This document shows, one piece after another, positions 1-64,000 of a stretch of DNA of 64,000 bases. The position numbers and the translations under genes were made by a program. How positions within the stretch are numbered: the first letter of the stretch is position 1; the number at the start of each line of letters is the position of its first letter. The DNA lies in contig NZ_CP060789.1 of NCBI RefSeq assembly GCF_014489575.1, positions 1,674,001-1,738,000 on the forward strand, written 5' to 3'. The stretch comes from Tessaracoccus defluvii. Lineage in GTDB: Bacteria > Actinomycetota > Actinomycetes > Propionibacteriales > Propionibacteriaceae. Below the pieces are notes generated by a model that did no database searches, was not told where the DNA came from, and saw only the letters and a program-made list of their open reading frames with translations.

Positions 1-1198
1 CGGGGGCCTCAAGACCCGCGACCAGCTCCGCTACGAGATCGGCACGATCCTCGCCGCGGGAGGGGGCGTCTGTGTCGGGGACCAGCTGGACCCGGACGGT
101 GAACTCGACGGCGCCGTCTACCGCACCATCGGTGACGGCTTCGCCCGCGTGAAGGCCCTCGACCCCTGGCTCACGGCCGCCTCACCCCGGGTGGAGGCGG
201 CCGTGGTCGCCGCCTGGATCCACGACTCCCACGATCCCGGGCGGCGCGTCAAGGCCCTCAGCCCTGGGGTGACCGGCGCGTGCCAGATCCTGGGCGAGCT
301 CGCCGTGCAGTACGACGTCATCGACGCGGGGCGCCTGCAGCCCGGGGCCTATCGGCTCATCGTCATTCCGGACGACGCCACGCTCTCGGGGCCCGATGCG
401 CGGGCCATCGACGCGGCGGTGGCCGCCGGCGCCGTGGTGCTGACGGCGGGAGCGGCGGTCTTCGACGCCGCCGGGGACGCGGTCCTCGAGGGTGTCCCTG
501 CCCGGAGTGGCGGGTGGTCGGCCACCACCCCCGTGTATCTGCGCACCGGCAGTCTCGCGGACGCCCAGGCGAGCGAACTCGACCGCGACTATCCCTATGC
601 GAGTTACCGCGGTGCGCTGACACTGCGCCCCCTCGCCGGGGCCGACTCCGAGGGATCGGTGCTCGAAGCACGCTTCAACCGCACCTGGGAGCACTTCACC
701 AGCCACGCACACGCCCCCGTGTCACAGGAGCTGGTGGGCCCACTGGTCTGCCGCGGCGGACGCTTCACCGTCCTGGCCACGCCCGCCTTCTCGGACTACG
801 CCCTCGACGACTACTGGGTGACGGGAGAGCTGATCCGGCAGACCCTGGTTCCGCTGTTGCCGGAGCGTCTCCTCTCCCACGACGGGCCCCCATGGTTGGA
901 GGCGTCGCTGCTGTCGCAGGAGGCCACCTCCGAGCATCCCGGTCGTGACGTCATCCACCTGGTCGCCTTTCAGCCGCGACGCATCTCGACGTCGGTGCCA
1001 CGCGTGGACAGGGGCCACCCGCTGGGGAGGACGACGCTCCGCGTCACCGCGAAGGCGCCACCGTCCGCCGTCTACCTGGCCCCCGACCTCGTCCCGGTGC
1101 CGTATGTCGTCGACGGCTCCGTCGTCGAGATCACGCTCGCCGAGGTGGAGCCCAGCACTGTGATCGTCGTCGAGGGCGGCCGGGACGACCGTGCCTGA
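1..1198 (+). CDS. glycoside hydrolase C-terminal part (beta-galactosidase trimerisation-type), 5' truncated by the window
   Basis: The frame is open from base 2, so the gene begins upstream of the window; about 398 residues are visible. The visible N-terminus (GGGVCVGDQLDPDG) followed by a Y-x-x-I-G-D-G-F/DPW stretch resembles the end of the TIM barrel of the uncharacterised GH42/GH29-like proteins that carry a GATase-like beta-galactosidase trimerisation domain. An alpha/beta domain (YRLIVIPDD, then AAGAVVLTAG) and a C-terminal beta-sandwich follow. No catalytic residue can be assigned in this part. A sugar-processing role is inferred from family resemblance only. The stop overlaps the next start by 8 bases, suggesting translational coupling. 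Confidence 0.6.
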   Translation, partial: GGLKTRDQLRYEIGTILAAGGGVCVGDQLDPDGELDGAVYRTIGDGFARVKALDPWLTAASPRVEAAVVAAWIHDSHDPGRRVKALSPGVTGACQILGELAVQYDVIDAGRLQPGAYRLIVIPDDATLSGPDARAIDAAVAAGAVVLTAGAAVFDAAGDAVLEGVPARSGGWSATTPVYLRTGSLADAQASELDRDYPYASYRGALTLRPLAGADSEGSVLEARFNRTWEHFTSHAHAPVSQELVGPLVCRGGRFTVLATPAFSDYALDDYWVTGELIRQTLVPLLPERLLSHDGPPWLEASLLSQEATSEHPGRDVIHLVAFQPRRISTSVPRVDRGHPLGRTTLRVTAKAPPSAVYLAPDLVPVPYVVDGSVVEITLAEVEPSTVIVVEGGRDDRA

Positions 1199-2021
1199 GG
1201 GTGACTCCGTCGCGCGCCTGTCGCGCCGCCTGCAGCCGCTGGTGGGCCGCACCATCGAGCACAGCGACTTCCGCGTCCCCCACCTCGCCACCGTCGACCT
1301 CACCGGAACCGTGATCACCCGCGTCTGGCCCCACGGCAAGCACCTCTTCTGGGCGTGCGGCGACCTGGTGCTCCACACCCACCTGCGGATGGAGGGCAAC
1401 TGGCGGATCCATCCCGTCGGCACCCGCTGGTCGGCGCCGGCGCACACGGCGCGGGTCGTGCTGAGGGTCAGCGGCGACATCGAACTGGTGGGCCACGACC
1501 TGGGGCTCGTGGAGGTCTGGCCGGCCACCCAGTACGGCGCGCGCACGGGCCACCTCGGCCCCGATCCCCTCGCCGACGACTGGACGACGCCCGGTCGCTG
1601 GCTTCCCGACGGGCGGAGCGAGGCGCTACGCCGCGTGCTCGCCGTCCCCGGCCGCACCATCGGCGAGGCGCTGCTGGACCAGCGCACGATCGCGGGCATC
1701 GGCAACGAGTACCGGGCCGAGGTCTGTTTCCTGAGCGGCGTCCACCCGGGCGTCGCCGTCGCCGATGTCGACGCGGCTGCGATCGTCGACCGCTCGGCCC
1801 ACCTCCTGCGGGCCAACCTCGACAGCCCCGTCCGGACCTTCACCGGCGATCATCGGCGCGGGCACACCACCTTCGTGTTCGGCCGCAGAGGGCAGCCATG
1901 CCGGCGCTGCGGAGCGTCCATCGAGGCCGACACGCTCGGCGGCGGCACGAGCATCGCCGACCCCCGGCAGGGACAGGAACGCCTGATCTGGTGGTGTCCA
2001 CGCTGCCAGCCGAGGCCCTGA
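1191..2021 (+). CDS. nei: Fpg/Nei-family DNA glycosylase (Nei2-like)
   Basis: This is a base-excision repair DNA glycosylase/AP lyase of 276 residues, normal for the family. The GTG start gives an N-terminus PEGDS after Met removal, matching the catalytic Pro2-Glu3 of Nei proteins. The central part carries the helix-two-turn-helix pattern around GEALLDQRTIAGIGNEYR with the conserved asparagine. The C-terminus has a CxxC...CxxC zinc finger (CRRCGAS, then CPRCQ) with a preceding HRRGHTT segment. In Fpg/Nei proteins these features bind damaged DNA. It overlaps the upstream hydrolase by 8 bases, although the two functions seem unrelated. The MPEGDS start resembles mycobacterial Nei2 rather than Fpg (PELPE). 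Confidence 0.9.
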   Translation: MPEGDSVARLSRRLQPLVGRTIEHSDFRVPHLATVDLTGTVITRVWPHGKHLFWACGDLVLHTHLRMEGNWRIHPVGTRWSAPAHTARVVLRVSGDIELVGHDLGLVEVWPATQYGARTGHLGPDPLADDWTTPGRWLPDGRSEALRRVLAVPGRTIGEALLDQRTIAGIGNEYRAEVCFLSGVHPGVAVADVDAAAIVDRSAHLLRANLDSPVRTFTGDHRRGHTTFVFGRRGQPCRRCGASIEADTLGGGTSIADPRQGQERLIWWCPRCQPRP

Positions 2022-2030
2022 CACAGGCTC

Positions 2031-3005
2031 TCAGCGGCCGCTCAGCGTGACCAGGATCGGCCAGTGGTCGGCGCCGGCGGTGTCGACGGAACGGAGGATC
2101 TCTACCGTGGCCTGCCCCGGGTGCAGCGGCGGCCCGACGAGTGCCCTGTCGATGGAGATGCCGAGCCACGGCGGCAGCCATGTGGGCCAGGTGCTCGCCG
2201 CCCCGGCGCCATGAGCGACGGCGACGTCAGCGCAGGCACCGAGCCTGTCGCCCGGAAGATGATTGAGGGTGGCGTTGAAATCGCCGACGGCCAGCACGAA
2301 CTCATTGTCCCGACAGGCCCGTCGCACCCACCGCAGCTGCTTGCCCCGCACGTCCACATTGCCGAGCGACGGCTGAGTGATGTGCGCGGCGAGGATCACC
2401 GGAGTCCCCGCCGACGCCGTGGCGGGAGCAACCGTCAGTCCGGCCCAGGGAGGGTTCCCGGGCACCAACCCGTAGCCGCCGGTCTCCGCGACGTCGGAGC
2501 GGATCAGGACCCCCGTCGCCTCCGGGCCGAAGTACTCATTGCTCCAGCCGAGCTCTCGCAGCCCGTCCGACACGCGTCTTCCAGCGAGCGATCCGGTCTC
2601 CGGCAGGATGATGACCTCGACGTCACGGTCGCGCACCACCGACGCGATGGCGGAGACGATGTCCGCCGGCGAGGTGTCCTGGGCGTTCCAGGACAGGACC
2701 GTCAGGCCCCCTTGCGTGGGTGGGGGCGGGTCGATGACGCCCTGGACGAGGACGCGCCCCCCGTACAGGCTGGACACCAGCAACCCGGCGATCGCCACCG
2801 GAATCAGGACACGCCGGCGGCGTCCGAAGATGCCACACCCGAGGGCGAGTAGCGCCGCCACGCCGACGGACAGGGCGATGACCTTGTCGGGTGCGACGAG
2901 GATCGCGAACACTTCCCACTGCCGCAGCCGTGTCATGGGGGCGAGCCACAACAACCCGATGAGCGTGACCGTCAGCCACGCCCCCCGGATCGTCCAGCTC
3001 GACAC
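2031..3005 (-). CDS. membrane-anchored endonuclease/exonuclease/phosphatase (EEP) family protein
   Basis: The protein has 324 residues. Three hydrophobic segments lie in the first 95 residues or so (LTVTLIGLLWLAP; ALSVGVAALLALGCGIF; VAIAGLLVSSLYGG), followed by an extracytoplasmic EEP domain. Catalytic-type motifs of the DNase I/sphingomyelinase fold are visible: LSWNAQ, IILPET (metal-binding Glu), GDFNATLNH (Asp-Asn), IDRAL and GADHWPI (final Asp-His). The substrate could be nucleic acid, phospholipid or inositol phosphate and cannot be told from sequence. The GTG start is the first in frame. It is convergent with the nei gene, with a 9-base gap, and lies 30 bases downstream of the thioesterase gene. 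Confidence 0.8.
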   Translation of the reverse strand: MSSWTIRGAWLTVTLIGLLWLAPMTRLRQWEVFAILVAPDKVIALSVGVAALLALGCGIFGRRRRVLIPVAIAGLLVSSLYGGRVLVQGVIDPPPPTQGGLTVLSWNAQDTSPADIVSAIASVVRDRDVEVIILPETGSLAGRRVSDGLRELGWSNEYFGPEATGVLIRSDVAETGGYGLVPGNPPWAGLTVAPATASAGTPVILAAHITQPSLGNVDVRGKQLRWVRRACRDNEFVLAVGDFNATLNHLPGDRLGACADVAVAHGAGAASTWPTWLPPWLGISIDRALVGPPLHPGQATVEILRSVDTAGADHWPILVTLSGR

Positions 3006-3035
3006 CGGCCCACCAGCCTCTGTCCGCCCGTCGGC

Positions 3036-3884
3036 TCAGCCGACGAGGTGGGGCTCCAGAAGTTCGCGGGTGCGGTCACCCAGGTCGAGCGGCCGACCGT
3101 CGAGGCCTGCGCTCACCAGCACGGTGCGCCCGCGGGCGTAGAGCGTTCCGTCGTCGGGGTTCACCAGCTCCGTCGACAGCGTCATGGAGGATCCGCCGAG
3201 CTTCACGGGCGCGACACGCGCCTCGTAGGCCTCGATGCGATGCGACAGCTGGGAGACGAAGTCGACGTCCTGGCGCACGACGAGCCAGAGCCGGTCGGAG
3301 CCCGGTGAACCCGCCCTCGCCATCTCCGGGTCCCACAGCGTCGTCGCCGCCACCCTGGCCTGCTGCACGTAGTCGAAGAAGGTGGCGTTGTTGACGTGAC
3401 CGTAGGCGTCGAGATCCGACCAGCGAACGTGGATCGGCACCGCCAGTCCGCGGCCGCGCAGGTCCGGCGCGGGGATCGGCCGCAGCTTCTCCACCTCGAT
3501 TCGATGGCCGTCGAAGAACTTCCTGTCCTGTGGGGAGAGCCGCACCGGGCGCTGCTCGTCGAAGTCGAACGGGCACAGCACCGTCCTGGCCAGGGCCGCG
3601 ACCTCGCCGCCCTGGCGGATCGCATACGCGATCTCGATGCGCGATCCGCCCAGCTGCGAGACGCCGAGGTCGATCGTCACCGAGTCGGGGATGTAGTCGA
3701 TGGGCCGGTGGTACTCCACCTGGTGCCCGACGACCACGATCCCCGTGTCGAGCAACGCCGTCGCAGGCCCCGACCGCAGGAAGGCCACGCGGGCCTCCTG
3801 CAGATAGTCGACGACGACGGCGTTGTTGACGTGCCCCTGCGCGTCGAGGTCGCCCCAGCGCAGCGGGCAGCTGAACTGGAACAC
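3036..3884 (-). CDS. acyl-CoA thioesterase with two hotdog domains
   Basis: This is a tandem hotdog protein of 282 residues. Each half carries the 4-hydroxybenzoyl-CoA thioesterase signature: RWGDLDAQGHVNN near residue 9 and RWSDLDAYGHVNN near residue 155. Each is followed by a D/F-Y-x-Q-x-A-R-V helix, and the Asp in each motif is the expected catalytic residue. It should hydrolyse acyl-CoA thioesters in the cytosol. The GTG start directly abuts the TGA of the acyl-CoA ligase gene (no intervening base), so the two are almost certainly co-transcribed. Ligase plus thioesterase suggests acyl-CoA turnover or fatty-acid release. Confidence 0.88.
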   Translation of the reverse strand: MFQFSCPLRWGDLDAQGHVNNAVVVDYLQEARVAFLRSGPATALLDTGIVVVGHQVEYHRPIDYIPDSVTIDLGVSQLGGSRIEIAYAIRQGGEVAALARTVLCPFDFDEQRPVRLSPQDRKFFDGHRIEVEKLRPIPAPDLRGRGLAVPIHVRWSDLDAYGHVNNATFFDYVQQARVAATTLWDPEMARAGSPGSDRLWLVVRQDVDFVSQLSHRIEAYEARVAPVKLGGSSMTLSTELVNPDDGTLYARGRTVLVSAGLDGRPLDLGDRTRELLEPHLVG

Positions 3885-5713
3885 TCAGTCTTCCTGCGGG
3901 TACATCTTCTCGACGAGGTCCCCGTACGTGTCCGTGACCACGGAACGACGGATCTTCATGTTGGCCGTCACGCCGGCGTTTTCCACTGTCAACTCGTGGT
4001 CGAGGATCGTGAACTTCTTCACGGTCTCCCAGCGCTCGAGCTTCGCGTTGACCCGCTCCATCCAGCGCTCGATGCTGTCGCGGATCTCGGGACGCTGCGA
4101 CAGTTCGGCGTAGCCGCCCTGGATGGCCCGCTTGTCGGCCCACTTCTGCAGCAGCGCCGGGTCGAGAACGACGAGCGCGGAGACGTACTTGCGGCCGTCG
4201 CCGATCGCGATGGACTGCGAGACGAACGGGATGTTGGCCTGGATGGCGCCCTCGACCTTCTGCGGGGCGACGTACTTGCCGCCCGAGGTCTTGAAGAGGT
4301 CCTTCTTCCGGTCGGTGATCCGGAGTCGGCCGGAGGCCGTCAGCTCTCCGATGTCGCCGGTGTGGTACCAGCCGTCCTCCTCGAGCACCTCGGCGTTCTT
4401 GTTCCCCAGCTTGTGGTAGCCGGGGTGACGATGGGGCCGCGCAGCATCACCTCGCCGTCGTCGGCGATGCGGACCTCGACGCCGGGGACGACCAGGCCGA
4501 CGGTGCCGAACTCGGGCTGCGACGGCTCGTCGACCGCGGCGATGGCGCTCGTCTCCGTGGATCCGTAACCCTCGACGACGATGATGCCGGCGCCGTAGAA
4601 CCACTGCTGCACCTGGGGGCTCAGCTTGGCCGAGCCGGAGATCATGAACTTCATCCGGCCGCCGAGGCGTTCCTTCAGCTTCGAGAAAACGAGCTTGTCA
4701 GCCAGCTTGTACTTGAAGGCGAGCGCCCCGGGGAGCTCGCGGCCTGCGAGGCGATCCTCGATCGAGGCGTACCCGACGGAGAAGGCCCAGCGGGCGATCT
4801 TGCCCTTGAGGCCCGTGTTGCCGGTGAGCACGGCCGCGCGAACCTTCTCGAAAATGCGGGGGGCGCCGCACATGACGGTGGGGTGCACCTCGCCCAGCCC
4901 CTGCACGATCTTGTCGATGCGGCCGTCGACGGCGGAGCAGAAGCCGATCTGCACCTGGCAGGCGATCAGGGCCTTGCCGAAGACGTGGCTGAGCGGAAGC
5001 CAGAGGTAGTGGAGATCGTCCTTCTCGATGATCTGGCGGTGCTCGATCGCCACACCCTCGTAGACCCAGGACATGTGGTTGAGGCGCACACCCTTCGGGC
5101 GGCCGGTGGTGCCGGAGGTGTAGATGAGGGTGGAGAGGGTGTCCTTGGTGGTCGACGCGATCGACTCGGCGAGCGCGGACGGGTGCGCCGCATTGTGCGC
5201 GCGCCCAGCCTCCCGCAGCTGCTGGTAGGAGACGACGCGGTCGTTCAGCTCGACGCCGACGGGATCCAGGACGACGACGGTGTGGACCTGCTGGTCGAGC
5301 TGCTCGTCGTCGGCGATCTTGGCGAGCTGCGCGGCGTTCTCGGCCACGAAGACCACCGAGTCGGAGTCCTTGACGATGTAGTGGACGTCAGCAGGCCCCG
5401 TGTTGGGGTAGACGGTGGTCGTCGCGCCGGCGGCGACGGCGATGGCGAGGTCGAGGAAGATCCACTCGAGGCGCGTGTTGGAGCAGATGGCGACGCGGTC
5501 CTCGTAACGCAGGCCGCGCGCCAGGAGGCCACCCGCCAGCTCGTCGACGATGTCGCTGGACTGCTTCCAGGTCAGCGAGGTCCAAGTGTTGGGCCCTTCG
5601 GCGCCGTCCGGGTACATGAACGCCGGCAGGTTCGGGGTCGCCTCGACCCGCCTCCGCAGCATCTGTCCGACGCTGTCGGCGGCCTTCTCAAGCAACTGTT
5701 CGCGGATATCCAC
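3885..5713 (-). CDS. fadD: long-chain fatty-acid-CoA ligase (FadD15-like), one frameshift in the assembly
   Basis: This AMP-forming ligase activates fatty acids to acyl-CoA. The N-terminal part carries the P-loop-like LIYTSGTTGRPKGV, and GYGSTETSA and the A8-region GDIGELTASGRLRITDRKK follow. The C-terminal lysine segment is in a different frame. The switch falls near 4422, where the expected TPGYHKLGNKN needs one extra G (the bases read ACCCCGGCTAC). With that base restored the gene is 610 codons, a normal length. The GTG at 5713 is preferred because GGAGAGGG sits 7 bases upstream and the protein then starts VDIREQLLEKA; an upstream in-frame start at 5809 would run through the promoter region. 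It is divergent from the marR gene, which may regulate it. Confidence 0.85.
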
Positions 5714-5789
5714 GACGATCCCCTCTCCTAAGTCTGGTTGGCAAGCGTAGTGGTACCCGGGGTGTGTAGGGGGGATATCCATACCCTTG

Positions 5790-5827
5790 GTACTTGAATC
5801 GTCAACCACAGTGGTAGGCTGTGGGGC
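5790..5827. promoter_or_regulatory. divergent fadD/marR control region with a TTGA-N4-TCAA inverted repeat
   Basis: The 114-bp gap between fadD and marR holds TTGA-ATCG-TCAA at 5794-5805, the half-site style often bound by MarR dimers. TAGGCT at 5815-5820 could be a -10 element for marR and would make its transcript start very near the ATG. The operator role is inferred from position and symmetry. Confidence 0.45.
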
Positions 5828-6283
5828 ATGTCAGAACCAGTCGGAGGGTGGCTCACCGAATCCCAGCAGCGCGTCTGGCGTTCCTATCTCCTGGCCGCCA
5901 CGCACGTCCGGGACTACCTGGAGGCTGCACTGCAGGACTACCACCTGAGCCTGGCCGAGTACGAGTTGCTGGTGCGGATGAGCGAGTCTCCCGACCGTAC
6001 CGTCCGGATGGGCGAGCTCGCGGCCTCGGTCGGACACTCGCGCTCCCGGCTCACGCACACCATCAAGCGGATGGAGTCGGCCGGCTACGTCGAGCGCATG
6101 TCGTGCGCCTCGGACGGCCGCGGCGTGCAGGCGAGAATGACCGACGCAGGATTCGCTCTGCTGCAGACCGCGGCCCCCGCCCACGTCGACTCGGTCCGCC
6201 GCGTCTTCGTCGACGCGATCGACGCGGAAGATTTCGCCGCCCTGGGCCGGGCGATGCAGGCCACGCTGGCGGTGGCAGACTAG
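5828..6283 (+). CDS. MarR-family transcriptional regulator
   Basis: The protein has 151 residues and a winged-helix core: ALQDYHLSLAEYELLVRM, then VRMGELAASVGHSRSRLTHTIKRMESAGYV and the wing DGRGVQARMTDAGF. This is the standard length and layout of MarR repressors, which act as dimers and respond to small aromatic or acyl ligands. It is divergent from the acyl-CoA ligase gene, and the FAD/Fe-S oxidoreductase gene starts 5 bases after its stop. It probably controls one or both, with an acyl-CoA or aromatic effector as a guess. The ATG at 5828 has no obvious Shine-Dalgarno, consistent with a leaderless transcript. Confidence 0.88.
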   Translation: MSEPVGGWLTESQQRVWRSYLLAATHVRDYLEAALQDYHLSLAEYELLVRMSESPDRTVRMGELAASVGHSRSRLTHTIKRMESAGYVERMSCASDGRGVQARMTDAGFALLQTAAPAHVDSVRRVFVDAIDAEDFAALGRAMQATLAVAD

Positions 6284-6288
6284 GCCGG

Positions 6289-9071
6289 GTGACCGTTACC
6301 GCCACCTCGCCGCTCTCCCGCTTCCTCGACGGCCTCGGCGACCTGGCGGAGATCGTCGACTGCTCCACCCTGGCGCGCGCGCTGTACTCCTCCGACGCCT
6401 CGCTCTACCGGGTCCCGCCGCAGGCCGTCGCCCGGCCCCGCACCCCCGACGAGCTGATCACCGTCGTGCGGGCCGCCCTGGAGGCCGAACTGCCCATCAC
6501 GGCGCGCGGCGCCGGCACGTCCTGCGCGGGCAACGCCGTCGGCCCGGGGCTCGTCATCGACGTCGCCCGGCACCTGCACACGATCCACAGCATCGACCCG
6601 GAGGCACGCACCGCCGTGATCGACCCCGGCGTCGTCCAGGACCAACTGCAGATCGCGGCGCGGCCTTTCGGGCTGCGGCTCGGCCCCGACCCCTCCACCT
6701 CCAACCGCTGCACCGTCGGCGGCATGATCGGCAACAACGCCTGCGGCCCACGGGCCCTGGGCTACGGCCGCATGGCCGACAACGTCGTCAGCCTGGACAT
6801 CATCACCGGCAACGGCGAACTCCTCACCCTGGGTGTCGACGACGTCCCAGAGCTGCGGACCCTCGTGGCCGCCAACCTCGGCACCATCCGCACCGAGTTC
6901 GGCACCTTCATCCGGCAGGTGTCCGGCTATTCGCTCGAGCATCTGCTGCCCGAGCGGAAGTTCGACCTGCCGAAGTTCTTCGCCGGCACCGAAGGCACGC
7001 TCGGCGTGATCGTGCGTGCGACGGTGCGGCTCGTCGCCGACGCGCCCGAGCGGCTCATGGTCGCGCTCGGCTACCCGACGATGGCCGACGCAGGCGACGA
7101 CATCTCCAACCTGCTGCGCTTCCGCCCCACGGCCTGCGAGGGCATCGACCGCCGCATCGTCGACGTCGTCGCCGCCAAGAACGGCCCCGACAGCGTCGGC
7201 CACCTCCCCGCCGGCGACGGCTGGATGTTCCTGGAGGTCGTCGGCGACGACGCCGCCGAGGTCCGCGGCCGGGCCGAGGGCATCGTCGCGGAGGCGGCCG
7301 CGCTCGAGGGCTGGATCGTCGACGACCCGGTCCGCGCGAACGAGCTGTGGAAGATCCGCGCCGACGGTGCGGGCCTCGCCGGCGTCAGCCTCGACGATCC
7401 CGCCTACGGAGGCTGGGAGGACGCAGCCGTCCCGCCGCAACACCTGGGCGACTACCTGCGCGAGTTCGACGCGTTGCTCGAGCGCCACGGCCTGCACGGC
7501 CTCCCCTACGGCCACTTCGGCGACGGCTGCGTCCACTGCCGCATCGACTTCCCGCTGACCGCCCCCGACGGCGCGCAGCGCTACCGGGACTTCGTCGAGG
7601 AGGCGGCCGCGCTGGTGGCCCGCTTCGGCGGCTCGATGTCCGGCGAACACGGCGACGGCCGGGCCCGCTCCGCGCTGCTGCCCCACATGTACTCCCCCGC
7701 TGCGCTGGGGATCTTCGCGCAGGTCAAGCACATCTTCGACCCGCGGGGACTGCTGAACCCTGGCGTCCTCGTCGACCCGGCGCCCGTCACGCAGGATCTC
7801 CGGATGGTCGCCGCCAGCCGGTCGCCCCTGTCGTCCAGCGAGGCCGAGTTCGTCGAGGCCGTCCACCAGTGCTCCGGCGTCGGCAAATGCCTCGCCAACA
7901 CCACCGCTTCGGGCGGCGTGATGTGCCCGAGCTTCCAGGCCACCCGCGACGAGAAGGACTCCACCCGCGGCCGCTCCCGCATGCTGCAGGAGATGGTCAA
8001 CGGCTCGCTCGTCACGCAGGGCTGGCGCTCCCCCGAGGTGCATGCGGCGCTCGACCTGTGCCTGTCGTGCAAGGGCTGCGCCCGCGACTGCCCCACCGGC
8101 ATCGACATGGCCGCCTACAAGGCCCGCGTCACCCACGAGACCTACAAGGGCCGGCTGCGGCCCCGCAACCACTACGCCCTCGGCTGGCTCCCCCGCTGGG
8201 CCGCCTCATCACTGCCCTCCCCGGCCTCGGCCGACTGGTGAACCTCGTGGGTCGGACCCCCGGCCTGGGCCGCGCGCTGCGCTGGGGCGCCGGCGTCGAC
8301 GCCCGCCGTCAGATCCCGACGTTCGCGTCGCGGACGGCCCGCTCCCAGCTCGGGAAGGCGCCTGCCGGCACGAAGGGGCGCGTGCTGATCTGGGTCGACT
8401 CGTTCTCCGACTGCTTCGAGTCCGAATCGTTCGCCGCCATGGCCCAACTGCTGGTTCGCCTCGGCTACGAGCCGGAGGTCCTGGACAAGACGGCCTGCTG
8501 CGGACTGACGTGGATCTCGACCGGGCAGCTCGACGGCGCCCGCCGTCAGCTGACCACCGCGGCCGCCGTCCTCGCCCCGTACGTGGCCGAGGGCGTGCCG
8601 ATCGTCGGTGTCGAGCCGTCCTGCACCGCCGTCTGGCGCAGCGACGCCCCCGATCTGCTGCCCGACGACGCCAACGTCGCCGCGCTGAACGGCGCCGTCC
8701 TCACCCTGGCGGAGTTCCTCGACCGCGACCCCGACTTCGCCGCGCCCGACCTCAGCGGACACACGATCGTCGCGCAGCCCCACTGCCACCACGCCTCAGT
8801 GATCGGCTGGGCGAAGGACAGGGCCATCCTGGAGGCGACCGGGGCGAAGCTGGTCGTGGTCGGCGGCTGCTGCGGCCTCGCCGGCAACTTCGGCGTCGAG
8901 CGCGGCCACCACGAGGTGAGCGTCGCGGTGTTCGAGCACGACCTCGGGCCCGCCGTCGAGGCACATCCCGACGCGATCGTGCTGGCCGACGGCTTCTCCT
9001 GCCAGACGCAGCTGACCTCGTTGGCGGACCGGCCGTCGATGTCGCTGGCGGAACTGCTCGCCACCCACTGA
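6289..9071 (+). CDS. FAD-linked oxidase fused to Fe-S domain (GlcD/D-lactate dehydrogenase type), one frameshift
   Basis: The full product is 927 residues after restoring one base. Residues 1-490 or so form a vanillyl-alcohol-oxidase-type FAD-binding domain (PITARGAGTSCAGNAVG, then TVGGMIGNNACGPRALGYG) and an FAD-linked oxidase C-terminal domain with GEHGDGRARS. Two 4Fe-4S motifs follow (CSGVGKC...CPS; CLSCKGCARDCPTG). The C-terminal half has two CCG-type motifs (TACCGLTW; GGCCGLAGNFG), as in heterodisulfide-reductase/GlcF subunits. Such fusions oxidise 2-hydroxy acids (D-lactate, glycolate) and pass electrons to quinone. The frame changes near 8204, where GCCGCCTCATC lacks one C. The GTG start lies 5 bases after marR, so this gene is probably in the marR operon. 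Confidence 0.85.
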
Positions 9072-9130
9072 CGGCGCGCTCCCGGCCCGCCCGGGAGAAC
9101 CCGCTGCAACCAACCGCCCCGCTGTGGCGT

Positions 9131-9152
9131 AATACGTCTGAAAGCAGACACT
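9131..9152. promoter_or_regulatory. inverted repeat upstream of the ECF sigma gene
   Basis: A perfect GTCTG-AAAG-CAGAC inverted repeat lies at 9136-9149, about 33 bases before the GTG start of the sigma factor gene. It is well placed for a regulator or for part of the promoter. No regulator can be named. Confidence 0.35.
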
Positions 9153-9181
9153 ACGAGCCACAACGTGAAGGGAGGTGACCC

Positions 9182-9673
9182 GTGGACGAGGAACAGTTCG
9201 ACCGTTTCTATGCGGCCTCGTTCGGCCGGGTGGTCGGCGCCATCTACGCGATGTGCGGCAACATGGCCGAGGCCCAGGACTGCGTCCAGGAGGCGTTCGT
9301 CAGAGCCTGGGACCACCGCAGGAAGCTCGACACCACCAACTCCCCGGAGGCCTGGGTCCGCACCACGGCCTACCGACTGGCGGTGAGCCGCTGGCGCAAG
9401 GCCAGGCGGGCGTTCCGCCAGCCCGATCGCGCCCTCGAGCACGCCCGCGACATCGAACCCACCCCGGACCGCATCGCCCTCGAGGCCGCGCTCCGCCAAC
9501 TGCCGGAGGAGCAGCGACGCGCCATCGTGCTGCATCACCTCTGCGATCTGAGCGTCGCCCAGGTGGCCGAAGAGGTCGGGGCCCCCACCGGCACCGTCAA
9601 AGCCCGTCTCTCCCGCGGCCGCGCCACCCTCGCGCGGCTCCTCGACCCCGAACCGGAGGTCCGTCATGCCTGA
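9182..9673 (+). CDS. ECF RNA polymerase sigma factor, SigE family
   Basis: This 163-residue sigma factor has region 2 (FDRFYAASFGRVVGAIYAM...EAFVRAWDHRRK) and region 4 (LRQLPEEQRRAIVLHHLCDL...GTVKARLSRGRATLARLL), separated by a short linker. No anti-sigma ZAS motif is fused. The GTG at 9182 is preceded by a near-perfect GGAGGTGA at 9171-9178. The 3' end overlaps the next gene by 8 bases, so the pair is translationally coupled. ECF factors redirect RNA polymerase to stress or envelope genes; the target set here is unknown. Confidence 0.9.
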   Translation: MDEEQFDRFYAASFGRVVGAIYAMCGNMAEAQDCVQEAFVRAWDHRRKLDTTNSPEAWVRTTAYRLAVSRWRKARRAFRQPDRALEHARDIEPTPDRIALEAALRQLPEEQRRAIVLHHLCDLSVAQVAEEVGAPTGTVKARLSRGRATLARLLDPEPEVRHA

Positions 9674-10604
9674 TCGAATTCCCGAACTGGACCGGCTCGC
9701 CGCCAGTGGCAAGGAGGTTCCCATGCTGCCCGCAACCGAGATCCGTCGTCGCGGCGATCGTCGTCGCGTCACCCGCAGGATCGTGACGGGCACCGGCATC
9801 TGTGCGCTGGCGCTGACGGCGGGGTTCGGCATCGCGGCGTCGCCGCTCCTCGACGGGCTGCGTGACGACCCGAGCTGGGCCACCACGCCCGATCCCACCC
9901 CGACGCTGTCGCCGACCGACCCGGCGCCGACCCCGTCTCCCACCGAGCCGTCGCCAGCGCCGTCGCCAGCGCCGTCGCCCACGGACGTCCCGACCCCCAC
10001 GCAGGCGCCCGTCCGGGACCTCAGCTGGGAGACCGTGCCAGGGGTGGAGGCGTTCTTCCCCGAGTACGTCCTCGACGCCGGCCGCGTCCACAGCGAGCGG
10101 ACCGAACTCGGCGACGCGAAGGGACTCTGCGACCCCGGCACCGTCGGCATCCCCGACGCGGTGCGGGTCCGGGCGATCGCGGGCGTCGACAACACCGAAC
10201 CGTTCGGCTGGGCCACGGTCCTCCAGTACCGCACCGTCGCCGAGGCGACGGAGGCCTTCGGGACGATCCGCGACGCGGCGCTCGACTGCGGCGACCAGGC
10301 CAGGGCCCGCGGCCTGCTCGACCCCCGCTTCACCGACCAGAGCGCGGCGGTTCCGTTCGACGCGGCCGCCGTCGACGCCGACCCGGTGACGATCGCCTAC
10401 CTGACCGGCATGGGGCTCCTGCCCGACTCGGAGGAGGGCATCTTCGCCTCGACGGTGCTCCTGCAGGCGGGCGACCGCGTGCTGTGGCTGGCCGAGGAGG
10501 TCCAGGGCATGGACTACAACTGTGGTCCGGCCCCGGACAACGAGGCGGGTCAGTGCCCGATGCCGGCGGTGCTGGAGCAGGCCGCGCAGGATCTGCTCAG
10601 GTGA
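9666..10604 (+). CDS. membrane-anchored partner of the ECF sigma factor, function unknown
   Basis: The protein has 312 residues. A short cytoplasmic N-terminus of about 40 residues (basic RRRGDRRRVTRR) precedes one transmembrane helix (TGICALALTAGFGIAASPL), a Pro/Thr/Ser-rich linker (repeated PTPS/APSP units, residues 75-120 or so) and an extracytoplasmic domain with several cysteines. No HxxxCxxC anti-sigma zinc motif is visible, so calling it an anti-sigma factor rests only on the overlapping gene order and single-pass topology. The outer domain could be a sensor. It is convergent with the next gene, and the two stops overlap by 8 bases. Confidence 0.7.
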   Translation: MPDRIPELDRLAASGKEVPMLPATEIRRRGDRRRVTRRIVTGTGICALALTAGFGIAASPLLDGLRDDPSWATTPDPTPTLSPTDPAPTPSPTEPSPAPSPAPSPTDVPTPTQAPVRDLSWETVPGVEAFFPEYVLDAGRVHSERTELGDAKGLCDPGTVGIPDAVRVRAIAGVDNTEPFGWATVLQYRTVAEATEAFGTIRDAALDCGDQARARGLLDPRFTDQSAAVPFDAAAVDADPVTIAYLTGMGLLPDSEEGIFASTVLLQAGDRVLWLAEEVQGMDYNCGPAPDNEAGQCPMPAVLEQAAQDLLR

Positions 10605-11091
10605 CGGTCGGACGCGGGTCGTCGCCCAGTCGGCGGACGGCCCGCGTCCCCTCCACGACCACCGCGGCCAGCAGGGCCAGGTAGAGCAGCACGATCGACA
10701 CCATCAGGATCCCGGTCGCCACGTCGGCGCCGTCGGGCCCGAGCAGCCTCCCCAGGGGCGCGGGCACGGCGGCGCCCTGCGTGTGGTCGGGCATCACGAG
10801 CGCCAGCACCAGCCAGGCCGCGTAGTAGGCCGCCGAGAGCCAGGTGGCGACGGGGCCGAGGAAGTGGCGCCACTGGCGCTTGCGGTAGGTCCAGGCGACG
10901 AGCCCGGCGACCACCTGCAGCGCGATCGTGGCGGGGATCCCGACGACCGCGTAGAGGAAGAAGACGCCACCGATGTCGGTGAACAGCCGGAGCCCCACGA
11001 AGGCCGCCGGGAGGGCGACGATCGCCCACCACAAGGCCTGGTAGGCGACCTCACCCGCCGGGTAGCGGGTGAAGGGGACCGGGACTGACAT
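10597..11091 (-). CDS. four-helix membrane protein, function unknown
   Basis: The product has 164 residues and four strongly hydrophobic segments: LWWAIVALPAAFVGL, FFLYAVVGIPATIALQVVAG, YYAAWLVLALVM and ILMVSIVLLYLALLAAVV. A basic loop (TYRKRQWRHFLGP) lies between helices 2 and 3. There are no conserved catalytic residues that I recognise. It lies alone between the ECF pair and ettA, and the ATG at 11091 is the only reasonable start. Confidence 0.7.
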   Translation of the reverse strand: MSVPVPFTRYPAGEVAYQALWWAIVALPAAFVGLRLFTDIGGVFFLYAVVGIPATIALQVVAGLVAWTYRKRQWRHFLGPVATWLSAAYYAAWLVLALVMPDHTQGAAVPAPLGRLLGPDGADVATGILMVSIVLLYLALLAAVVVEGTRAVRRLGDDPRPTVT

Positions 11092-11126
11092 GCGGCGAGC
11101 CTACCGAAGCCCCGGTCCCCTTGCCG

Positions 11127-12805
<1,679 letters not shown>

Positions 12806-12884
12806 TAGTACCTGCTTCCTGAACGGATTGACCGCAGGCCAGTATGCCAGGTACGGCCGGGTTGACCGTCTTCGTGCGGGACGG

Positions 12885-14492
12885 TCAGCGGGCCAGGCGG
12901 TCGAGCAGCTCGCGGGTGCGGGCGTGGCGGGCGCTCTCCGCCTGCGCGGGAGCCACCACCAACTCGTCGGCGACGGCGGCGACCGAGGCTGCCAGTGCGC
13001 GGGCGGCCCGCCGTCCGGCCCGGCGGGAGGCGACCCCCAGCGCGAGGCGGGACGCCCCCGAGGCCAGCAGCCCCGCGACGACACCGCCGAGCGCCAGCAG
13101 CGTCGGGAGCGGGATCCGCGGGCCGTCGGCGGGGCCCACCGGCACCGTCCCGAACGGCGGCAGCCCGAAGTACCCCAGCACCGCGTTGAGGGTCAGCCAG
13201 CCGATGCCGACCAGGACGGCCGCGATCAGCAGCCACTGCAGCACGCGCACGAGGCCCCACCAGAGGGGCGCCCGCGAGGCGCCGAGGTCGGTGGCGACAA
13301 GGGCAGAGTCGAGCGCGTCGGGCAGGACACTCCGACGGGACTGCACCGCCCCACGGACGGCGTCGCGCCACGGCTCCGGCAGCGGGTCGGCCAGCTCGCG
13401 CTCGACGTCGCGCAGCGCCGCCGTCACCCTGGCCTCCGACGTGGCCGCCCGGCGCGGGAGCGAGCTGCGCACCGTCGGGGCCTCCTCGATCGCCTCGGGC
13501 TCCCTCGGGCCGGCGTCGATCCGGAGCCGACGCAGCGGGTCGGGCTTCAGCCGGCGCAGCCAGGACACCAACGGCCAGCCGGTGGCGAGAGCCCCGCGGT
13601 GCAGCACGGATCGTTCGACGGCATTGACGACCAGCCCCGCGCCGGCCGCCTCGCTGAGCGCGGCCGACAGGCGGGCGCGGCTCCGCTGCGACAGTTCGGC
13701 GGGCACGGACGGCCCCACCTCGCCGTCGAGGGAGACGGTGACTCGCGCCAGGTCGGCGGCCAGCCGGGCCGTGGTCGCCTTCTTGCCCTTGGCGATCTTC
13801 CCCAGCCGACGGCGCAGCTCGTCGATCCCCTGGCCCGTGACGGCGCTGGTCGCCAGCAGCGGCACCCCGTCGAGGCCGTCGGCGGCCAGCAGCCGGCGGA
13901 TGTGGTCGAGGCAGCGCTGCAGGTCGCGGGGGCTGAGCAGGTCGGCCTGGTTGAGGACCACCGTCATGACGTCGCGGTGCCCGGCGAGCGGCCGCAGGTA
14001 GCGCTGGTGGATGGCGGCGTCGGCGTACTTCTGCGGGTCGAGGACCCAGATGAACTGGTCGACGAGGTCCACCATCCGGTCGACCTCGACACGGTGCGCG
14101 GTGGCCGTGGAGTCGTGGTCGGGCAGGTCGAGCAGCACCAGCGACTCGAACTCGCGGATCGGCGGCTCCGCCTCGTGACGGCGGGTGACGCCGAGCAGGT
14201 CCAGCAGTTCGGGGTTGGTGGCGGAGAAGCTGACCGACAGCGTCGACGACGTGGTGGGGCGCCGCGGACCGTGCTCGGCGAGCCGGGTGCCGGACAGCGC
14301 GTTGAACAGGCTGGACTTGCCCGAGCCGGTGGCCCCCGCGAGCGCGGCGACGGTCTGCTCGCCGGCCGTCAGGCGTCGGGAGGCGTGTTCGGCGACGGCG
14401 CGGGCGTCGGCCTCCACCGTCGGGTCGAGGCGCCCGGCGGCCAGGTCGAGGGCGTCGTCGAGCAGGGTGAGCTTGGCGGCGAGGGACTTCAC
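12885..14492 (-). CDS. dynamin-like membrane GTPase (second of a pair)
   Basis: This 535-residue GTPase has a P-loop GATGSGKSS near residue 51, a switch I region rich in Thr (RPTTSSTLSVSF), DLPDHDS as the G3 motif and LNQAD as the G4 motif. Two transmembrane helices lie near residues 385-440 (LLIAAVLVGIGWLTLNAVLG; LLALGGVVAGLLASG), followed by a basic helix. It fits the bacterial dynamin/YfjP-type GTPases that remodel or guard membranes. The ATG overlaps the stop of the preceding GTPase gene by 4 bases, so the two are translationally coupled and may form a heteromer. Confidence 0.8.
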   Translation of the reverse strand: MKSLAAKLTLLDDALDLAAGRLDPTVEADARAVAEHASRRLTAGEQTVAALAGATGSGKSSLFNALSGTRLAEHGPRRPTTSSTLSVSFSATNPELLDLLGVTRRHEAEPPIREFESLVLLDLPDHDSTATAHRVEVDRMVDLVDQFIWVLDPQKYADAAIHQRYLRPLAGHRDVMTVVLNQADLLSPRDLQRCLDHIRRLLAADGLDGVPLLATSAVTGQGIDELRRRLGKIAKGKKATTARLAADLARVTVSLDGEVGPSVPAELSQRSRARLSAALSEAAGAGLVVNAVERSVLHRGALATGWPLVSWLRRLKPDPLRRLRIDAGPREPEAIEEAPTVRSSLPRRAATSEARVTAALRDVERELADPLPEPWRDAVRGAVQSRRSVLPDALDSALVATDLGASRAPLWWGLVRVLQWLLIAAVLVGIGWLTLNAVLGYFGLPPFGTVPVGPADGPRIPLPTLLALGGVVAGLLASGASRLALGVASRRAGRRAARALAASVAAVADELVVAPAQAESARHARTRELLDRLAR

Positions 14493-16216
14493 GGGGTGAG
14501 CTCCGGTGCGGTGAGATCGTCGAAGGCGGTGCGGGCGGCGGCGCGCAGCTGGGCCGCGGCGGCCTCGAGCCGGTCGACGGCACCCGGCTCGCCGGCGAAG
14601 GAGTCGAGCACCTGGACGTGACGAGCCAGGTCGACGGCGAGAGCCGCCTCGACCCGGTCCTGGAGGTCGCGGTGGGCCTGCTCGGCGAGCTTGCGCACCG
14701 CGCCCTCCCCGAAGACGGCCTCCAGCAGGCGCTGCGCGAGCAGCGAGGTGCCGCCGGCGATGCCGACCTCGGCGCCGGTGAGCCCGCCCGTGGAGGCGAA
14801 CACGACGATGATGAGGGCCGCGCCGGCCAGGTTCGTGCCGATGGCGAGCAGGCGCGCCTTCAGGCGACGGCCGCGGCTCTGCTCGTCGACGAGGTTCAGG
14901 ACATCGGTCTGCCAGGCCCGGATCGCGGCGGCCGCCGTCTCTCCGAAGCCCTCCCCGGCGCGGCCGAGGCTGGGTTCGGCTGCGAGCAGGTCACGGCCCC
15001 ACCGGGTCTGCGCCCATGCCGCCGCCGTCGCCTCCGCGGCCCCCTCCCCCGCATCCTGCAGCACCGCCGCCAGGGAGTCGGAGACGGCCACCTCCATCGC
15101 CTCCAGCTTCGGCTCGCCGCGGAACCAGCCGACGAGGCGGTCCCGCAGAGCACCGATGCGCTCCTCGACGCCGCGCATGAAGTCGCCGGTGCCGACGATG
15201 TCCTGCCAGCGGCTCAGGATCTCGCCACGGAGCATGGAGCCGTCGCCGGTGGCCTGCGCCACCCGGGCCGCGGCATCGCGGTAGGAACGCTCCGCGTCTG
15301 CCCGCATGGCAGCCAGCGCGTCCTGCTGCCGCTCGACGCCGGCGCGCAGCTCGTTGACCTGCCCCTCGATGGAGCGGACCGAGCCGGCGAGAGTCTGCAG
15401 CGCCACCTGGGCGCGGGCGTCGGACTGGGAGGCGAGGCGCCCCAGCCACTGGCGGATGCTGGACACGTCGACCAGCGGGATCATCTGGTCGGGGCCGAGC
15501 GTCCGCTCGGGGACGGCGAACAGGTGGGCGGCGGCGAGGCCCCGGTCGGAGAGCATCTCCCCCAGGTGCCCGGCGACCTCGGCCATCGCGCCGATCGGGC
15601 AGCGGTTGAGGATGACGCTGACGACAGTGTTGCGCTCGGCCGCGGCCAGCAGGTGATCCCAGGGGACGGCGTCGGCGTAGCGGGCGGCCGACGTCACGAA
15701 CAGCCACAGGTCGGCGGCCTTGAGGAGCTGGTCGGCGAGCGCACGGTTGGCGTGGTCGACCGAGTCGATGTCGGGCGCATCGACCAGCGCGAGCCCCGGC
15801 GGCAGGTCGGGGAACTCGACGATCTGCATGGCGCGGGAGTCGTGGAGTTGCGTGTCGCTGCGGATGAGGCCGGGTAGCACCTTGTCGGAGCGGAACCAGG
15901 CGACGTCGTCGGGGTGGCAGATGAGCACCGGGGATTTGGTGGTGGGGCGCAGCACGCCGGGCCGCGTCACCTCGGCCCGCAGCAGCGAGTTGACCAGCGT
16001 CGACTTGCCGGCGCCCGTGGAGCCGCCGACGACGGCCAGAAGCGGCGCGTCGATGGTGGTGGCGCGCGGCAGGAGGTAGTCACGCACCTGGTTGCTCAGC
16101 GAGGAGGCGAGGCTGCGCAGCGACTGGGCGTCCTCGAGTGGGAGCGGGAACTGCGCGTCGGGGAGGGCGTCGGCAAGCGTCGTGAACGCATCGACGAGCC
16201 GTTGCCTGCCGCTCAT
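14489..16216 (-). CDS. dynamin-like membrane GTPase (first of a pair)
   Basis: This is a 575-residue GTPase with P-loop GGSTGAGKST, a Thr-rich switch (RPTTKSPVLICHP), DAPDIDS as G3 and LNRCP as a degenerate G4. A long helical region follows, with one hydrophobic hairpin (LAGAALIIVVFASTGGLTGA) near residue 465 and a C-terminal helix. The layout matches the upstream member of paired actinobacterial dynamin-like GTPases. The start overlaps the PrsW stop (ATGA) and its own stop overlaps the next GTPase gene by 4 bases, giving a tight three-gene operon. A role in membrane stress or fission is inferred. Confidence 0.8.
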   Translation of the reverse strand: MSGRQRLVDAFTTLADALPDAQFPLPLEDAQSLRSLASSLSNQVRDYLLPRATTIDAPLLAVVGGSTGAGKSTLVNSLLRAEVTRPGVLRPTTKSPVLICHPDDVAWFRSDKVLPGLIRSDTQLHDSRAMQIVEFPDLPPGLALVDAPDIDSVDHANRALADQLLKAADLWLFVTSAARYADAVPWDHLLAAAERNTVVSVILNRCPIGAMAEVAGHLGEMLSDRGLAAAHLFAVPERTLGPDQMIPLVDVSSIRQWLGRLASQSDARAQVALQTLAGSVRSIEGQVNELRAGVERQQDALAAMRADAERSYRDAAARVAQATGDGSMLRGEILSRWQDIVGTGDFMRGVEERIGALRDRLVGWFRGEPKLEAMEVAVSDSLAAVLQDAGEGAAEATAAAWAQTRWGRDLLAAEPSLGRAGEGFGETAAAAIRAWQTDVLNLVDEQSRGRRLKARLLAIGTNLAGAALIIVVFASTGGLTGAEVGIAGGTSLLAQRLLEAVFGEGAVRKLAEQAHRDLQDRVEAALAVDLARHVQVLDSFAGEPGAVDRLEAAAAQLRAAARTAFDDLTAPELTP

Positions 16217-17770
16217 CGCGGCGGCGGCCAGTTGCCGCCGACGCCGGCCGGGCCGGGTGCGGTCGGCGGCGGGTAGGTCTGGGTGAGCGGGCCGGGGGCG
16301 GCGCCGTCAGGGGTGGCGGGGACGGCGCGGCGGCGACGGCGCGGTGGCAGCAGCCGCTCGCCGCGGTAGTCGGTCAGCGCCACCGCACGCAGCGACTCGA
16401 TCTCGTGGATCAGGTCGAGGGCGCGGGCGTCGCCCCCTCGGCCACGACCCCGCGGACCATCTGGTTGCGGAGATAGGCCAGCTCGGTCGCGCGTCGGAGG
16501 AGGCGCGTGGTGCGCCACCACGTCTTCGGCCCGCGGAAGATCGCGAACCAGATCAGCTTCACGCGGCGCAGCGGGCCGCCGAACACCTCGACGTCACGGG
16601 CGGTGAGCCAGCCAGAACGCTGGTAGTCGGTGAGCCGGGCGCGGATCAGCTGCCCGTTGGCCACGACGCTGATGATGAGCGAGACGACGATGACGCCGAC
16701 CAGCCCCAGGGCGAGGTACCAGGGAAGCATGAGGGCGGAGGTCGGACGCGTGGAGGCGAGGCCGTTGAACAGCATGTGCCCGGCGCACGCCAGCATGAAC
16801 CCACCCAGCGGGGCCATGACGCGCACGATCTTGCTGCGGTGGCCCAGCCCGATCGCGAGGCCTGCGGCGGTCATGATCGTGAACAGCGGGTGCCCGAACG
16901 ACGTGTAGACGCCGCGCAGCAGGACCAGCTCGATCATCGTGCCTTCAGGGTCGGCGATGGTGATGTCGTTGGTGGCCTGCATCCAGACGCGGGCGTAGTA
17001 GATGATGTTCTCGGTGAACGCGAAGCCGATCGCCGACAGGCCTGCGAGCGCGACGATGCTCAGCCGCGACACGATCTTGTTGCGCCACAGGACCACCAGC
17101 AGGATCAGGATGGTGGCCTTCGCGAACTCCTCCACGAACGGGGCGGAGAAGACGGCGGCGCGGCTGCCCGAGTCGGAGTTGGCCTGCGTGGTGGCCATCA
17201 TCTGGCCGACCCAGGTGTTCGCATAGATCGAGAACCACGTCGAGGCAGCCGCGCCCCAGCCGAAGGTCAGCAGCCACACCAGCGGCTGGGATCCCCGGAA
17301 GCGGTCGAGCCAGATGAACAGCGCGCTGTAGGCGAGCGCCGTCCACATCGCGTAGAAGGCAGCCTTGCCGAACGCCTCGTTGCTGATGCCGAGCGTCTGG
17401 GATCCGTCCTCGAAGATCTCCGCCGGGTGCAGCAACCAGTACTGGTCGTGCAGCGCCAGCGCATAGGCGGGGAGCAGGATCAGCGCCAACCAGAACAGGG
17501 GGCTGCCGCGCAGCCGCCGTCCCCAGCCGGTGAAGTTCACGAGGAGGGACACTGCCAACGCGCCGCCGATCAGCAGCGCCCACACCCACCACAGGTGGCG
17601 GACCTGGGCCCCCCACGTGGTGAGCCCGAGGGCGCCTCCGACGAGGGCCTGCGGGATCACGAAGGCGAGCCAGAACGAGACGGTGGCATACCAGGGCGCG
17701 ACGGCGCCGGGTTGCCCCTGGGCAGCCCATCCAGCCACCGCTGCCGGTCGGCGATCATCGCGTCACTCAT
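16213..17770 (-). CDS. PrsW-family intramembrane metalloprotease, two probable undercalls
   Basis: This polytopic protein carries the PrsW motifs: FVEEFAKA (EExxK), FAFTENIIYY (FxxxE) and GHPLFT/CAGHMLFNG (histidine motifs) within about eight transmembrane helices. PrsW proteases cleave membrane regulators such as anti-sigma factors. The C-terminus changes frame near 16435, where GAGGGGGCGACG lacks one G; the restored tail reads DARALDLIHEIESLRAVAL. The N-terminus is best read from ATG at 17770 (SDAMIADRQRWLDG) with a second missing G near 17724. A GTG at 17738 would be the start if that is wrong. Both corrections together give an exact 520-codon frame. It is the first gene of the dynamin-GTPase operon. 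Confidence 0.78.
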
Positions 17771-17831
17771 GATGGCCACCAGAGTAGCGGGCCCCCGGTC
17801 GCCGGGCACGGGGCCCGGATACGCTGCGGAC

Positions 17832-18431
17832 ATGGACAGCTTCTTCGCGTCGATGACCCCCTGGCCCCGCAACGACGGCTCCCTGCACGTCTACGCCCTG
17901 CCGGACGAGGCTCTGCGCGACCGGCTCGAGACCGTCTCCGTCCTGCTCGACGACGTCGCGGGCCTACCGCGCATGCCGTTGTCGTGGCTGCACTTCACTG
18001 TCAGCAGGCTGGCCCAGTTCGACGACATCGGCCAGGCCGGGCTGACGGCGCTGTGCGATGCGCTGACCCGCGAGCTGGCCGGGCTCTCCCCCGTCGCCGT
18101 CGAGCTGGGAGCGCCTGCGCCCGGGCCGGTGGGCGTCACCGTCGAGGCACCAGCCTCTCCGGGGTGGGACGCACTGGTCGCCGCGGTCCGCCGGGCGGCA
18201 GCGGCGGTCTCCGACGATCCCCTGCCACCGGCCCCGCACGGCCCGCACGTGTCGCTCGCCTACGCGACGGCGCCGGTCGACGATGCGGTGGTCGTGGAGC
18301 GGCTGGCCGGCGCGACACCCGTCAGCGGGTTCACGATCACCGGGCTCCACCTCGTGTCCGTGACGGTGCGTCCGGAGCTGGGCACGTTCGACTGGACAGA
18401 GCTGGCCTCCTGGGACCTGCCCGTCGGCTGA
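17832..18431 (+). CDS. 2H phosphoesterase / 2'-5' RNA ligase-like protein
   Basis: The protein has 199 residues and the two HxT/SxR-type motifs of the 2H superfamily: LHFTVSRL near residue 54 and PHVSLAYA near residue 138. These histidines form the active site in enzymes hydrolysing 2',3'-cyclic phosphates. The substrate is unknown. It resembles actinobacterial single-domain relatives rather than true ThpR, which is found separately at 61.8-62.4 kb. It is divergent from the prsW operon, with about 61 bases between starts. Confidence 0.72.
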   Translation: MDSFFASMTPWPRNDGSLHVYALPDEALRDRLETVSVLLDDVAGLPRMPLSWLHFTVSRLAQFDDIGQAGLTALCDALTRELAGLSPVAVELGAPAPGPVGVTVEAPASPGWDALVAAVRRAAAAVSDDPLPPAPHGPHVSLAYATAPVDDAVVVERLAGATPVSGFTITGLHLVSVTVRPELGTFDWTELASWDLPVG

Positions 18432-18477
18432 TACCAGGCCTACCCTCATCGGCTGCCAGGGCCGACTGCACCGCGGC

Positions 18478-19833
18478 TCACACCGTCGGCGAGAAACCCG
18501 CGCGGAAGACCTCGTAGTCGGCCTCCGCGCGGTCGGCGTAGCCGAGGCACCATTCGAGGAGGTGGCTCGTGATGCGCGGTCCTTTGCCCGCGTAGCCGGT
18601 GATCTCACGGCCCCGGCCGGACTGCGCGTGGGCCCTGGCGAGCACGATGGCGCAGGCCTCGGCGTAGCGGGCGAACGGCTTGTCGTCGAGGGTCTCCATG
18701 TCGATGGAACCCTTCATGTCGTGGAACTGGCGGACGTAGTAGCCGAACTGGCCCCCGGCGCCGACCAGGTGGCCGAGGAACGGGTCGGAGTAGGCCTGCA
18801 GGATGCGCTGGAGGCCGACGACCCGGGCTCCCTCGCCCGCGCCGTCGACGAGGTGACAGACCAGGTCGGGCTGCTCGATGCCGCCGTACTGTTCCAGCAC
18901 GCTGCGGCCGGCCTCCTTGACCTGGAGGATCAGCGTGTTGCCGTCGGGGTCGCCGAGCAGTGCGATGTGGCAGCGGGTGCCGACACTGCCGACGCCGACC
19001 GCGCGCCGCGCGACGCCGAGCACGACGTGGTGGCGCAGCAGCATACGCACGTCGATGTTCGCCGAGGCCAGGTACCCCTCCAGTGCGCTGGCGATGACGG
19101 CTTCGACGTCCGCGTCGGCGCGCACCATGGCGGGCGGCGCCTCCCGGAACCGGCGGGTGCCGTCGGCCGCGACCTCGGTGAGCCGTCGGGCGGCGCGGGC
19201 GCCGGTCCGCTTCTGGGCGTCGGCCAGCGCCGCGTCGAGCGCCCTGCGGGAGCGGCGGTCCAGCGTGGTGGCCCGGACGGCGGGATCGAAGTGCGTGAAG
19301 TAGCGGGTGACCGGGTCGAGATCGGCGATGGCGCGGGTGGCCTGAAGGTAGGCGCCCACGGCCGCCGTCGCCGCGTCGATGATGATGTCCCGGTCGCGGC
19401 CGTTCGCTCTGCCCGCGATGACGATGCTGGTGACCAGGCGTTTCAGATCCCACTCCCAGGGCGCCCAGGCCGCCTCGTCGAAGTCGTTGAGGTCGAACAG
19501 GAGGGTGCGCTGCGGGGAGGCGTAGAAGCCGAAGTTGCTGACGTGCGCGTCGCCGCAGGCCGCGACGAGGATGCCGCTGTGTGCCTCCTGCGCGAGGTCC
19601 GCCGCCATGATGGCGGCCGTGCCGCGGTAGAAGGTGAAGGCGCTCGCCGACATCCGTTCCCGCCGCAGCGGGACGAGGTCCTGCAGCCGACTCGCGTTCT
19701 GCTCCTCGAGGATCGCGTTCGGGTCGCGTTCACCGTCGTGGAGCCTGGCAAGGGCGCTGCGTGGCGTCTCGGCGCGGCGGGATCGCCCGGCCTCCGCGGA
19801 GTCGACCGCTGTCGGTTCGGCTGGCTTCTTCAT
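18478..19833 (-). CDS. DUF2252 domain-containing protein
   Basis: This is a 451-residue protein of the DUF2252 family, distantly kinase-like. It has the typical N-terminal RMSASAFTFYRGTA, then GDAHVSNFGFYASP and LFDLNDFDEAAWAPWEWDLK, which resemble the catalytic and metal-binding loops of protein-kinase-like/APH folds. Length is normal for the family. No function is established. It ends 46 bases after the convergent 2H phosphoesterase gene and starts 41 bases from tRNA-Arg, read in the same direction. Confidence 0.88.
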   Translation of the reverse strand: MKKPAEPTAVDSAEAGRSRRAETPRSALARLHDGERDPNAILEEQNASRLQDLVPLRRERMSASAFTFYRGTAAIMAADLAQEAHSGILVAACGDAHVSNFGFYASPQRTLLFDLNDFDEAAWAPWEWDLKRLVTSIVIAGRANGRDRDIIIDAATAAVGAYLQATRAIADLDPVTRYFTHFDPAVRATTLDRRSRRALDAALADAQKRTGARAARRLTEVAADGTRRFREAPPAMVRADADVEAVIASALEGYLASANIDVRMLLRHHVVLGVARRAVGVGSVGTRCHIALLGDPDGNTLILQVKEAGRSVLEQYGGIEQPDLVCHLVDGAGEGARVVGLQRILQAYSDPFLGHLVGAGGQFGYYVRQFHDMKGSIDMETLDDKPFARYAEACAIVLARAHAQSGRGREITGYAGKGPRITSHLLEWCLGYADRAEADYEVFRAGFSPTV

Positions 19834-19873
19834 GGCACTGTCCCTTGTTCGCCTGGTCTCCGGGCCCGATGGG

Positions 19874-19946
19874 CGCCCCCGGCAGGACTCGAACCTGCAA
19901 CCGACGGATTAGAAGGCCGTTGCGCTATCCGTTGCGCCACGGGGGC
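19874..19946 (-). tRNA. tRNA-Arg (anticodon TCT)
   Basis: The reverse strand folds as a 73-nt cloverleaf: acceptor GCCCCCG/CGGGGGC, D-stem GCGC/GCGC, anticodon loop CTTCTAA, and T-loop TTCGAGT closed by GCAGG/CCTGC. The loop gives TCT, reading AGA. The last anticodon-stem pair (C31/T39) is a mismatch. No CCA is encoded. Confidence 0.93.
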
Positions 19947-20002
19947 CGACGGCACATTGTAGCCGTTGGCTCCCCCGGCGGCGCACGCCTAGATTAAGGA
20001 CC

Positions 20003-20635
20003 ATGATGGACAACCTGGTGTGGATCGACTGTGAAATGACCGGACTCGATCTGGTGAACGACGCGCTGATCGAGGTGGCGGTCCTGGTGACCGACGGCGA
20101 GCTCAACGTGCTGGGCGAAGGGGTCGATGTCCTCATCAAGCCGACCGACGAGCAGCTCGCCTTCATGGGTGACTTCGTCCGTGAGATGCACACCAAGTCT
20201 GGCCTGCTGGATGAGCTGGCCTCCGGCACCACGATGGAGGCGGCGACGAAGCTCGCCCTCGACTACATCCGCGAGTACGTGCCGATCGCCCGCAAGGCGC
20301 CCCTGGCGGGCAACACGATCGGCACCGACCGCTCGTTCCTGGCCCGCGACATGCCCGAGCTCGAGCAGTGGGTGCACTACCGCAACGTGGACGTGTCGTC
20401 GATCAAGGAGCTGGCCCGCCGCTGGTTCCCGAAGATCCAGTACCAGGCGCCGGCCAAGGGCGGCAACCACCGGGCGCTGGCCGACATCCAGGAGTCGATC
20501 GAGGAGCTGCGCTACTACCGGGAGGCCATGTTCGTCGCACCTCCCGGCCCGGCGACGGCGGACCTCAAGCTGATCGCGGCGAAGCACCGCGGCTCGCTGA
20601 CGGGCCTGCCGGAGGCTCCGGTCCCCGCCAAGTAG
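20003..20635 (+). CDS. orn: oligoribonuclease
   Basis: Orn is a 3'-5' exoribonuclease that degrades 2-5 nt RNAs and pGpG, essential or important in many actinobacteria. The 210-residue protein shows the DEDDh exonuclease motifs: VWIDCEMTGLD at the N-terminus, the middle LAGNTIGTDRSFLARDMPELE and the C-terminal GGNHRALADIQESIEEL with the catalytic His and Asp. Two consecutive ATG codons (20003 and 20006) could serve as the start; AAGGA lies just upstream. The position next to tRNA-His is a common actinobacterial arrangement. Confidence 0.95.
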   Translation: MMDNLVWIDCEMTGLDLVNDALIEVAVLVTDGELNVLGEGVDVLIKPTDEQLAFMGDFVREMHTKSGLLDELASGTTMEAATKLALDYIREYVPIARKAPLAGNTIGTDRSFLARDMPELEQWVHYRNVDVSSIKELARRWFPKIQYQAPAKGGNHRALADIQESIEELRYYREAMFVAPPGPATADLKLIAAKHRGSLTGLPEAPVPAK

Positions 20636-20725
20636 CGGACCCGGGGCGATCTACGCCCCCGATTTCGCACCCCACGACGACCTGCGCTATTGTTTCCTCC
20701 GTCGCTCAGCCTTGCTGGGCACATG

Positions 20726-20801
20726 GTGGGTATAGCTCAGCTGGTAGAGCACCTGGTTGTGGTCCAGGGGGTCGCGGGTTCAAGTCCCGTTACTCACCCC
20801 A
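20726..20801 (+). tRNA. tRNA-His (anticodon GTG)
   Basis: The cloverleaf has acceptor GTGGGTA/TACTCAC, a D-arm GCTC...GAGC, anticodon loop TTGTGGT (GTG) and a T-arm GCGGG-TTCAAGT-CCCGT. C73 is followed by an encoded CCA (20799-20801). An extra G at 20725 supplies the usual G-1 of tRNA-His. The accessory island begins immediately downstream. Confidence 0.95.
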
Positions 20802-20804
20802 AAC

Positions 20805-20871
20805 GGGTCAGGTGTGAACTTGCGACCAAGGGTCCGCCCTTGGTCGCGGTTCCCACCTGGCCCATTTTCTT
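20805..20871 (+). terminator. long hairpin terminator after tRNA-His
   Basis: An inner perfect 11-bp stem (GCGACCAAGGG / CCCTTGGTCGC, 20822-20832 and 20837-20847) with loop TCCG is extended by an outer imperfect stem (GGGTCAGGTG at 20805 with CACCTGGCCC ending at 20863). ATTTTCTT follows. It should end the orn/tRNA transcript. From here to 21145 no gene is visible. Confidence 0.75.
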
Positions 20872-21145
20872 CGCTTCGGCGGCCCAGCTCAGGGCGTCGG
20901 CATGGAGGCCAGGGATGCTCAGCCCGTCGTACGGGTTGCGGTAGCCGACGCGCACGCCGACCGGTGGCAGGACGTAGTGACCATCTGGCTCAAGTCGCGT
21001 GTCCCACGCTGATCGGCAACGGAGCGACCACCCTCGGCACCCATCTCATTCGGCCACGCCCGGAGAAACCCAACTCAAGCCGTACCTCCGCCGGTATCAT
21101 CGTGGGTGTTGGCCCGCCTGGGCCACAGAGCGAGGGAGGACCAAC

Positions 21146-21346
21146 GTGGCTGAGCCGTGGCTGTCCGCAGACGACATCGCCGCCCACCTCGGGGTCACCA
21201 AAGACACCGTCTACACCTGGATCGCCGAGAAGGCCATGCCCGCCCACAAGGTCGGACGCCTCTGGAAGTTTCAAGCCAGCGAGATCGACGACTGGGTGCG
21301 ACGAGGTGGGGCGGCCGCCGACTCCGAACCCTCCCCGCCGGGGTGA
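21146..21346 (+). CDS. excisionase/HTH_17-type DNA-binding protein
   Basis: This 66-residue protein is essentially one winged HTH: WLSADDIAAHLGVTKDTVYT followed by WI, KVGRLWKFQASEIDDWVR and a short tail. It matches the small MerR-like/excisionase proteins that open many mobile or defence operons. The GTG at 21146 follows GAGGGAGGA with 5-base spacing; an upstream in-frame start would run into the tRNA-proximal terminator region. The SNF2 helicase gene starts 89 bases downstream on the same strand, so it may regulate that operon or be a leftover excisionase. Confidence 0.8.
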   Translation: MAEPWLSADDIAAHLGVTKDTVYTWIAEKAMPAHKVGRLWKFQASEIDDWVRRGGAAADSEPSPPG

Positions 21347-21435
21347 GCGCGTCGCTCACTTCGGGCCGCCGCTGACACTTTGTCGGTGGCACCCCATATC
21401 CTGATCCACTGCCCAAAATCGGAAGGAGGCACCTC

Positions 21436-24400
21436 GTGACAGAAGCTACGACAGACGCAACGTTGACGCTTGCGACGCTGCGTGCGGGCCAGCGCCTCCG
21501 TGGCTTGGTGCCGGGGCAGACGGTCACCCTGATTGCCATCGATCCCATCGACGCCGAGCTGTTCGAGGTCTTCTACCGTGACGACTCCGGTCGCAGCGGC
21601 GCTCGTGCGATCACCGACGCCGACGCGGCACGGTTCGAAGTCGCGGGCGACTTCGACTCTGCTCCCGCCTACGATGCCGACCCTGACGAGTTCCGACTCG
21701 CAGCCGAGGCGCTGCGGATCAAGTACGCGGCGCTGTATGACCCGATGGTCGCGGTCAACAGCTCGGACGTTGACCCGCTACCGCACCAGATTCGCGCCGT
21801 CTACGAGGAACTGCTGCCGCGTATCCCGCTGCGCTTCCTGCTGGCCGATGATCCCGGCGCAGGCAAGACGATCATGGCCGGCCTGTACCTGAAGGAACTG
21901 ATCCTGCGTTCGGACTGCGAGCGGGCAATCGTCGTCGCTCCCGGCGGTCTGGTTGAGCAGTGGCGCGAGGAACTCGGCCAGAAGTTCGACCTGCGCTTTG
22001 AGGTCTTCAGTCGCCAGATGGTCGACGACGCTCAGGGCCACAATGTCCTCGCGGAGCATCCGTTCCTGATCGCGCGTATGGACCAGCTCTCCCGCAGCGA
22101 AGACCTGATCGAGCAACTCGGTGAGGTCACCTGGGATGTCGTGGTCGTTGACGAAGCGCATCGCATGTCCGCCCACTACTCGTCCTGGGCTGGTGAGGTC
22201 GATGAGACGAAGCGCTTCAAGCTCGGACGCCTGCTGGCTGAGACCGCGCACAACTTCCTGCTGATGACCGCGACCCCGCACGCTGGCAAGGAAGAGGACT
22301 TCCAGCTGTTCATGTCACTGCTGGATCGCGACCGCTTCGAGGGACAGTACCGCCAAGGCGTGCACCGCACCGACACCCACGGCCTGATGCGCCGCATGGT
22401 CAAGGAAGACCTGCTCACCTTCGAGGGCAAGCCACTGTTCCCCGAGCGCAAGGCGTACACCGTCGAGTACGAGCTGAGCCCGGCCGAGCGCGACCTCTAC
22501 GAACTGGTCACCGACTACGTCCGCACCGAGATGGGCAGGGCCGAGCGGATCGCCCAGGCCGGCGACAAGAAGCGTGGCAACAACGTCGGCTTCGCGCTCA
22601 CCGTGCTGCAACGCCGCCTGGCCTCCAGCCCCGAAGCGATCCTACGGTCCCTGGAACGACGCCAACAGCGCCTCGACTCGCGGCTGCGTGACATGCAACG
22701 CGCCACCGAAACCGCACGCCTCACCGGCGCAAGCATCGCCGTGCCGGTGGACGACGCCGAGCTCCCAGCGTTCTCGATCGAGGACTTCGAGGACTTCGAG
22801 GACTTCGACGAAGAGACCACCGACGACGAGCGCGCCCAGTTCGAGGCGCAGGCCGACCAGGTCGTCGATCTCGCCACCGCGGCGCAGACCATCCCTGAGC
22901 TGCGGGCTGAGATCGCGATCCTTGAAGACCTCATCAAGGCAGCCCGCCGGGTCCGGCTCACCGATGACGACAAGAAGTGGGTGCAGCTGCGCACCATCCT
23001 CGACGAGCAACTCCTCACTCACGACGGCTCGGGCGAGGCCCGCAAGATCATCATCTTCACCGAGCACCGCGACACCCTCGACTACCTGCAAGCCAAGATC
23101 ACGGCGCAGTTCGGCCGCGCGGACTCGGTCATCACGATCCACGGCGGCACCCGCCGCGAGGACCGGAAGACCGCCCGCGAGCGCTTCACCCACAACCCCG
23201 ACACCGTGGTTCTCCTGGCCACGGACGCGGCCGGTGAAGGCCTGAACCTTCAACGTGCGCACCTGATGGTGAACTACGACCTGCCCTGGAACCCGAACCG
23301 CATCGAGCAGCGCTTCGGCCGCATCCACCGCATCGGCCAGCGCGAGGTCTGCCACCTGTGGAACATGGTCGCCAGAGACACCCGCGAGGGCGACGTGTTC
23401 ACCCGGCTGCTGGCGAAGATCGACCAGATGTCGATCGCCTACAACGGCAACCTCTTCAACGTACTCGGCGACGCCGACGCCTTCCAAGAGCGCTCGCTGC
23501 GTGACCTGCTGATCGAGGCGATCCGCTACGGCGACCAGCCCCAGGTCAAGGCCAAGCTCGACCGCATCATCGACGCCGGTGTCTCTCACGGCCTCGACGA
23601 GATGCTCGCGGAACGCGCCCTCCACCCCGAGATGTTCTCCGCACTCAACCTCGACGAAGTTCGGGCACGTATGGAGAAGGCCCGTGAACGCCGACTCCAG
23701 CCCGGTTACATCGCCGCCTTCTTCCTCCCCGCGCTCACACGGCTCGGCGGGCGTATCCGTAAGCGGGAGAAGGGGCGCTACGAGATCACCCGCGTTCCGG
23801 CCCGCGTGATCGACGCTGCGCGTCGCCTCAACCGATGGGCGCCCGTCGCCGAGCAGTACGAGCGCATCACCTTCGAACTCTCACGGATGCACCCCGACGG
23901 TCTCGCCGATGCCTCCCTGATTGCACCAGGCCATCCGTTGCTGCATGTCGTGATCGAGGCGACCATTGACGACCTCGGCCCCACTCTCAAGCAAGGCACG
24001 GTGCTGGTCGATCGGCGCACCAAGCAGACCGATGCGCCGATGCTGATGTTCAGCGTCGAGCAGCGCATCGAGAATACAGCTGCCGATGCCGACACGGTCT
24101 CTCATCACTTCGACTACCCGCTCCTCGAACAAGACGGCACCGTCACCGTGTCCGCAGCACCCCCGTACCTCGACTACGACCGCCCCGACTCGACCGAGAC
24201 CGAAGCCATCGCTGACATCACGGGCAGCGACTGGGCGCGACAGAACCACGAGAAGCTCGTGCGCGCCTGGGCCTACCGTGAAGGGCTCCAGCCCCGCATG
24301 GACGAGATCAAGACCCGACTCGACATCGAGACCGCGCGCACCCGAACGCAGGTGAAGGATCGCCTGCTGGCCGAGATCAACCACTGGGATCGCGAACACA

Positions 24401-25014
24401 ACCGCCTCGAAGCCCTCGAACGAGCAGGCACCGTCGGTCGGCTCCGCGCCGAGACCGCACTCGTTCGCGCTCGGCAGCTCGATGAGCGCCTGAGCCACCG
24501 CCTCGAACAGCTCGACGAGGCCACCAACCTTGTCGCCGTGCCCGCCGTCATCCGCGGCGCTGCGCTGATCCTCCCCAGTGCGCTTCTTGTGACCGATGCT
24601 GAGCCTGAAGCGCAGACCTTTGCCCGCCAGACCGAGGAAGTCGAGCGGCGAGCGGTCGAATCCGTGCTCGCCGCCGAGCGAGCACTCGGACGCGAACCCG
24701 TCGAGATGCCGCGCAACAACCCCGGCTACGACATCCAGTCCACCGACCAAAGCGGCTTCGTCCACTACATCGAGGTCAAGGGCCGCATCGAAGGCTCCGA
24801 CACCTTCACCATCACCACCAACGAGATCACCTTCGCCCAGACCCAAGGCGACCGGCACCGGCTCGCCCTGGTCGAGGTCTCGACCAGTGGTGCCGCCAAC
24901 GACCAGTTGCGCTACGTGAGCGACGCCTTCACCCACCTGGAGCCATCCGCGACCACCCGCTCCTACAACGAGGTCTGGCGCGACTACTGGGAACGCGGTG
25001 GGCCACCGCGATGA
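21436..25014 (+). CDS. SNF2-family helicase with C-terminal DUF3883 (DrmD-like, anti-phage type)
   Basis: The 1192-residue superfamily 2 ATPase has motif I DDPGAGKTIMAG near residue 140, DEAH near 239 and TATPHAG near 277. The helicase C-terminal domain includes the 594-640 stretch ATDAAGEGLNLQ...GRIHRIGQ. Residues 440-470 are very acidic (repeated EDFEDFEDFDEE). A DUF3883 domain from about 1096 (NPGYDIQS...YIEVKGR) has a PD-(D/E)xK-like EVKGR. This layout is found in DISARM-class and related anti-phage loci next to a methyltransferase. The GTG at 21436 follows GGAAGGAGG. The stop overlaps the ATG of a next gene (ATGA), of which only a stub survives. Codon use is slightly less GC-extreme than in flanking chromosomal genes. 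Confidence 0.88.
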   Translation: MTEATTDATLTLATLRAGQRLRGLVPGQTVTLIAIDPIDAELFEVFYRDDSGRSGARAITDADAARFEVAGDFDSAPAYDADPDEFRLAAEALRIKYAALYDPMVAVNSSDVDPLPHQIRAVYEELLPRIPLRFLLADDPGAGKTIMAGLYLKELILRSDCERAIVVAPGGLVEQWREELGQKFDLRFEVFSRQMVDDAQGHNVLAEHPFLIARMDQLSRSEDLIEQLGEVTWDVVVVDEAHRMSAHYSSWAGEVDETKRFKLGRLLAETAHNFLLMTATPHAGKEEDFQLFMSLLDRDRFEGQYRQGVHRTDTHGLMRRMVKEDLLTFEGKPLFPERKAYTVEYELSPAERDLYELVTDYVRTEMGRAERIAQAGDKKRGNNVGFALTVLQRRLASSPEAILRSLERRQQRLDSRLRDMQRATETARLTGASIAVPVDDAELPAFSIEDFEDFEDFDEETTDDERAQFEAQADQVVDLATAAQTIPELRAEIAILEDLIKAARRVRLTDDDKKWVQLRTILDEQLLTHDGSGEARKIIIFTEHRDTLDYLQAKITAQFGRADSVITIHGGTRREDRKTARERFTHNPDTVVLLATDAAGEGLNLQRAHLMVNYDLPWNPNRIEQRFGRIHRIGQREVCHLWNMVARDTREGDVFTRLLAKIDQMSIAYNGNLFNVLGDADAFQERSLRDLLIEAIRYGDQPQVKAKLDRIIDAGVSHGLDEMLAERALHPEMFSALNLDEVRARMEKARERRLQPGYIAAFFLPALTRLGGRIRKREKGRYEITRVPARVIDAARRLNRWAPVAEQYERITFELSRMHPDGLADASLIAPGHPLLHVVIEATIDDLGPTLKQGTVLVDRRTKQTDAPMLMFSVEQRIENTAADADTVSHHFDYPLLEQDGTVTVSAAPPYLDYDRPDSTETEAIADITGSDWARQNHEKLVRAWAYREGLQPRMDEIKTRLDIETARTRTQVKDRLLAEINHWDREHNRLEALERAGTVGRLRAETALVRARQLDERLSHRLEQLDEATNLVAVPAVIRGAALILPSALLVTDAEPEAQTFARQTEEVERRAVESVLAAERALGREPVEMPRNNPGYDIQSTDQSGFVHYIEVKGRIEGSDTFTITTNEITFAQTQGDRHRLALVEVSTSGAANDQLRYVSDAFTHLEPSATTRSYNEVWRDYWERGGPPR

Positions 25015-25034
25015 CCCACCCCACCGACAGCAAC
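25011..25034 (+). pseudogene. 5' stub of the next operon gene, cut by IS110
   Basis: An ATG at 25011 overlaps the helicase TGA in an ATGA arrangement and opens MTHPTDSNQ before the sequence turns into reversed IS110 transposase DNA around 25028-25040. In related operons the following gene is usually a DNA methyltransferase, but eight or so codons cannot identify it. The exact junction is uncertain by about ten bases. Confidence 0.5.
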
Positions 25035-25841
25035 CAGCCCGACGCCGGTGAGCGCGGCAAAGGCGGCCTTGCTGGTGATCCGGGCTGGGTTGTCACCGGT
25101 GGTGATCAGGAGTTGCGCAGCGGTGACGACTCCGACGCCTTTGGCGGCGAGCAACGCCGGCGCGGCGTGTGCCACGAGGTCGCGGAGGTGGTTGGTGAGG
25201 TCGTCGATCTCCTCGCTGAGGTGGTGATGCCGGCGGGCGAGGGACCGCAACGAGACCGCGGTCGCATGCTCGACACCGTGACTGGGGTGGTTGGGGCGAG
25301 AACGCCGGATCGTGTTGAGCAGGGCCTTCTCGCCGAGCTGGTGCAGCCTCTCCCGCTGCTCGACGGGTGCGGAGACCAGGATCATCGCGATTTGCCGGAG
25401 TACGTTCGCGCGTGCCTTGACCGCCGAGTCGCGGGCCAGGTGAAGGACCCGGATCGACTCGATGGGGCCGTCACTGCTCTTGGGGGTCGGCAACGCTTCG
25501 CCGGCCATAACGACGCGTGCAGCAGTGATCGCATCGAGCGGGTCGGACTTGCCGTGGAGGCGACGCTCGGCACGGTTCGGACGGATCACCTCACGAACCT
25601 CGACCCCGGCGGCGACCGCGTGACGGGTCAGGCCGGCACCGTAGGAGTTCGTGCCCTCGATACCGAACCGGACCACCGCCCCGAAATCGCTGATGAACGC
25701 GAGGATAGCGCGATACCCGGCCAGGGTCGCTGGGAACTGCCGGTCGCCCAGCAACGCTCCGGTCCCGGCATCGAGCACGGCCACGTGATGGGTCTGGGAG
25801 TGTGTGTCTGCCCCGGCGACAACGAGACGCTGGCTTGTCAT
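25030..25841 (-). pseudogene. IS110-family transposase, C-terminus truncated
   Basis: The N-terminal DEDD (RuvC-like) domain starts TSQRLVVAGADTHSQTHHVA and includes FGIEGTNSYG and GKSDPLDAITAARVV. The transposase_20 domain begins (LLAAKGVGVVTAAQLLITTG) but ends at AFAALTGV, where the catalytic-serine region (usually xSSGxxxRxRLxRGG) should follow. About 80-100 residues are missing, so it should be inactive. The ATG at 25841 fits the usual family start. Upstream 25842-26075 is non-coding IS110-side or scar DNA in which I see no gene. Confidence 0.82.
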
Positions 25842-26075
25842 GATGGATGACGCCCTTCCACTTCGAGACGGATCGGCAACGCCGACCGGGCAGGCAGACA
25901 AGACGTTGACGGGGCCTCTAGGCCAGGCTCCTATGAAGTCATGACTGCTCGGTCGGTGCACCTTCGAACGCCCCGTCCCGGAGTGGACAGATCAGGGTAA
26001 GGCACCCGCAGCGCGGACCAGTCAGAGGCAGAGTCACACCCCGGACGGAGCCCTACCATCATCAACGTCAGATGG

Positions 26076-27510
26076 TGTGTGTAAGGGGTGTGGCACCACA
26101 CCCTGAAGGAGACACGCTGTGACGATTGACGCCATGCCGAAGATGAGCGCCGAGGAGCGCGCGGAGCGTCGTAGGAAGCAGGCCGAGCTGGCCGAGGAAC
26201 TCAAGAGCACCGGGGCTTTGGATGAGGTGTTCGCCCGGATCGATGCCGGCGAGCCTCTCACCGGGGAGGGCGGGGTGCTGGGTGGGATGCTCAAGGCCGC
26301 CCTCGAGCGAGGCCTGGAGGCCGAGCTGGCCGAGCACGTGGGCTGTGAGAAGGGCGCCCCGGACGCCGCCGATCACCCCAACTCGCGTAACGGCTACTAC
26401 GCCAAGACGGTGACCAGCGAGGTCGGGGACATCGAACTCGCGATCCCGCGCGACCGGGCCGGGACGTTCACGCCGATGCTGGTGGGCAAGGGCCAGCGCC
26501 GCCTGGACGGCGTCGACGGGATGATCATCTCGCTCTATGCCGGCGGCATGACGCTGCGCGACATCTCCCACCACCTCGCTTCGACCGTCGGGGTGGATGT
26601 CAGTCACGAGACGATCAGCAAGGTCGTGGACTCAATCGCTGAAGAGGTCCTGGCCTGGCAGCGCCGCCCGCTGGAATCGCTCTACCCGGTGATCTACCTC
26701 GACGCGATCGTGGTCAAGGTCAAGGACGGGTCCCACGTGGTCAACAAGGCCGCTCACATCGCCATCGGTGTGGATATGGACGGCATCCGCCACGTGTTGG
26801 GCATCTGGGTCCAGACCCACGAGGGCGCCAAGTTCTGGGCCCAGGTGTGCGCCGACCTGTCCAACCGCGGGGTGCGCGACGTGCTCATCGTGTGCTGCGA
26901 CGGCCTCACCGGGTTTCCCGAGGCGATCGAGGCGACCTGGCCGCTGGCCACCGTCCAGACCTGCGTGGTGCACCTGATCCGGGCGGCGATGCGGTTCGTG
27001 TCCTACACCGACCGCAAGGCCGTGGCGGCGGCGCTGAAGCCGATCTACACCGCCCCGGGCGAGGACGCCGCGCTGGAGGCCCTCGAGGCGTTCGAGGCCG
27101 GCCCGTGGGGCACGAAGTACCCCGCCGCGGCGCGCTCGTTCCGGGCGGCGTGGGACCGGTTCATCCCGTTCCTGGCTTTCCCGCCCGAGCTGCGCCGGGT
27201 GATCTACACGACGAACGCGATCGAGTCGCTGAACTACCAGCTGCGCAAGGTCACCAAGAACCGCGGCCACTTCCCCAACGACGCCGCCGTGGTCAAGCTG
27301 CTGTGGCTGGCGATCTGCAACATCGAGGACAAGCGAGCCCGAGACCGCGAAAAGGAACGCGGCCTGCCGGCCAATGAGCGGCGAGCCTCCGGACGACTCA
27401 TCGAGGGCTCGGTGACCACGAACTGGAAGGCCGCCCTGGGACAACTCGCACTCGTCTACCCCGAACGCATCGAACCCTACCTGTAACCCCCGTCACACCC
27501 CTTACACACA
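26076..27510 (+). mobile_element. IS256-family insertion sequence
   Basis: The element is 1435 bp, bounded by perfect 17-bp inverted repeats TGTGTGTAAGGGGTGTG (26076-26092; complement at 27494-27510), and carries one transposase. The 8-bp flanks (TCAGATGG and GAGGTTGA) do not match, so no target duplication is left. This suggests recombination or deletion after insertion. The right flank is the 5' remnant of a second IS. Confidence 0.9.
26119..27486 (+). CDS. IS256-family transposase
   Basis: This is an intact 455-residue mutator-type DDE transposase. The N-terminal helix-rich part leads to NSRNGYY, and DISHHLASTVGVDVSHETIS is the DNA-binding region. The catalytic residues are in LDAIVVKVKD (first Asp), VCCDGLTGFPEAI (second Asp) and the C-terminal TTNAIESLNYQLRK (Glu). 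Length is normal, so the element may be active. A GTG at 26119 follows AAGGAGA. It shares no reading frame with the neighbouring fragments. Confidence 0.95.
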   Translation: MTIDAMPKMSAEERAERRRKQAELAEELKSTGALDEVFARIDAGEPLTGEGGVLGGMLKAALERGLEAELAEHVGCEKGAPDAADHPNSRNGYYAKTVTSEVGDIELAIPRDRAGTFTPMLVGKGQRRLDGVDGMIISLYAGGMTLRDISHHLASTVGVDVSHETISKVVDSIAEEVLAWQRRPLESLYPVIYLDAIVVKVKDGSHVVNKAAHIAIGVDMDGIRHVLGIWVQTHEGAKFWAQVCADLSNRGVRDVLIVCCDGLTGFPEAIEATWPLATVQTCVVHLIRAAMRFVSYTDRKAVAAALKPIYTAPGEDAALEALEAFEAGPWGTKYPAAARSFRAAWDRFIPFLAFPPELRRVIYTTNAIESLNYQLRKVTKNRGHFPNDAAVVKLLWLAICNIEDKRARDREKERGLPANERRASGRLIEGSVTTNWKAALGQLALVYPERIEPYL

Positions 27511-27756
27511 GAGGTTGACAGGCTCGGTCACGGTTCCAGCCCGTGACCTCGACCACCTGGTCCAGGATCTGTGACTTGCCCTTCTTCGGTGCCGCCGCAT
27601 ACGCAGCCGCGTACTTCTTCGTGACCTCAAACCTGGCTGCCATCGACAGCTGCTCCTCAACCTCCACACCCCATCGTGGCCGCCCACACGTTCCCGGGGG
27701 AAACTACGTGAGGTACGGCCCCTACGTTCGCGGGGACTCCACATGAGTGTCGTCGC
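27511..27756 (-). pseudogene. 5' remnant of the same IS as at 56.0-57.5 kb
   Basis: Bases 27531-27756 match 57254-57479 without gaps and with two visible mismatches. They encode, on the minus strand, the transposase N-terminus (MAARFEVTKKYAAAY to VVEVTGWNRD). The rest of the transposase is absent because the IS256 element adjoins codon 46 or so. The outer IS end at 27756 abuts an IS3-type transposase remnant. Confidence 0.85.
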
Positions 27757-27876
27757 GCTATTGCGGAGTACATCGAAGTGTTCTACAATCGTCAACGGTT
27801 GCACTCGGGACTGGGCTACAAAACGCCTCTCGAGATCGCCCAAGAGCACCAGCAGAACCTCTCAAACGCCGCGTAA
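27757..27876 (+). pseudogene. 3' remnant of an IS3-family transposase (OrfB)
   Basis: The frame reads AIAEYIEVFYNRQRLHSGLG, then YKTPLEI and ends NLSNAA-stop. This is the signature C-terminus of the IS3-group integrase domain (YNxxRxHSxLGYxTP). Only about 39 codons remain. The preceding bases belong to a different IS end, so this copy was interrupted by it. Confidence 0.85.
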
Positions 27877-27948
27877 GACAGCAAAGTGCCGCTGTCCGAA
27901 AGGGCCCCACCAGATCAACCAACTCTCCGAGAGATCCAGGACAGTTCA

Positions 27949-29271
27949 ATGAGGCGCTCCCATCCGTCGCGCGCTACCGCCTGGGTAGCCGGCTACCTGG
28001 TGTTCGTCCTGGCGCCTCTCTTCGCTCTGCTCATAGGGACCGTCGGGCCGGCCCGGGACTTCTGGACCGAGTTCTCCGCCGCAATCGGCTATGCCGGGCT
28101 CGCGATGATGGGACTGCAGTTCGGTCTCACTGCCCGGTTCCGGCGAGTGACCGAGCCGTGGGGCGAAGACGTTCTCTATCACCTGCACCGCCAGCTCTCG
28201 TTGGTCGCCGTCGCCCTGGTTATCGCCCATCCGGTCATCCTGTTCATCGTCCGGCCAAACCTGATCGGACTCCTCACCTTCGTCGACGCGCCCTGGCGCG
28301 CGCGCTTCGCCGTGCTGTCCGTGGTGTCACTCCTAGTGCTCGTGATGACGTCGCTGTGGCGGGCGCGTCTGCGGATGCGCTACGAGACGTGGCACCATCT
28401 GCATGTCGTCCTGGCCGTCGCCGCGGTGGTCACCGGCCTGGCGCACATGGTGAGCTGGGGCTTCTACCTAGCCGATCCGTGGAAGAGGGCGCTGTGGATC
28501 TCTCTGACGGTGTTCTGGATCGGACTGCTCGCCTATGTGCGCATCGTCAGGCCGCTGTTCATGCTCCGCAGGCCCTACACGGTCACACAGGTGCGTGCTG
28601 AACGCGGCGACACCACGACGCTCGTGATGGAGCCCGACGGGCACGACGGCTTCCACTTCGAGCCCGGTCAGTTCGGCTGGCTCACCGTCTGGGGCGGTCC
28701 CTTCCGCATCACGGGTCACCCGTTCTCCTTCTCCGGCAGCGCTGAGGCCGGCGAGGGATCGGTCGAGATGTCGATCCGCAGGCTAGGGGACTTCACCGCT
28801 ACGGTTGGGACGATTCCGGTCGGCAAGCGAGTCTACGTGGACGGACCCTATGGGGCGTTCACGATCGGAAACCCGGCCGACATGCACATCCTCATCGCTG
28901 GCGGTGTCGGCATCACACCGATGATGAGTATCATCCGGACCCTGGCCGACCGACACGACAACCGGCCTGTCATCCTGCTGTACGGGGCTACAGACTGGGA
29001 GTCGATCACGTTCCGCGAGGAACTCGACAAGATCGCCGGCCGGCTGGCGCTGACCACCGTCTACGTGCTCACCGATCCGCCCGCCGACTGGACCGGCGAG
29101 CGAGGCTTCATCACCGCTGACATCCTGCGGCGCCACGTCCCGCCGCCATACGACGAGCACGAGTACTTCATCTGCGGACCACCCCCGATGATGGACTCGA
29201 TGGAGACCACCCTCAGCACACTGGGCGTACCGATGTCCAAGTACCACTCCGAGCGATACAACTTCGCCTGA
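27949..29271 (+). CDS. ferric-reductase-like transmembrane oxidoreductase with FAD/NAD domain
   Basis: The protein has 440 residues. Six transmembrane helices include two with paired haem-ligand histidines (LHRQLSLVAVALVIAHP; WHHLHVVLAVAAVVTGLAH). A ferredoxin-reductase-type domain follows with FAD motif HPFSFS, NAD-binding GGVGITPMMS and the C-terminal YFICGPPPMMDSM. Such proteins move electrons from cytoplasmic NAD(P)H across the membrane to ferric iron or oxygen. The ATG at 27949 directly precedes RRSHPSR and the first helix. It sits among IS remnants but is itself intact, and a 31-codon membrane peptide gene follows after 11 bases. Confidence 0.85.
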   Translation: MRRSHPSRATAWVAGYLVFVLAPLFALLIGTVGPARDFWTEFSAAIGYAGLAMMGLQFGLTARFRRVTEPWGEDVLYHLHRQLSLVAVALVIAHPVILFIVRPNLIGLLTFVDAPWRARFAVLSVVSLLVLVMTSLWRARLRMRYETWHHLHVVLAVAAVVTGLAHMVSWGFYLADPWKRALWISLTVFWIGLLAYVRIVRPLFMLRRPYTVTQVRAERGDTTTLVMEPDGHDGFHFEPGQFGWLTVWGGPFRITGHPFSFSGSAEAGEGSVEMSIRRLGDFTATVGTIPVGKRVYVDGPYGAFTIGNPADMHILIAGGVGITPMMSIIRTLADRHDNRPVILLYGATDWESITFREELDKIAGRLALTTVYVLTDPPADWTGERGFITADILRRHVPPPYDEHEYFICGPPPMMDSMETTLSTLGVPMSKYHSERYNFA

Positions 29272-29282
29272 AGGAGGCCTGA

Positions 29283-29378
29283 ATGCGCCGTACACTCGCC
29301 GATCGGCTCGCTATCGCCACCGGCATCCTCATCGTTCTGATGTCCGCCATGTTCGCCCTCGCGCGCATGGCAGCCTGA
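29283..29378 (+). CDS. 31-residue single-pass membrane peptide
   Basis: The short frame encodes RRTLADRLAIATGILIVLM followed by SAMFALARMAA. It is a basic N-terminus with one hydrophobic helix. An AAGGAGG site at 29271-29277 is well spaced before the ATG. It lies 11 bases after the ferric-reductase-like gene and is probably translated with it, perhaps as a small subunit. No named family is recognised. Confidence 0.55.
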   Translation: MRRTLADRLAIATGILIVLMSAMFALARMAA

Positions 29379-29571
29379 CGCTCAACCAACGGAGGTAGTG
29401 GTTCGGTCCGGCACAGCGTCGTCTGGCGGGTGTTGCTGGACGTTGGTGATGTCCCGATCGGTAAGCCCTGGACCATGTCGCTGACCGCGACCCGGGACCG
29501 CTGCACGGATAAGTGACATCTGATCTGTGGCGCTGAGGGTGCCGCTGGAAGGATGTGCACTGTGCCGAAGC
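29379..29571. other. scar region without a recognisable gene
   Basis: This interval follows the small peptide gene and precedes a ParA fragment. I see no intact frame with a ribosome binding site and no repeat end. It is likely rearranged DNA between deletion endpoints. Confidence 0.4.
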
Positions 29572-29714
29572 GGGGAGACCCTCGGAGTCGTGCGCGATGA
29601 GCTCGTGGTGACCGGCGCAGGGCGTGAGTCGCGGCTGCGTGACGCGCTGGCGACGGTGGCGGACCGGTATGACCTGGTGCTCATCGACTGCCCGCCCTCG
29701 CTGGACCAGCTGAC
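29572..29714 (+). pseudogene. ParA/Soj-type ATPase fragment
   Basis: About 47 codons read ETLGVVRDELVVTGAGRESR, then ADRYDLVLIDCPPSLDQLT. The LVLIDCPPSL box is the Walker-B-like motif of ParA partition ATPases. Both ends are missing and the fragment runs straight into the reversed reductase remnant. A lost plasmid or integrative-element partition gene is the likely source. Confidence 0.7.
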
Positions 29715-29791
29715 GAGTAGCTCAGCATCTGCGAACTGGCCAGCAAGGTCGCCACCGCCCACCACCCAAATATCTTTTCCCTGCGCAGCTA
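29715..29791 (-). pseudogene. C-terminal fragment of the split dihydrofolate-reductase-like (RibD_C) gene
   Basis: On the minus strand the bases encode LAAQGKDIWVVGGGDLAGQF and ADAELL, matching the middle of the intact paralogue at 54882-55469 (DVWVVGGGDLAGQFADAGLL). It continues in frame from the N-terminal fragment at 31350-31661 when the IS630 insertion and one TA copy are removed. The true 3' end is lost at a junction with the ParA fragment. Confidence 0.85.
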
Positions 29792-31349
29792 GTGGCGTGT
29801 CGGTAATGTCACTTTACGGTTGCGTGGGACAATCGAGGCATGGCGAACAGGACAGCCCCAGCATTGGAGTTACGCGACGGCGATCGGAGCGAGTTGGAGC
29901 GCCTGACCCGGGCGGCCACGGTGATGGCCTCCACGGCACAGCGGGCACGGATCGTGTTGCTGGCCGCTGACGGGGTCGGGAACCAGGTGATCGCGGACAC
30001 GGTGGGGGTGTCGCGGCCGACGGTGAATCTGTGGCGGGACCGCTACGTCGAGCGGGGTGTGCGGGGTTTGGCTGATGAGCGCCGCCCGGCCTGACTTCCA
30101 CAACTGGGCCCAGATTTAGTGCCCCGCCAAGGAGCCCCAAATGAGCCAGGGCAGCTCGCACCTGGATCAGGACGAGCAGCATAGGCCTTCCGTCGACCAC
30201 TGCGCCGCTGGTGGAGCCCTGCCGCTGGCTCCGGTTCCGTGCCTCGGCGGACGGACGGTTGTCCGCAGGGCCACTTCGGGGCTGAGAGGGCCCTCTGAAG
30301 GTCAGGCGTACCGACCGACAGGGGGAGAGACACCTGGCTCATGGGGCGCCGCCGCGGCGCCAAGAGCGTCGGAGAGGTCCACCCACCTACCTTGCTGAGC
30401 ACGCTCTGCCCCACTCTGCCCTGCGATTTAGTGCCCCGGTTCTCAACGGGAATCTCTCTTGACTTGGGCATCTGTTCGCCGCCGCGGCGTCCCACGGAGG
30501 GTGTTGTGGAAGTCAGGCCCGGGGCGACCCCGCCGGGTCGACCGGGTTGCGATCCTCGCCGCGACTCTGGACCCGCCTCCGGCCAGCCTGGGGGTGACGC
30601 ACTGGTCGTCTCGGCTGCTGGCGCCGCGTGTGGGGGTCGACCATGCCACCGTCGCGGCGGTGTGGAAGGAGTACGGCGTCCGCCCGTGGAAGGCGGAGTC
30701 CTTCAGGTTCTCCACCGATCCGGAACTGGTGGCCAAGGTCACCGACGTGGTGGGCCTGTATCTCGCACCCCCGGACAACGCGATCGTGTTGTGCGTGGAT
30801 GAGAAGTCGCAGATCCAGGCGTTGAACCGGACTCAGAAGACACTGCCGATGGCGCCGGGCCATGCGGAGCAGCGCACCCATGACTACGTGCGGCACGGCA
30901 CCACCACCCTGTTCGCGGCGTTGGAGGTCGCCACCGGGAAGGTTACCGGCCTGTGTAAGGACCGGCACCGACATCAGGAGTTCCTTGGGTTCCTCAAGCA
31001 TGTGGCGCGTGCCTACCCGACCCAGGAGCTGCATTTGGTGATGGACAACTACGCCACTCACAAGAAGGCCGAGGTCCGCGACTGGCTCGCCGCGAACCCA
31101 CGGATCACGGTGCACTTCACCCCGACCTCCGGATCCTGGCTGAACCTGATCGAGGTCTGGTTCGGGATCATCGAACGCCAAGCCATCCGGCGCGGGACCT
31201 TCACCTCGGTCCGCGACCTCACGGGCAAGATCCGCGCCTTCATCAACGGATGGAACCGACGCAAACACCCATTCATGTGGACCAAAACCCCCGACCAGAT
31301 TCTTGACCGAATCGACCGGAAACGTAAACATGTCTCAACGACAAGCCAC
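29792..31349 (+). mobile_element. IS630-family element inserted in a reductase gene, itself interrupted
   Basis: The element has ends GTGGCGTGTCG (left) and the complement of GTGGCTTGTCG (right) and is flanked by TA at 29790-29791 and 31350-31351, the classic IS630/Tc1 target duplication. It is 1558 bp long because a 427-bp insert sits inside its transposase gene. Removing it restores an open reductase frame exactly. Confidence 0.9.
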
Positions 31350-31352
31350 TAG
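29840..31352 (+). pseudogene. IS630-family transposase, interrupted by a 427-bp insert
   Basis: The N-terminal part (29840-30089) has the HTH region IVLLAADGVGNQVIADTVGV with SRPTVNLWRDRY. The rest (30522-31352) has RPRRVDRVAILAATLDPPPA, the DDE motifs LCVDEKSQIQ, LHLVMDNYATHK and SWLNLIEVWFGIIER, and the C-terminal KTPDQILDRI. Deleting the insert plus one CCCGG copy joins the parts in frame as DERRPGRPRR. The stop TAG is built from the target TA plus the next host base. The copy should be inactive as it stands. Confidence 0.88.
30090..30516. mobile_element. 427-bp MITE-like element nested in the IS630 transposase
   Basis: It has perfect 15-bp terminal inverted repeats CCTGACTTCCACAAC (30090-30104 and complement 30502-30516) and a 5-bp target duplication CCCGG (30085-30089 and 30517-30521). 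Inside, GATTTAGTGCCCCG occurs twice in direct orientation (30113-30126 and 30425-30438), just within the ends. No plausible gene is present, so it must move in trans. The parent transposase family is not identified. Confidence 0.85.
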
Positions 31353-31661
31353 TAGGACGGCCTCTGCGTGAGCCTGCGTCACTGAACCCTGAACAAAGCG
31401 GATATCTGCGCCTTCTGGAACGGGCAGGTCGCGATGAGTGAATACCCAGACCGGCTGCTCGTAGCCCCACTCATCTTGGTTGCTCAGTAGCCACTCATAC
31501 GTGGAAGCACCCATGAAGAGAGCGCCAATTCCTTTCACGAACTCTGGGTATGCCATGGGGCCTTCGAAATCGAAGTCCTGCTTGAACAGCCACTCAAGGG
31601 AATGCTCGGGGGTGGCGATGAACCCGTCGAGGCTTGAAGCAGTATAGAAGTGGGTGGTCAT
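31350..31661 (-). pseudogene. N-terminal part of a dihydrofolate-reductase-like (RibD_C) gene, split by IS630
   Basis: The minus strand starts TTHFYTASSLDGFIATPEHS and continues through EGPMAYPEF, GASTYEWLL, WVFTHRDLP and QGSVTQAHAEAVLL, after which the IS630 end begins. The family (YyaP/YwjB-like) uses NADPH to reduce pterin- or flavin-like substrates. An intact paralogue of similar sequence lies at 54882-55469. The ATG at 31661 follows AAAGGTGCG. Confidence 0.85.
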
Positions 31662-31733
31662 GGGAGCGCACCTTTCTTGCGATGTTCTGGAAATCAGGGT
31701 CAGAGTTCTGCATCATTGAGCGCAAGCCGCAAG

Positions 31734-32315
31734 TTATATGGATTCCTCGTCCCTTCGATGCCAGGCAAACCAGGCGACCACACAGAAGGCTGCGAGCATG
31801 ACGAGGTCAGCGATGAACGCAACTGGGACAGATCGAGATATCCGCGCAACCGGGAACGCAGCCGCCGCAAATACCAACAACACAGCGCTCCAGCGGGGCG
31901 TGAGCCCGGTCCACCAATGCATTGCGCCCAAGGACAAAAGCGCGACCGGAAAGAGCGGTCCGGCCAGAATCAGCACAATAGCCACCGGGAGTGGGTAGAT
32001 GTCGAAAGTAGCTAGCGAGCGAAACTCGGTGATACCGAACACACTCTCAAACACGCCTTGCAGCCCGAACGCGACGGTGCCGAACATGCCGATCAGCACC
32101 AGAAGCATCCATAGCCCCGACAGAAGGGGAAACCGGGGGCGGAGGGCGTTGTATTCCCCAATGAGTCCGTACATCCAGGGCACGGCGGCTATGGCAATGA
32201 GAAGCCCGCCGGTCACTCCATAGTGTCCGTCGATCCAGAAGAGCGGTGACAGGGCGAACAGCAAGGGTCCGATAATCAGACCAAGGCTTTCCAAACGGCG
32301 TACCACCATGCCCAA
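31734..32315 (-). CDS. polytopic membrane protein, function unknown
   Basis: The product has 193 residues and about six hydrophobic segments, for example LIIGPLLFALSPLFWI, GGLLIAIAAVPWMYGLIG, LWMLLVLIGMFGTVAFGL, VAIVLILAGPLFPVALLSL and a final LVMLAAFCVVAWFAW. The C-terminus is HRRDEESI. The general layout resembles small DUF4386-type actinobacterial membrane proteins, without a sure match. Base composition is less GC-rich than the chromosome. It lies downstream of the helicase gene (27-base gap, same strand) and could belong to that operon. Confidence 0.6.
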   Translation of the reverse strand: MGMVVRRLESLGLIIGPLLFALSPLFWIDGHYGVTGGLLIAIAAVPWMYGLIGEYNALRPRFPLLSGLWMLLVLIGMFGTVAFGLQGVFESVFGITEFRSLATFDIYPLPVAIVLILAGPLFPVALLSLGAMHWWTGLTPRWSAVLLVFAAAAFPVARISRSVPVAFIADLVMLAAFCVVAWFAWHRRDEESI

Positions 32316-32342
32316 AGAGTAACACTGCCAAAGCTCTGGCGC

Positions 32343-35300
32343 TTAGTCGTCTGAGGATGCCTTGATGCTGAGGCCTGGTTGGGCGATGACGGTCGAAATG
32401 CGGGGGAACAGTTGGGGGGCTTGCTGCCGGATGCGGAACAGCGCTTCTCGATCGCCGATCTCAAAAGGGCTGAGACCAGTGCGCATGGTGTCCGCCTTGG
32501 CGCGGCGGTCAAGATGCTCCAGCAACGGAAGGGCTCCGTTATCGCGCCATCGCGCACCTCGCATCGCTTGCCCACATACCTCGTACAGGTCGCTGAGGCG
32601 TGAGCCGGCTGTGGGCTTCGATGAGTACTTGCAGTGCACCAGCGTGACAAGAAGATCGCCCTTGTCGACGCGGATACCAACAAGGTCGGCGGCTTCGCCA
32701 GCGCGGTCGTCGTCGATGAGGATATCGAAAGTCTGGTCTTGCGACAGGAATCGGGCCATGTACGCCTGAATAGAGTTCGCCTTGCGGTCGGTCCCTTGCG
32801 ATTCCACAGTGATATCAACACCATTGCCCACCCAGTCGAGGGCTCGGAGCTGCTCGCGCGGGTATGGAGCCAGCTCGGTCCGTGGCGCGAGGAGCCGATC
32901 GTCGCCTGTCACCATCCGATCTCCCGACAGGAAGAGGGTTGGCTTGTGGTTGTTGAGCCAGGTCGAGAAGGGCGTCCTCGCGTCTCGCCAGCCGATAACC
33001 TCGGCATCATCACCCTTTGCGCTGTAGTGCAGACCGTGCGAGCCGAACTGCCCCTCGTAGGCCAACTCCCAGCCGGGAGTCATGATCGAGAAGCGGAGCG
33101 GGCCGCTGGTGCCAAAGTCGTCGATCCTGAACTCGGCATCGGTGAGGAGCACGCTTGAGTCCTTGTGGCTAAGTCTGGAGGATGTTCCGTTGCCTAGGTA
33201 CAGATTCCAGGGCCACTCCATCGCCAGGACGGGGAAGCCTGGTCGTTCGCTTACGTCGGTCGGGATGATCATGGAGCGGAAGAGCGAATGAATATCGACG
33301 CTGCCGTCGTTCAGCTTCGCGCCTTGCTGTCGGCACCAGGTGCGCCACTCGGCAAGGTTCGGCGCCGTGCGCATGGACCAGAACCTTCCCGAGAGCGATG
33401 CTGCGATGGTGACGCGCTCGCCTTCCTCGAACGCTTTCGCCGCGACGTGGGTGTTGGACTTGTGCGTGCGTTCAGCCTCCGTGAGCGCTGTCTCCACGTC
33501 ACTGCCGACGTGCATGGAGAAACGTTTGTCGCGATCGCGGGCATCGAGAAGGCCGATGTTGGTGGGGATGAGCCTGTCCAGCTTCGAGAAGACCTTGAAG
33601 GTGTCGTATCCGTTGAGTGGTCTCGGCTCGTGGCCGAGCACTGCCTCGACGAGGTCGTCGAGACTGTGCTTCGTGTCAGAACAGTGGATGTAGAGGATGC
33701 CTTGCGCGCGATCAAGGTACATGGCGAGGAGGGTGTAGTCAGTGGCGCGAAGCGACGGGATGTCACCCCATCGGAGGTTCGAGATGGTCTCGACCACGAA
33801 CCACGCAATGGTGTTGTCTGCGTTCACGCTGATGAGGTCGTCCAGCACGGCGTCTCCATAGACTTCGCGTGCTGCGAGCGGGTCCCAGTCGATGGTGGAT
33901 GTCGCGAAGGCCTTGGCGCTCATCTTGGGTTCCAAGAGGCCGACTGGCACATCCGGAGGGTTGTCAACGAACGACGCCTCGAACTCACTGACCTCGTTTG
34001 CACGTTCAGTGGCGCGTTCGGTGATGTCGCTCAGCACCTTGTCCCAGTCAGGGTCTTCACGAAGAAGGAACCGCATCGGCGAGAGCGCGTGACGTGGGTC
34101 CTGGCGCACGTAGACGCTCGCCCTGCCAATCGGGAGTGGAGAAGATGTCCTCGCGAGCCGACCGATGAGTTGCACCATCGGGCTTAGCGATCGGTGTGCG
34201 TCGTGAAATGCCCCTACCTTCAGCGTCGGTAGGTCGAATCCCTCGCCAAGCATGTCGACGCAGACAATCACACGGCTCGTCCGGTCGCGCATCGCCTTGA
34301 GCGTCTCGGCTCGGCGGCGTGCTGGCATCGAGTCGTAGATGACCTTCGGCGTGAGCTCGGGAGCGATGCGTGAGTAGAGCGCATGAACTTCATCCGCCCT
34401 CGCCTTCGACCCCACCCGTGCCAGAAGCAGATGCTCGTGGCCGGCGACCAAGTCATCTCGAAGCCGCGAGACTGCGGCGAGTGCCAATGCCTCATCGTCA
34501 TCATCCAGATCGAGTACCGCAGTGAAGTCGATGGTGCTGAAGTATCCCTCCTTCTGAGCTTCCCGTAGCGGGAAGCGGAAGATGACGCGGCCGGGCAGTG
34601 TCAATCCGTCGCGACGGAACGGTGTCGCCGTGAACAGAAGCGTTGGCCGGTTCGCGAATACACGGATGATCTCTGTCCATGTTCGAGCCGGCGCATGGTG
34701 CGCCTCGTCGACGAGCAGGTGTGTGAAGCTCTCGAAGAAGGCTGCGCGCACGTCAGGCTCGTTGGCGTGGATCGCGTTGGGTGTTGCAACGACGACGTTC
34801 GCTGCCTCGACGAAAGCCCTCGCTTCGGCACCATCGGTGAACCGGCCCTCTACCCGGCCGACTCTGGGGCGCAACGCGCGGTGGTCGACGATGCCTTCGA
34901 CCTGAAGGATGCCCAGGGTCTCGAACTTGCTCGCTATCTGATCGCGAAGTGCAGTGGAGGGAACGACCACCAGCCCACGTTCGGGCCGTTGTGCCACGAG
35001 CCACGCCAGCATCGTCTCTGTCTTGCCTGTGCCTGTCGGCATGACCACGATCCCGGGCTCAGACAGGCCGGACGACTGGTAACCGACGATGGAGTGAAGC
35101 GCTGCGATCTGCGGTCGTCTCAGGCTGCGGGGTAGGTCATGCGCAGTAAACCCAATGGCACCTTCGAAGGATTGGATGACCTCGCTCGCCTGAGCCGCCT
35201 CTCGACTACCGCCCCATTCGATCTGGGCGTTCGGGGAGTGATCTCCAGGGAGCCTCGCCGCGAGCAGCCCATCAGTCGGAAGATCAGCAGTGCACGTTGT

Positions 35301-35453
35301 AGGCCACTGTCCGAAGGGTGTCTTCACCACTTCGATGCCTGGCTCGGTCTCAAACACCTCAATGTCGTCGCACGTCGGGACCAGCAGTTGACGGACTACG
35401 TTCTTGCCCGCGACGTGCGGCGTCGCCCAGACATCCTCGGTGCGGTACTCCAC
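32343..35453 (-). CDS. DEAD/DEAH-box helicase with nuclease-like C-terminus, candidate anti-phage protein
   Basis: The 1036-residue superfamily 2 enzyme has Walker A VVMPTGTGKTETMLAW near 141, LLVDEAHHAP near 249, the motif III segment LLFTATPFRRDG, and motifs V/VI VCVDMLGEGFDLPT and QLIGRLART near 434. The C-terminal third has no domain I can name apart from a late segment, EAADLVGIRVDKGDLLVTLV followed by HCKYS near 918. This is arranged like a PD-(D/E)xK nuclease core with His in place of Glu. GTG at 35453 is favoured because AGAGAGAGG lies 5-6 bases upstream; TTG at 35483 is an alternative. It is the last large gene of an operon with DUF2188, XRE/ImmA and unknown genes. Confidence 0.82.
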   Translation of the reverse strand: MEYRTEDVWATPHVAGKNVVRQLLVPTCDDIEVFETEPGIEVVKTPFGQWPTTCTADLPTDGLLAARLPGDHSPNAQIEWGGSREAAQASEVIQSFEGAIGFTAHDLPRSLRRPQIAALHSIVGYQSSGLSEPGIVVMPTGTGKTETMLAWLVAQRPERGLVVVPSTALRDQIASKFETLGILQVEGIVDHRALRPRVGRVEGRFTDGAEARAFVEAANVVVATPNAIHANEPDVRAAFFESFTHLLVDEAHHAPARTWTEIIRVFANRPTLLFTATPFRRDGLTLPGRVIFRFPLREAQKEGYFSTIDFTAVLDLDDDDEALALAAVSRLRDDLVAGHEHLLLARVGSKARADEVHALYSRIAPELTPKVIYDSMPARRRAETLKAMRDRTSRVIVCVDMLGEGFDLPTLKVGAFHDAHRSLSPMVQLIGRLARTSSPLPIGRASVYVRQDPRHALSPMRFLLREDPDWDKVLSDITERATERANEVSEFEASFVDNPPDVPVGLLEPKMSAKAFATSTIDWDPLAAREVYGDAVLDDLISVNADNTIAWFVVETISNLRWGDIPSLRATDYTLLAMYLDRAQGILYIHCSDTKHSLDDLVEAVLGHEPRPLNGYDTFKVFSKLDRLIPTNIGLLDARDRDKRFSMHVGSDVETALTEAERTHKSNTHVAAKAFEEGERVTIAASLSGRFWSMRTAPNLAEWRTWCRQQGAKLNDGSVDIHSLFRSMIIPTDVSERPGFPVLAMEWPWNLYLGNGTSSRLSHKDSSVLLTDAEFRIDDFGTSGPLRFSIMTPGWELAYEGQFGSHGLHYSAKGDDAEVIGWRDARTPFSTWLNNHKPTLFLSGDRMVTGDDRLLAPRTELAPYPREQLRALDWVGNGVDITVESQGTDRKANSIQAYMARFLSQDQTFDILIDDDRAGEAADLVGIRVDKGDLLVTLVHCKYSSKPTAGSRLSDLYEVCGQAMRGARWRDNGALPLLEHLDRRAKADTMRTGLSPFEIGDREALFRIRQQAPQLFPRISTVIAQPGLSIKASSDD

Positions 35454-35513
35454 GTCGAGCCTCTCTCTTCTTCGCCTATCCAAGGAACGCGACTGCCAAC
35501 AAGTGCGCCGCGA

Positions 35514-35752
35514 TCACCCCTTGGATGACCTCGGGCGTTCCCAGGTGCGATCGTGTCTTGCGCGCGGATCGTCCCCTTGAGCGAACGGACCTGCAACTCG
35601 CCCCCTCCGTCGTTGCCGAGGATCGTACGGGCGCGCTGAATGCCTTCGACCTGTGTGGAGGTTACGGCGCTGGCACGATCAGCTCCTGGCTTCCGTACCT
35701 CCCAGTCGCCGTCGCTTCGACGCTGGACTACTCGCTTGTTGGGTTCGGTCAT
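35514..35752 (-). CDS. DUF2188 small protein, probable undercall near its end
   Basis: The frame encodes RVVQRRSDGDWEVRKPGADR, TSTQVEGIQRARTILGN and GGGELQVRSLKGTIRAQDTI, the complete DUF2188 pattern of about 70 residues. As read, the frame then runs on to 35396, overlapping the helicase start with low-complexity sequence. Restoring one G at about 35540 gives the ending APGERPRSSKG and a stop at 35514, a normal 79-residue DUF2188 protein. Function is unknown; members often sit in small accessory operons. It starts 33 bases after the XRE/ImmA gene. Confidence 0.7.
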
Positions 35753-35785
35753 GATCTTTCCTTTCTCGGATGGGACTGCTGCCCA

Positions 35786-36943
35786 CTACTTCCTGTTGTC
35801 TGGATGGTCTTTCACCAGCGTCAGCTTGGGCTGGGGATCGTCGATGCCAGCTAGCCGTCGTATGTGACGAGGCGTCATCTGGAGGTCCTCCGCGACCTGC
35901 GTCAGCGGCACACCTGCCTGGTCAAGCAGCTCAAGCGCGGACTTCAGGAGTTCCGGCCGCTCGCCGGGATAGTCGTGAACCGGCATAGGTCGCCGAGCGA
36001 TCCCATTCAGCGTGATGTACGCGCGACGGGCTGTGGACTCCGAGATAAGATCAAGCTCCCGGGACCGGAAGATCAGCGAGTTGATGGAGACCCCCCACAG
36101 CTGGCTAAGTTCCTCGTACCGGTTGAAGTTGATGCGCCGAGGCAACTGGTCACGGATCGCATCGCGAGGAGTGAGGAACTCGGCCGCGAACATGTCTGCC
36201 TGCCGCTCAAGTTGGCTATCTGTTCCTTGCCGGCCGTGATGAAGGACGATGTGTCCAAGTTCGTGCGCGGCCGAGAACCGATGCCGCATAACATCGTTGG
36301 CCTTGTCTGGGGTCAGCACGATCATGGGACGTGGCAGTGCGGTGGTCGAGAAGGCGTCGATCCGGCTCTTCTCGTCAAGTGCGAGGTCTTCCTTCATGGA
36401 GAAGAAGACTGTCAGGATGCCATGCTGTTCAAGCTCGTACACAAGGTGATTGATCGGCACGGTCCCGAGCATCCAGTGTTGACGCATGGCTCGCGCTGCT
36501 GTCACGGGGTCGGGCACATCCGATGAGTCGACCTGCGCCCAGGTAGGGAGGTCTAGATCAGGGAACTCCACGCTCTCTTCGAGGTAGCAGCTGAGTTCCC
36601 AGGCTTGTTCGACATACGCAGTCGCTTGCTGCTGTTGCGTGACAGTCGTTGAACGGAGTCGACGGAACGACGCTTCAGCGATGTCCACCTGGACGCGTGG
36701 ACGCCCGAGCGCAAAGAAGCCCGGCGGAACACCGAGCGCCGTGGCTAGGGCAGCGACCGTCTCTGCGCGGGGACGCACCTCTCCACGCTCGTACTGCCCG
36801 ATCGCGGCGGCCGATACGCCAACCTTGCGATGAAGGTCAGCCTTGGACATCTTGCTGATCCGACGAGCCTGAGCTAGCCGCGCTGGGTCAAACATCCTGG
36901 CAACCGCCGCTAGGTCAGCGTCGCCTACGTACTCAGTCGGCAT
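35786..36943 (-). CDS. XRE-family regulator with ImmA/IrrE metallopeptidase domain
   Basis: The 385-residue protein has an N-terminal XRE HTH (LAQARRISKMSKADLHRKVG, then VSAAAIGQYERGEVRP, residues 20-75). An ImmA/IrrE zinc-peptidase domain follows with RFSAAHELGHIVLHH (HELGH near 229) and a later QADMFAAEFLTP carrying the third ligand region. In phage and ICE systems such proteins cleave a repressor or antitoxin on a damage or infection signal. The C-terminal 90 residues include another helix-turn-helix-like segment (VPLTQVAEDLQMTPRHIRRL). It starts 3 bases after the preceding gene, so the two are cotranscribed. Confidence 0.88.
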   Translation of the reverse strand: MPTEYVGDADLAAVARMFDPARLAQARRISKMSKADLHRKVGVSAAAIGQYERGEVRPRAETVAALATALGVPPGFFALGRPRVQVDIAEASFRRLRSTTVTQQQQATAYVEQAWELSCYLEESVEFPDLDLPTWAQVDSSDVPDPVTAARAMRQHWMLGTVPINHLVYELEQHGILTVFFSMKEDLALDEKSRIDAFSTTALPRPMIVLTPDKANDVMRHRFSAAHELGHIVLHHGRQGTDSQLERQADMFAAEFLTPRDAIRDQLPRRINFNRYEELSQLWGVSINSLIFRSRELDLISESTARRAYITLNGIARRPMPVHDYPGERPELLKSALELLDQAGVPLTQVAEDLQMTPRHIRRLAGIDDPQPKLTLVKDHPDNRK

Positions 36944-36946
36944 GGG

Positions 36947-37693
36947 TCAGTTGCCTTCCTGCTCGGACCGCCGCTGGCGCAGCTTCACCGAGATACGCGG
37001 ACGCTCGCTGCCGTTGAACCCGGCGACAGGCTTCAACATGGTGTGCGGAGCATCGACCGAAGAAGGCGTGCGCTCATAGGTGAGCCGCTCGGGGTCTGCA
37101 AACTCCAGGTACCGGCCGTTCAGTCGCGCAGGTGCGAAGTAGACCGTTCCCACACCCTGCGGCGTACTGCTGTAGTAGGGAACGAAGAGCGTAGTGCGAG
37201 GCACAGCCAGTTCGACGTGGCTGAGCGCATCCTCAAGCGATGCAGGCTGATCTCCTTCGAGAACGTCACTGATGTCGAAGAGCCCGGGGTCCGAGTACTT
37301 GACGTTGCTCGTCTTCGAGAGGAGTTCACGGCGCGAGTCAGGCAAGTAGCTGAGCCGAACACGGCGAACGTTGCGCGGCATCTGCTTGCCCACCCGTTGC
37401 GCGAAGATGAGTGTGTTGCCGACGAAGGTCAGCATCCGTCGGGTCGTCGGGACCTTTGCCTCCCGATAGGTAGGTAGGTCGGACAGAAGTGTGCGGAGCT
37501 CCTTCTGCACACCACGGGCCATGCCAGCCCCGTACACGTCCTGGTCCCCATCGGGATCGTCATATGCTGCCTGAGCGCGGGCCGAGCGATCCTGGCTGCG
37601 CTGGATCGCGGTCGGGATTCGTTCGCGGAGTGCCGCGAGCTCTGCTGGCTGGAACTCGCTGCGCCAGTCGTCGCTGTCGTGTTGCTGAGCCAC
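36947..37693 (-). CDS. hypothetical protein, first gene of the ImmA/helicase operon
   Basis: The protein has 248 residues from the GTG at 37693 (AQQHDSDDWRSEF), chosen for GGAGG at 37699-37703. A longer start at 37729 is possible but lies in the promoter region. The N-terminal third is helical and charged, and the rest appears as beta-strands (RMLTFVGNTLIFAQRV, RRVRLSYLPD, TTLFVPYYSSTPQGVGTVYF). No signal peptide or membrane helix is present. I do not recognise a family. Tight linkage to the XRE/ImmA gene suggests it could be a sensor or the protease target. Confidence 0.6.
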   Translation of the reverse strand: MAQQHDSDDWRSEFQPAELAALRERIPTAIQRSQDRSARAQAAYDDPDGDQDVYGAGMARGVQKELRTLLSDLPTYREAKVPTTRRMLTFVGNTLIFAQRVGKQMPRNVRRVRLSYLPDSRRELLSKTSNVKYSDPGLFDISDVLEGDQPASLEDALSHVELAVPRTTLFVPYYSSTPQGVGTVYFAPARLNGRYLEFADPERLTYERTPSSVDAPHTMLKPVAGFNGSERPRISVKLRQRRSEQEGN

Positions 37694-37719
37694 CGGGGCC
37701 TCCTTCGTCGTCACGAAGG

Positions 37720-37740
37720 ACTCTAGCACACAACTTTAGT
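37720..37740. promoter_or_regulatory. imperfect inverted repeat ahead of the ImmA/helicase operon
   Basis: ACTCTAG-CACACAA-CTTTAGT (five of seven arm positions symmetric) lies about 27 bases upstream of the GTG of the first operon gene, in an AT-richer patch. It is a candidate operator for the XRE protein, by position only. Confidence 0.3.
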
Positions 37741-37814
37741 ATCACGCGGCAATCCGTCAGAGTTAGCACCAACAGGATGGCTGCCGAGGTCACTCTTCAC
37801 TCGGCTCAACACCC

Positions 37815-38177
37815 TCAGTCTGTCAGATCGGACCCGGCGAGTCGGTCAAGACGCGAATCGTCGGTGTCATCCACGATGAGTCCAGCCTCGACCAACGCCA
37901 CCCGCACCGCCTTGCGATCCACGCCCATCCGGCGTCCGATCGCCCGCATCGAGACGCCCGCACGGGCGAGGCGCACGGCCTCCGCCTTCTCGTCGATGCC
38001 CAGCCCTGGTCGGCGACTCGGGACGTTGCGTCGGCGGAGGTGTGAGAACACTGTGGCGCGGTGGATGCCGTACCTCTCAGCAAGAGCCTTCACACCCATC
38101 CCGGCCAGGTAGTCACCGACGAGCGCGTCCACCTCAGCGGCGGTGAGAAAAGTTTGAGCCGTCTCGACAGTCCTCAC
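37815..38177 (-). CDS. small protein with two helix-turn-helix segments (recombinase/resolvase-type)
   Basis: The 120-residue protein has one HTH at YLAGMGVKALAERYGIHRAT followed by VFSHLRRR and a second at AVRLARAGVSMRAIGRRMGV with DRKAVRVAL. The pattern resembles the C-terminal DNA-binding region of Hin-type serine recombinases or standalone relatives found near mobile DNA, but no catalytic resolvase domain is present. It lies on the same strand as, and 121 bases before, the ImmA/helicase operon at the island edge. Confidence 0.6.
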   Translation of the reverse strand: MRTVETAQTFLTAAEVDALVGDYLAGMGVKALAERYGIHRATVFSHLRRRNVPSRRPGLGIDEKAEAVRLARAGVSMRAIGRRMGVDRKAVRVALVEAGLIVDDTDDSRLDRLAGSDLTD

Positions 38178-38316
38178 AACAGGGCCACGATCGTCCCTCG
38201 GAGCGGTACTCTCGGGTCGTCGGGAGACCGCGTAGACCCCACGGTTCAGGCGGTTGATCAGGGTTTTCGTCTTGGGGGCGGAGTTGCCAAACGTGCTACT
38301 CAGGCACCCCGAACCG

Positions 38317-38357
38317 AAGCGGTTCTGACAAGGGATTATTCCGAGTCAGAACCGCTT
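38317..38357. terminator. hairpin terminator at the island edge
   Basis: A perfect 13-bp stem AAGCGGTTCTGAC / GTCAGAACCGCTT (38317-38329 and 38345-38357) encloses a 15-base loop and is followed by CTTTCGTC. Bases 38178-38316 hold no gene that I can see. Its polarity is uncertain; it could serve the P-type ATPase transcript arriving from the right. Confidence 0.6.
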
Positions 38358-38371
38358 CTTTCGTCAGCCGG

Positions 38372-38387
38372 TGTAGTCCGGACTACA
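38372..38387. repeat. perfect 16-bp palindrome at the 3' end of the P-type ATPase gene
   Basis: TGTAGTCCGGACTACA reads identically on both strands and overlaps the TAG stop of the ATPase gene. It could be a protein-binding or recombination site marking the island edge. No second copy was noticed in the window. Confidence 0.4.
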
Positions 38388-40257
38388 TCCCGCCGCCGCG
38401 CAGCGTGAGCCCCGCATGGCCGAGGTCACGCGATGCTCCTCCCGTCCGGGCTGCGCGGAGCCCGTTGAGGATCACCACCACCTCCGCCACCTCGTGTACC
38501 AGGACCACGGCCGCGAGCCCCAGAACCCCGAACAGGGCCAGCGGCAGCAGCGTCACGATGATCAGCAGCGACAAGATGATGTTCTGGTTGATGATCCGAC
38601 GACCGCGGCGGGCATGCTCGAAGGCCCGCGGGAGCAGGCGCAGGTCGTGTCCCGTGAACGCCACGTCGGCCGACTCGATGGCGGCGTCCGAGCCGGTCGC
38701 GCCCATCGCGATCCCGATGTCGGCCGCAGCGAGTGCGGGGGCGTCGTTGATGCCGTCGCCAATCATCGCGACCGCCCTGTTCGCGCCCAGTTCCCCGATC
38801 GCGACGGCCTTCTCCTCGGGACGCAGCTCAGCACGAACGTCCTCGATGCCCGCCTGCGCCGCGAGAGCACGGGCGGTGCGGGCGTTGTCGCCGGTGAGCA
38901 TCGTCACGCCGATCCCCTGGGCGGCCAGCGCCCGGACGACATCCGGGACCTCCGGCCGCAGCTCGTCGCGGACGCCGATAGCCGCGACCGGGACGCCGTC
39001 GCGGTGCACGATCACCACCGTCATGCCCTGTTTCTCGAGGTGCTCGACCCGCTCGCCGAGCGTCCCGGCGGTCAGCCAGCGGGGGCTGCCTACGGTGACC
39101 AGCGCGCCGTCGATCCTGCCCACGATGCCGTGTCCGGCCCGCTCAGCCACCCCCTCGGCGGCGGCGGCTCCGGGAGCGGCCGCGGTGATGGCGGCGGCCA
39201 GCGGGTGGGTGCTGTGCTGTTCGAGGGCGGCGGCCCACGCCAGCGCCTGCTGGTCCGTCACGCCGTCGGCGGTGACGACCGCCGCGACGGAGGGCTCGTT
39301 CCGGGTGAGCGTCCCGGTCTTGTCGACGGCGACGTGTCGGATGGTGCCGAACCGTTCGAACGCCGCGCCCGACTTGATGATCACGCCGAACTCGCTCGCC
39401 GACCCGATCGCCGCCACCACGGTCAGTGGGACGGAGATCGCCATGGCGCACGGCGAGGCGGCGACCAGCACGACGAGCGCGCGGGTGATCCACAGCCCTG
39501 GATCGCCGAGCAGCGACCCGACCACGGCCACGAGGACGGCGAGAATCAGCACCCCTGGCACGAGGGGGCGGGCTATGCGGTCGGCGAGGCGTGCCCGGTC
39601 GCCCTTCACGGCCTGCGCCCGCTCCACGAGTCCGACGATCGTGGTCAGCGAGTTGTCCGTACCCGCGGCCGTCGCCTCGATCTCCAGCGCGCCGACGGTG
39701 TTGATGGCACCGGCGGAGACGGTGACGCCCGGCTCGACGACGACGGGGATCGACTCGCCGGTGATCGCCGAGGTGTCCAGGCTGGAGCGCCCCACCCGCA
39801 CGACCCCGTCCGTGGCGATCCGCTGGCCGGGGCGGACCAGCATGGTCTGCCCCACCGCCAGGTCCGCGGCCGGGATCTCGACGGCGTCACCGTCACGGCG
39901 GATCGTCGCCGTCGCCGGCACGAGCCTGAGAAGTGCGCGGAGCCCACCGCGGGCGCGGTCCATCGCCTTGTCCTCCAGCGCCTCGGCGATCGAGTACAGG
40001 AACGCCAGCGCCGCCGCCTCCTCGACGTAGCCGAGGATGACGGCGCCGACCGCGCTGATCGTCATCAGCAGGCCGATGCCGAGCTTGCCCGTGAGCAGCT
40101 TCCGGATGGCGCCGGGGGTGAACGTCGACGCGCCCAACAGCAGGCCGATCCAGAACAGCACCAGCGCCGGGATCTCCGCCCCGGTCCACTCCAGGAGCAG
40201 GCCCGTGAGGAACGCGACGCCGGAGAGGACCGGGATCATGACCCGCGGTCCCTCCAC
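38383..40257 (-). CDS. heavy-metal P1B-type ATPase
   Basis: This 624-residue metal exporter has eight or so transmembrane helices, ITGES in the actuator, SPCAMAISVPLT as the transmembrane metal-site motif, DKTGTLT phosphorylation site, STHPLAAAI (HP locus) and GDGINDAPAL. The SPC motif and the HEVAEVVVILNGLR segment in the last helices resemble P1B-4-type Co/Ni/Fe/Zn pumps more than Cu pumps. There is no N-terminal metal-binding domain. GTG at 40257 is preceded by GAGGAGG; ATG at 40239 is an alternative. It is followed by the hairpin at 38317 and preceded by leuS on the same strand. Confidence 0.88.
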   Translation of the reverse strand: MEGPRVMIPVLSGVAFLTGLLLEWTGAEIPALVLFWIGLLLGASTFTPGAIRKLLTGKLGIGLLMTISAVGAVILGYVEEAAALAFLYSIAEALEDKAMDRARGGLRALLRLVPATATIRRDGDAVEIPAADLAVGQTMLVRPGQRIATDGVVRVGRSSLDTSAITGESIPVVVEPGVTVSAGAINTVGALEIEATAAGTDNSLTTIVGLVERAQAVKGDRARLADRIARPLVPGVLILAVLVAVVGSLLGDPGLWITRALVVLVAASPCAMAISVPLTVVAAIGSASEFGVIIKSGAAFERFGTIRHVAVDKTGTLTRNEPSVAAVVTADGVTDQQALAWAAALEQHSTHPLAAAITAAAPGAAAAEGVAERAGHGIVGRIDGALVTVGSPRWLTAGTLGERVEHLEKQGMTVVIVHRDGVPVAAIGVRDELRPEVPDVVRALAAQGIGVTMLTGDNARTARALAAQAGIEDVRAELRPEEKAVAIGELGANRAVAMIGDGINDAPALAAADIGIAMGATGSDAAIESADVAFTGHDLRLLPRAFEHARRGRRIINQNIILSLLIIVTLLPLALFGVLGLAAVVLVHEVAEVVVILNGLRAARTGGASRDLGHAGLTLRGGGM

Positions 40258-40339
40258 CAGGGGCGCTCCTCCTCAGGCTCATCCCCGCCGCTGCTTCGTG
40301 TTCGCAGCCGCACGCCGTGCTCATTGCGTCGCTCCCCGC

Positions 40340-43192
40340 TCAGACGACGATGTTGACCAGCTTCGGGGCACGGACGATCACCCTGCGGATCGTCGCGCCG
40401 TCGATGGTCCGTTGCACCTTCGCCGACGCCAGGGCGAGACCCTCCAGGTCGGCGTCGGTGGACGCCGCGGGAACCGTGAGGGTGTCGCGCACCTTCCCGT
40501 TGACCTGGACGACGCAGGTGACGGACTCCTTGACCAGCAGCGTCGCGTCCGCCACGGGCCAGTCCTCGTACGCGAGCGTGGCGGGGTGCCCCAGCCGACG
40601 CCACAGTTCCTCGGCGATGTGCGGCGCCACGGGCGCGGTCATCAGGATGAGGGGCTCGACGGCGCTGCGGGGCACCGTCTGGAGGCCCGTGAGGTGGTTG
40701 TTGAACGCGATGAGCCGGGCGATCGCCGTGTTGATGCGCATGGCGCCCATCTCCTCGGTGACCTCTGCGACCGTCTGCGCCAGCAGCCGCTGGGTCTCGG
40801 GATCCGCCGCGTCGTCGGTCACGACGACCTCGCCCGTCTCCTCCGAGATGACGTTCCGCCACAGCCGCTGCAGGAACCGCTGGGCACCGACGACGGCGCG
40901 GGTCTCCCAGGGACGCGACACGTCCAGCGGGCCCATCGACATCTCGTAGACCCGGAAGGTGTCGGCGCCGTAGGCGTCGTACATGTCGTCGGGGGTCACC
41001 ATGTTCTTCAGCGACTTGCCCATCTTTCCGTACTCACGCACGACGGGCTCGCCCTGCCAGGTGTAGCCGGAATCCTCGTCGCCGACGACCTCGGAGGCCT
41101 GCACGTACATCCCGCGGGCGTCCTTGAAGGCGTAGGCCTGGATGTAGCCCTGGTTGAACAGCTTGCGAAACGGCTCGGCGGAGCTCACGTGCCCGAGGTC
41201 GAACAGCACCTTGTGCCAGAACCGCGAATACAGCAGGTGCAGGACGGCGTGCTCGACGCCGCCCACGTACAGGTCGACGCCGCCGGTGCGGCCGCGCGAA
41301 CCGCCGGGGCCCATCCAGTAGCGCTCCAGCTCCGGATCGACGGCGGTCTCCGCGTTGTCCGGGTCGAGGTAGCGCAGGTAGTACCAGCAGCTGCCGGCCC
41401 AGTTGGGCATGGTGTTGGTGTCGCGGCGGTAGGTCCGCGGCCCGTCGCCCAGATCCAACTCGACCTCGACCCAGTCCGAGGCCCGCGACAGGGGGGACTC
41501 GGGCTCCGACGTCGCATCGTCCTGCGCGAACGTGCGCGGCGAGAAGTCCGCCACCTCCGGCAGCCCCACCGGGAGCATCTCGTCGGGCAGCGCGATGACG
41601 CGGCCGTCCTCGGCGTAGACCACGGGGAACGGCTCACCCCAGTAGCGCTGGCGGGAGAACAGCCAGTCGCGCAGGCGGTAGGTGGTGGTGGCGCGCCCGG
41701 CTCCTGTGGAGGCGAGCCAGTCGGTGATGGCCCGCTTCGCCTCGGCGGTGGGCAGCCCGTTCAGGGAGATCTCGTCGTTGGCCGAGCCGACGGCGACCCC
41801 GTCCCCGGCCCAGAAGGACTCCGAGACGCCGTCGGGTGGGGAGACCACCTCGACGATCGGCAGCTCGAAGGCGGTGGCGAAGGCATGGTCGCGGGCGTCG
41901 TGCGCGGGGACGGCCATGATCGCCCCGGTGCCGTAGCCCGTCACCACGTAGTCGGCGACGAAGATGGGCAGCGACTGCCCGTTCACGGGGTTGACGGCGT
42001 AAGCACCGGTGAACACGCCGCTCTTCGCGCCAGCCTCGGCCTGCCGCTCCTCAGCGGTCTTGGCGGCGGCCTGCGCCTGGTACGCGCGGACGGCGTCGGC
42101 GGGGGTGGCGGCCCCACCGGTCCACACAGCCGGGACGCCGTCGGGCCACTCCTGCGCACCCGCGAGGAGCGCGTCGACGGCGGGATGCTCGGGCGCGATC
42201 ACCATGTAGGTTGCGCCGAACAGGGTGTCGGGCCGGGTGGTGAACACCGCGAGGACCTCGTCGCCGCCGGCCACCGCGAAGTCAACCAGCGCACCCTCGG
42301 AGCGGCCGATCCAGTGACGCTGCATGGACTTGACCTTGTCGGGCCAGTCCAGGTCGGCGAGGTCGTCAAGCAGCCGGTCCGCGTAGGCGGTGATGCGCAT
42401 CACCCACTGCCGGAGGTTGGACTTGAACACGGGGAAGTTGCCACGCTCGGAGCGGCCGTCGGCGGTCACCTCCTCGTTCGCCAGCACCGTGCCGAGGCCG
42501 GGGCACCAGTTGACGGGCACCTGGTCGACGAAGGCGAGCCGGTACCCGGCGAGCACCTGCTCGCGCTCCGCAGCGGTCAGGTCGCCCCACGCACGGCCGT
42601 CGGGAGTCTCGCGCTGACCGTCGGCGAAGCTCGCGATCAGCTCGGCGATCGGGCGTGCGGCGCCGTGTGAGCCGTCCGGCGCCGTCGCCTCAGGGTCGAA
42701 CCAGGAGTTGAAGATCTGCAGGAAGATCCACTGCGTCCAGCGGACGTAGTCCGGGTCGGTGGTCGCGAAGGAGCGGCGTGGGTCGTGCGCTAGGCCGAGG
42801 CGCCGCAGCTGGCGGCGCATCGTGTCAATGTTCTGCTCCGTGGTGACCGCCGGATGCTGTCCGGTCTGGACGGCGAACTGCTCGGCCGGCAGCCCGAAGG
42901 CGTCGTAGCCGAGGGTGTGCAGGACGTTCATCCCACGCATCCGCTTGAAGCGACCCATCACGTCCGTGGCGATGTAGCCCAGCGGGTGTCCCACGTGAAG
43001 GCCCTTGCCCGACGGGTACGGGAACATGTCCATCACGAAGTAGGTCTCCGCCGGGGCGGGGCCGCCGCCCGCGAGGTCGCCCACGGGGTTTGGCGTGCGG
43101 AAGGTGCCGTCCGCGTCCCACCGGTCCTGCCAGTCGCGTTCGATCGTCCCGGCCAGCTCGGTGGTGTACCGGTGCGGAGTGGTGGTGCTCAT
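40340..43192 (-). CDS. leuS: leucyl-tRNA synthetase
   Basis: This class I synthetase charges tRNA-Leu. The 950-residue protein has [17 protein letters not shown] (HIGH motif as HVGH), the CP1 editing domain with [14 protein letters not shown] and [19 protein letters not shown], and KMGKSLKN near 725 in place of KMSKS, a common bacterial LeuRS variant. The anticodon-binding and C-terminal domains end [13 protein letters not shown]. The ATG at 43192 follows AGGAGGAACCACG. The frame is intact over 2.85 kb. It is divergent from the phosphotransferase gene. Confidence 0.97.
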
Positions 43193-43262
43193 CGTGGTTC
43201 CTCCTGGTTTCACCGGGCACACTAGCCGCTGCGGGCGGAACCTGGACGGTAGGGTCGCGCTC

Positions 43263-44231
43263 GTGGGAGGCATGCATTTCGATGGGATGGCCGCCGACGG
43301 CACCCCTGCACCACCCGGGGTCGGCGCGACGCCGTCGGCGGAGGTCGACGTGACCGTCAGCCTGGTGCACGATCTGCTCGCCCAGCAGCACCCCGACCTC
43401 GCGGACAGCCCGCCGACGGTGGTGGCCAACGGCTGGGACAACGTCATCGTCCGGGTGGGCGACGATCTCGTCGCGCGCTTCCCCCGGCGTCGGCTAGCGG
43501 CGGGGCTGGTCGCGGGCGAGCAGCGCTGGCTGCCCGGCCTCGCCGCCGGGCTGCCGATCCCGATCGCCACGCCCGTCCGGACCGGCCGCCCCGGCCTCGG
43601 CTATCCGTGGGCCTGGAGCATCTGCCGCTGGTTCGACGGCGAGGTTGCCGCCGACGTGCGACTTGCCGATCCGGGTCACGAGGCCGAGCGGCTCGGCAGG
43701 TTCGTGCACGCGCTGCACCGGCCGGCCCCGGCGGAGGCGCCGGCGAACCCGTTTCGCGGGCAGCCGGTGGCCGAGTTGGTGCCGCGGATCCGGGCCAACC
43801 TCGCACGCCTGTTCCCGTCGCCGACCCCTTCAACAAGCTCAGGGACCTACTCAGCGATCCTCGCGCTGATCGACCAACTCGCCACCACGCCCGAGTGGAC
43901 CGGCCCACCGCTGTGGCTGCACGGCGACCTGCACACCGCCAACCTCGTCGTCGCCGACGGCGCCATAGCCGCGGTGATCGACTTCGGCGACCTCACCTCC
44001 GGAGATCCCGCCGTCGACCTCGCCGTCGCCTGGATGCTCTTCGACGGCGACGACCGGGCCCGCTTCCGCGGTGCTGCCGGCGGCGGCACCGCGGTCGACG
44101 ACGACACCTGGGCGCGCGCCCGGCTCTGGGAGCTCCACTTCGCTCTGCTCTACCTGCTCCACTCCGCCGACAACGAGCGATTCGCCCGCATGGGACACAG
44201 GCTGCTCGACGCCGTCCTCTCCGGAGGGTGA
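43263..44231 (+). CDS. aminoglycoside phosphotransferase (APH)-fold kinase
   Basis: The 322-residue protein has the APH/choline-kinase fold: nucleotide-binding [19 protein letters not shown], Brenner motif [12 protein letters not shown] and [17 protein letters not shown]. The substrate is unknown; members phosphorylate antibiotics, sugars or small metabolites. GTG at 43263 has a GGTAGGGT patch before it; the ATG at 43272 is also possible. Residues about 190-195 (SPTPSTSSG) come from a short stretch, CCCTTCAACAAGCTCAGGGAC, that looks like a dispersed-repeat sequence inserted in frame. Confidence 0.8.
43825..43846. repeat. dispersed-repeat-like motif inside a coding sequence
   Basis: CCCTTCAACAAGCTCAGGGAC lies inside the kinase gene and encodes the Pro/Ser/Thr run PSTSSG. 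From memory, near-identical CCCTTCGACAAGCTCAGGG units recur in many actinobacterial intergenic regions. Only one copy is present in this window, so the repeat call rests on that recollection. Confidence 0.4.
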
Positions 44232-44234
44232 CCC

Positions 44235-45490
44235 TCAGCGACGCTTCAGCGCGAGCAGCCGCGCCGCACGGTAGGCGACGCCGATCGCCAGCACCACCAC
44301 GCCACCGACGATCGACGGCAACGGCAACGTCGCCACCAGGATCACGCACCCGACTGCGCCCACGACCTGCAGCACCCGCGGATAGCGCCGGTGCTCAGGT
44401 GTCTGCGTGAAGGCGGCGACGTTGGCGACGAGGTAGTACAGCAGCACGCCGAAGGATGAGAACCCGATGGCGTCGCGCAGATCGGCGACCAGGATGAGCC
44501 CACACACGACGACCGCGAGCGCCACCTCCGCCCGGTGGGGCACCTGGAACCGCGGATGCACAGCGGCCAGCGGGCGGGGCAGGTCGTCGTTGCGCGCCAT
44601 CGCGAGGCTCGTCCGGCCCACACCGGCGATCAGGGCGAGCAGGGATCCCAGCGCGGCCAACGCCGCCCCGACGCGGACCACGGGCGCGGCCCACGCCCAG
44701 CCGCCCGCCGTCGCGACGTCGGCGAGGGGAGCCGGCGCCCCGGCCAGGCGCTCCGGTCCCAGCACCGCCAACGCCACGACGGCGACCGTCGAGTAGACCA
44801 CGAGGGCGAGTCCCAGCGAGATGCCGATGGCGCGGGGAATGGTGCGCTGCGGGTCGCGCACCTCCTCCCCCAACGTCGCGATGCGGGCGTAGCCGGCGAA
44901 GGCGAAGAACAGCAGCCCGGCCGACTGCAGCACCCGTACCAGCCGCCCGTCGCGCCGCCAGCACCCAGGTTTGCGGGGTCGCCGACGCCAGAGGCCACCC
45001 CGGCGACCACGACGAGTCCCAGGACGGACAACACCGCCACCACGATGATCCTGGCCGCAGCCGCCGTGCGGGTCACGCCGACATAGTTGACGCCCGCCAA
45101 GGCGAGGACCGCGGCCATCGCGGTCGGCTTCTCCCAGCCAGGCGGTGCCACGTAGACGGCGAGTGTGAGCGCCATCGCAGCACAGCTGGCGGTCTTCCCG
45201 ACCACGAACGACCAGCCGGCGAGGTAGCCGGGCCAGGCACCGAGACGCTCCCGGCCGTAGACGTAGGTTCCGCCCGAGGTCGGATACTGGGCGGCGAGCT
45301 GGGCCGACGAGGTGGCGTTGCCCCAGGCGACGACGGCGGCGATGGCCAGCCCGACGAGGAGTCCCGAGCCTGCCGCGGCTGCCGCGGGTGTGAACGCCGC
45401 GAACACCCCGGCGCCGATCATTGATCCGAGGCCGATCGCGATGGCGTCGCGTTGGCCGAGCCGGCGCGCCAGTGGGGTCGGATCCGACAC
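44235..45490 (-). CDS. APC-family amino acid permease, one frameshift
   Basis: The membrane transporter has about 12 helices. The N-terminal half starts SDPTPLARRLGQRDAIAIGL and contains GSMIGAGVFAAFTPAAAAAG (consensus G-S-x-I-G-x-G-I/V-F), and YPTSGGTYVYGRERLGAWPG and WSFVVGKTASCAAMAL follow. The second half, in another frame, begins LVRVLQSAGLLFFAFAGYAR with the expected GEEVRDPQRTIPRAI loop. The break is near 44957, where a GGCGGCGCGACGGG stretch lacks one base; restored length is 418 residues. It probably imports an amino acid or amine. It is convergent with the kinase gene, 3 bases away. Confidence 0.82.
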
Positions 45491-45648
45491 GTTGCCCCCG
45501 CCGGTCGCCCACTCATCGCGGGACTCGGCGAGTCCGGTGGCGACCTAGGCAAGGAGCCTACGAGGCGTGCCAACAGGGACGGGCCCGTCCCATAACCTGG
45601 GCAGGCAGTGGGCACCGTCGCGAGCCGCACCGCGGCACAGTCACGCCG

Positions 45649-46188
45649 TCACGCGTCGGTGGCCTCGCCGGGGTAGGTAATCGTCAGGCCGGAGACGACG
45701 GCGAACGAGGTCAGGTGCTCAAGCCTCGGTGGGCCCGGGCCGATGATGTCCAAGACCTCGAGGCCGCGCACCAGGAGCGCATCCCCCACGAGCGAACGGT
45801 GGCAGCGCCACGGCACCGCCTCCGCGCACATGATGGCTGTGGGTGCCTTTTCCGCCAGCGCGACAAGTTCGTCGACTCCGGCCGCGAAACCATCTGTCTG
45901 CATGTAGTCGGCATAGCTGCGGAACGAGGCGTTGCGCCAGCCCGCGTTGAGCGAGTCCTGACGTGAGGACCGCAGACCGCCCAGCTTCGCCAGGTAGCTG
46001 TAGCGGATCGACGCTTCTGCGAGGGAGCCGGGCAGCTGGTCCTGGCCGAACTGGGGATTGTGACGCGAGCGTGGGATGGTGCGGATGTCTACCAGCTGCC
46101 GCACCCCCTGGGCATGGAGCAGCTCGACGAACTCGCCGATCGTTCTGGTCGAATGCCCGATGGTGAACACGGTGGTCACGGTCGTCAT
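45649..46188 (-). CDS. DUF488 family protein
   Basis: The 179-residue protein has the DUF488 pattern: TVFTIGHSTRTIGEFVELL, QLVDIRTIPRSRHNPQF, YLAKLGGLR, RNASFRSYADYMQ and CAEAVPWRCHRSLVGDAL with conserved Cys and His. The family has no settled function. ATG at 46188 is preferred over upstream starts because the conserved TTVFTIGHS begins here and GGGGG lies before it. It lies between the permease and the P450 cluster, with short empty gaps on both sides. Confidence 0.85.
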   Translation of the reverse strand: MTTVTTVFTIGHSTRTIGEFVELLHAQGVRQLVDIRTIPRSRHNPQFGQDQLPGSLAEASIRYSYLAKLGGLRSSRQDSLNAGWRNASFRSYADYMQTDGFAAGVDELVALAEKAPTAIMCAEAVPWRCHRSLVGDALLVRGLEVLDIIGPGPPRLEHLTSFAVVSGLTITYPGEATDA

Positions 46189-46300
46189 CCCCCGGGCTAC
46201 CAAACTACGCCGCACACGGGATCACTGGACACGGCTGGCAACCATGCCGGTGTCCAGTGCTCCTCCACGGCCTGCGCTGGCTGGACTGCATGTGGTGAGT

Positions 46301-47545
46301 CTATGCAATGCCGGTTCCACCTGACCCCACTTCGTCTACCCGGCTGCCTGCCGGGAAGCTGAGTTGGAGACCCCGTAGCTGATAGCCCTCGATCAGTTGA
46401 ACCCATGTGAGGGTCGGCGCCTGGGCCACCTCGGGTCGCAGCGACAGCAGCCTGCTCAGGAGTGCATCGGTCTCCCACAACGCCAGCGGCTGGCCGGGGC
46501 AACGGTGGGCACCGTCGCCGAAGGTCAGCGCAGCGGCGTTGACCCCGGACTCCATCGGGCGTCCCGGGCGCAGTTGCAGCGGCTGCGGCCCCACCGACTC
46601 CTCGTCGGCGTTCGTCTGGCGGATGCAGAGGTCGACGAGGCTGCCCTCGGGGATCGTCCAGCGCTGCCCATCCTCGGCCACCTCTATCGGTTCGCCCGCG
46701 CGCCGGTAGAGATGACCGACGACCGGCTCCAGCCGTGCGATCTCGTTCAGGATGGCGAAGCGTTCCTTCTGACCGGCCACGAGGTAGCGCTCCGCGAGCG
46801 GCGCGTTCTGCAGCAGGTGCCACGTGCACATGACGATGAACTCGCGCGTCGTCACCATCCCGGCGGTGCCGTAGGTGACGCATTCCACGAGGATGTCGGT
46901 GTCCGTGTAGCCCTGATCGAGCAGGTGACTGATCACATCCTCGCGACGGCGCCGTCGACGTTCCCGGATCGCGGGGCGCACATCGGCCAGGTAGAACCGC
47001 CCGATGGGAATCAGGGCATCCCACGCGGCCCTCGCCCACATCACCCGGGTCCGGCCGAAGTCAGGGCGGGTCACATCGACGGGAGGCTGGTTGAGGAAGC
47101 TGACGAGGCGGCGTGCCATCCGCGGCACCGATGAGTGAGTCAGCCCGACCACCTGCGCCGTCACTTCGACACTGAAGAGGAGCGCCAGCTCTTCCAGCCG
47201 GCAGGTGCCCTGGCGCACCGCGTCCGCGAGGAGCCGATCCGCGCAGTCGGCCATCTGGTCGGCGTACCGGTCTCCCACCACCGCAGGTGCGAAGAACCGC
47301 GCGACTTTGGCACGCTGCTCGTCGTGCAGCGGCCCGTCAGAGACAAGGATGGGATGGTGCCTCAGGAATCCCCTGGGGATCGCCTCGGCCGTGAATCCTG
47401 CCTGCGTCGTCGCGTGCCGGGCCCGCAGAACCTGGCGGGCCACCGATAGTGAACGGATCCGCCACACCGCCTCCCCCGGCTCCACCCGTGGGGTATCGGG
47501 CTCGCCTGCGCGCACTGCGCGGCGCTGCGTCGATTCCCCGGTCAC
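46301..47545 (-). CDS. cytochrome P450, coupled to the B12 photoreceptor gene
   Basis: This 414-residue P450 has the I-helix TYGTAGMVTTREF (AGxxTT), the K-helix NEIARLEPVV (ExxR) and the haem loop LTFGDGAHRCPGQPLALWE (FxxGxHxCxG) with the axial Cys near residue 349. It is a soluble bacterial monooxygenase; the substrate is not predictable. The GTG at 47545 overlaps the TGA of the regulator gene (GTGA), so the two are translated together. Next to carotenoid genes, it may oxidise a carotenoid or an apocarotenoid, an inference from position alone. Confidence 0.87.
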   Translation of the reverse strand: MTGESTQRRAVRAGEPDTPRVEPGEAVWRIRSLSVARQVLRARHATTQAGFTAEAIPRGFLRHHPILVSDGPLHDEQRAKVARFFAPAVVGDRYADQMADCADRLLADAVRQGTCRLEELALLFSVEVTAQVVGLTHSSVPRMARRLVSFLNQPPVDVTRPDFGRTRVMWARAAWDALIPIGRFYLADVRPAIRERRRRRREDVISHLLDQGYTDTDILVECVTYGTAGMVTTREFIVMCTWHLLQNAPLAERYLVAGQKERFAILNEIARLEPVVGHLYRRAGEPIEVAEDGQRWTIPEGSLVDLCIRQTNADEESVGPQPLQLRPGRPMESGVNAAALTFGDGAHRCPGQPLALWETDALLSRLLSLRPEVAQAPTLTWVQLIEGYQLRGLQLSFPAGSRVDEVGSGGTGIA

Positions 47546-48393
47546 GGCTCCCCCAGCCTCTTCGCGACTTCCCGCGCAGCAGGCGCGACCTTGTGCCCCA
47601 GGCGTAGGCACCACGGCGGCGCGAGATCCTGGAACCGGCCCCCGACGGCGAGCGGGACCTGCGGGTGGTCGGCGCGGAGCTGTTCCGCGAGCACCGTCAT
47701 CCGCCGGAGGTCGGCGCGTCGGGGAACCGCAGCGACATTCAGCACGGCCCCGCTCGCCGCGACCGCCTCGGACCATGCCCCGGTAGGAACGTCGGCGCCG
47801 AGGTAGAGCGTGGCCACGCCGGCCCGGCGAAGGGCGACCGCGAAGGCCAACAGACCTAGCTCGTGGTCGACGCCCGAAGGTGCCCCGACGATCACCGGCG
47901 GCAGTGCGGGGTTCGCACCGACGGCGTCGAACGCCGTTGCGAGGCGTCGCATGACGATGTTGGCGACGAGATGCTCACCGGCTTCGGAGATCTGCCCGTC
48001 GGCCCAGGCGGATCCGATGCGCACCATGGCTGGCAGCAGCCAGTCGTCGGCCATCGACTCGAAGCTGCGGGAATCGAACTGGGCCGTGACGATGCGGGAA
48101 GCCGCCGACGCATCCAGTCGACCAGCGGCCTCAATGAGCTGCTGCGTCGCGTCCGGAGCGGCGGGAGGGGTCGACGGGCCCGGGGCACTGACCACGCCTG
48201 CCGCGTCACTGGGAGACATGCCGCCCGCCACCAGATCACGCATCGTCCGGATCCTCACGAGTGTGTCATCACCGTAGGTGCGATAGCCGCCCGGGGTGCG
48301 CATCGGCTTGAAGGCACCGTAGCGCCGCTCCCACGCGCGCAGCGTGTGCGTGGGAACACCCGTGATCCGGGCCGCCTGTCCGATCGTCAACAT
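47542..48393 (-). CDS. MerR-family regulator with cobalamin-binding domain (CarH/LitR-type photoreceptor)
   Basis: The 283-residue protein has an N-terminal MerR HTH (LTIGQAARITGVPTHTLRAW then ERRYG) and a C-terminal four-helix plus Rossmann B12-binding domain. The W-x9-EH signature of adenosylcobalamin photoreceptors is intact: W130, E140 and H141 (SAWADGQISEAGEHLVAN). The cobalt-ligand His is H177 in GVDHELGLLAFA, followed by YLGADVP. In CarH/LitR, dark tetramers bind the promoter and light breaks them, inducing carotenoid genes. It is divergent from tspO-crt and upstream of the P450 gene. ATG at 48393 is the only start that begins with the HTH. Confidence 0.9.
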   Translation of the reverse strand: MLTIGQAARITGVPTHTLRAWERRYGAFKPMRTPGGYRTYGDDTLVRIRTMRDLVAGGMSPSDAAGVVSAPGPSTPPAAPDATQQLIEAAGRLDASAASRIVTAQFDSRSFESMADDWLLPAMVRIGSAWADGQISEAGEHLVANIVMRRLATAFDAVGANPALPPVIVGAPSGVDHELGLLAFAVALRRAGVATLYLGADVPTGAWSEAVAASGAVLNVAAVPRRADLRRMTVLAEQLRADHPQVPLAVGGRFQDLAPPWCLRLGHKVAPAAREVAKRLGEP

Positions 48394-48439
48394 CGGCAGA
48401 AGTCTAGGGCCCGGACGCCACCCAGACCAGGAGACACGT

Positions 48440-48534
48440 GATTTCTGTCTAAGGTTTTTTGCTATGTTGTTCAAGGTTGCACCGTGGTGCAGTACCGTGA
48501 CGTTCACAGTTCGACGAATTCTCAGGAGGAAGCC
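48440..48534. promoter_or_regulatory. divergent control region between the B12 regulator and the tspO-crt operon
   Basis: The 141-bp gap is AT-richer than its neighbours (a T6 tract near 48455) and holds TGCACC-GT-GGTGCA, a 6-bp-arm inverted repeat at 48478-48491. This is a reasonable operator for the regulator. AGGAGGA at 48524-48530 is the ribosome site of the tspO gene. Assignment of the operator is inference. Confidence 0.5.
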
Positions 48535-49349
48535 TTGTCAACGACATCCCTCTGGCGGCCAGCCGTCATCACCGCCTCGGCCGTGGTCATGGGCATCGGC
48601 ACCCTTGCCGGGTTCGGACTGCTCGGCACGCGCGTCGAGGATTCCTCCGGCGGCGCCTTCTCCGCCGATGCGACCCTCCTGACCCGGCCGGTCCGGCGTT
48701 CTCGATCTGGTCGCTCATCTATGTGGGGCTCATCGCCTTCGTCATCTGGCAGTGGTTCCACCCCGGCTCGGAGCGGGCCACCCGCATCACGTGGCTCACC
48801 GCCGCCTCGATGATCCTGAACGCCATATGGCTCGGCGTCACCCAGGTGGGCTGGCTGTGGCCGAGCGTCGTGGTGATCCTGACGCTCGCCGTCGTCCTCG
48901 GCCTTCTGCTCCGCTGTCTCGGTGAGTCAAGGCCCACCTCCACCCTGGAGGCGGTGGTCGTCGACGGCACGTTCGGCGTCTACCTCGGCTGGGTGGCCGT
49001 CGCGAGCGTGGCCAACGTCACCGCGGTGCTCGTCGCCAGCGGCGTCGATCCGGGCGAGGGGGTCGCGACGGTGCTCGCCGTCGTTGTCCTCGCCGTCGCC
49101 GTCGCGCTGGGGGCTGTGTTCGCCTTGGCGCTGGCCGCCCGCTGGACCGTGGCGGCGGCCATGGCGTGGGCGCTCGCCTGGATCGCGGTCGGACGGCTGA
49201 CGAGCGGGCCGGCTTCGGTCACCGTCGCCGTCGCCGCAGTCGTGTCGGCCTTGGCGATCCTCGCCGTCACGGCCTACGCCCGCCACCGCCACGCGGGCGG
49301 GACCACGCGGGTCCCCGCCAACGCCCCGGACGGCCGTGTCCATGCCTGA
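48535..49349 (+). CDS. TspO/MBR-family tryptophan-rich sensory protein, one frameshift
   Basis: The polytopic membrane protein starts at a TTG (48535) right after CAGGAGGA. It reads STTSLWRPAVITASAVVMG, then GAFSADATLLTRP, and after one restored C near 48692 continues VPAFSIWSLIYVGLIAFVIW followed by six more hydrophobic segments. The PAFSIWxxIYVGL box is typical of the long actinobacterial TspO relatives of about 270 residues, which often sit beside carotenoid genes. TspO proteins bind porphyrins and modulate tetrapyrrole or carotenoid responses. It overlaps crtE by 8-14 bases. Confidence 0.75.
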
Positions 49350-50481
49350 GGACACCGCCGTACTGGAGGGCCCAGGCGGCATCATGGTCGACATGGAAAC
49401 GGTCGACAACGGCCAGGCTGAGACCGTCGAGCGCGTGCTCAGGCTCGTCGGGGTCACCCTCGATGACCTCGCCACCGAGTGGGAGGAGCTCGCCCGCACC
49501 GTGATCCCCCAGCCGGGCGCGCTGCGGACCGACTCCATCCTCCAACTCGTGCATGACTTCGCCTCCGCCCCCGGCAAGCTCCTGCGCCCCCGCATGGTGC
49601 ACTGGGGTTGGGTGGCCGCCGGCGGCGCGGGGACAGGGGGTGGCATCGACTCCGTGGTGCGGATCGGCGCAGCCCTGGAGCTCCTCCACTGCTTCGCCCT
49701 CGTCCACGACGACGTCATGGACGCATCGGCCACCCGCCGCGGGCGCCCCTCCGTGCACGCACTGGCCGCGGCCGATCATCGCGCCCACTCTGGGCTCGGT
49801 GAGGCTGACAGGTACGGGGAGAACATCGCCATCCTGGTCGGCGACCTCCTCCACAGCGAGGCCGACCTCCTGGTCGGCGGCCTCCCCCAGCCCCTGCGAG
49901 CAGCCTGGCGCACCATGACCATCGAACTCATGATCGGTCAGGGCCGTGACCTCGTGGGGGCTGCGAACGGCCGCCGCGATCTGCGGCACGCGGTGGAGGT
50001 CGCCCATGCCAAGTCCGGCGCATACACGGTGGGCCGGCCGCTGCAGCTCGGCGCCCTGGCCGCCGGCGGCGGCCCCGAACTGGCCGCCCTCCTGGCGGAA
50101 TACGGCCGCCACGCGGGGCAGGCGTTCGCCCTGCGCGACGACATCCTCGGTGTCGTCGGCGACCCGGCCCACACGGGCAAGCCCGTCGGTGACGACCTCG
50201 TCGCGGGGAAGCCGACGGTGCTCCTCGTCCTCGCCGAGCAGCGGTTCGACCCGCAGTGGCGGCGGCGGCTGCACCACATCGGCCGAGAAGGGGTCTCACG
50301 TGACGAGGTCGACGCCCTCTGCGCGGAGCTCATCCGCTCCGGGGTGATCGAGGAGGCCGAGCAGATGATCGAGGCGTCAGTGGACGCGGCGGCCCGCACC
50401 CTCGAGTCGCCGCTCGTCGACGACCTGGCTGCCGCCGGGCTGCGCAGGTGGGCGTCGCTGATGGCCTGGAGGAACGCATGA
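49336..50481 (+). CDS. crtE: geranylgeranyl diphosphate synthase (polyprenyl synthetase)
   Basis: This isoprenyl transferase condenses IPP with allylic diphosphates to give C20 GGPP for carotenoids. The 381-residue protein has the first Asp-rich motif in LLHCFALVHDDVMDASATRR and the second in FALRDDILGVVGDPAHTGKP, with GKLLRPRMV and GKPTVLL. GTG at 49336 and ATG at 49342 are both in frame; either overlaps the tspO end. It ends in an ATGA overlap with crtI, and it opens the crt cluster proper. Confidence 0.92.
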   Translation: MSMPEDTAVLEGPGGIMVDMETVDNGQAETVERVLRLVGVTLDDLATEWEELARTVIPQPGALRTDSILQLVHDFASAPGKLLRPRMVHWGWVAAGGAGTGGGIDSVVRIGAALELLHCFALVHDDVMDASATRRGRPSVHALAAADHRAHSGLGEADRYGENIAILVGDLLHSEADLLVGGLPQPLRAAWRTMTIELMIGQGRDLVGAANGRRDLRHAVEVAHAKSGAYTVGRPLQLGALAAGGGPELAALLAEYGRHAGQAFALRDDILGVVGDPAHTGKPVGDDLVAGKPTVLLVLAEQRFDPQWRRRLHHIGREGVSRDEVDALCAELIRSGVIEEAEQMIEASVDAAARTLESPLVDDLAAAGLRRWASLMAWRNA

Positions 50482-51950
50482 GCGCGGTGGTCGTCGTTGG
50501 CGCCGGCCTGTCGGGCCTGAGCGCCGCCTGCCACCTCGTGGCCGACGGCCACGACGTGACCATCGTCGAACGCGAGTCGTTCCCCGGCGGACGCAACGGC
50601 ATCCTGCGACGCGACGGCTTCACCTTCGACACGGGTCCGGTGGTGTTCACCATGCCCGAGCTGCTGGCCGCCCCGCTGGGCCGGCTCGGCGCGACGCTCG
50701 ATCCGCTGCGTCTGACGCGGCTCGATCCCGCCTACAGGGGCCACTTCGCCGACGGCTCAACGCTCGACGTGCGGGGGTCGGTGCCCGCGATCCGGCAGGA
50801 GATCAGCGAGCGGTGTTCGCCCGCCGACGCGGCGGCCTTCGACGATTTCGTGGACTGGCTGCAGCGTCTCAACGACGTCGAACTGCCGAACTTCATCGCG
50901 CGCAACTTCTCCTCGCCGCTCGATCTGGTGACCCGCCCGGCCGCTGCCGCCCGTCTGCTCAGGCTCGGCGGCTTCGGCCGCCTCGGCCCGAGCATCCGGC
51001 GCCGCTTCGCCGACGAGCGGCTCGTGCGGCTCTTCACCTTCCAAGCCATGTACGCCGGGCTCGCACCCGACGACGCGCTGGCCCTATACGCGGTGATCAC
51101 GTACATGGACTCCATCTCGGGCGTCTGGTTCCCCGCCGAGGGCATGCACGCGGTCCCACGGCTGCTGGCCGACACCCTGGAGGCCGCCGGAGCCCGCATC
51201 CTCTACGACACGACCGTCGACGCCGTCCTCACCGACGCCCGGGGCCGGGCCGCCGGGGTCAGCGCCGGGACCGGGAAGATCCGCGCCGACGCCGTGGTGC
51301 TGACGGTGGATCTTCCGACCGCCTACGAGACCCTGCTGCCCGACCTGCGACCGCCGCGGGCCGCGCGCAACGGCACCTACTCGCCGTCAGCGGTGGTGTG
51401 GCACCTCGGTGTCCGCGGCCTCCCCGCCGAGGGGACGGCGCATCACAACATCCACTTCGGCCGCGCCTGGCGGGGCGCCTTCGACGAACTGATCGGCGAG
51501 GGCAGGCTCATGAGCGACCCGTCGCGACTCGTCACGGTCCCGACGGTGACGGCCCCCGACATGGCGCCGTCGGGCCACAGCGTGCTGTACGTCCTCGAAC
51601 CCGTCCCGAACCTCCACGGCGGACAGGACTGGGACGTCGAGGGGCCGCGGCTCCGCGACGACCTCCTCGGGTTCCTACAACGCCACGGCTATCCGACCGA
51701 TGTGGTGACGGAGGAGTTCGTCACGCCGGCGCAGTGGCAGGCCAGGGGCATGGCGGCGGGAACCCCCTTCAGCCTGGCGCACTCCTTCCTGCAGACCGGG
51801 CCCTTCCGCCCCTCCAACGTGGAGCGACGCCGCCCCGGTGTGTTCCTGGCCGGCACCGGCACGACGCCCGGCGTCGGGATCCCGATGGTGCTCATCAGCG
51901 GCGACCTGGCTGCCCGCCGCGTGCGCCACTACCTGGGGGTCCCCGCATGA
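50478..51950 (+). CDS. crtI: phytoene desaturase
   Basis: CrtI uses FAD to convert phytoene to lycopene. The 490-residue protein begins SAVVVVGAGLSGLSAACHL (dinucleotide-binding fold), has FPGGRNGILRRDGFTFDTGP and ends with the carotenoid-desaturase signature GTGTTPGVGIPMVLISGDLA. Length is normal. ATG at 50478 overlaps the crtE stop by 4 bases, and its own stop overlaps the crtB ATG by 4 bases. Confidence 0.95.
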   Translation: MSAVVVVGAGLSGLSAACHLVADGHDVTIVERESFPGGRNGILRRDGFTFDTGPVVFTMPELLAAPLGRLGATLDPLRLTRLDPAYRGHFADGSTLDVRGSVPAIRQEISERCSPADAAAFDDFVDWLQRLNDVELPNFIARNFSSPLDLVTRPAAAARLLRLGGFGRLGPSIRRRFADERLVRLFTFQAMYAGLAPDDALALYAVITYMDSISGVWFPAEGMHAVPRLLADTLEAAGARILYDTTVDAVLTDARGRAAGVSAGTGKIRADAVVLTVDLPTAYETLLPDLRPPRAARNGTYSPSAVVWHLGVRGLPAEGTAHHNIHFGRAWRGAFDELIGEGRLMSDPSRLVTVPTVTAPDMAPSGHSVLYVLEPVPNLHGGQDWDVEGPRLRDDLLGFLQRHGYPTDVVTEEFVTPAQWQARGMAAGTPFSLAHSFLQTGPFRPSNVERRRPGVFLAGTGTTPGVGIPMVLISGDLAARRVRHYLGVPA

Positions 51951-52797
51951 GTGCCGTCCTAGAGCGGGGCTACGCGGAGTGTGCCCGGCTGACCAGGGCG
52001 TACGGGACCACCTACTACTGGGGGCGCTGCTGCTGCCGCGCGCCCGGCGCCGTCACGTCCACGCCGTGTACGCGCTGTGCCGCCTTGCAGACGACATCGT
52101 CGATGCGCCGGGCGCGACTCTGGGCGACACCTCCGCGACGCGGGCAGGGTTGGCCGACTTCCGGGGGAGGTTCGCGGCCGCCCTGGCGGGAGAGACCCAT
52201 CCCGGGGAGGAGGTCCTCGCCGCTGTCGCACACACGGTCGAGACCTGCGGGATCGACCACGAGTGCTTCGACAGGTTCTTCGACGCGATGGCCATGGACC
52301 TCGACACGTCCAGCTACGAGACGTTCGACGACCTGTGCGGCTACATGGAGGGTTCAGCCGCGGTGATCGGCGAGATGATGCTGCCTGTCCTCGAGCCCCT
52401 TACGCCGGCGGCGTTCGGGCCGGCGCGGTCGCTCGGCCTCGCCTTCCAGTTGACGAACTTCCTGCGCGACGTCGGCGAGGATCTGGACCGGGGCAGGGTT
52501 TACATCCCGCAGGAGGATCTGCGCCGCTTCGGTGTCGACATTGGGTCCCGCACCGTCGACGACGCCTGGCGTGACCTGATGCGCTTCGAGATCGCCCGCA
52601 ACCGTGCGCTCTACCGGGAGGCCGAACCGGGCATCGCGATGCTGCCGCCGGCGTCGGCCCGCTGCGTCGGCACAGCACACCAGCTCTACTCGGCCATCCT
52701 CGGCCGCATCGAGGCGCGCGACTTCGACGTCTTCACGGGACGGGCGCGGGTGCCGCTGTGGAGGAAGGCGACCACGGCACTCCAGGCAGGATGGTGA
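51947..52797 (+). CDS. crtB: phytoene synthase, one frameshift
   Basis: CrtB condenses two GGPP to phytoene. The start (SAVLERGYAECARLTRAYGT) and the rest (HAVYALCRLADDIVDAPGA; FQLTNFLRDVGEDLDRGRVY; IPQEDLRRFG) lie in two frames. Both Asp-rich motifs are present. The switch is at 52019-52024, where TGGGGGCGC should have one more G to read YYWGALLLPRA. Restored length is 283 residues, slightly short but normal for actinobacterial CrtB. It is coupled to crtI by ATGA. Confidence 0.93.
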
Positions 52798-52798
52798 C

Positions 52799-53140
52799 AT
52801 GGACAGGTTCCACTACATGCTGCTGATGGCGGGCTGCCTCCTCGTGACGCTGCCGCTGGAGTTCTGGCTCGCCGCCCGCGTCTACAGACGCCCCCGCCGG
52901 CTGCTGCTGGCTGTGGTTCCGGTGGCGCTCGCCTTCATCGTGTGGGACCTGCTGGCAATCCGGCGCGCCCACTGGGACTTCTCCCCCGACTACACCACCG
53001 GCGTCGTCCTGCCCGGAGGCATCCCCCTGGAGGAGATCGTTTTCTTCCTCGTCATTCCTGTCTGTGGACTGCTCACCTATGAAGCGGTTGGCACCGTGCT
53101 GCAGTGGCTGCGTGGACGGATGGGGCGCGGCGATGCCTGA
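52799..53140 (+). CDS. crtYc: lycopene cyclase subunit CrtYc
   Basis: This 113-residue, three-helix membrane protein forms one half of the heterodimeric lycopene beta-cyclase. The hallmark is PGGIPLEEIVFFLVIPVCGL; the first helix (YMLLMAGCLLVTLPLEFW) also fits the family. ATG at 52799 follows the crtB stop by one base. Its 3' end overlaps crtYd by 8 bases. Confidence 0.93.
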   Translation: MDRFHYMLLMAGCLLVTLPLEFWLAARVYRRPRRLLLAVVPVALAFIVWDLLAIRRAHWDFSPDYTTGVVLPGGIPLEEIVFFLVIPVCGLLTYEAVGTVLQWLRGRMGRGDA

Positions 53141-53453
53141 GTACACCGTCGCCACCCTGGCCGCCATGGTTGTCGTGGTGCTGGCCGAACTCCTCTGGGC
53201 GCGCACCGGGATCTTCACCTCGCTGCAGTACTGGCTGGCTCTCGGCATCATGTTCTCCTTCCAGGTTCTGGTCGACGGCTGGCTGACGAAGCTCTCCGCG
53301 CCGATCGTCACCTACCATCCGGAGCAGATGTCAGGGATCCGGTTCCCGTGGGACATTCCCATCGAGGACTTCGGCTTCGGCTTCGCCCTCATCACCGCCT
53401 GCCTGATCGTGTGGCTGCGCCTCGGCCGCCGGGAGAAGGAGCACACATCATGA
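53133..53453 (+). CDS. crtYd: lycopene cyclase subunit CrtYd
   Basis: The second half of the heterodimeric cyclase has 106 residues and three membrane helices. The IPIEDFGFGFALITACLIVW segment corresponds to the P-E-D/E-x-x-F motif of the family, preceded by the conserved GIRFPWD. With CrtYc it should convert lycopene to beta-carotene. The stop overlaps the next ATG (ATGA). Confidence 0.93.
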   Translation: MPEYTVATLAAMVVVVLAELLWARTGIFTSLQYWLALGIMFSFQVLVDGWLTKLSAPIVTYHPEQMSGIRFPWDIPIEDFGFGFALITACLIVWLRLGRREKEHTS

Positions 53454-54927
53454 AGCAATGGCGGCCGGGACGAGACAGGCGAGCTGTCCGGGTGGCGTCG
53501 CCAGCACCGTCGGGGTCGGGGCCGGAGCGCCCGGGTGTCGTCGTGCTCGGCGGCGGCATCGCCGGCCTGGCGGCCGCTACCGGACTCGCCGAGCGGGGCG
53601 TCGAGGTCACCGTGCTCGAGGCGCAACCGCAGCTCGGCGGCCGCGTCCGCGCCTGGCGGACCGACGACGGGCGGACGATGAGCCGCGGCTTCCACGCCTT
53701 CTTCCGCCAGTACTACAACCTGCGCTCCCTGCTGCGGCGGGCGGATCCGGAGCTGAGCTCGCTGGTGCCGGTGGCCGACTACCCGCTGACGTTGGCCGAC
53801 GGACCGACCGACTCGTTCGCCCGCATACCCCGCACACCGCCCTGGAGCATCCTGGGCTTCGTCGCTGTCAGCCCCACCTTCCGCGCCCGCGATCTCCTCC
53901 GCGTCGACGTCGGGCGGGCCCTCGGCCTGCTGCGCGTCAGCTTCCCCCGCACCTTCCAGGAACTTGACGGGGTGAGCGCCGCCGACGTGCTTGACCAGCT
54001 CCGCTTCCCGCAGCAGGCACGCCACCTGGCGTTGGAGGTGTTCGCGCGGAGCTTCTTCGCCGACCCGCACGAGTTTTCGGGCGGCGAGCTGCTCGCCATG
54101 TTCCACACCTACTTCCTCGGCAGCGCGGAGGGCCTGCTCTTCGACGTTCCGCGCGAGGACTACGACACCGCGCTGTGGGCGCCGCTGGCGCGGTATCTGA
54201 CCGGGTTGGGTGTCGACATCCGCTGCGGCGTCACGGCCAGCGCCGTCGAGCCGACCGGCACAGGTGTCCGGGTCGTCTCCTCCGACGGTGAGATCCGTGC
54301 CGACGCCGCCGTGCTGGCCCTCGACACAGCCGCGCTGCAGTCGGTCGTGGACGCATCCCCCGGCCTCGGCGACGCGACCTGGCGCTCGCGCATCGCCCGG
54401 CTCCGGATCGCCCCCGCGTTCGGCGTCGGACGACGCTGGCTCGGCCGGCCCCAGCCGGACCTGCCAGACTTCCTCGGCACCAGCGGCTACGGCCCCCTCG
54501 ACAACATCTCGCGGCTCGATGCCTTCGAGGACGGCGCCGCCGCCTGGGCCGACCGAAACGGGGGCGCCGTCGTCGAGGTGCACGGTTACGCCCTGCCCTC
54601 ACCTGAGGGCGTGCGGGAGCGGTTGTGGGCCGAGGCCGAACGGGTCCACCCCCACTGGCCGGGGCCCCGATCATCGCCGAGGAGTGGCTGGTGGAGCAGG
54701 ACTGCCCGCTCGTCGACACGTCACCCTGGCTGGACCGACCCACGGTGGCGACGCCGGACCCGCGGATCGTCCTGGCGGGCGATCTGGTGCGCTGCGACCT
54801 GCCGGTCGCTCTCATGGAGCGGGCCGCGACCACCGGTTGGGAGGCGGCGAACCGCCTGCTGGCCGGGTGGGGGCGCCGCGGTCACGACCTGTGGTCGCCG
54901 CCGACGCGAGGGCTGCTCGCACGCTGA
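53450..54927 (+). CDS. crtU: carotene desaturase/methyltransferase CrtU (isorenieratene synthase), one frameshift
   Basis: This FAD enzyme aromatises the beta-ionone rings of beta-carotene to give isorenieratene. The N-terminus carries GVVVLGGGIAGLAAATGLAE and the family marker SRGFHAFFRQYYNLRSLLRR. The C-terminal part (IIAEEWLVEQDCPLVDTSP; VLAGDLVRCDLPVALMERAA) is in another frame. The break is at 54658-54663, where GGGGCCCC needs one more G to read WPGAPIIAEE. Restored length is 492 residues, slightly short against typical CrtU. It completes a crtE-I-B-Yc-Yd-U set like that of Brevibacterium linens. Its end overlaps the convergent reductase gene by 46 bases. Confidence 0.88.
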
Positions 54928-55469
54928 TCCTCCGCCGGGCGGGCGCCGAGCACCCGGTACCTGCCGCAGAGGAAGGCCGCGTTGCGGGCGACGTCGAGCA
55001 GCTCGAGGTCGAGGGCCCGGGGCAGGAGGGGCGCGCCGGCGCCGAGGGTGACCGGCGCGAACTGGACCCACACCTCGTCCAGCAGGCCCGCGTCGGCGAA
55101 CTGGCCGGCGAGATCTCCCCCGCCGACCACCCACACGTCCAGGCCCTGCGCAGCGGAGACCATGTCGGAGTGCACCGGCCGCACATCCCCGCTGACCAGC
55201 CGGACGTCGGCGCCGTCGGGGATCGGGAGCTCGCGGTGGGTGAACACCCACGTGGGCTGCGCGTAGGCCCATGATCCGGGGTCGTTGCGCAGCACCCACT
55301 CGAAGGTGGAGGCCCCCATGGCCAGCGCGCCGATGGTGCGTTCGAAGTCCTGATAGGCCATGGGGCCTTCCTGGTCGACCTTCTGCGAGAGCAGCCAGTC
55401 GAGGGAATGCCCGGGTGTGGCGATGAACCCGTCGAGGCTGGAGGCGGTGAAGTAGTGGGTCGTGGCCAT
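54882..55469 (-). CDS. dihydrofolate-reductase family (RibD_C, YyaP-like) protein, intact paralogue
   Basis: The 195-residue protein starts ATTHYFTASSLDGFIATPGH and has the family core VWVVGGGDLAGQFADAGLLD, WVFTHREL and GAPLLPRALDLELLD. It is an NADPH-dependent reductase of unknown substrate. ATG at 55469 is chosen because the conserved start begins there. It is the intact counterpart of the gene split at 29.7-31.7 kb. The C-terminal 20 residues run into the crtU 3' end, an overlap in the convergent direction. Confidence 0.87.
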   Translation of the reverse strand: MATTHYFTASSLDGFIATPGHSLDWLLSQKVDQEGPMAYQDFERTIGALAMGASTFEWVLRNDPGSWAYAQPTWVFTHRELPIPDGADVRLVSGDVRPVHSDMVSAAQGLDVWVVGGGDLAGQFADAGLLDEVWVQFAPVTLGAGAPLLPRALDLELLDVARNAAFLCGRYRVLGARPAEDQRASSPRVGGDHRS

Positions 55470-55594
55470 GGGCACATCGTGCCACCGGGGCCAGCGGCCG
55501 ATTGCTCCTCCGCCAGCTTGGTGGGATCGGGGTCGCTGCCAACCTCGATGACTCATCCGTGGCAGCACTCCTCCCACGAGCTCAGGAGGCGGAC

Positions 55595-56026
55595 ATGGGT
55601 GACGGCGACGGAAAGCTGAGCACGGCGGTCAAGCAGCGGGCAGCCGAGCTGCGGGCGGAGAAGGCCGCCGCCAAGGCGGCCGACAAACGCGCGGCGGGCA
55701 GGGCCCTCCTCGAGGCCGCCATCGCCGAGATGCCGGACGAGGAGCAGAATCTGGCCCGGCGGATCGACGCCATCGTCGAGGCGAACGCGCCGGACCTCGT
55801 CCCCGGCACCATGTACGGGGCCCCGGCCTACAAGACGACCGCGGGCAGGACGGTGCTGTTCTTCCGAAGCGGCGCGAAGGACAACTACCGCTACTCCACG
55901 CTGGCGTTCCAGCCGGACGCGACGCTGGATGATGGCGGGATGTGGCCCACGTCGTTCGCCGTCGTATCCCTCTCTGACAAGGATGAGGAACTGATCGCGG
56001 CTCTGGTCAGGAAGGCGACGGCGTAG
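55595..56026 (+). CDS. DUF1801/YdhG-like protein
   Basis: The 143-residue protein has a charged, Lys/Ala-rich N-terminal helix (VKQRAAELRAEKAAAKAADK) and a YdhG/Fra-H-like fold with VPGTMYGAPAYKTTAGRTVL followed by FFRSG and a C-terminal helix. The fold is found in frataxin-like iron chaperones and DUF1801 proteins, but no activity is established for this type. ATG at 55595 follows CAGGAGGCGG. It stands alone just upstream of an IS element. Confidence 0.75.
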   Translation: MGDGDGKLSTAVKQRAAELRAEKAAAKAADKRAAGRALLEAAIAEMPDEEQNLARRIDAIVEANAPDLVPGTMYGAPAYKTTAGRTVLFFRSGAKDNYRYSTLAFQPDATLDDGGMWPTSFAVVSLSDKDEELIAALVRKATA

Positions 56027-56043
56027 CCGATCGTGGTACCTCA

Positions 56044-57479
56044 CTGTCAAGTCCCCGCGTAGGTGGGGGCCTTACCTCAGATATTTTTCCCCGGGAAGCT
56101 GGGGGCTAGGCGGCTCGGGTTTTGAGGCCTGCGGGGTCGGGTGCTTTCCAGCTGATCTGGTCTTGGAGGCGGCGGGTCTTCCCGGCTGCGAGGCGTGTGA
56201 GTTCTTGTTGGATGAGGTTGATGCGGTGGGCCATGTCGGCTGGTCGGAGGTTGGCTTTTCGGGCGGCGAGTTCGGCCTGCTTGGGTGGGGTTGAGGACCC
56301 CGGCGGCGAGGAGTCGCTGGTAGGGGGAGCTGGGCTTGTCGTAGAGCCGTTTGCGGCGGCCGACGGTGTCGGTGGACCAGCCGATGGGTTTCTTGGTAGG
56401 GGTGAAGAAGTTCAACCGGTCACAGACCAGTGTCCAGAGCTGGTTGAGGAGCTCCAGCTCTAGTAGCTTGGTGTCGTAGCGGTGGTAGAAGCCGTAGCGG
56501 CGTACGAGGTGGTTGTTCTTCGACTCGATGGTGGCCTGATCGTTCTTCTTGTAGGGCCGTGACCGGGTGAAGAACACGTCTCGCTGGCCGGCCCAGCCGA
56601 CGAGGTCGTGGTTGATGAATTCTGACCCGTTGTCGCAGTCGATGCCGGTCACGGCGAACGGAACGTGCTCGATGAACGTGTCGAACGCGGCCAGGACATG
56701 GACCGCGGCGTTGTTGCGGATCGCGCGGGTGAACACCCAGCCGGTGTGGATGTCGGTGAAGTTCACGGTGCGGGCGAACTCGCCCTTCAGGGTGGGGCCG
56801 CAGTGGGCGACGGTGTCGACCTCGAAGAACCCGGGTTCGGCTTCGACCTCATCGCCGGCTTTGCGGATACTGATCGAGTTGCGCAGCATCGTGCCCGGTC
56901 GGGTGGTGGTCTTGCCGCGGAGCGGGTCTTTGGCTCTGGCGGGGGCCAGGTACCGGTCGATCGTCGCTGCTGACATCTGTTCCAACTCGGCCCGTACTGC
57001 AGCGCTGTAGCGGTCTTCTCCCCGGATCAGAGCGCCTTCGGTTTCGAGGGCGTCGAGCCAGTCGGTCATGGCCGGGGCGAGGTACTGCCCGCAGCTGCCG
57101 CCCGAGGCCGCCCATACTCTCTGCAACACGATCAGCGCATCGTAGGAGTACTTCCGTGGCTTGGTGCGGCGGCGATCGATCACCGCGACCGTCGCGCTGG
57201 CCCGGCCGGGAGGCTGCCGGAGGCGGGCCACCAACTGTTGGCGGGCATGGTCCCGGTTCCAGCCCGTGACCTCGACCACCTGGTCCAGGATCTGTGACTT
57301 GCCCTTCTTCGGTGCCGCCGCATACGCAGCCGCGTACTTCTTCGTGACCTCAAACCTGGCTGCCATCGACAGCTGCTCCTCAACCTCCACACCCCATCGT
57401 GGCCAGCCACACGTTCCCGGGGGAAAATACGTGAGGTACGGCCCCTACGTTCGCGGGGACTCCACATGAGTGTCGTCGC
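56044..57479 (-). mobile_element. insertion sequence with a DDE integrase-type transposase
   Basis: Imperfect terminal repeats of about 48 bp lie at 56050-56097 and 57414-57461. They share AGTCCCCGCG, GGGGCC, TACCTCA, TATTTT and CCCCGGGAA in the same order. The right end (to 57479) is repeated at 27531-27756. The outer limits are set by that repeat on the right and are approximate on the left. It sits 47 bases upstream of tRNA-Lys. Confidence 0.8.
56106..57390 (-). pseudogene. DDE integrase-type transposase, frame broken near its C-terminus
   Basis: The protein has an N-terminal region AARFEVTKKYAAAYAAAPKK, a helical middle, and an rve-type core with the triad FFEVDTVAHCG, TGIDCDNGSEFINHD and QATIESKNNHLVRRYG. 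The reading frame changes near 56290; the expected tail PKQAELAARKANLRPADMAH and onward to the stop at 56106 lies in another frame. Here the shift is +1 or -2, unlike the single-base losses elsewhere, so this could be real decay. The family was not placed with certainty (IS3/IS481-like). GTG at 57390 or ATG at 57366 may be the start. Confidence 0.75.
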
Positions 57480-57526
57480 CGATTGGACAATCAGCGGCAG
57501 GCACCTCTAGAGTTATCTCTCGCCGA

Positions 57527-57599
57527 GCACCACTAGCTCAACTGGCAGAGCAATTGACTCTTAATCAATGGGTTCAGGGTTCGAGTCCCTGGTGGTGTA
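57527..57599 (+). tRNA. tRNA-Lys (anticodon CTT)
   Basis: The cloverleaf has acceptor GCACCAC/GTGGTGT (G1-T72 wobble), D-arm GCTC/GAGC, anticodon arm ATTGA-CTCTTAA-TCAAT (CTT, reads AAG) and T-arm CAGGG-TTCGAGT-CCCTG. CCA is not encoded. Confidence 0.95.
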
Positions 57600-57605
57600 C
57601 GACAG

Positions 57606-57632
57606 AAGGCCCCAGCCATCCGCTGGGGCCTT
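57606..57632 (+). terminator. terminator after tRNA-Lys
   Basis: An 11-bp perfect stem AAGGCCCCAGC / GCTGGGGCCTT with loop CATCC is followed by CCTTTGTG. It lies 6 bases after the tRNA. Confidence 0.85.
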
Positions 57633-57695
57633 CCTTTGTGTCCGGAACCGACGGTGCGCCACCGACCGTGACGGTCGGCGGCGCGCCGCCCTCCG

Positions 57696-58631
57696 TCAGG
57701 GAACCAGGTGCCCGGCCGCCCGGTACAGCTCGTACCACTGCGGGCGCGTCAGCGGGACGTCAGCGCCCAGCGCCGCCGCCCGGACGCGGTCCGGCGACGT
57801 GGTGCCCAGCACGACCTGCATGTCAGCTGGGTGCCGCACGATCCATGCCGTCGCGATGGCCTCGGCCGGGACGCCGTACTCGGCCGCCAGCCTGTCGATC
57901 ACCGCGTTGAGCTCCGGGTAGTCCGGGTTGCCCAGGAAGACGCCGTTGAAGAACGCGGCCTGGAAGGGAGACCACGCCTGGATGGTGATGTCGTGCAGGC
58001 GGCAGTAGTCGAGGATGCCGAGGTCCCGGCTGATCGACTGCGCCTCCCCCGTCATGTTCATCGCGACGCCCTGCGCCACGATCGGCGCGTGCGTGATGGA
58101 CAGCTGCAGCTGGTTGGCGACCAGGGGCTGGCGGACGTAACGCTTCAGCAGCTCGATCTGCAGGGGCGTGTGGTTCGACACACCGAAGGCGCGGACCTTC
58201 CCGGCAGCCTCGAGCTCGTCGAACGCCCGGGCAACCTCCTCGGGCTCCACGAGCGCGTCGGGGCGGTGCAGCAGGAGGATGTCGATGTAGTCGGTGCGCA
58301 GCGCCCTGAGCGATCCCTCGACGGCCCTGATGATGTGTGCGTGGGAGAAGTCGAAGTAGGGCCCGTCCTTGACGATGCCCGCCTTCGTCTGCAGCGTGAT
58401 CTCGCTCCGCTGGGCGGGCGTGAGCTGCAGCGCCTCCGCGAACCGCGCCTCGCAGCCGTGCGCGGCGCCGGCACCGTAGATGTCGGCGTGGTCGAAGAAG
58501 TCGATGCCGGACTCGAGCGATGCGTCGAACAGGGCGCGCACCTCGGCGTCCGACTTCTCCTGGATCCGCATGACGCCGGTGACGATGGCGGGGGCCTCGA
58601 TGCCTGCGCCCTTGATGGTGATGCTCTTCAC
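57696..58631 (-). CDS. aldo/keto reductase (YdhF-like)
   Basis: This 311-residue (alpha/beta)8 oxidoreductase uses NADPH. The catalytic tetrad is visible: DHADIYGAGAAHG (Asp, Tyr), LQTKAGI (Lys) and DILLLHRPDALV (His). The C-terminal IATAWIVRHPADMQVVLGTT carries the cofactor-binding region. It resembles E. coli YdhF-type enzymes; the substrate is unknown. It is preceded by a promoter gap (58632-58815) with no gene. Confidence 0.9.
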   Translation of the reverse strand: MKSITIKGAGIEAPAIVTGVMRIQEKSDAEVRALFDASLESGIDFFDHADIYGAGAAHGCEARFAEALQLTPAQRSEITLQTKAGIVKDGPYFDFSHAHIIRAVEGSLRALRTDYIDILLLHRPDALVEPEEVARAFDELEAAGKVRAFGVSNHTPLQIELLKRYVRQPLVANQLQLSITHAPIVAQGVAMNMTGEAQSISRDLGILDYCRLHDITIQAWSPFQAAFFNGVFLGNPDYPELNAVIDRLAAEYGVPAEAIATAWIVRHPADMQVVLGTTSPDRVRAAALGADVPLTRPQWYELYRAAGHLVP

Positions 58632-58815
58632 TGGGTTCCTTCCCTGGTCAGACTGGCGCCGCGATCCTCAACAGCTCATCTGGGGCACCGGCGCCGCTGC
58701 ACCCAACCCTAGTGCGCCAGCCCGGGGCCTACCGGCTCCCAGGATGTGGGGCCTGCCCCTGATCGCTCGCCACCGCGCTTCCTGGCTCCCCCACCGACGC
58801 AGTGGAGATGGACGC

Positions 58816-59711
58816 TCAGGTCGGGAGCCCGGTGCCCCTCGGCGGGTAGGACGCCTGGGCGCCCTCGAACTGGACGGTGTAGGCCGCGAAGCGGGCAGCG
58901 TACGCCGAGGCGGCCTCGAGCGATTCACCCTCGGCGAGCCGGGCGGCCAGCGCCCCGCAGAACGCGTCCCCTGCGCCCACGGTGTCGACGGCCCTCACCC
59001 GCGGCGACGCGACGGTGACCACCTCGTCGCCGTGCGCGATGAGCGCGCCCGCCGCGCCCAACGTCATCACCACGGACGAGACGCCGGATTCCCGGAGGCC
59101 GCGCACGACGGCCTCGGGGTCGGTGAGTTCCCGGCCCCCCAGCTGGGCCAGCGCGGCGGTCCCCTCATGCTCGTTGACGACGAGCGGATCCGCCGCCAGC
59201 AGCAGCTCGGGGCCACGTCGATCACCGGTGCGAGGTTCACGACGAGCCGCCCCCGGACGAGGCGCGATGCCTCCAGGTTGCTCGCCGCACTGATCTCCCC
59301 CTGCAGCACGACGACGTCGGCGCCCGCGATGACATCGGCCCAGTCGTCCACCATGGCGGGGCTCACCTCGGCGTTGGCCCCCGGGACGACGACGACGGAG
59401 TTCTCCCCCTCGGCGTCGACGCTGACGACGGCGAGCCCCGTCGGCCCCGGAACGCGTCGCACATGGCTGACGTCGACTCCCGCAGCCTCCAGCAGCGAGG
59501 TCGCGACCGAGGATGAGGCGTCGTCGCCGATGGCGCCGCACATGGTCGTCTCGGCTCCGGCCAGGGCCGCCGCGCACGCCTGGTTGGCGCCCTTACCTCC
59601 CGGCGAGAAGGTGCCGCCCGAGGCGAGCAGCGTCTCCCCGGGCGTGATGTGCCGCTGCAGCAGCAGGTGGAGGTCGACATTCAGCGACCCCACGACAACG
59701 ACACGTGACAC
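58816..59711 (-). CDS. rbsK: ribokinase-like PfkB sugar kinase, one frameshift
   Basis: PfkB kinase, most like ribokinase, phosphorylates a pentose. The N-terminus RVVVVGSLNVDLHLLLQRHI, GGTFSPGGKGANQACAAALA and the C-terminal DTVGAGDAFCGALAARLAEG are clear. The frame break is near 59213; GTGGCCCCGAGC needs one C to read VAPELLLAADPLVVNEHEG. Restored length is 298 residues. GTG at 59711 follows AGGAGGAGAC. It ends the row of minus-strand genes running from DUF3618 through groES-like. Confidence 0.88.
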
Positions 59712-59719
59712 GTCTCCTC

Positions 59720-60043
59720 CTAGAGATATAGTCCGGTTCCGCCGTCGGCTACCTCGTCGGAGGCGACGGCATGGATGTCTCGTTCCCGAAGGAGAACATA
59801 GGTCTTCGCCTGGACCTCCACCTCGGCCCTGTCCTCCGGGTCGAACAGGACCCGGTCGCCCATCTCGACGGCGCGGACGTTCGGCCCGATGGCTACCACC
59901 TTGGCCCACGTCAGCCGTCGGCCCATCTGGACAGTGGCGGGGATCAGGATCCCGCCGCCACTGCGGCGCTCATTCGCGCCTCCGTCGACATCGACGAGCA
60001 CGCGGTCGTGCAGCATGCGGATGGCCAGCGCGGTGTCCGTCAC
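59720..60043 (-). CDS. GroES-family co-chaperonin-like protein
   Basis: The 107-residue protein has the GroES beta-barrel pattern: IRMLHDRVLVDVDG, RSGGGILIPATVQMGRR, WAKVVAIGPNVRAVEMGDRV and TYVLLRERDIHAVASD. There is no groEL nearby, so it is probably a paralogue. GTG at 60043 overlaps the DUF3618 stop by 4 bases, and the ribokinase gene starts 8 bases downstream, giving a three-gene operon. Its client is unknown. Confidence 0.8.
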   Translation of the reverse strand: MTDTALAIRMLHDRVLVDVDGGANERRSGGGILIPATVQMGRRLTWAKVVAIGPNVRAVEMGDRVLFDPEDRAEVEVQAKTYVLLRERDIHAVASDEVADGGTGLYL

Positions 60044-60362
60044 TTCTCGATCGCCTTGCGGGCCGCGGACGCCAGGCTGCGCCTCGTCGCGACCTGGTTC
60101 AGGGTCACCGCGAAGACGATCACTCCGACGACGGCGCCGCCGACCAGCAGAAGCTTGTCCAGCTTCCATCCCCGCGCTCGTCGCGCAACGAGGCCGTGGC
60201 CGTGTCGAACTCGGTCTTCGCGAACGTCTTGACCTGCTCGATGCCCTCCTTGGCGATGTTCTGCGGACGGATCGCCTCCTTGCCGTCACCGATGGCGCCG
60301 GTCATCTTCGCCCTGCTCTTCGCCAGGTCGGCGCGCATCTCTTCCACGGAACGCTCAGCCAT
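60040..60362 (-). CDS. DUF3618 membrane protein, one frameshift
   Basis: The start AERSVEEMRADLAKSRAKMT is typical of DUF3618 proteins, which have an amphipathic N-terminus and one C-terminal helix. After one restored G near 60172 (CGCGGGGATGG) the frame continues WKLDKLLLVGGAVVGVIVFA to a basic tail and stop at 60040, giving 107 residues. The gene is divergent from bcp, an arrangement also seen in mycobacteria (Rv2520c-bcp). AAGGAGTGAC precedes the ATG. Confidence 0.82.
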
Positions 60363-60462
60363 GCGGTCACTCCTTCGGTCAGACCCCAGCCTATTGACAG
60401 CCGTCGTTTCATGCTAGGCGACCGGGGTAAACGCGTCGTGGCGGCCCGTTACACTCTGCCGC

Positions 60463-60942
60463 ATGAGTGCACGCCTGACCACCGGTACGACCGCCCCCGC
60501 CTTCACGCTGCCCGATCAGGACGGCAAGGCCGTCTCCCTGGCGGACTTCGCGGGTCGCACCGTCATCCTGTACTTCTACCCCGCCGCCATGACGCCCGGC
60601 TGCACGACCCAGGCCGTCGACTTCCAGGCCTCGCTGCCTGCGTTCGCCGACGCCTCGTACGAGGTCCTCGGCTGCTCGCCCGACACCGTCGAACAGTTGG
60701 CGAAGTTCCGCGACCACTCCGACCTCGGCTTCACGCTGCTGGCCGACCCCGGCAAGGAGGTCCTCAAGGCCTACGGCGCCTACGGGCTCCGCAAGATCTA
60801 CGGCCAGGAGATCGAGGGGGTCCTGCGGTCCACGTTCGTGATCGACGTCAACGACGCGGGCGTCGGCACCGTGCGGGTCGCGCAGTACAACGTCAAGGCG
60901 ACGGGCCACGTGGCGAAGCTCCGCCGCGAGCTCGGTGTCTGA
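60463..60942 (+). CDS. bcp: thiol peroxidase/peroxiredoxin Bcp
   Basis: The 159-residue thioredoxin-fold peroxiredoxin reduces hydroperoxides. The catalytic Cys is C47 in FYPAAMTPGCTTQAVDF. The usual resolving Cys five residues later is replaced by Val; the only other Cys is C71 in LGCSPDT. A proximal TACACT at 60450-60455 may be a -10 box. It is divergent from DUF3618 and overlaps the next gene by 8 bases. Confidence 0.92.
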   Translation: MSARLTTGTTAPAFTLPDQDGKAVSLADFAGRTVILYFYPAAMTPGCTTQAVDFQASLPAFADASYEVLGCSPDTVEQLAKFRDHSDLGFTLLADPGKEVLKAYGAYGLRKIYGQEIEGVLRSTFVIDVNDAGVGTVRVAQYNVKATGHVAKLRRELGV

Positions 60943-61606
60943 CCGGTTCCTCACCATCAACGCCGCCCCCGGCGAGGGGGCGGATGTCGAGCTGGAGATC
61001 AGGCGGTCCCGCTTCCTGACCCGCATCCGTCGCGTCACCACCGAGGATGAGGCCCGCTCGGTGATCGACGAGCGCCGCGCGACCCTGTTCGACGCGCGCC
61101 ACCATTGCTCGGCGTTCATCCTCGGACCCGACGCCCGTACCGCCCGCTCCTCCGACGACGGCGAACCCGCCGGCACAGCCGGGATCCCGATGTTCACGGC
61201 GCTGCAGCGCAACGGCCTGACCGACGTCGTCGCCGTCGTCACCCGCTACTTCGGCGGGGTCAAGCTGGGCGCCGGGGGCCTCGTGCGCGCCTACACCGAC
61301 GCCGTCGCGCAGGCGATGGACGCGGCCGGGACCCGCGAGGTCCGCCTCAGCCGCATCCTGCAGGTGGACGTGGACTTCGCCTCCGCCGGCGCCCTGGAGG
61401 ACCAGCTCCGCGGCCTGGTTCTGCCGTCGGGCGCGCGGGTGGTAGTCGACGGGGTGGACTGGAGCGACCGGGCGCACATCCGCGTGGCGATCCCGACCGA
61501 CTCGGTGGCGGAGTTCGACGTCGCGCTCGCCACCCTGTCCGCCGGGGCGGTCGTCGCCGAGCCGGTCGCAGAGCGGTGGACCGACTATGTATCGGGGATG
61601 GTGTAA
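60935..61606 (+). CDS. yigZ: IMPACT/YigZ family protein
   Basis: The 223-residue protein has the UPF0029 N-terminal domain with SRFLTRIRRV, ARHHCSAFILG, DDGEPAGTAGIPMF and VTRYFGGVKLGAGGLVRAY, then a DUF1949 C-terminal domain. Family members are thought to modulate translation or stress kinases in eukaryotes; the bacterial role is unclear. GTG at 60935 overlaps the bcp stop. It ends 77 bases before the tRNA-Leu gene, which points the other way. Confidence 0.92.
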   Translation: MSDRFLTINAAPGEGADVELEIRRSRFLTRIRRVTTEDEARSVIDERRATLFDARHHCSAFILGPDARTARSSDDGEPAGTAGIPMFTALQRNGLTDVVAVVTRYFGGVKLGAGGLVRAYTDAVAQAMDAAGTREVRLSRILQVDVDFASAGALEDQLRGLVLPSGARVVVDGVDWSDRAHIRVAIPTDSVAEFDVALATLSAGAVVAEPVAERWTDYVSGMV

Positions 61607-61683
61607 CGCCGCTGGGCCGCTCCGAGCGGAGTCACCCCCGGAGCGGTGACGCGTGAAACAACCGCTGACCAGGTCTTCTTGTT

Positions 61684-61765
61684 GTACCGAAGAAGGGACT
61701 CGAACCCTCACGCCCGCAGGCACAGGAACCTAAATCCTGCGTGTCTACCAATTCCACCACTTCGG
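61684..61765 (-). tRNA. tRNA-Leu (anticodon TAG)
   Basis: The reverse strand reads as an 82-nt class II tRNA: acceptor GCCGAAG/CTTCGGT, anticodon arm CAGGA-TTTAGGT-TCCTG (TAG, reads CUA), a variable arm (TGCCTGCGGGCGT region) and T-loop TTCGAGT. CCA is not encoded. Confidence 0.93.
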
Positions 61766-61788
61766 CTCGCCCCGGCCCCGGGGCCGCC

Positions 61789-62355
61789 TCATTCTAGGAC
61801 ACGTGCGCCGCTGGGACCCAGCGGGAACCGGGCGCGGACCTCGTAGCGCCGCCCGGGAACGACAGTCTCCACGAGGCACACCTCCTCCACCCGCCAGACC
61901 CACGCCGGGAACGAGTCGAGCACCTCCAGCCAGCGCACCGCCGACAGCCCGCGGTGGCGTGCGAGCGTCAGATGGCCGACGAAGCGCCCGCCCTCCACTG
62001 CGACCCCCGCCCGGTTCGCAGCCGCCCGCGACCTGGCCGACAGGGCCGCCAGTTCCTGCGCGCCCTCAGTGACGGCGAGCGCCAACACCTTGGTCCGGTC
62101 GGCATGCGGGAAGGCAAGCCCTCCGGAGACCCCCACCTCGAACGACTCAACCCCGCGCGCCGCGGCCTTCAAGTTCCCTTCGAGCCCTTCCCGGGCGGAG
62201 TCGGGAACGTTGGCCATGAAGGCCGTGGTCAGATGCCACGCATCGGGTGGGACCCAGCGCAGGCCCGACTCACCGTCCCGTCGAGACTCGAGGAGCTCAT
62301 CCAACTCGCGGACCACTCGTTCACCCGGCAGCACCGCCACGAACATTCTCGCCAT
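61789..62355 (-). CDS. thpR: RNA 2',3'-cyclic phosphodiesterase (ThpR)
   Basis: This 188-residue 2H phosphoesterase opens 2',3'-cyclic phosphates in RNA; some homologues show 2'-5' ligase activity in vitro. The two motifs are WHLTTAFMANVP near residue 40 and GHLTLARHRG near 130. The start MARMFVAVLPGERVVREL is typical. It is divergent from the solute-binding protein gene and ends 24 bases from tRNA-Leu on the same strand. Confidence 0.92.
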   Translation of the reverse strand: MARMFVAVLPGERVVRELDELLESRRDGESGLRWVPPDAWHLTTAFMANVPDSAREGLEGNLKAAARGVESFEVGVSGGLAFPHADRTKVLALAVTEGAQELAALSARSRAAANRAGVAVEGGRFVGHLTLARHRGLSAVRWLEVLDSFPAWVWRVEEVCLVETVVPGRRYEVRARFPLGPSGARVLE

Positions 62356-62431
62356 ATCCGGAGGCTACCGTCCGGCGCGGGACTCGCCCACAACAAGGGA
62401 AAGGTCTCGGAAACATAACAATCCGCGACTT

Positions 62432-62505
62432 CATGAGAGCGCTCTCTTGACATGGCATGAAATGCGATCTAGGTTTCACTGCATACCTCGTGAGAGCGCT
62501 CTCTC
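62432..62505 (+). promoter_or_regulatory. promoter with twin LacI-type operators for the ABC sugar transporter
   Basis: GAGAGCGCTCTC occurs at 62435-62446 and again at 62492-62503 (57 bp centre to centre). Between them are a -35 TTGACA (62447-62452), 17 bases and a -10 TAGGTT (62470-62475). The palindrome has the central CG and symmetry of LacI/CcpA-family operators. A sugar-specific LacI repressor, not encoded in this window, probably bridges the pair. Confidence 0.85.
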
Positions 62506-62532
62506 GCGGGCAAGCCACACAAAGGAGTGACA

Positions 62533-63894
62533 GTGATTCCCATCCGACGCAGTGTGTACGGCGGCATCGCCGCCGTCGCCTCCCTCGCCCTGCTTGCGGG
62601 TTGCTCGACCACCGGAACGCCGGGGTCGTCCTCGACCCCGACCACCGGTGGCAGCAGCAGCTCGTCCGCCCCGGCGCCGGCCGAGACCGTCGAGCTGACG
62701 GTCACCACGTTCGGCACCATGGGCCTCGACGGTCTCTACGCGCAGTACGAGGCCGACAACCCGGGCATCAAGATCAAGGCCACCAACATCGACACGGGCG
62801 GTAACGCCCTGGTCGATTGGCAGACCAAGCAGGCAGCCGGCGCGGGCCTCCCCGATGTCCAGGCCGTCGAGGAAGGCTGGCTCGGCAAGGTCATGAGCGT
62901 GTCCGACACGTTCACCGATCTCCGCGATCACGGCGCCGACGACATCGCGGACCGCTGGGTCGATTGGAAGGTCGGTCAGGCCACCGACGCGAACGGCCGC
63001 ATCATCGGCTACGGCACCGACATCGGCCCGCAGGGCATCTGCTTCAACGGCAAGCTGCTCGAGGCCGCCGGCATGCCCGGCGATCGTGAGGGCTTCGCCG
63101 ATCTCCTCGGCGGCGACAACGCCTCGTGGGAGAAGTTCTTCGAGGTCGGCAAGCAGTACAAGGCCAAGACCGGCAAGGCGTGGTACGACCAGTCCGGCTT
63201 CGTCTGGAACTCGATGGTCAACCAGTTCGACGAGGGCTACTACAAGAAGGACGGCAGCCTCAACGTCAAGGACAACCAGGCCCTCAAGGACAAGTGGATG
63301 CTGCTCGCCGACGGCGCGGTGTCCGGCCTGTCCTCCAACCAGACCCAGTGGGATTGGGGCGGCGGCAAGGCGTTCGTTGACGGCTCCTTCGCCACCTTCG
63401 TCTGCCCCGGCTGGATGCTCGGCGTGGTCAAGGGCCAGGTCGAGGCAGGCGGCGGGGATGCAGCCACGGGCTGGGACTTCGCCGATGTCTACCCGGGTGG
63501 CGCTGCGAACTGGGGCGGCTCCTTCCTGACGGTCCCCACCTCCTCTGAGCACCCGGCCGAGGCCGCCGCCCTGGCCACCTGGCTCACCGACAAGCAGCAG
63601 CAGGTCGCCTCCTTCCAGGCCGCCGGAGCCTTCCCCAGCGTCATCGAGGCACAGTCCGATCCCGGCGTCACCGGCCCGAGCGATCTGACCCAGTTCTTCA
63701 ACGACGCGCCGCTCGGCGAGATCCTGGCCAAGCGCGCCGACGGCGTCGTGGCCCAGTTCAAGGGTCCGGACGACTCGGTCATCCAGGAGCAGGTCTTCGG
63801 CCCCTCCGTCCAGCTGCTCGATTCGGGCAAGGCTGACGGCGCGGCGGCGTGGGACAACGCGATGAAGCTGCTCGACACGGTGGTCGCCAGCTGA
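62533..63894 (+). CDS. extracellular solute-binding lipoprotein of a sugar ABC transporter
   Basis: The 453-residue type 1 binding protein has a lipoprotein signal (IPIRRSVYGGIAAVASLALL then AGC) with the lipidated Cys at position 24, a Ser/Thr/Pro linker and a mature domain starting VELTVTTFGTMGLDGLYAQY. GTG at 62533 is favoured over the GTG at 62527 by spacing to AAGGAG. Sugar type is not predicted. It is controlled by the twin operators upstream, and permease genes should follow beyond the window. Confidence 0.9.
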   Translation: MIPIRRSVYGGIAAVASLALLAGCSTTGTPGSSSTPTTGGSSSSSAPAPAETVELTVTTFGTMGLDGLYAQYEADNPGIKIKATNIDTGGNALVDWQTKQAAGAGLPDVQAVEEGWLGKVMSVSDTFTDLRDHGADDIADRWVDWKVGQATDANGRIIGYGTDIGPQGICFNGKLLEAAGMPGDREGFADLLGGDNASWEKFFEVGKQYKAKTGKAWYDQSGFVWNSMVNQFDEGYYKKDGSLNVKDNQALKDKWMLLADGAVSGLSSNQTQWDWGGGKAFVDGSFATFVCPGWMLGVVKGQVEAGGGDAATGWDFADVYPGGAANWGGSFLTVPTSSEHPAEAAALATWLTDKQQQVASFQAAGAFPSVIEAQSDPGVTGPSDLTQFFNDAPLGEILAKRADGVVAQFKGPDDSVIQEQVFGPSVQLLDSGKADGAAAWDNAMKLLDTVVAS

Positions 63895-63918
63895 CCTGAC
63901 GACCCGTCACTCCTCCAA

Positions 63919-63954
63919 CCGGCGGGCCCTTGTGGCGACACGGGGGCCCGCCGG
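63919..63954 (+). terminator. GC-rich hairpin after the binding-protein gene
   Basis: CCGGCGGGCCC (63919-63929) pairs perfectly with GGGCCCGCCGG (63944-63954) around a 14-base loop. It lacks a T tract. Such hairpins between binding protein and permease genes often stabilise the upstream mRNA or attenuate readthrough. Confidence 0.6.
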
Positions 63955-63990
63955 TCCCATCCCCGGCAACCATCGACGAAAGCCTGGTCA

Positions 63991-64000
63991 ATGTTCGAGC
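63991..64000 (+). CDS. possible start of the next ABC-transporter gene (window edge)
   Basis: An ATG at 63991 opens three codons (Met-Phe-Glu) before the window ends, with only a weak GAAAG upstream. A permease gene would be expected here. The call depends on context alone. Confidence 0.25.

Follow-up and report, generated by a model that had tools for sequence, protein, structure and literature searches.

A conserved XRE-ImmA gene pair in Tessaracoccus defluvii followed by an exchangeable defence-type gene

Four genes, which we refer to as A, B, C and D in the order in which they are read, lie in line within the window, a 64,000-nucleotide stretch of the Tessaracoccus defluvii genome. The question raised by this locus is whether they constitute one dedicated system, in which cleavage by the protease B frees or activates the helicase D, as the preliminary description proposed, or whether its parts are separable. 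The features considered are as follows.

Gene A: 36947-37693, minus strand, 248 aa; candidate toxin or partner of B
Gene B: 35786-36943, minus strand, 385 aa; XRE HTH fused to an ImmA/IrrE (M78) metalloprotease domain (Pfam, PADLOC, NCBIfam)
Gene C: 35537-35752 (the conserved 72 residues; open frame to 35396), minus strand; DUF2188, PF09954, E 5.1e-14
Gene D: 32343-35453, minus strand, 1036 aa; SF2 helicase (DEAH) with an RdgC/CENP-L-like middle and a PD-(D/E)XK-like tail
Promoter-like element: 37720-37759, minus strand; upstream of A, candidate operator of B
Small HTH protein: 37815-38177, minus strand; upstream of A, Pfam HTH_23/HTH_38, weak PADLOC match to mad1 (E 5e-4)
Insertion or replacement: 29717-32346, no strand assigned; took out the 3' end of D and contains a DDE_3 transposase gene (30459-31352, plus strand)

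All four genes are on one strand, as first described, and the gaps of 3-60 bases reported between them hold for A-B (3 nt) and B-C (33 nt) but not for C-D, where the open frame of C overlaps the start of D. The start of A that gives 248 residues is backed by its relatives; a longer frame of 260 aa begins within the promoter-like element. The base composition is below that of the host, as had been suspected, with a GC fraction of 0.60-0.63 over about 30-38 kb and 0.65-0.67 over most of 20-31 kb, compared with mostly 0.69-0.73 outside. The proposed defence or mobile setting is likewise borne out by genes for HmaA and transposases within the window and by TrwC relaxase genes beside relatives of the cassette (L010 and L123 by Pfam; L118, L120 and L126 by homology or a start motif). 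HmaA, of the HMA defence system, is encoded at 21436-25014 on the plus strand (1302 bits in PADLOC, with almost the entire protein covered); the proteins flanking it, at 20757-21404 and 25011-25850, have no PADLOC or Pfam match.

Pfam assigns HTH_3 and Peptidase_M78 with a HELGH motif to B, in agreement with the XRE-ImmA/IrrE fusion originally noted. PADLOC identifies it as RmrA (E 2.2e-89, residues 9-364), and it scores 138 bits against the NCBIfam Spr1629 family, under the cut-off of 335. Judged from these profile matches, B falls in the RosmerTA antitoxin/Spr1629 family, as an RmrA/Spr1629-type antitoxin-repressor. The earlier statement that no named system could be matched therefore stands for the gene order as a whole, but not for B. 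Gene A was described as unrecognised and remains without a match in Pfam, PADLOC or NCBIfam, toxin models included, although it has homologues (90 at E<=1e-3, A itself counted). Its predicted fold bears a weak resemblance to restriction endonucleases; column counts over 88 sequences revealed no conserved (D/E)-x-K.

A is sparsely distributed. A single-sequence query located it in one of 394 genomes of the class, its own, and a 30-row alignment query in 10 of 391 genomes of its order and 10 of 198 of its family, these being the same ten with its own genome included. Around a second genome, G394, it is present in 6 of 398 genomes of that family and 3 of 396 of that order, G394 being counted in both. 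We read 22 A-B loci (the window, L010, L091, L099, L102-L106, L118-L128, L138/L135 and L139/L134), leaving out L116, which has only a fragment of A (E 3e-12) on a short contig. B, down to 45% identity, directly follows A in all 22, although these represent fewer independent cases, as the window, L121 and L122 are 98-99% alike and L125, L127 and L128 are 92-95% alike. A search starting from B (E<=1e-60) gave eight places in 7 of 199 genomes, each with A upstream; at the two most distant the match to A is weak (A-profile E 3.5e-12 and 4.3e-6), and one of these two B matches was reported with an internal TAG.

Because A and B are adjacent in every locus read, their arrangement is not a matter of chance. 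The reading that the four genes are chance neighbours sharing only their location in a defence island, which draws on the presence of HmaA and the transposases, is thus unlikely, and is further disfavoured by the retention of the A-B(-C) order in seven genera of the window's own family and also in the family to which G394 belongs. It also sits poorly with the conserved element just upstream of A, whose consensus is TGACgGA.Tc.tG.....aaCTaAAGTt..GTGcTA...T. Scored leave-one-out, the element outranks every one of 500 shuffles at each of the 16 distinct loci compared, with shuffles that ignore relatedness and a set that excludes the near-duplicates L121, L122, L127 and L128 as well as L138 and L139, and in which five loci were anchored by eye. 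The core occurs once in the 3.86 Mb of its own genome at no more than one mismatch. The element may serve as promoter, as operator, or in both roles.

Behind the pair the gene content differs from locus to locus, with five kinds of next gene across 15 of the 22 loci.

D: window, L010, L120-L123 (6/22)
DUF6119/TIGR04141: L102, L119, L125, L127, L128, L138 (6/22)
AAA ATPase like OLD, GajA and AriA (OLD/Gabija-like), PADLOC best match mad3: L118 (1/22)
AbiD, 0.3 kb behind B: L104 (1/22)
80-aa gene, NYN gene and type I methylase genes: L103 (1/22)
No effector recognised (from annotation or inspection by eye only): L091, L099, L106, L124, L126, L139 (6/22)
Contig end: L105 (1/22)

The genes of L119 and L128 were assigned from their translations and 82-92% DNA identity to L125, with no Pfam scan of their own. 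The position at which the loci diverge is well defined. The window and L118, from the same genus, are 89% identical over 2.8 kb, a stretch that begins 627 bases ahead of A and stops where C stops, after which the next genes are unrelated, and identity to L102, L119 and L125 also stops at the end of C (2172-2180 from A). At the other side, the block shared with L118 and L120-L123 extends into the small HTH gene upstream of A. When L118, with its OLD-like gene, is compared with L120 and L123, which have D, homology returns after the effector at 69-81% in a stretch containing a TrwC relaxase gene. What the loci have in common is the A-B pair, frequently accompanied by C, and behind it a gene that can be exchanged. 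Near the cassette and the TrwC genes of L010, L118, L119 and L123 there is also a recurring small protein, about 114-173 aa long, whose motif resembles FMRRYMPTNILLDxIRTRRGLKWG; that of L123 has no significant Pfam match.

These patterns bear directly on the dedicated four-gene system. The A-B-C-D order on one strand is present in six of the 22 loci, and the HE[LIV]GH motif is intact in B and kept in all 120 homologues listed, of 901, both consistent with such a system; however, 15 of the 22 loci have unrelated effectors or none recognised behind A-B. Nor does the same gene order usually recur around D in other genomes: among the best 80 of 430 genome matches to D, 79 show no A, although eight of the 80 (L014, L032, L033, L036, L038, L041, L053, L066) have less than 2.2 kb upstream, too short for all of A, and records near the window are possibly not among the best 80. 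L010 is the sole locus of these 80 with A and B, and also C, beside D. On plasmids, 130 records matched D; at the seven of these loci that we read, neither A nor B accompanies it, and C precedes D in one of the seven (L003). With D mostly without A, and A-B mostly without D, we consider it very improbable that the four genes form a dedicated system in which cleavage by B frees the helicase.

The third gene encodes, as first proposed, a DUF2188 protein, and corresponds to the PADLOC candidate PDC-S16. C is found in 12 of the 22 A-B loci (12 of 20 by HMM) and is absent from ten; where present, it always precedes D, a DUF6119 gene or the OLD-like gene (12/12). It stops soon after its conserved part in eight of these loci and runs on in four (the window and L120-L122). 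In L120 the C profile matches in two different frames, which may reflect a frameshift. In L119, C is fused in frame to B. Because of this fusion, and because the sequence of C is kept while the effector changes, we regard C as a probable adaptor of B.

Pfam identifies ResIII and Helicase_C in D, as expected for the DEAH helicase of the preliminary description, although its 1036 residues prove to be an incomplete protein: all 19 aligned relatives extend about 26 residues further at the C-terminus. The window is 98.98% identical to L121, with homology ending at 32347 and resuming at 29716; the 3' end of D has thus been replaced by the intervening 2.6 kb, which sits next to D and carries the DDE_3 transposase gene. 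The D of the window is truncated and may be dead. In L122, from the same genus, a near-identical cassette has its D broken by inserted sequence. PADLOC models match only the helicase part of D, at about residues 114-477 (among the matches listed, 25 of a total of 26). For the tail, the impression of a PD-(D/E)xK shape with His for Glu has held up: an alpha-beta-beta-beta-alpha-beta core of PD-(D/E)XK type is predicted, and E894, D933, H950, K952 and Q972 (residue numbers count from the TTG at 35483) are each present in 82 of 82 sequences. The third strand has no acidic-x-Lys; it has H-x-K in 82 of 82 and never D or E. The model and the invariant residues together support a PD-(D/E)XK-like core, and D is predicted to be a DNA-unwinding and probably DNA-cutting enzyme. 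At 17 loci, mostly alphaproteobacterial (L006, L049, L051-L059, L061-L063, L070, L072, L073), a conserved large gene lies upstream of a D-type helicase, and that of L006 is annotated as PD-(D/E)XK nuclease family.

Because genes of several defence-type families alternate behind a conserved A-B, we favor, with a probability of about 0.5, the interpretation that A-B(-C) forms a toxin-antitoxin-like head of RosmerTA type, which brings along an interchangeable defence effector, here D, and probably controls it. This builds on the conserved A-B pair and promoter-like element, the exchange at the C end and the modelled core of the D tail, whereas the mechanism that follows is our inference. The HTH domain of B would bind the element upstream of A and hold the operon low, and B would keep A inactive until a signal arrives. 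Infection would then alter B through its protease domain, the signal in published relatives being ssDNA or DNA damage, such that the operon is derepressed and A released. D would then load onto the invading DNA and cut it.

Several observations count against a controlling head. C is missing from ten of the loci, the element upstream of A could be a promoter only, none of the toxin models in Pfam, PADLOC or NCBIfam picks up A, and the truncated D of the window may be dead. A pure controller would also not need the six loci with no recognised effector. These six are the main evidence for the main rival, in which A-B is a free-standing RosmerTA addiction pair that stabilises a mobile element bearing a stacked defence gene, with no link to C or D; a self-sufficient toxin-antitoxin pair fits them, one of the six sits behind conjugation genes on a plasmid, and the relaxase genes beside the cassette are in keeping with it. 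An addiction pair does not readily account for the restriction of C, where it follows B, to loci that have D, DUF6119 or the OLD-like gene, nor for a swap at the end of C that leaves the effector close, from overlapping to about 110 nt away. We regard the addiction pair as a serious contender, albeit at less than even odds.

A more tentative variant of the control head, which we hold somewhat unlikely, is that A-B-C is a portable immune-control head under which whatever effector lies behind the C end would fall. A, restriction-endonuclease-like but lacking the usual catalytic pair, would sense or bind DNA together with B, and mobile elements would exchange effectors while keeping the switch. 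If the head does control the gene behind it, the uncharacterised genes in this position, DUF6119/TIGR04141 above all, become testable defence candidates and the A-B pair a marker for further effectors. The window and L118, from two genomes of one genus with 89% identical heads and unrelated effectors, constitute a natural swap experiment.

Known systems resemble parts of this arrangement. RipAB of pneumococcus is described as an operon in which a toxin is paired with an XRE-ImmA antitoxin (PMC12795458), RosmerTA as an ImmA hub combined with different toxins (PMC10440598), and CapH+CapP and CapK+CapS as controllers situated in front of diverse immune operons (PMC13373217). As in RosmerTA (RmrT/RmrA), including RipAB (Spr1630/Spr1629), A-B places a protein of the XRE-ImmA antitoxin type next to a partner gene, partners being variable in RosmerTA, and A takes the place of that partner by position, directly upstream of B. 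It differs in that the family libraries (Pfam, PADLOC and NCBIfam) reveal no relation of A to known toxins, and in that A-B is often trailed by C and then a swappable defence-type gene. CapH+CapP and CapK+CapS likewise place an HTH protein (with a peptidase in CapH+CapP) ahead of diverse immune genes, but the repressor and peptidase of CapH+CapP are separate genes whereas HTH and M78 are fused in B; A is a constant partner here, and the similarity of B to CapP is weak (E 1.5e-4). D resembles helicase-nuclease defence proteins with ResIII and a PD-(D/E)XK tail, which join an SF2 helicase to a nuclease-like domain and are found on plasmids and islands, although D has H-x-K in place of (D/E)-x-K and an RdgC/CENP-L-like middle. 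C belongs to DUF2188 (PDC-S16) and is here in line with an XRE-ImmA protein. In the open-licence literature we found no earlier report of an A-B(-C) arrangement with a swappable effector, and no relevant report on DUF6119/TIGR04141.

Some homologues of B carry an additional extension. A fused two-unit repeat (of the form RSAISGRYISxAAAARHPxTSVTE) is present in L099 and L103 and among P0231-P0309; such a SAISG/SAITG repeat, which is different from C, ends 25 of the 120 B homologues listed (of 901), in addition to those of L099 and L103. There is a Met at the junction, and the repeat might be made separately as a small protein.
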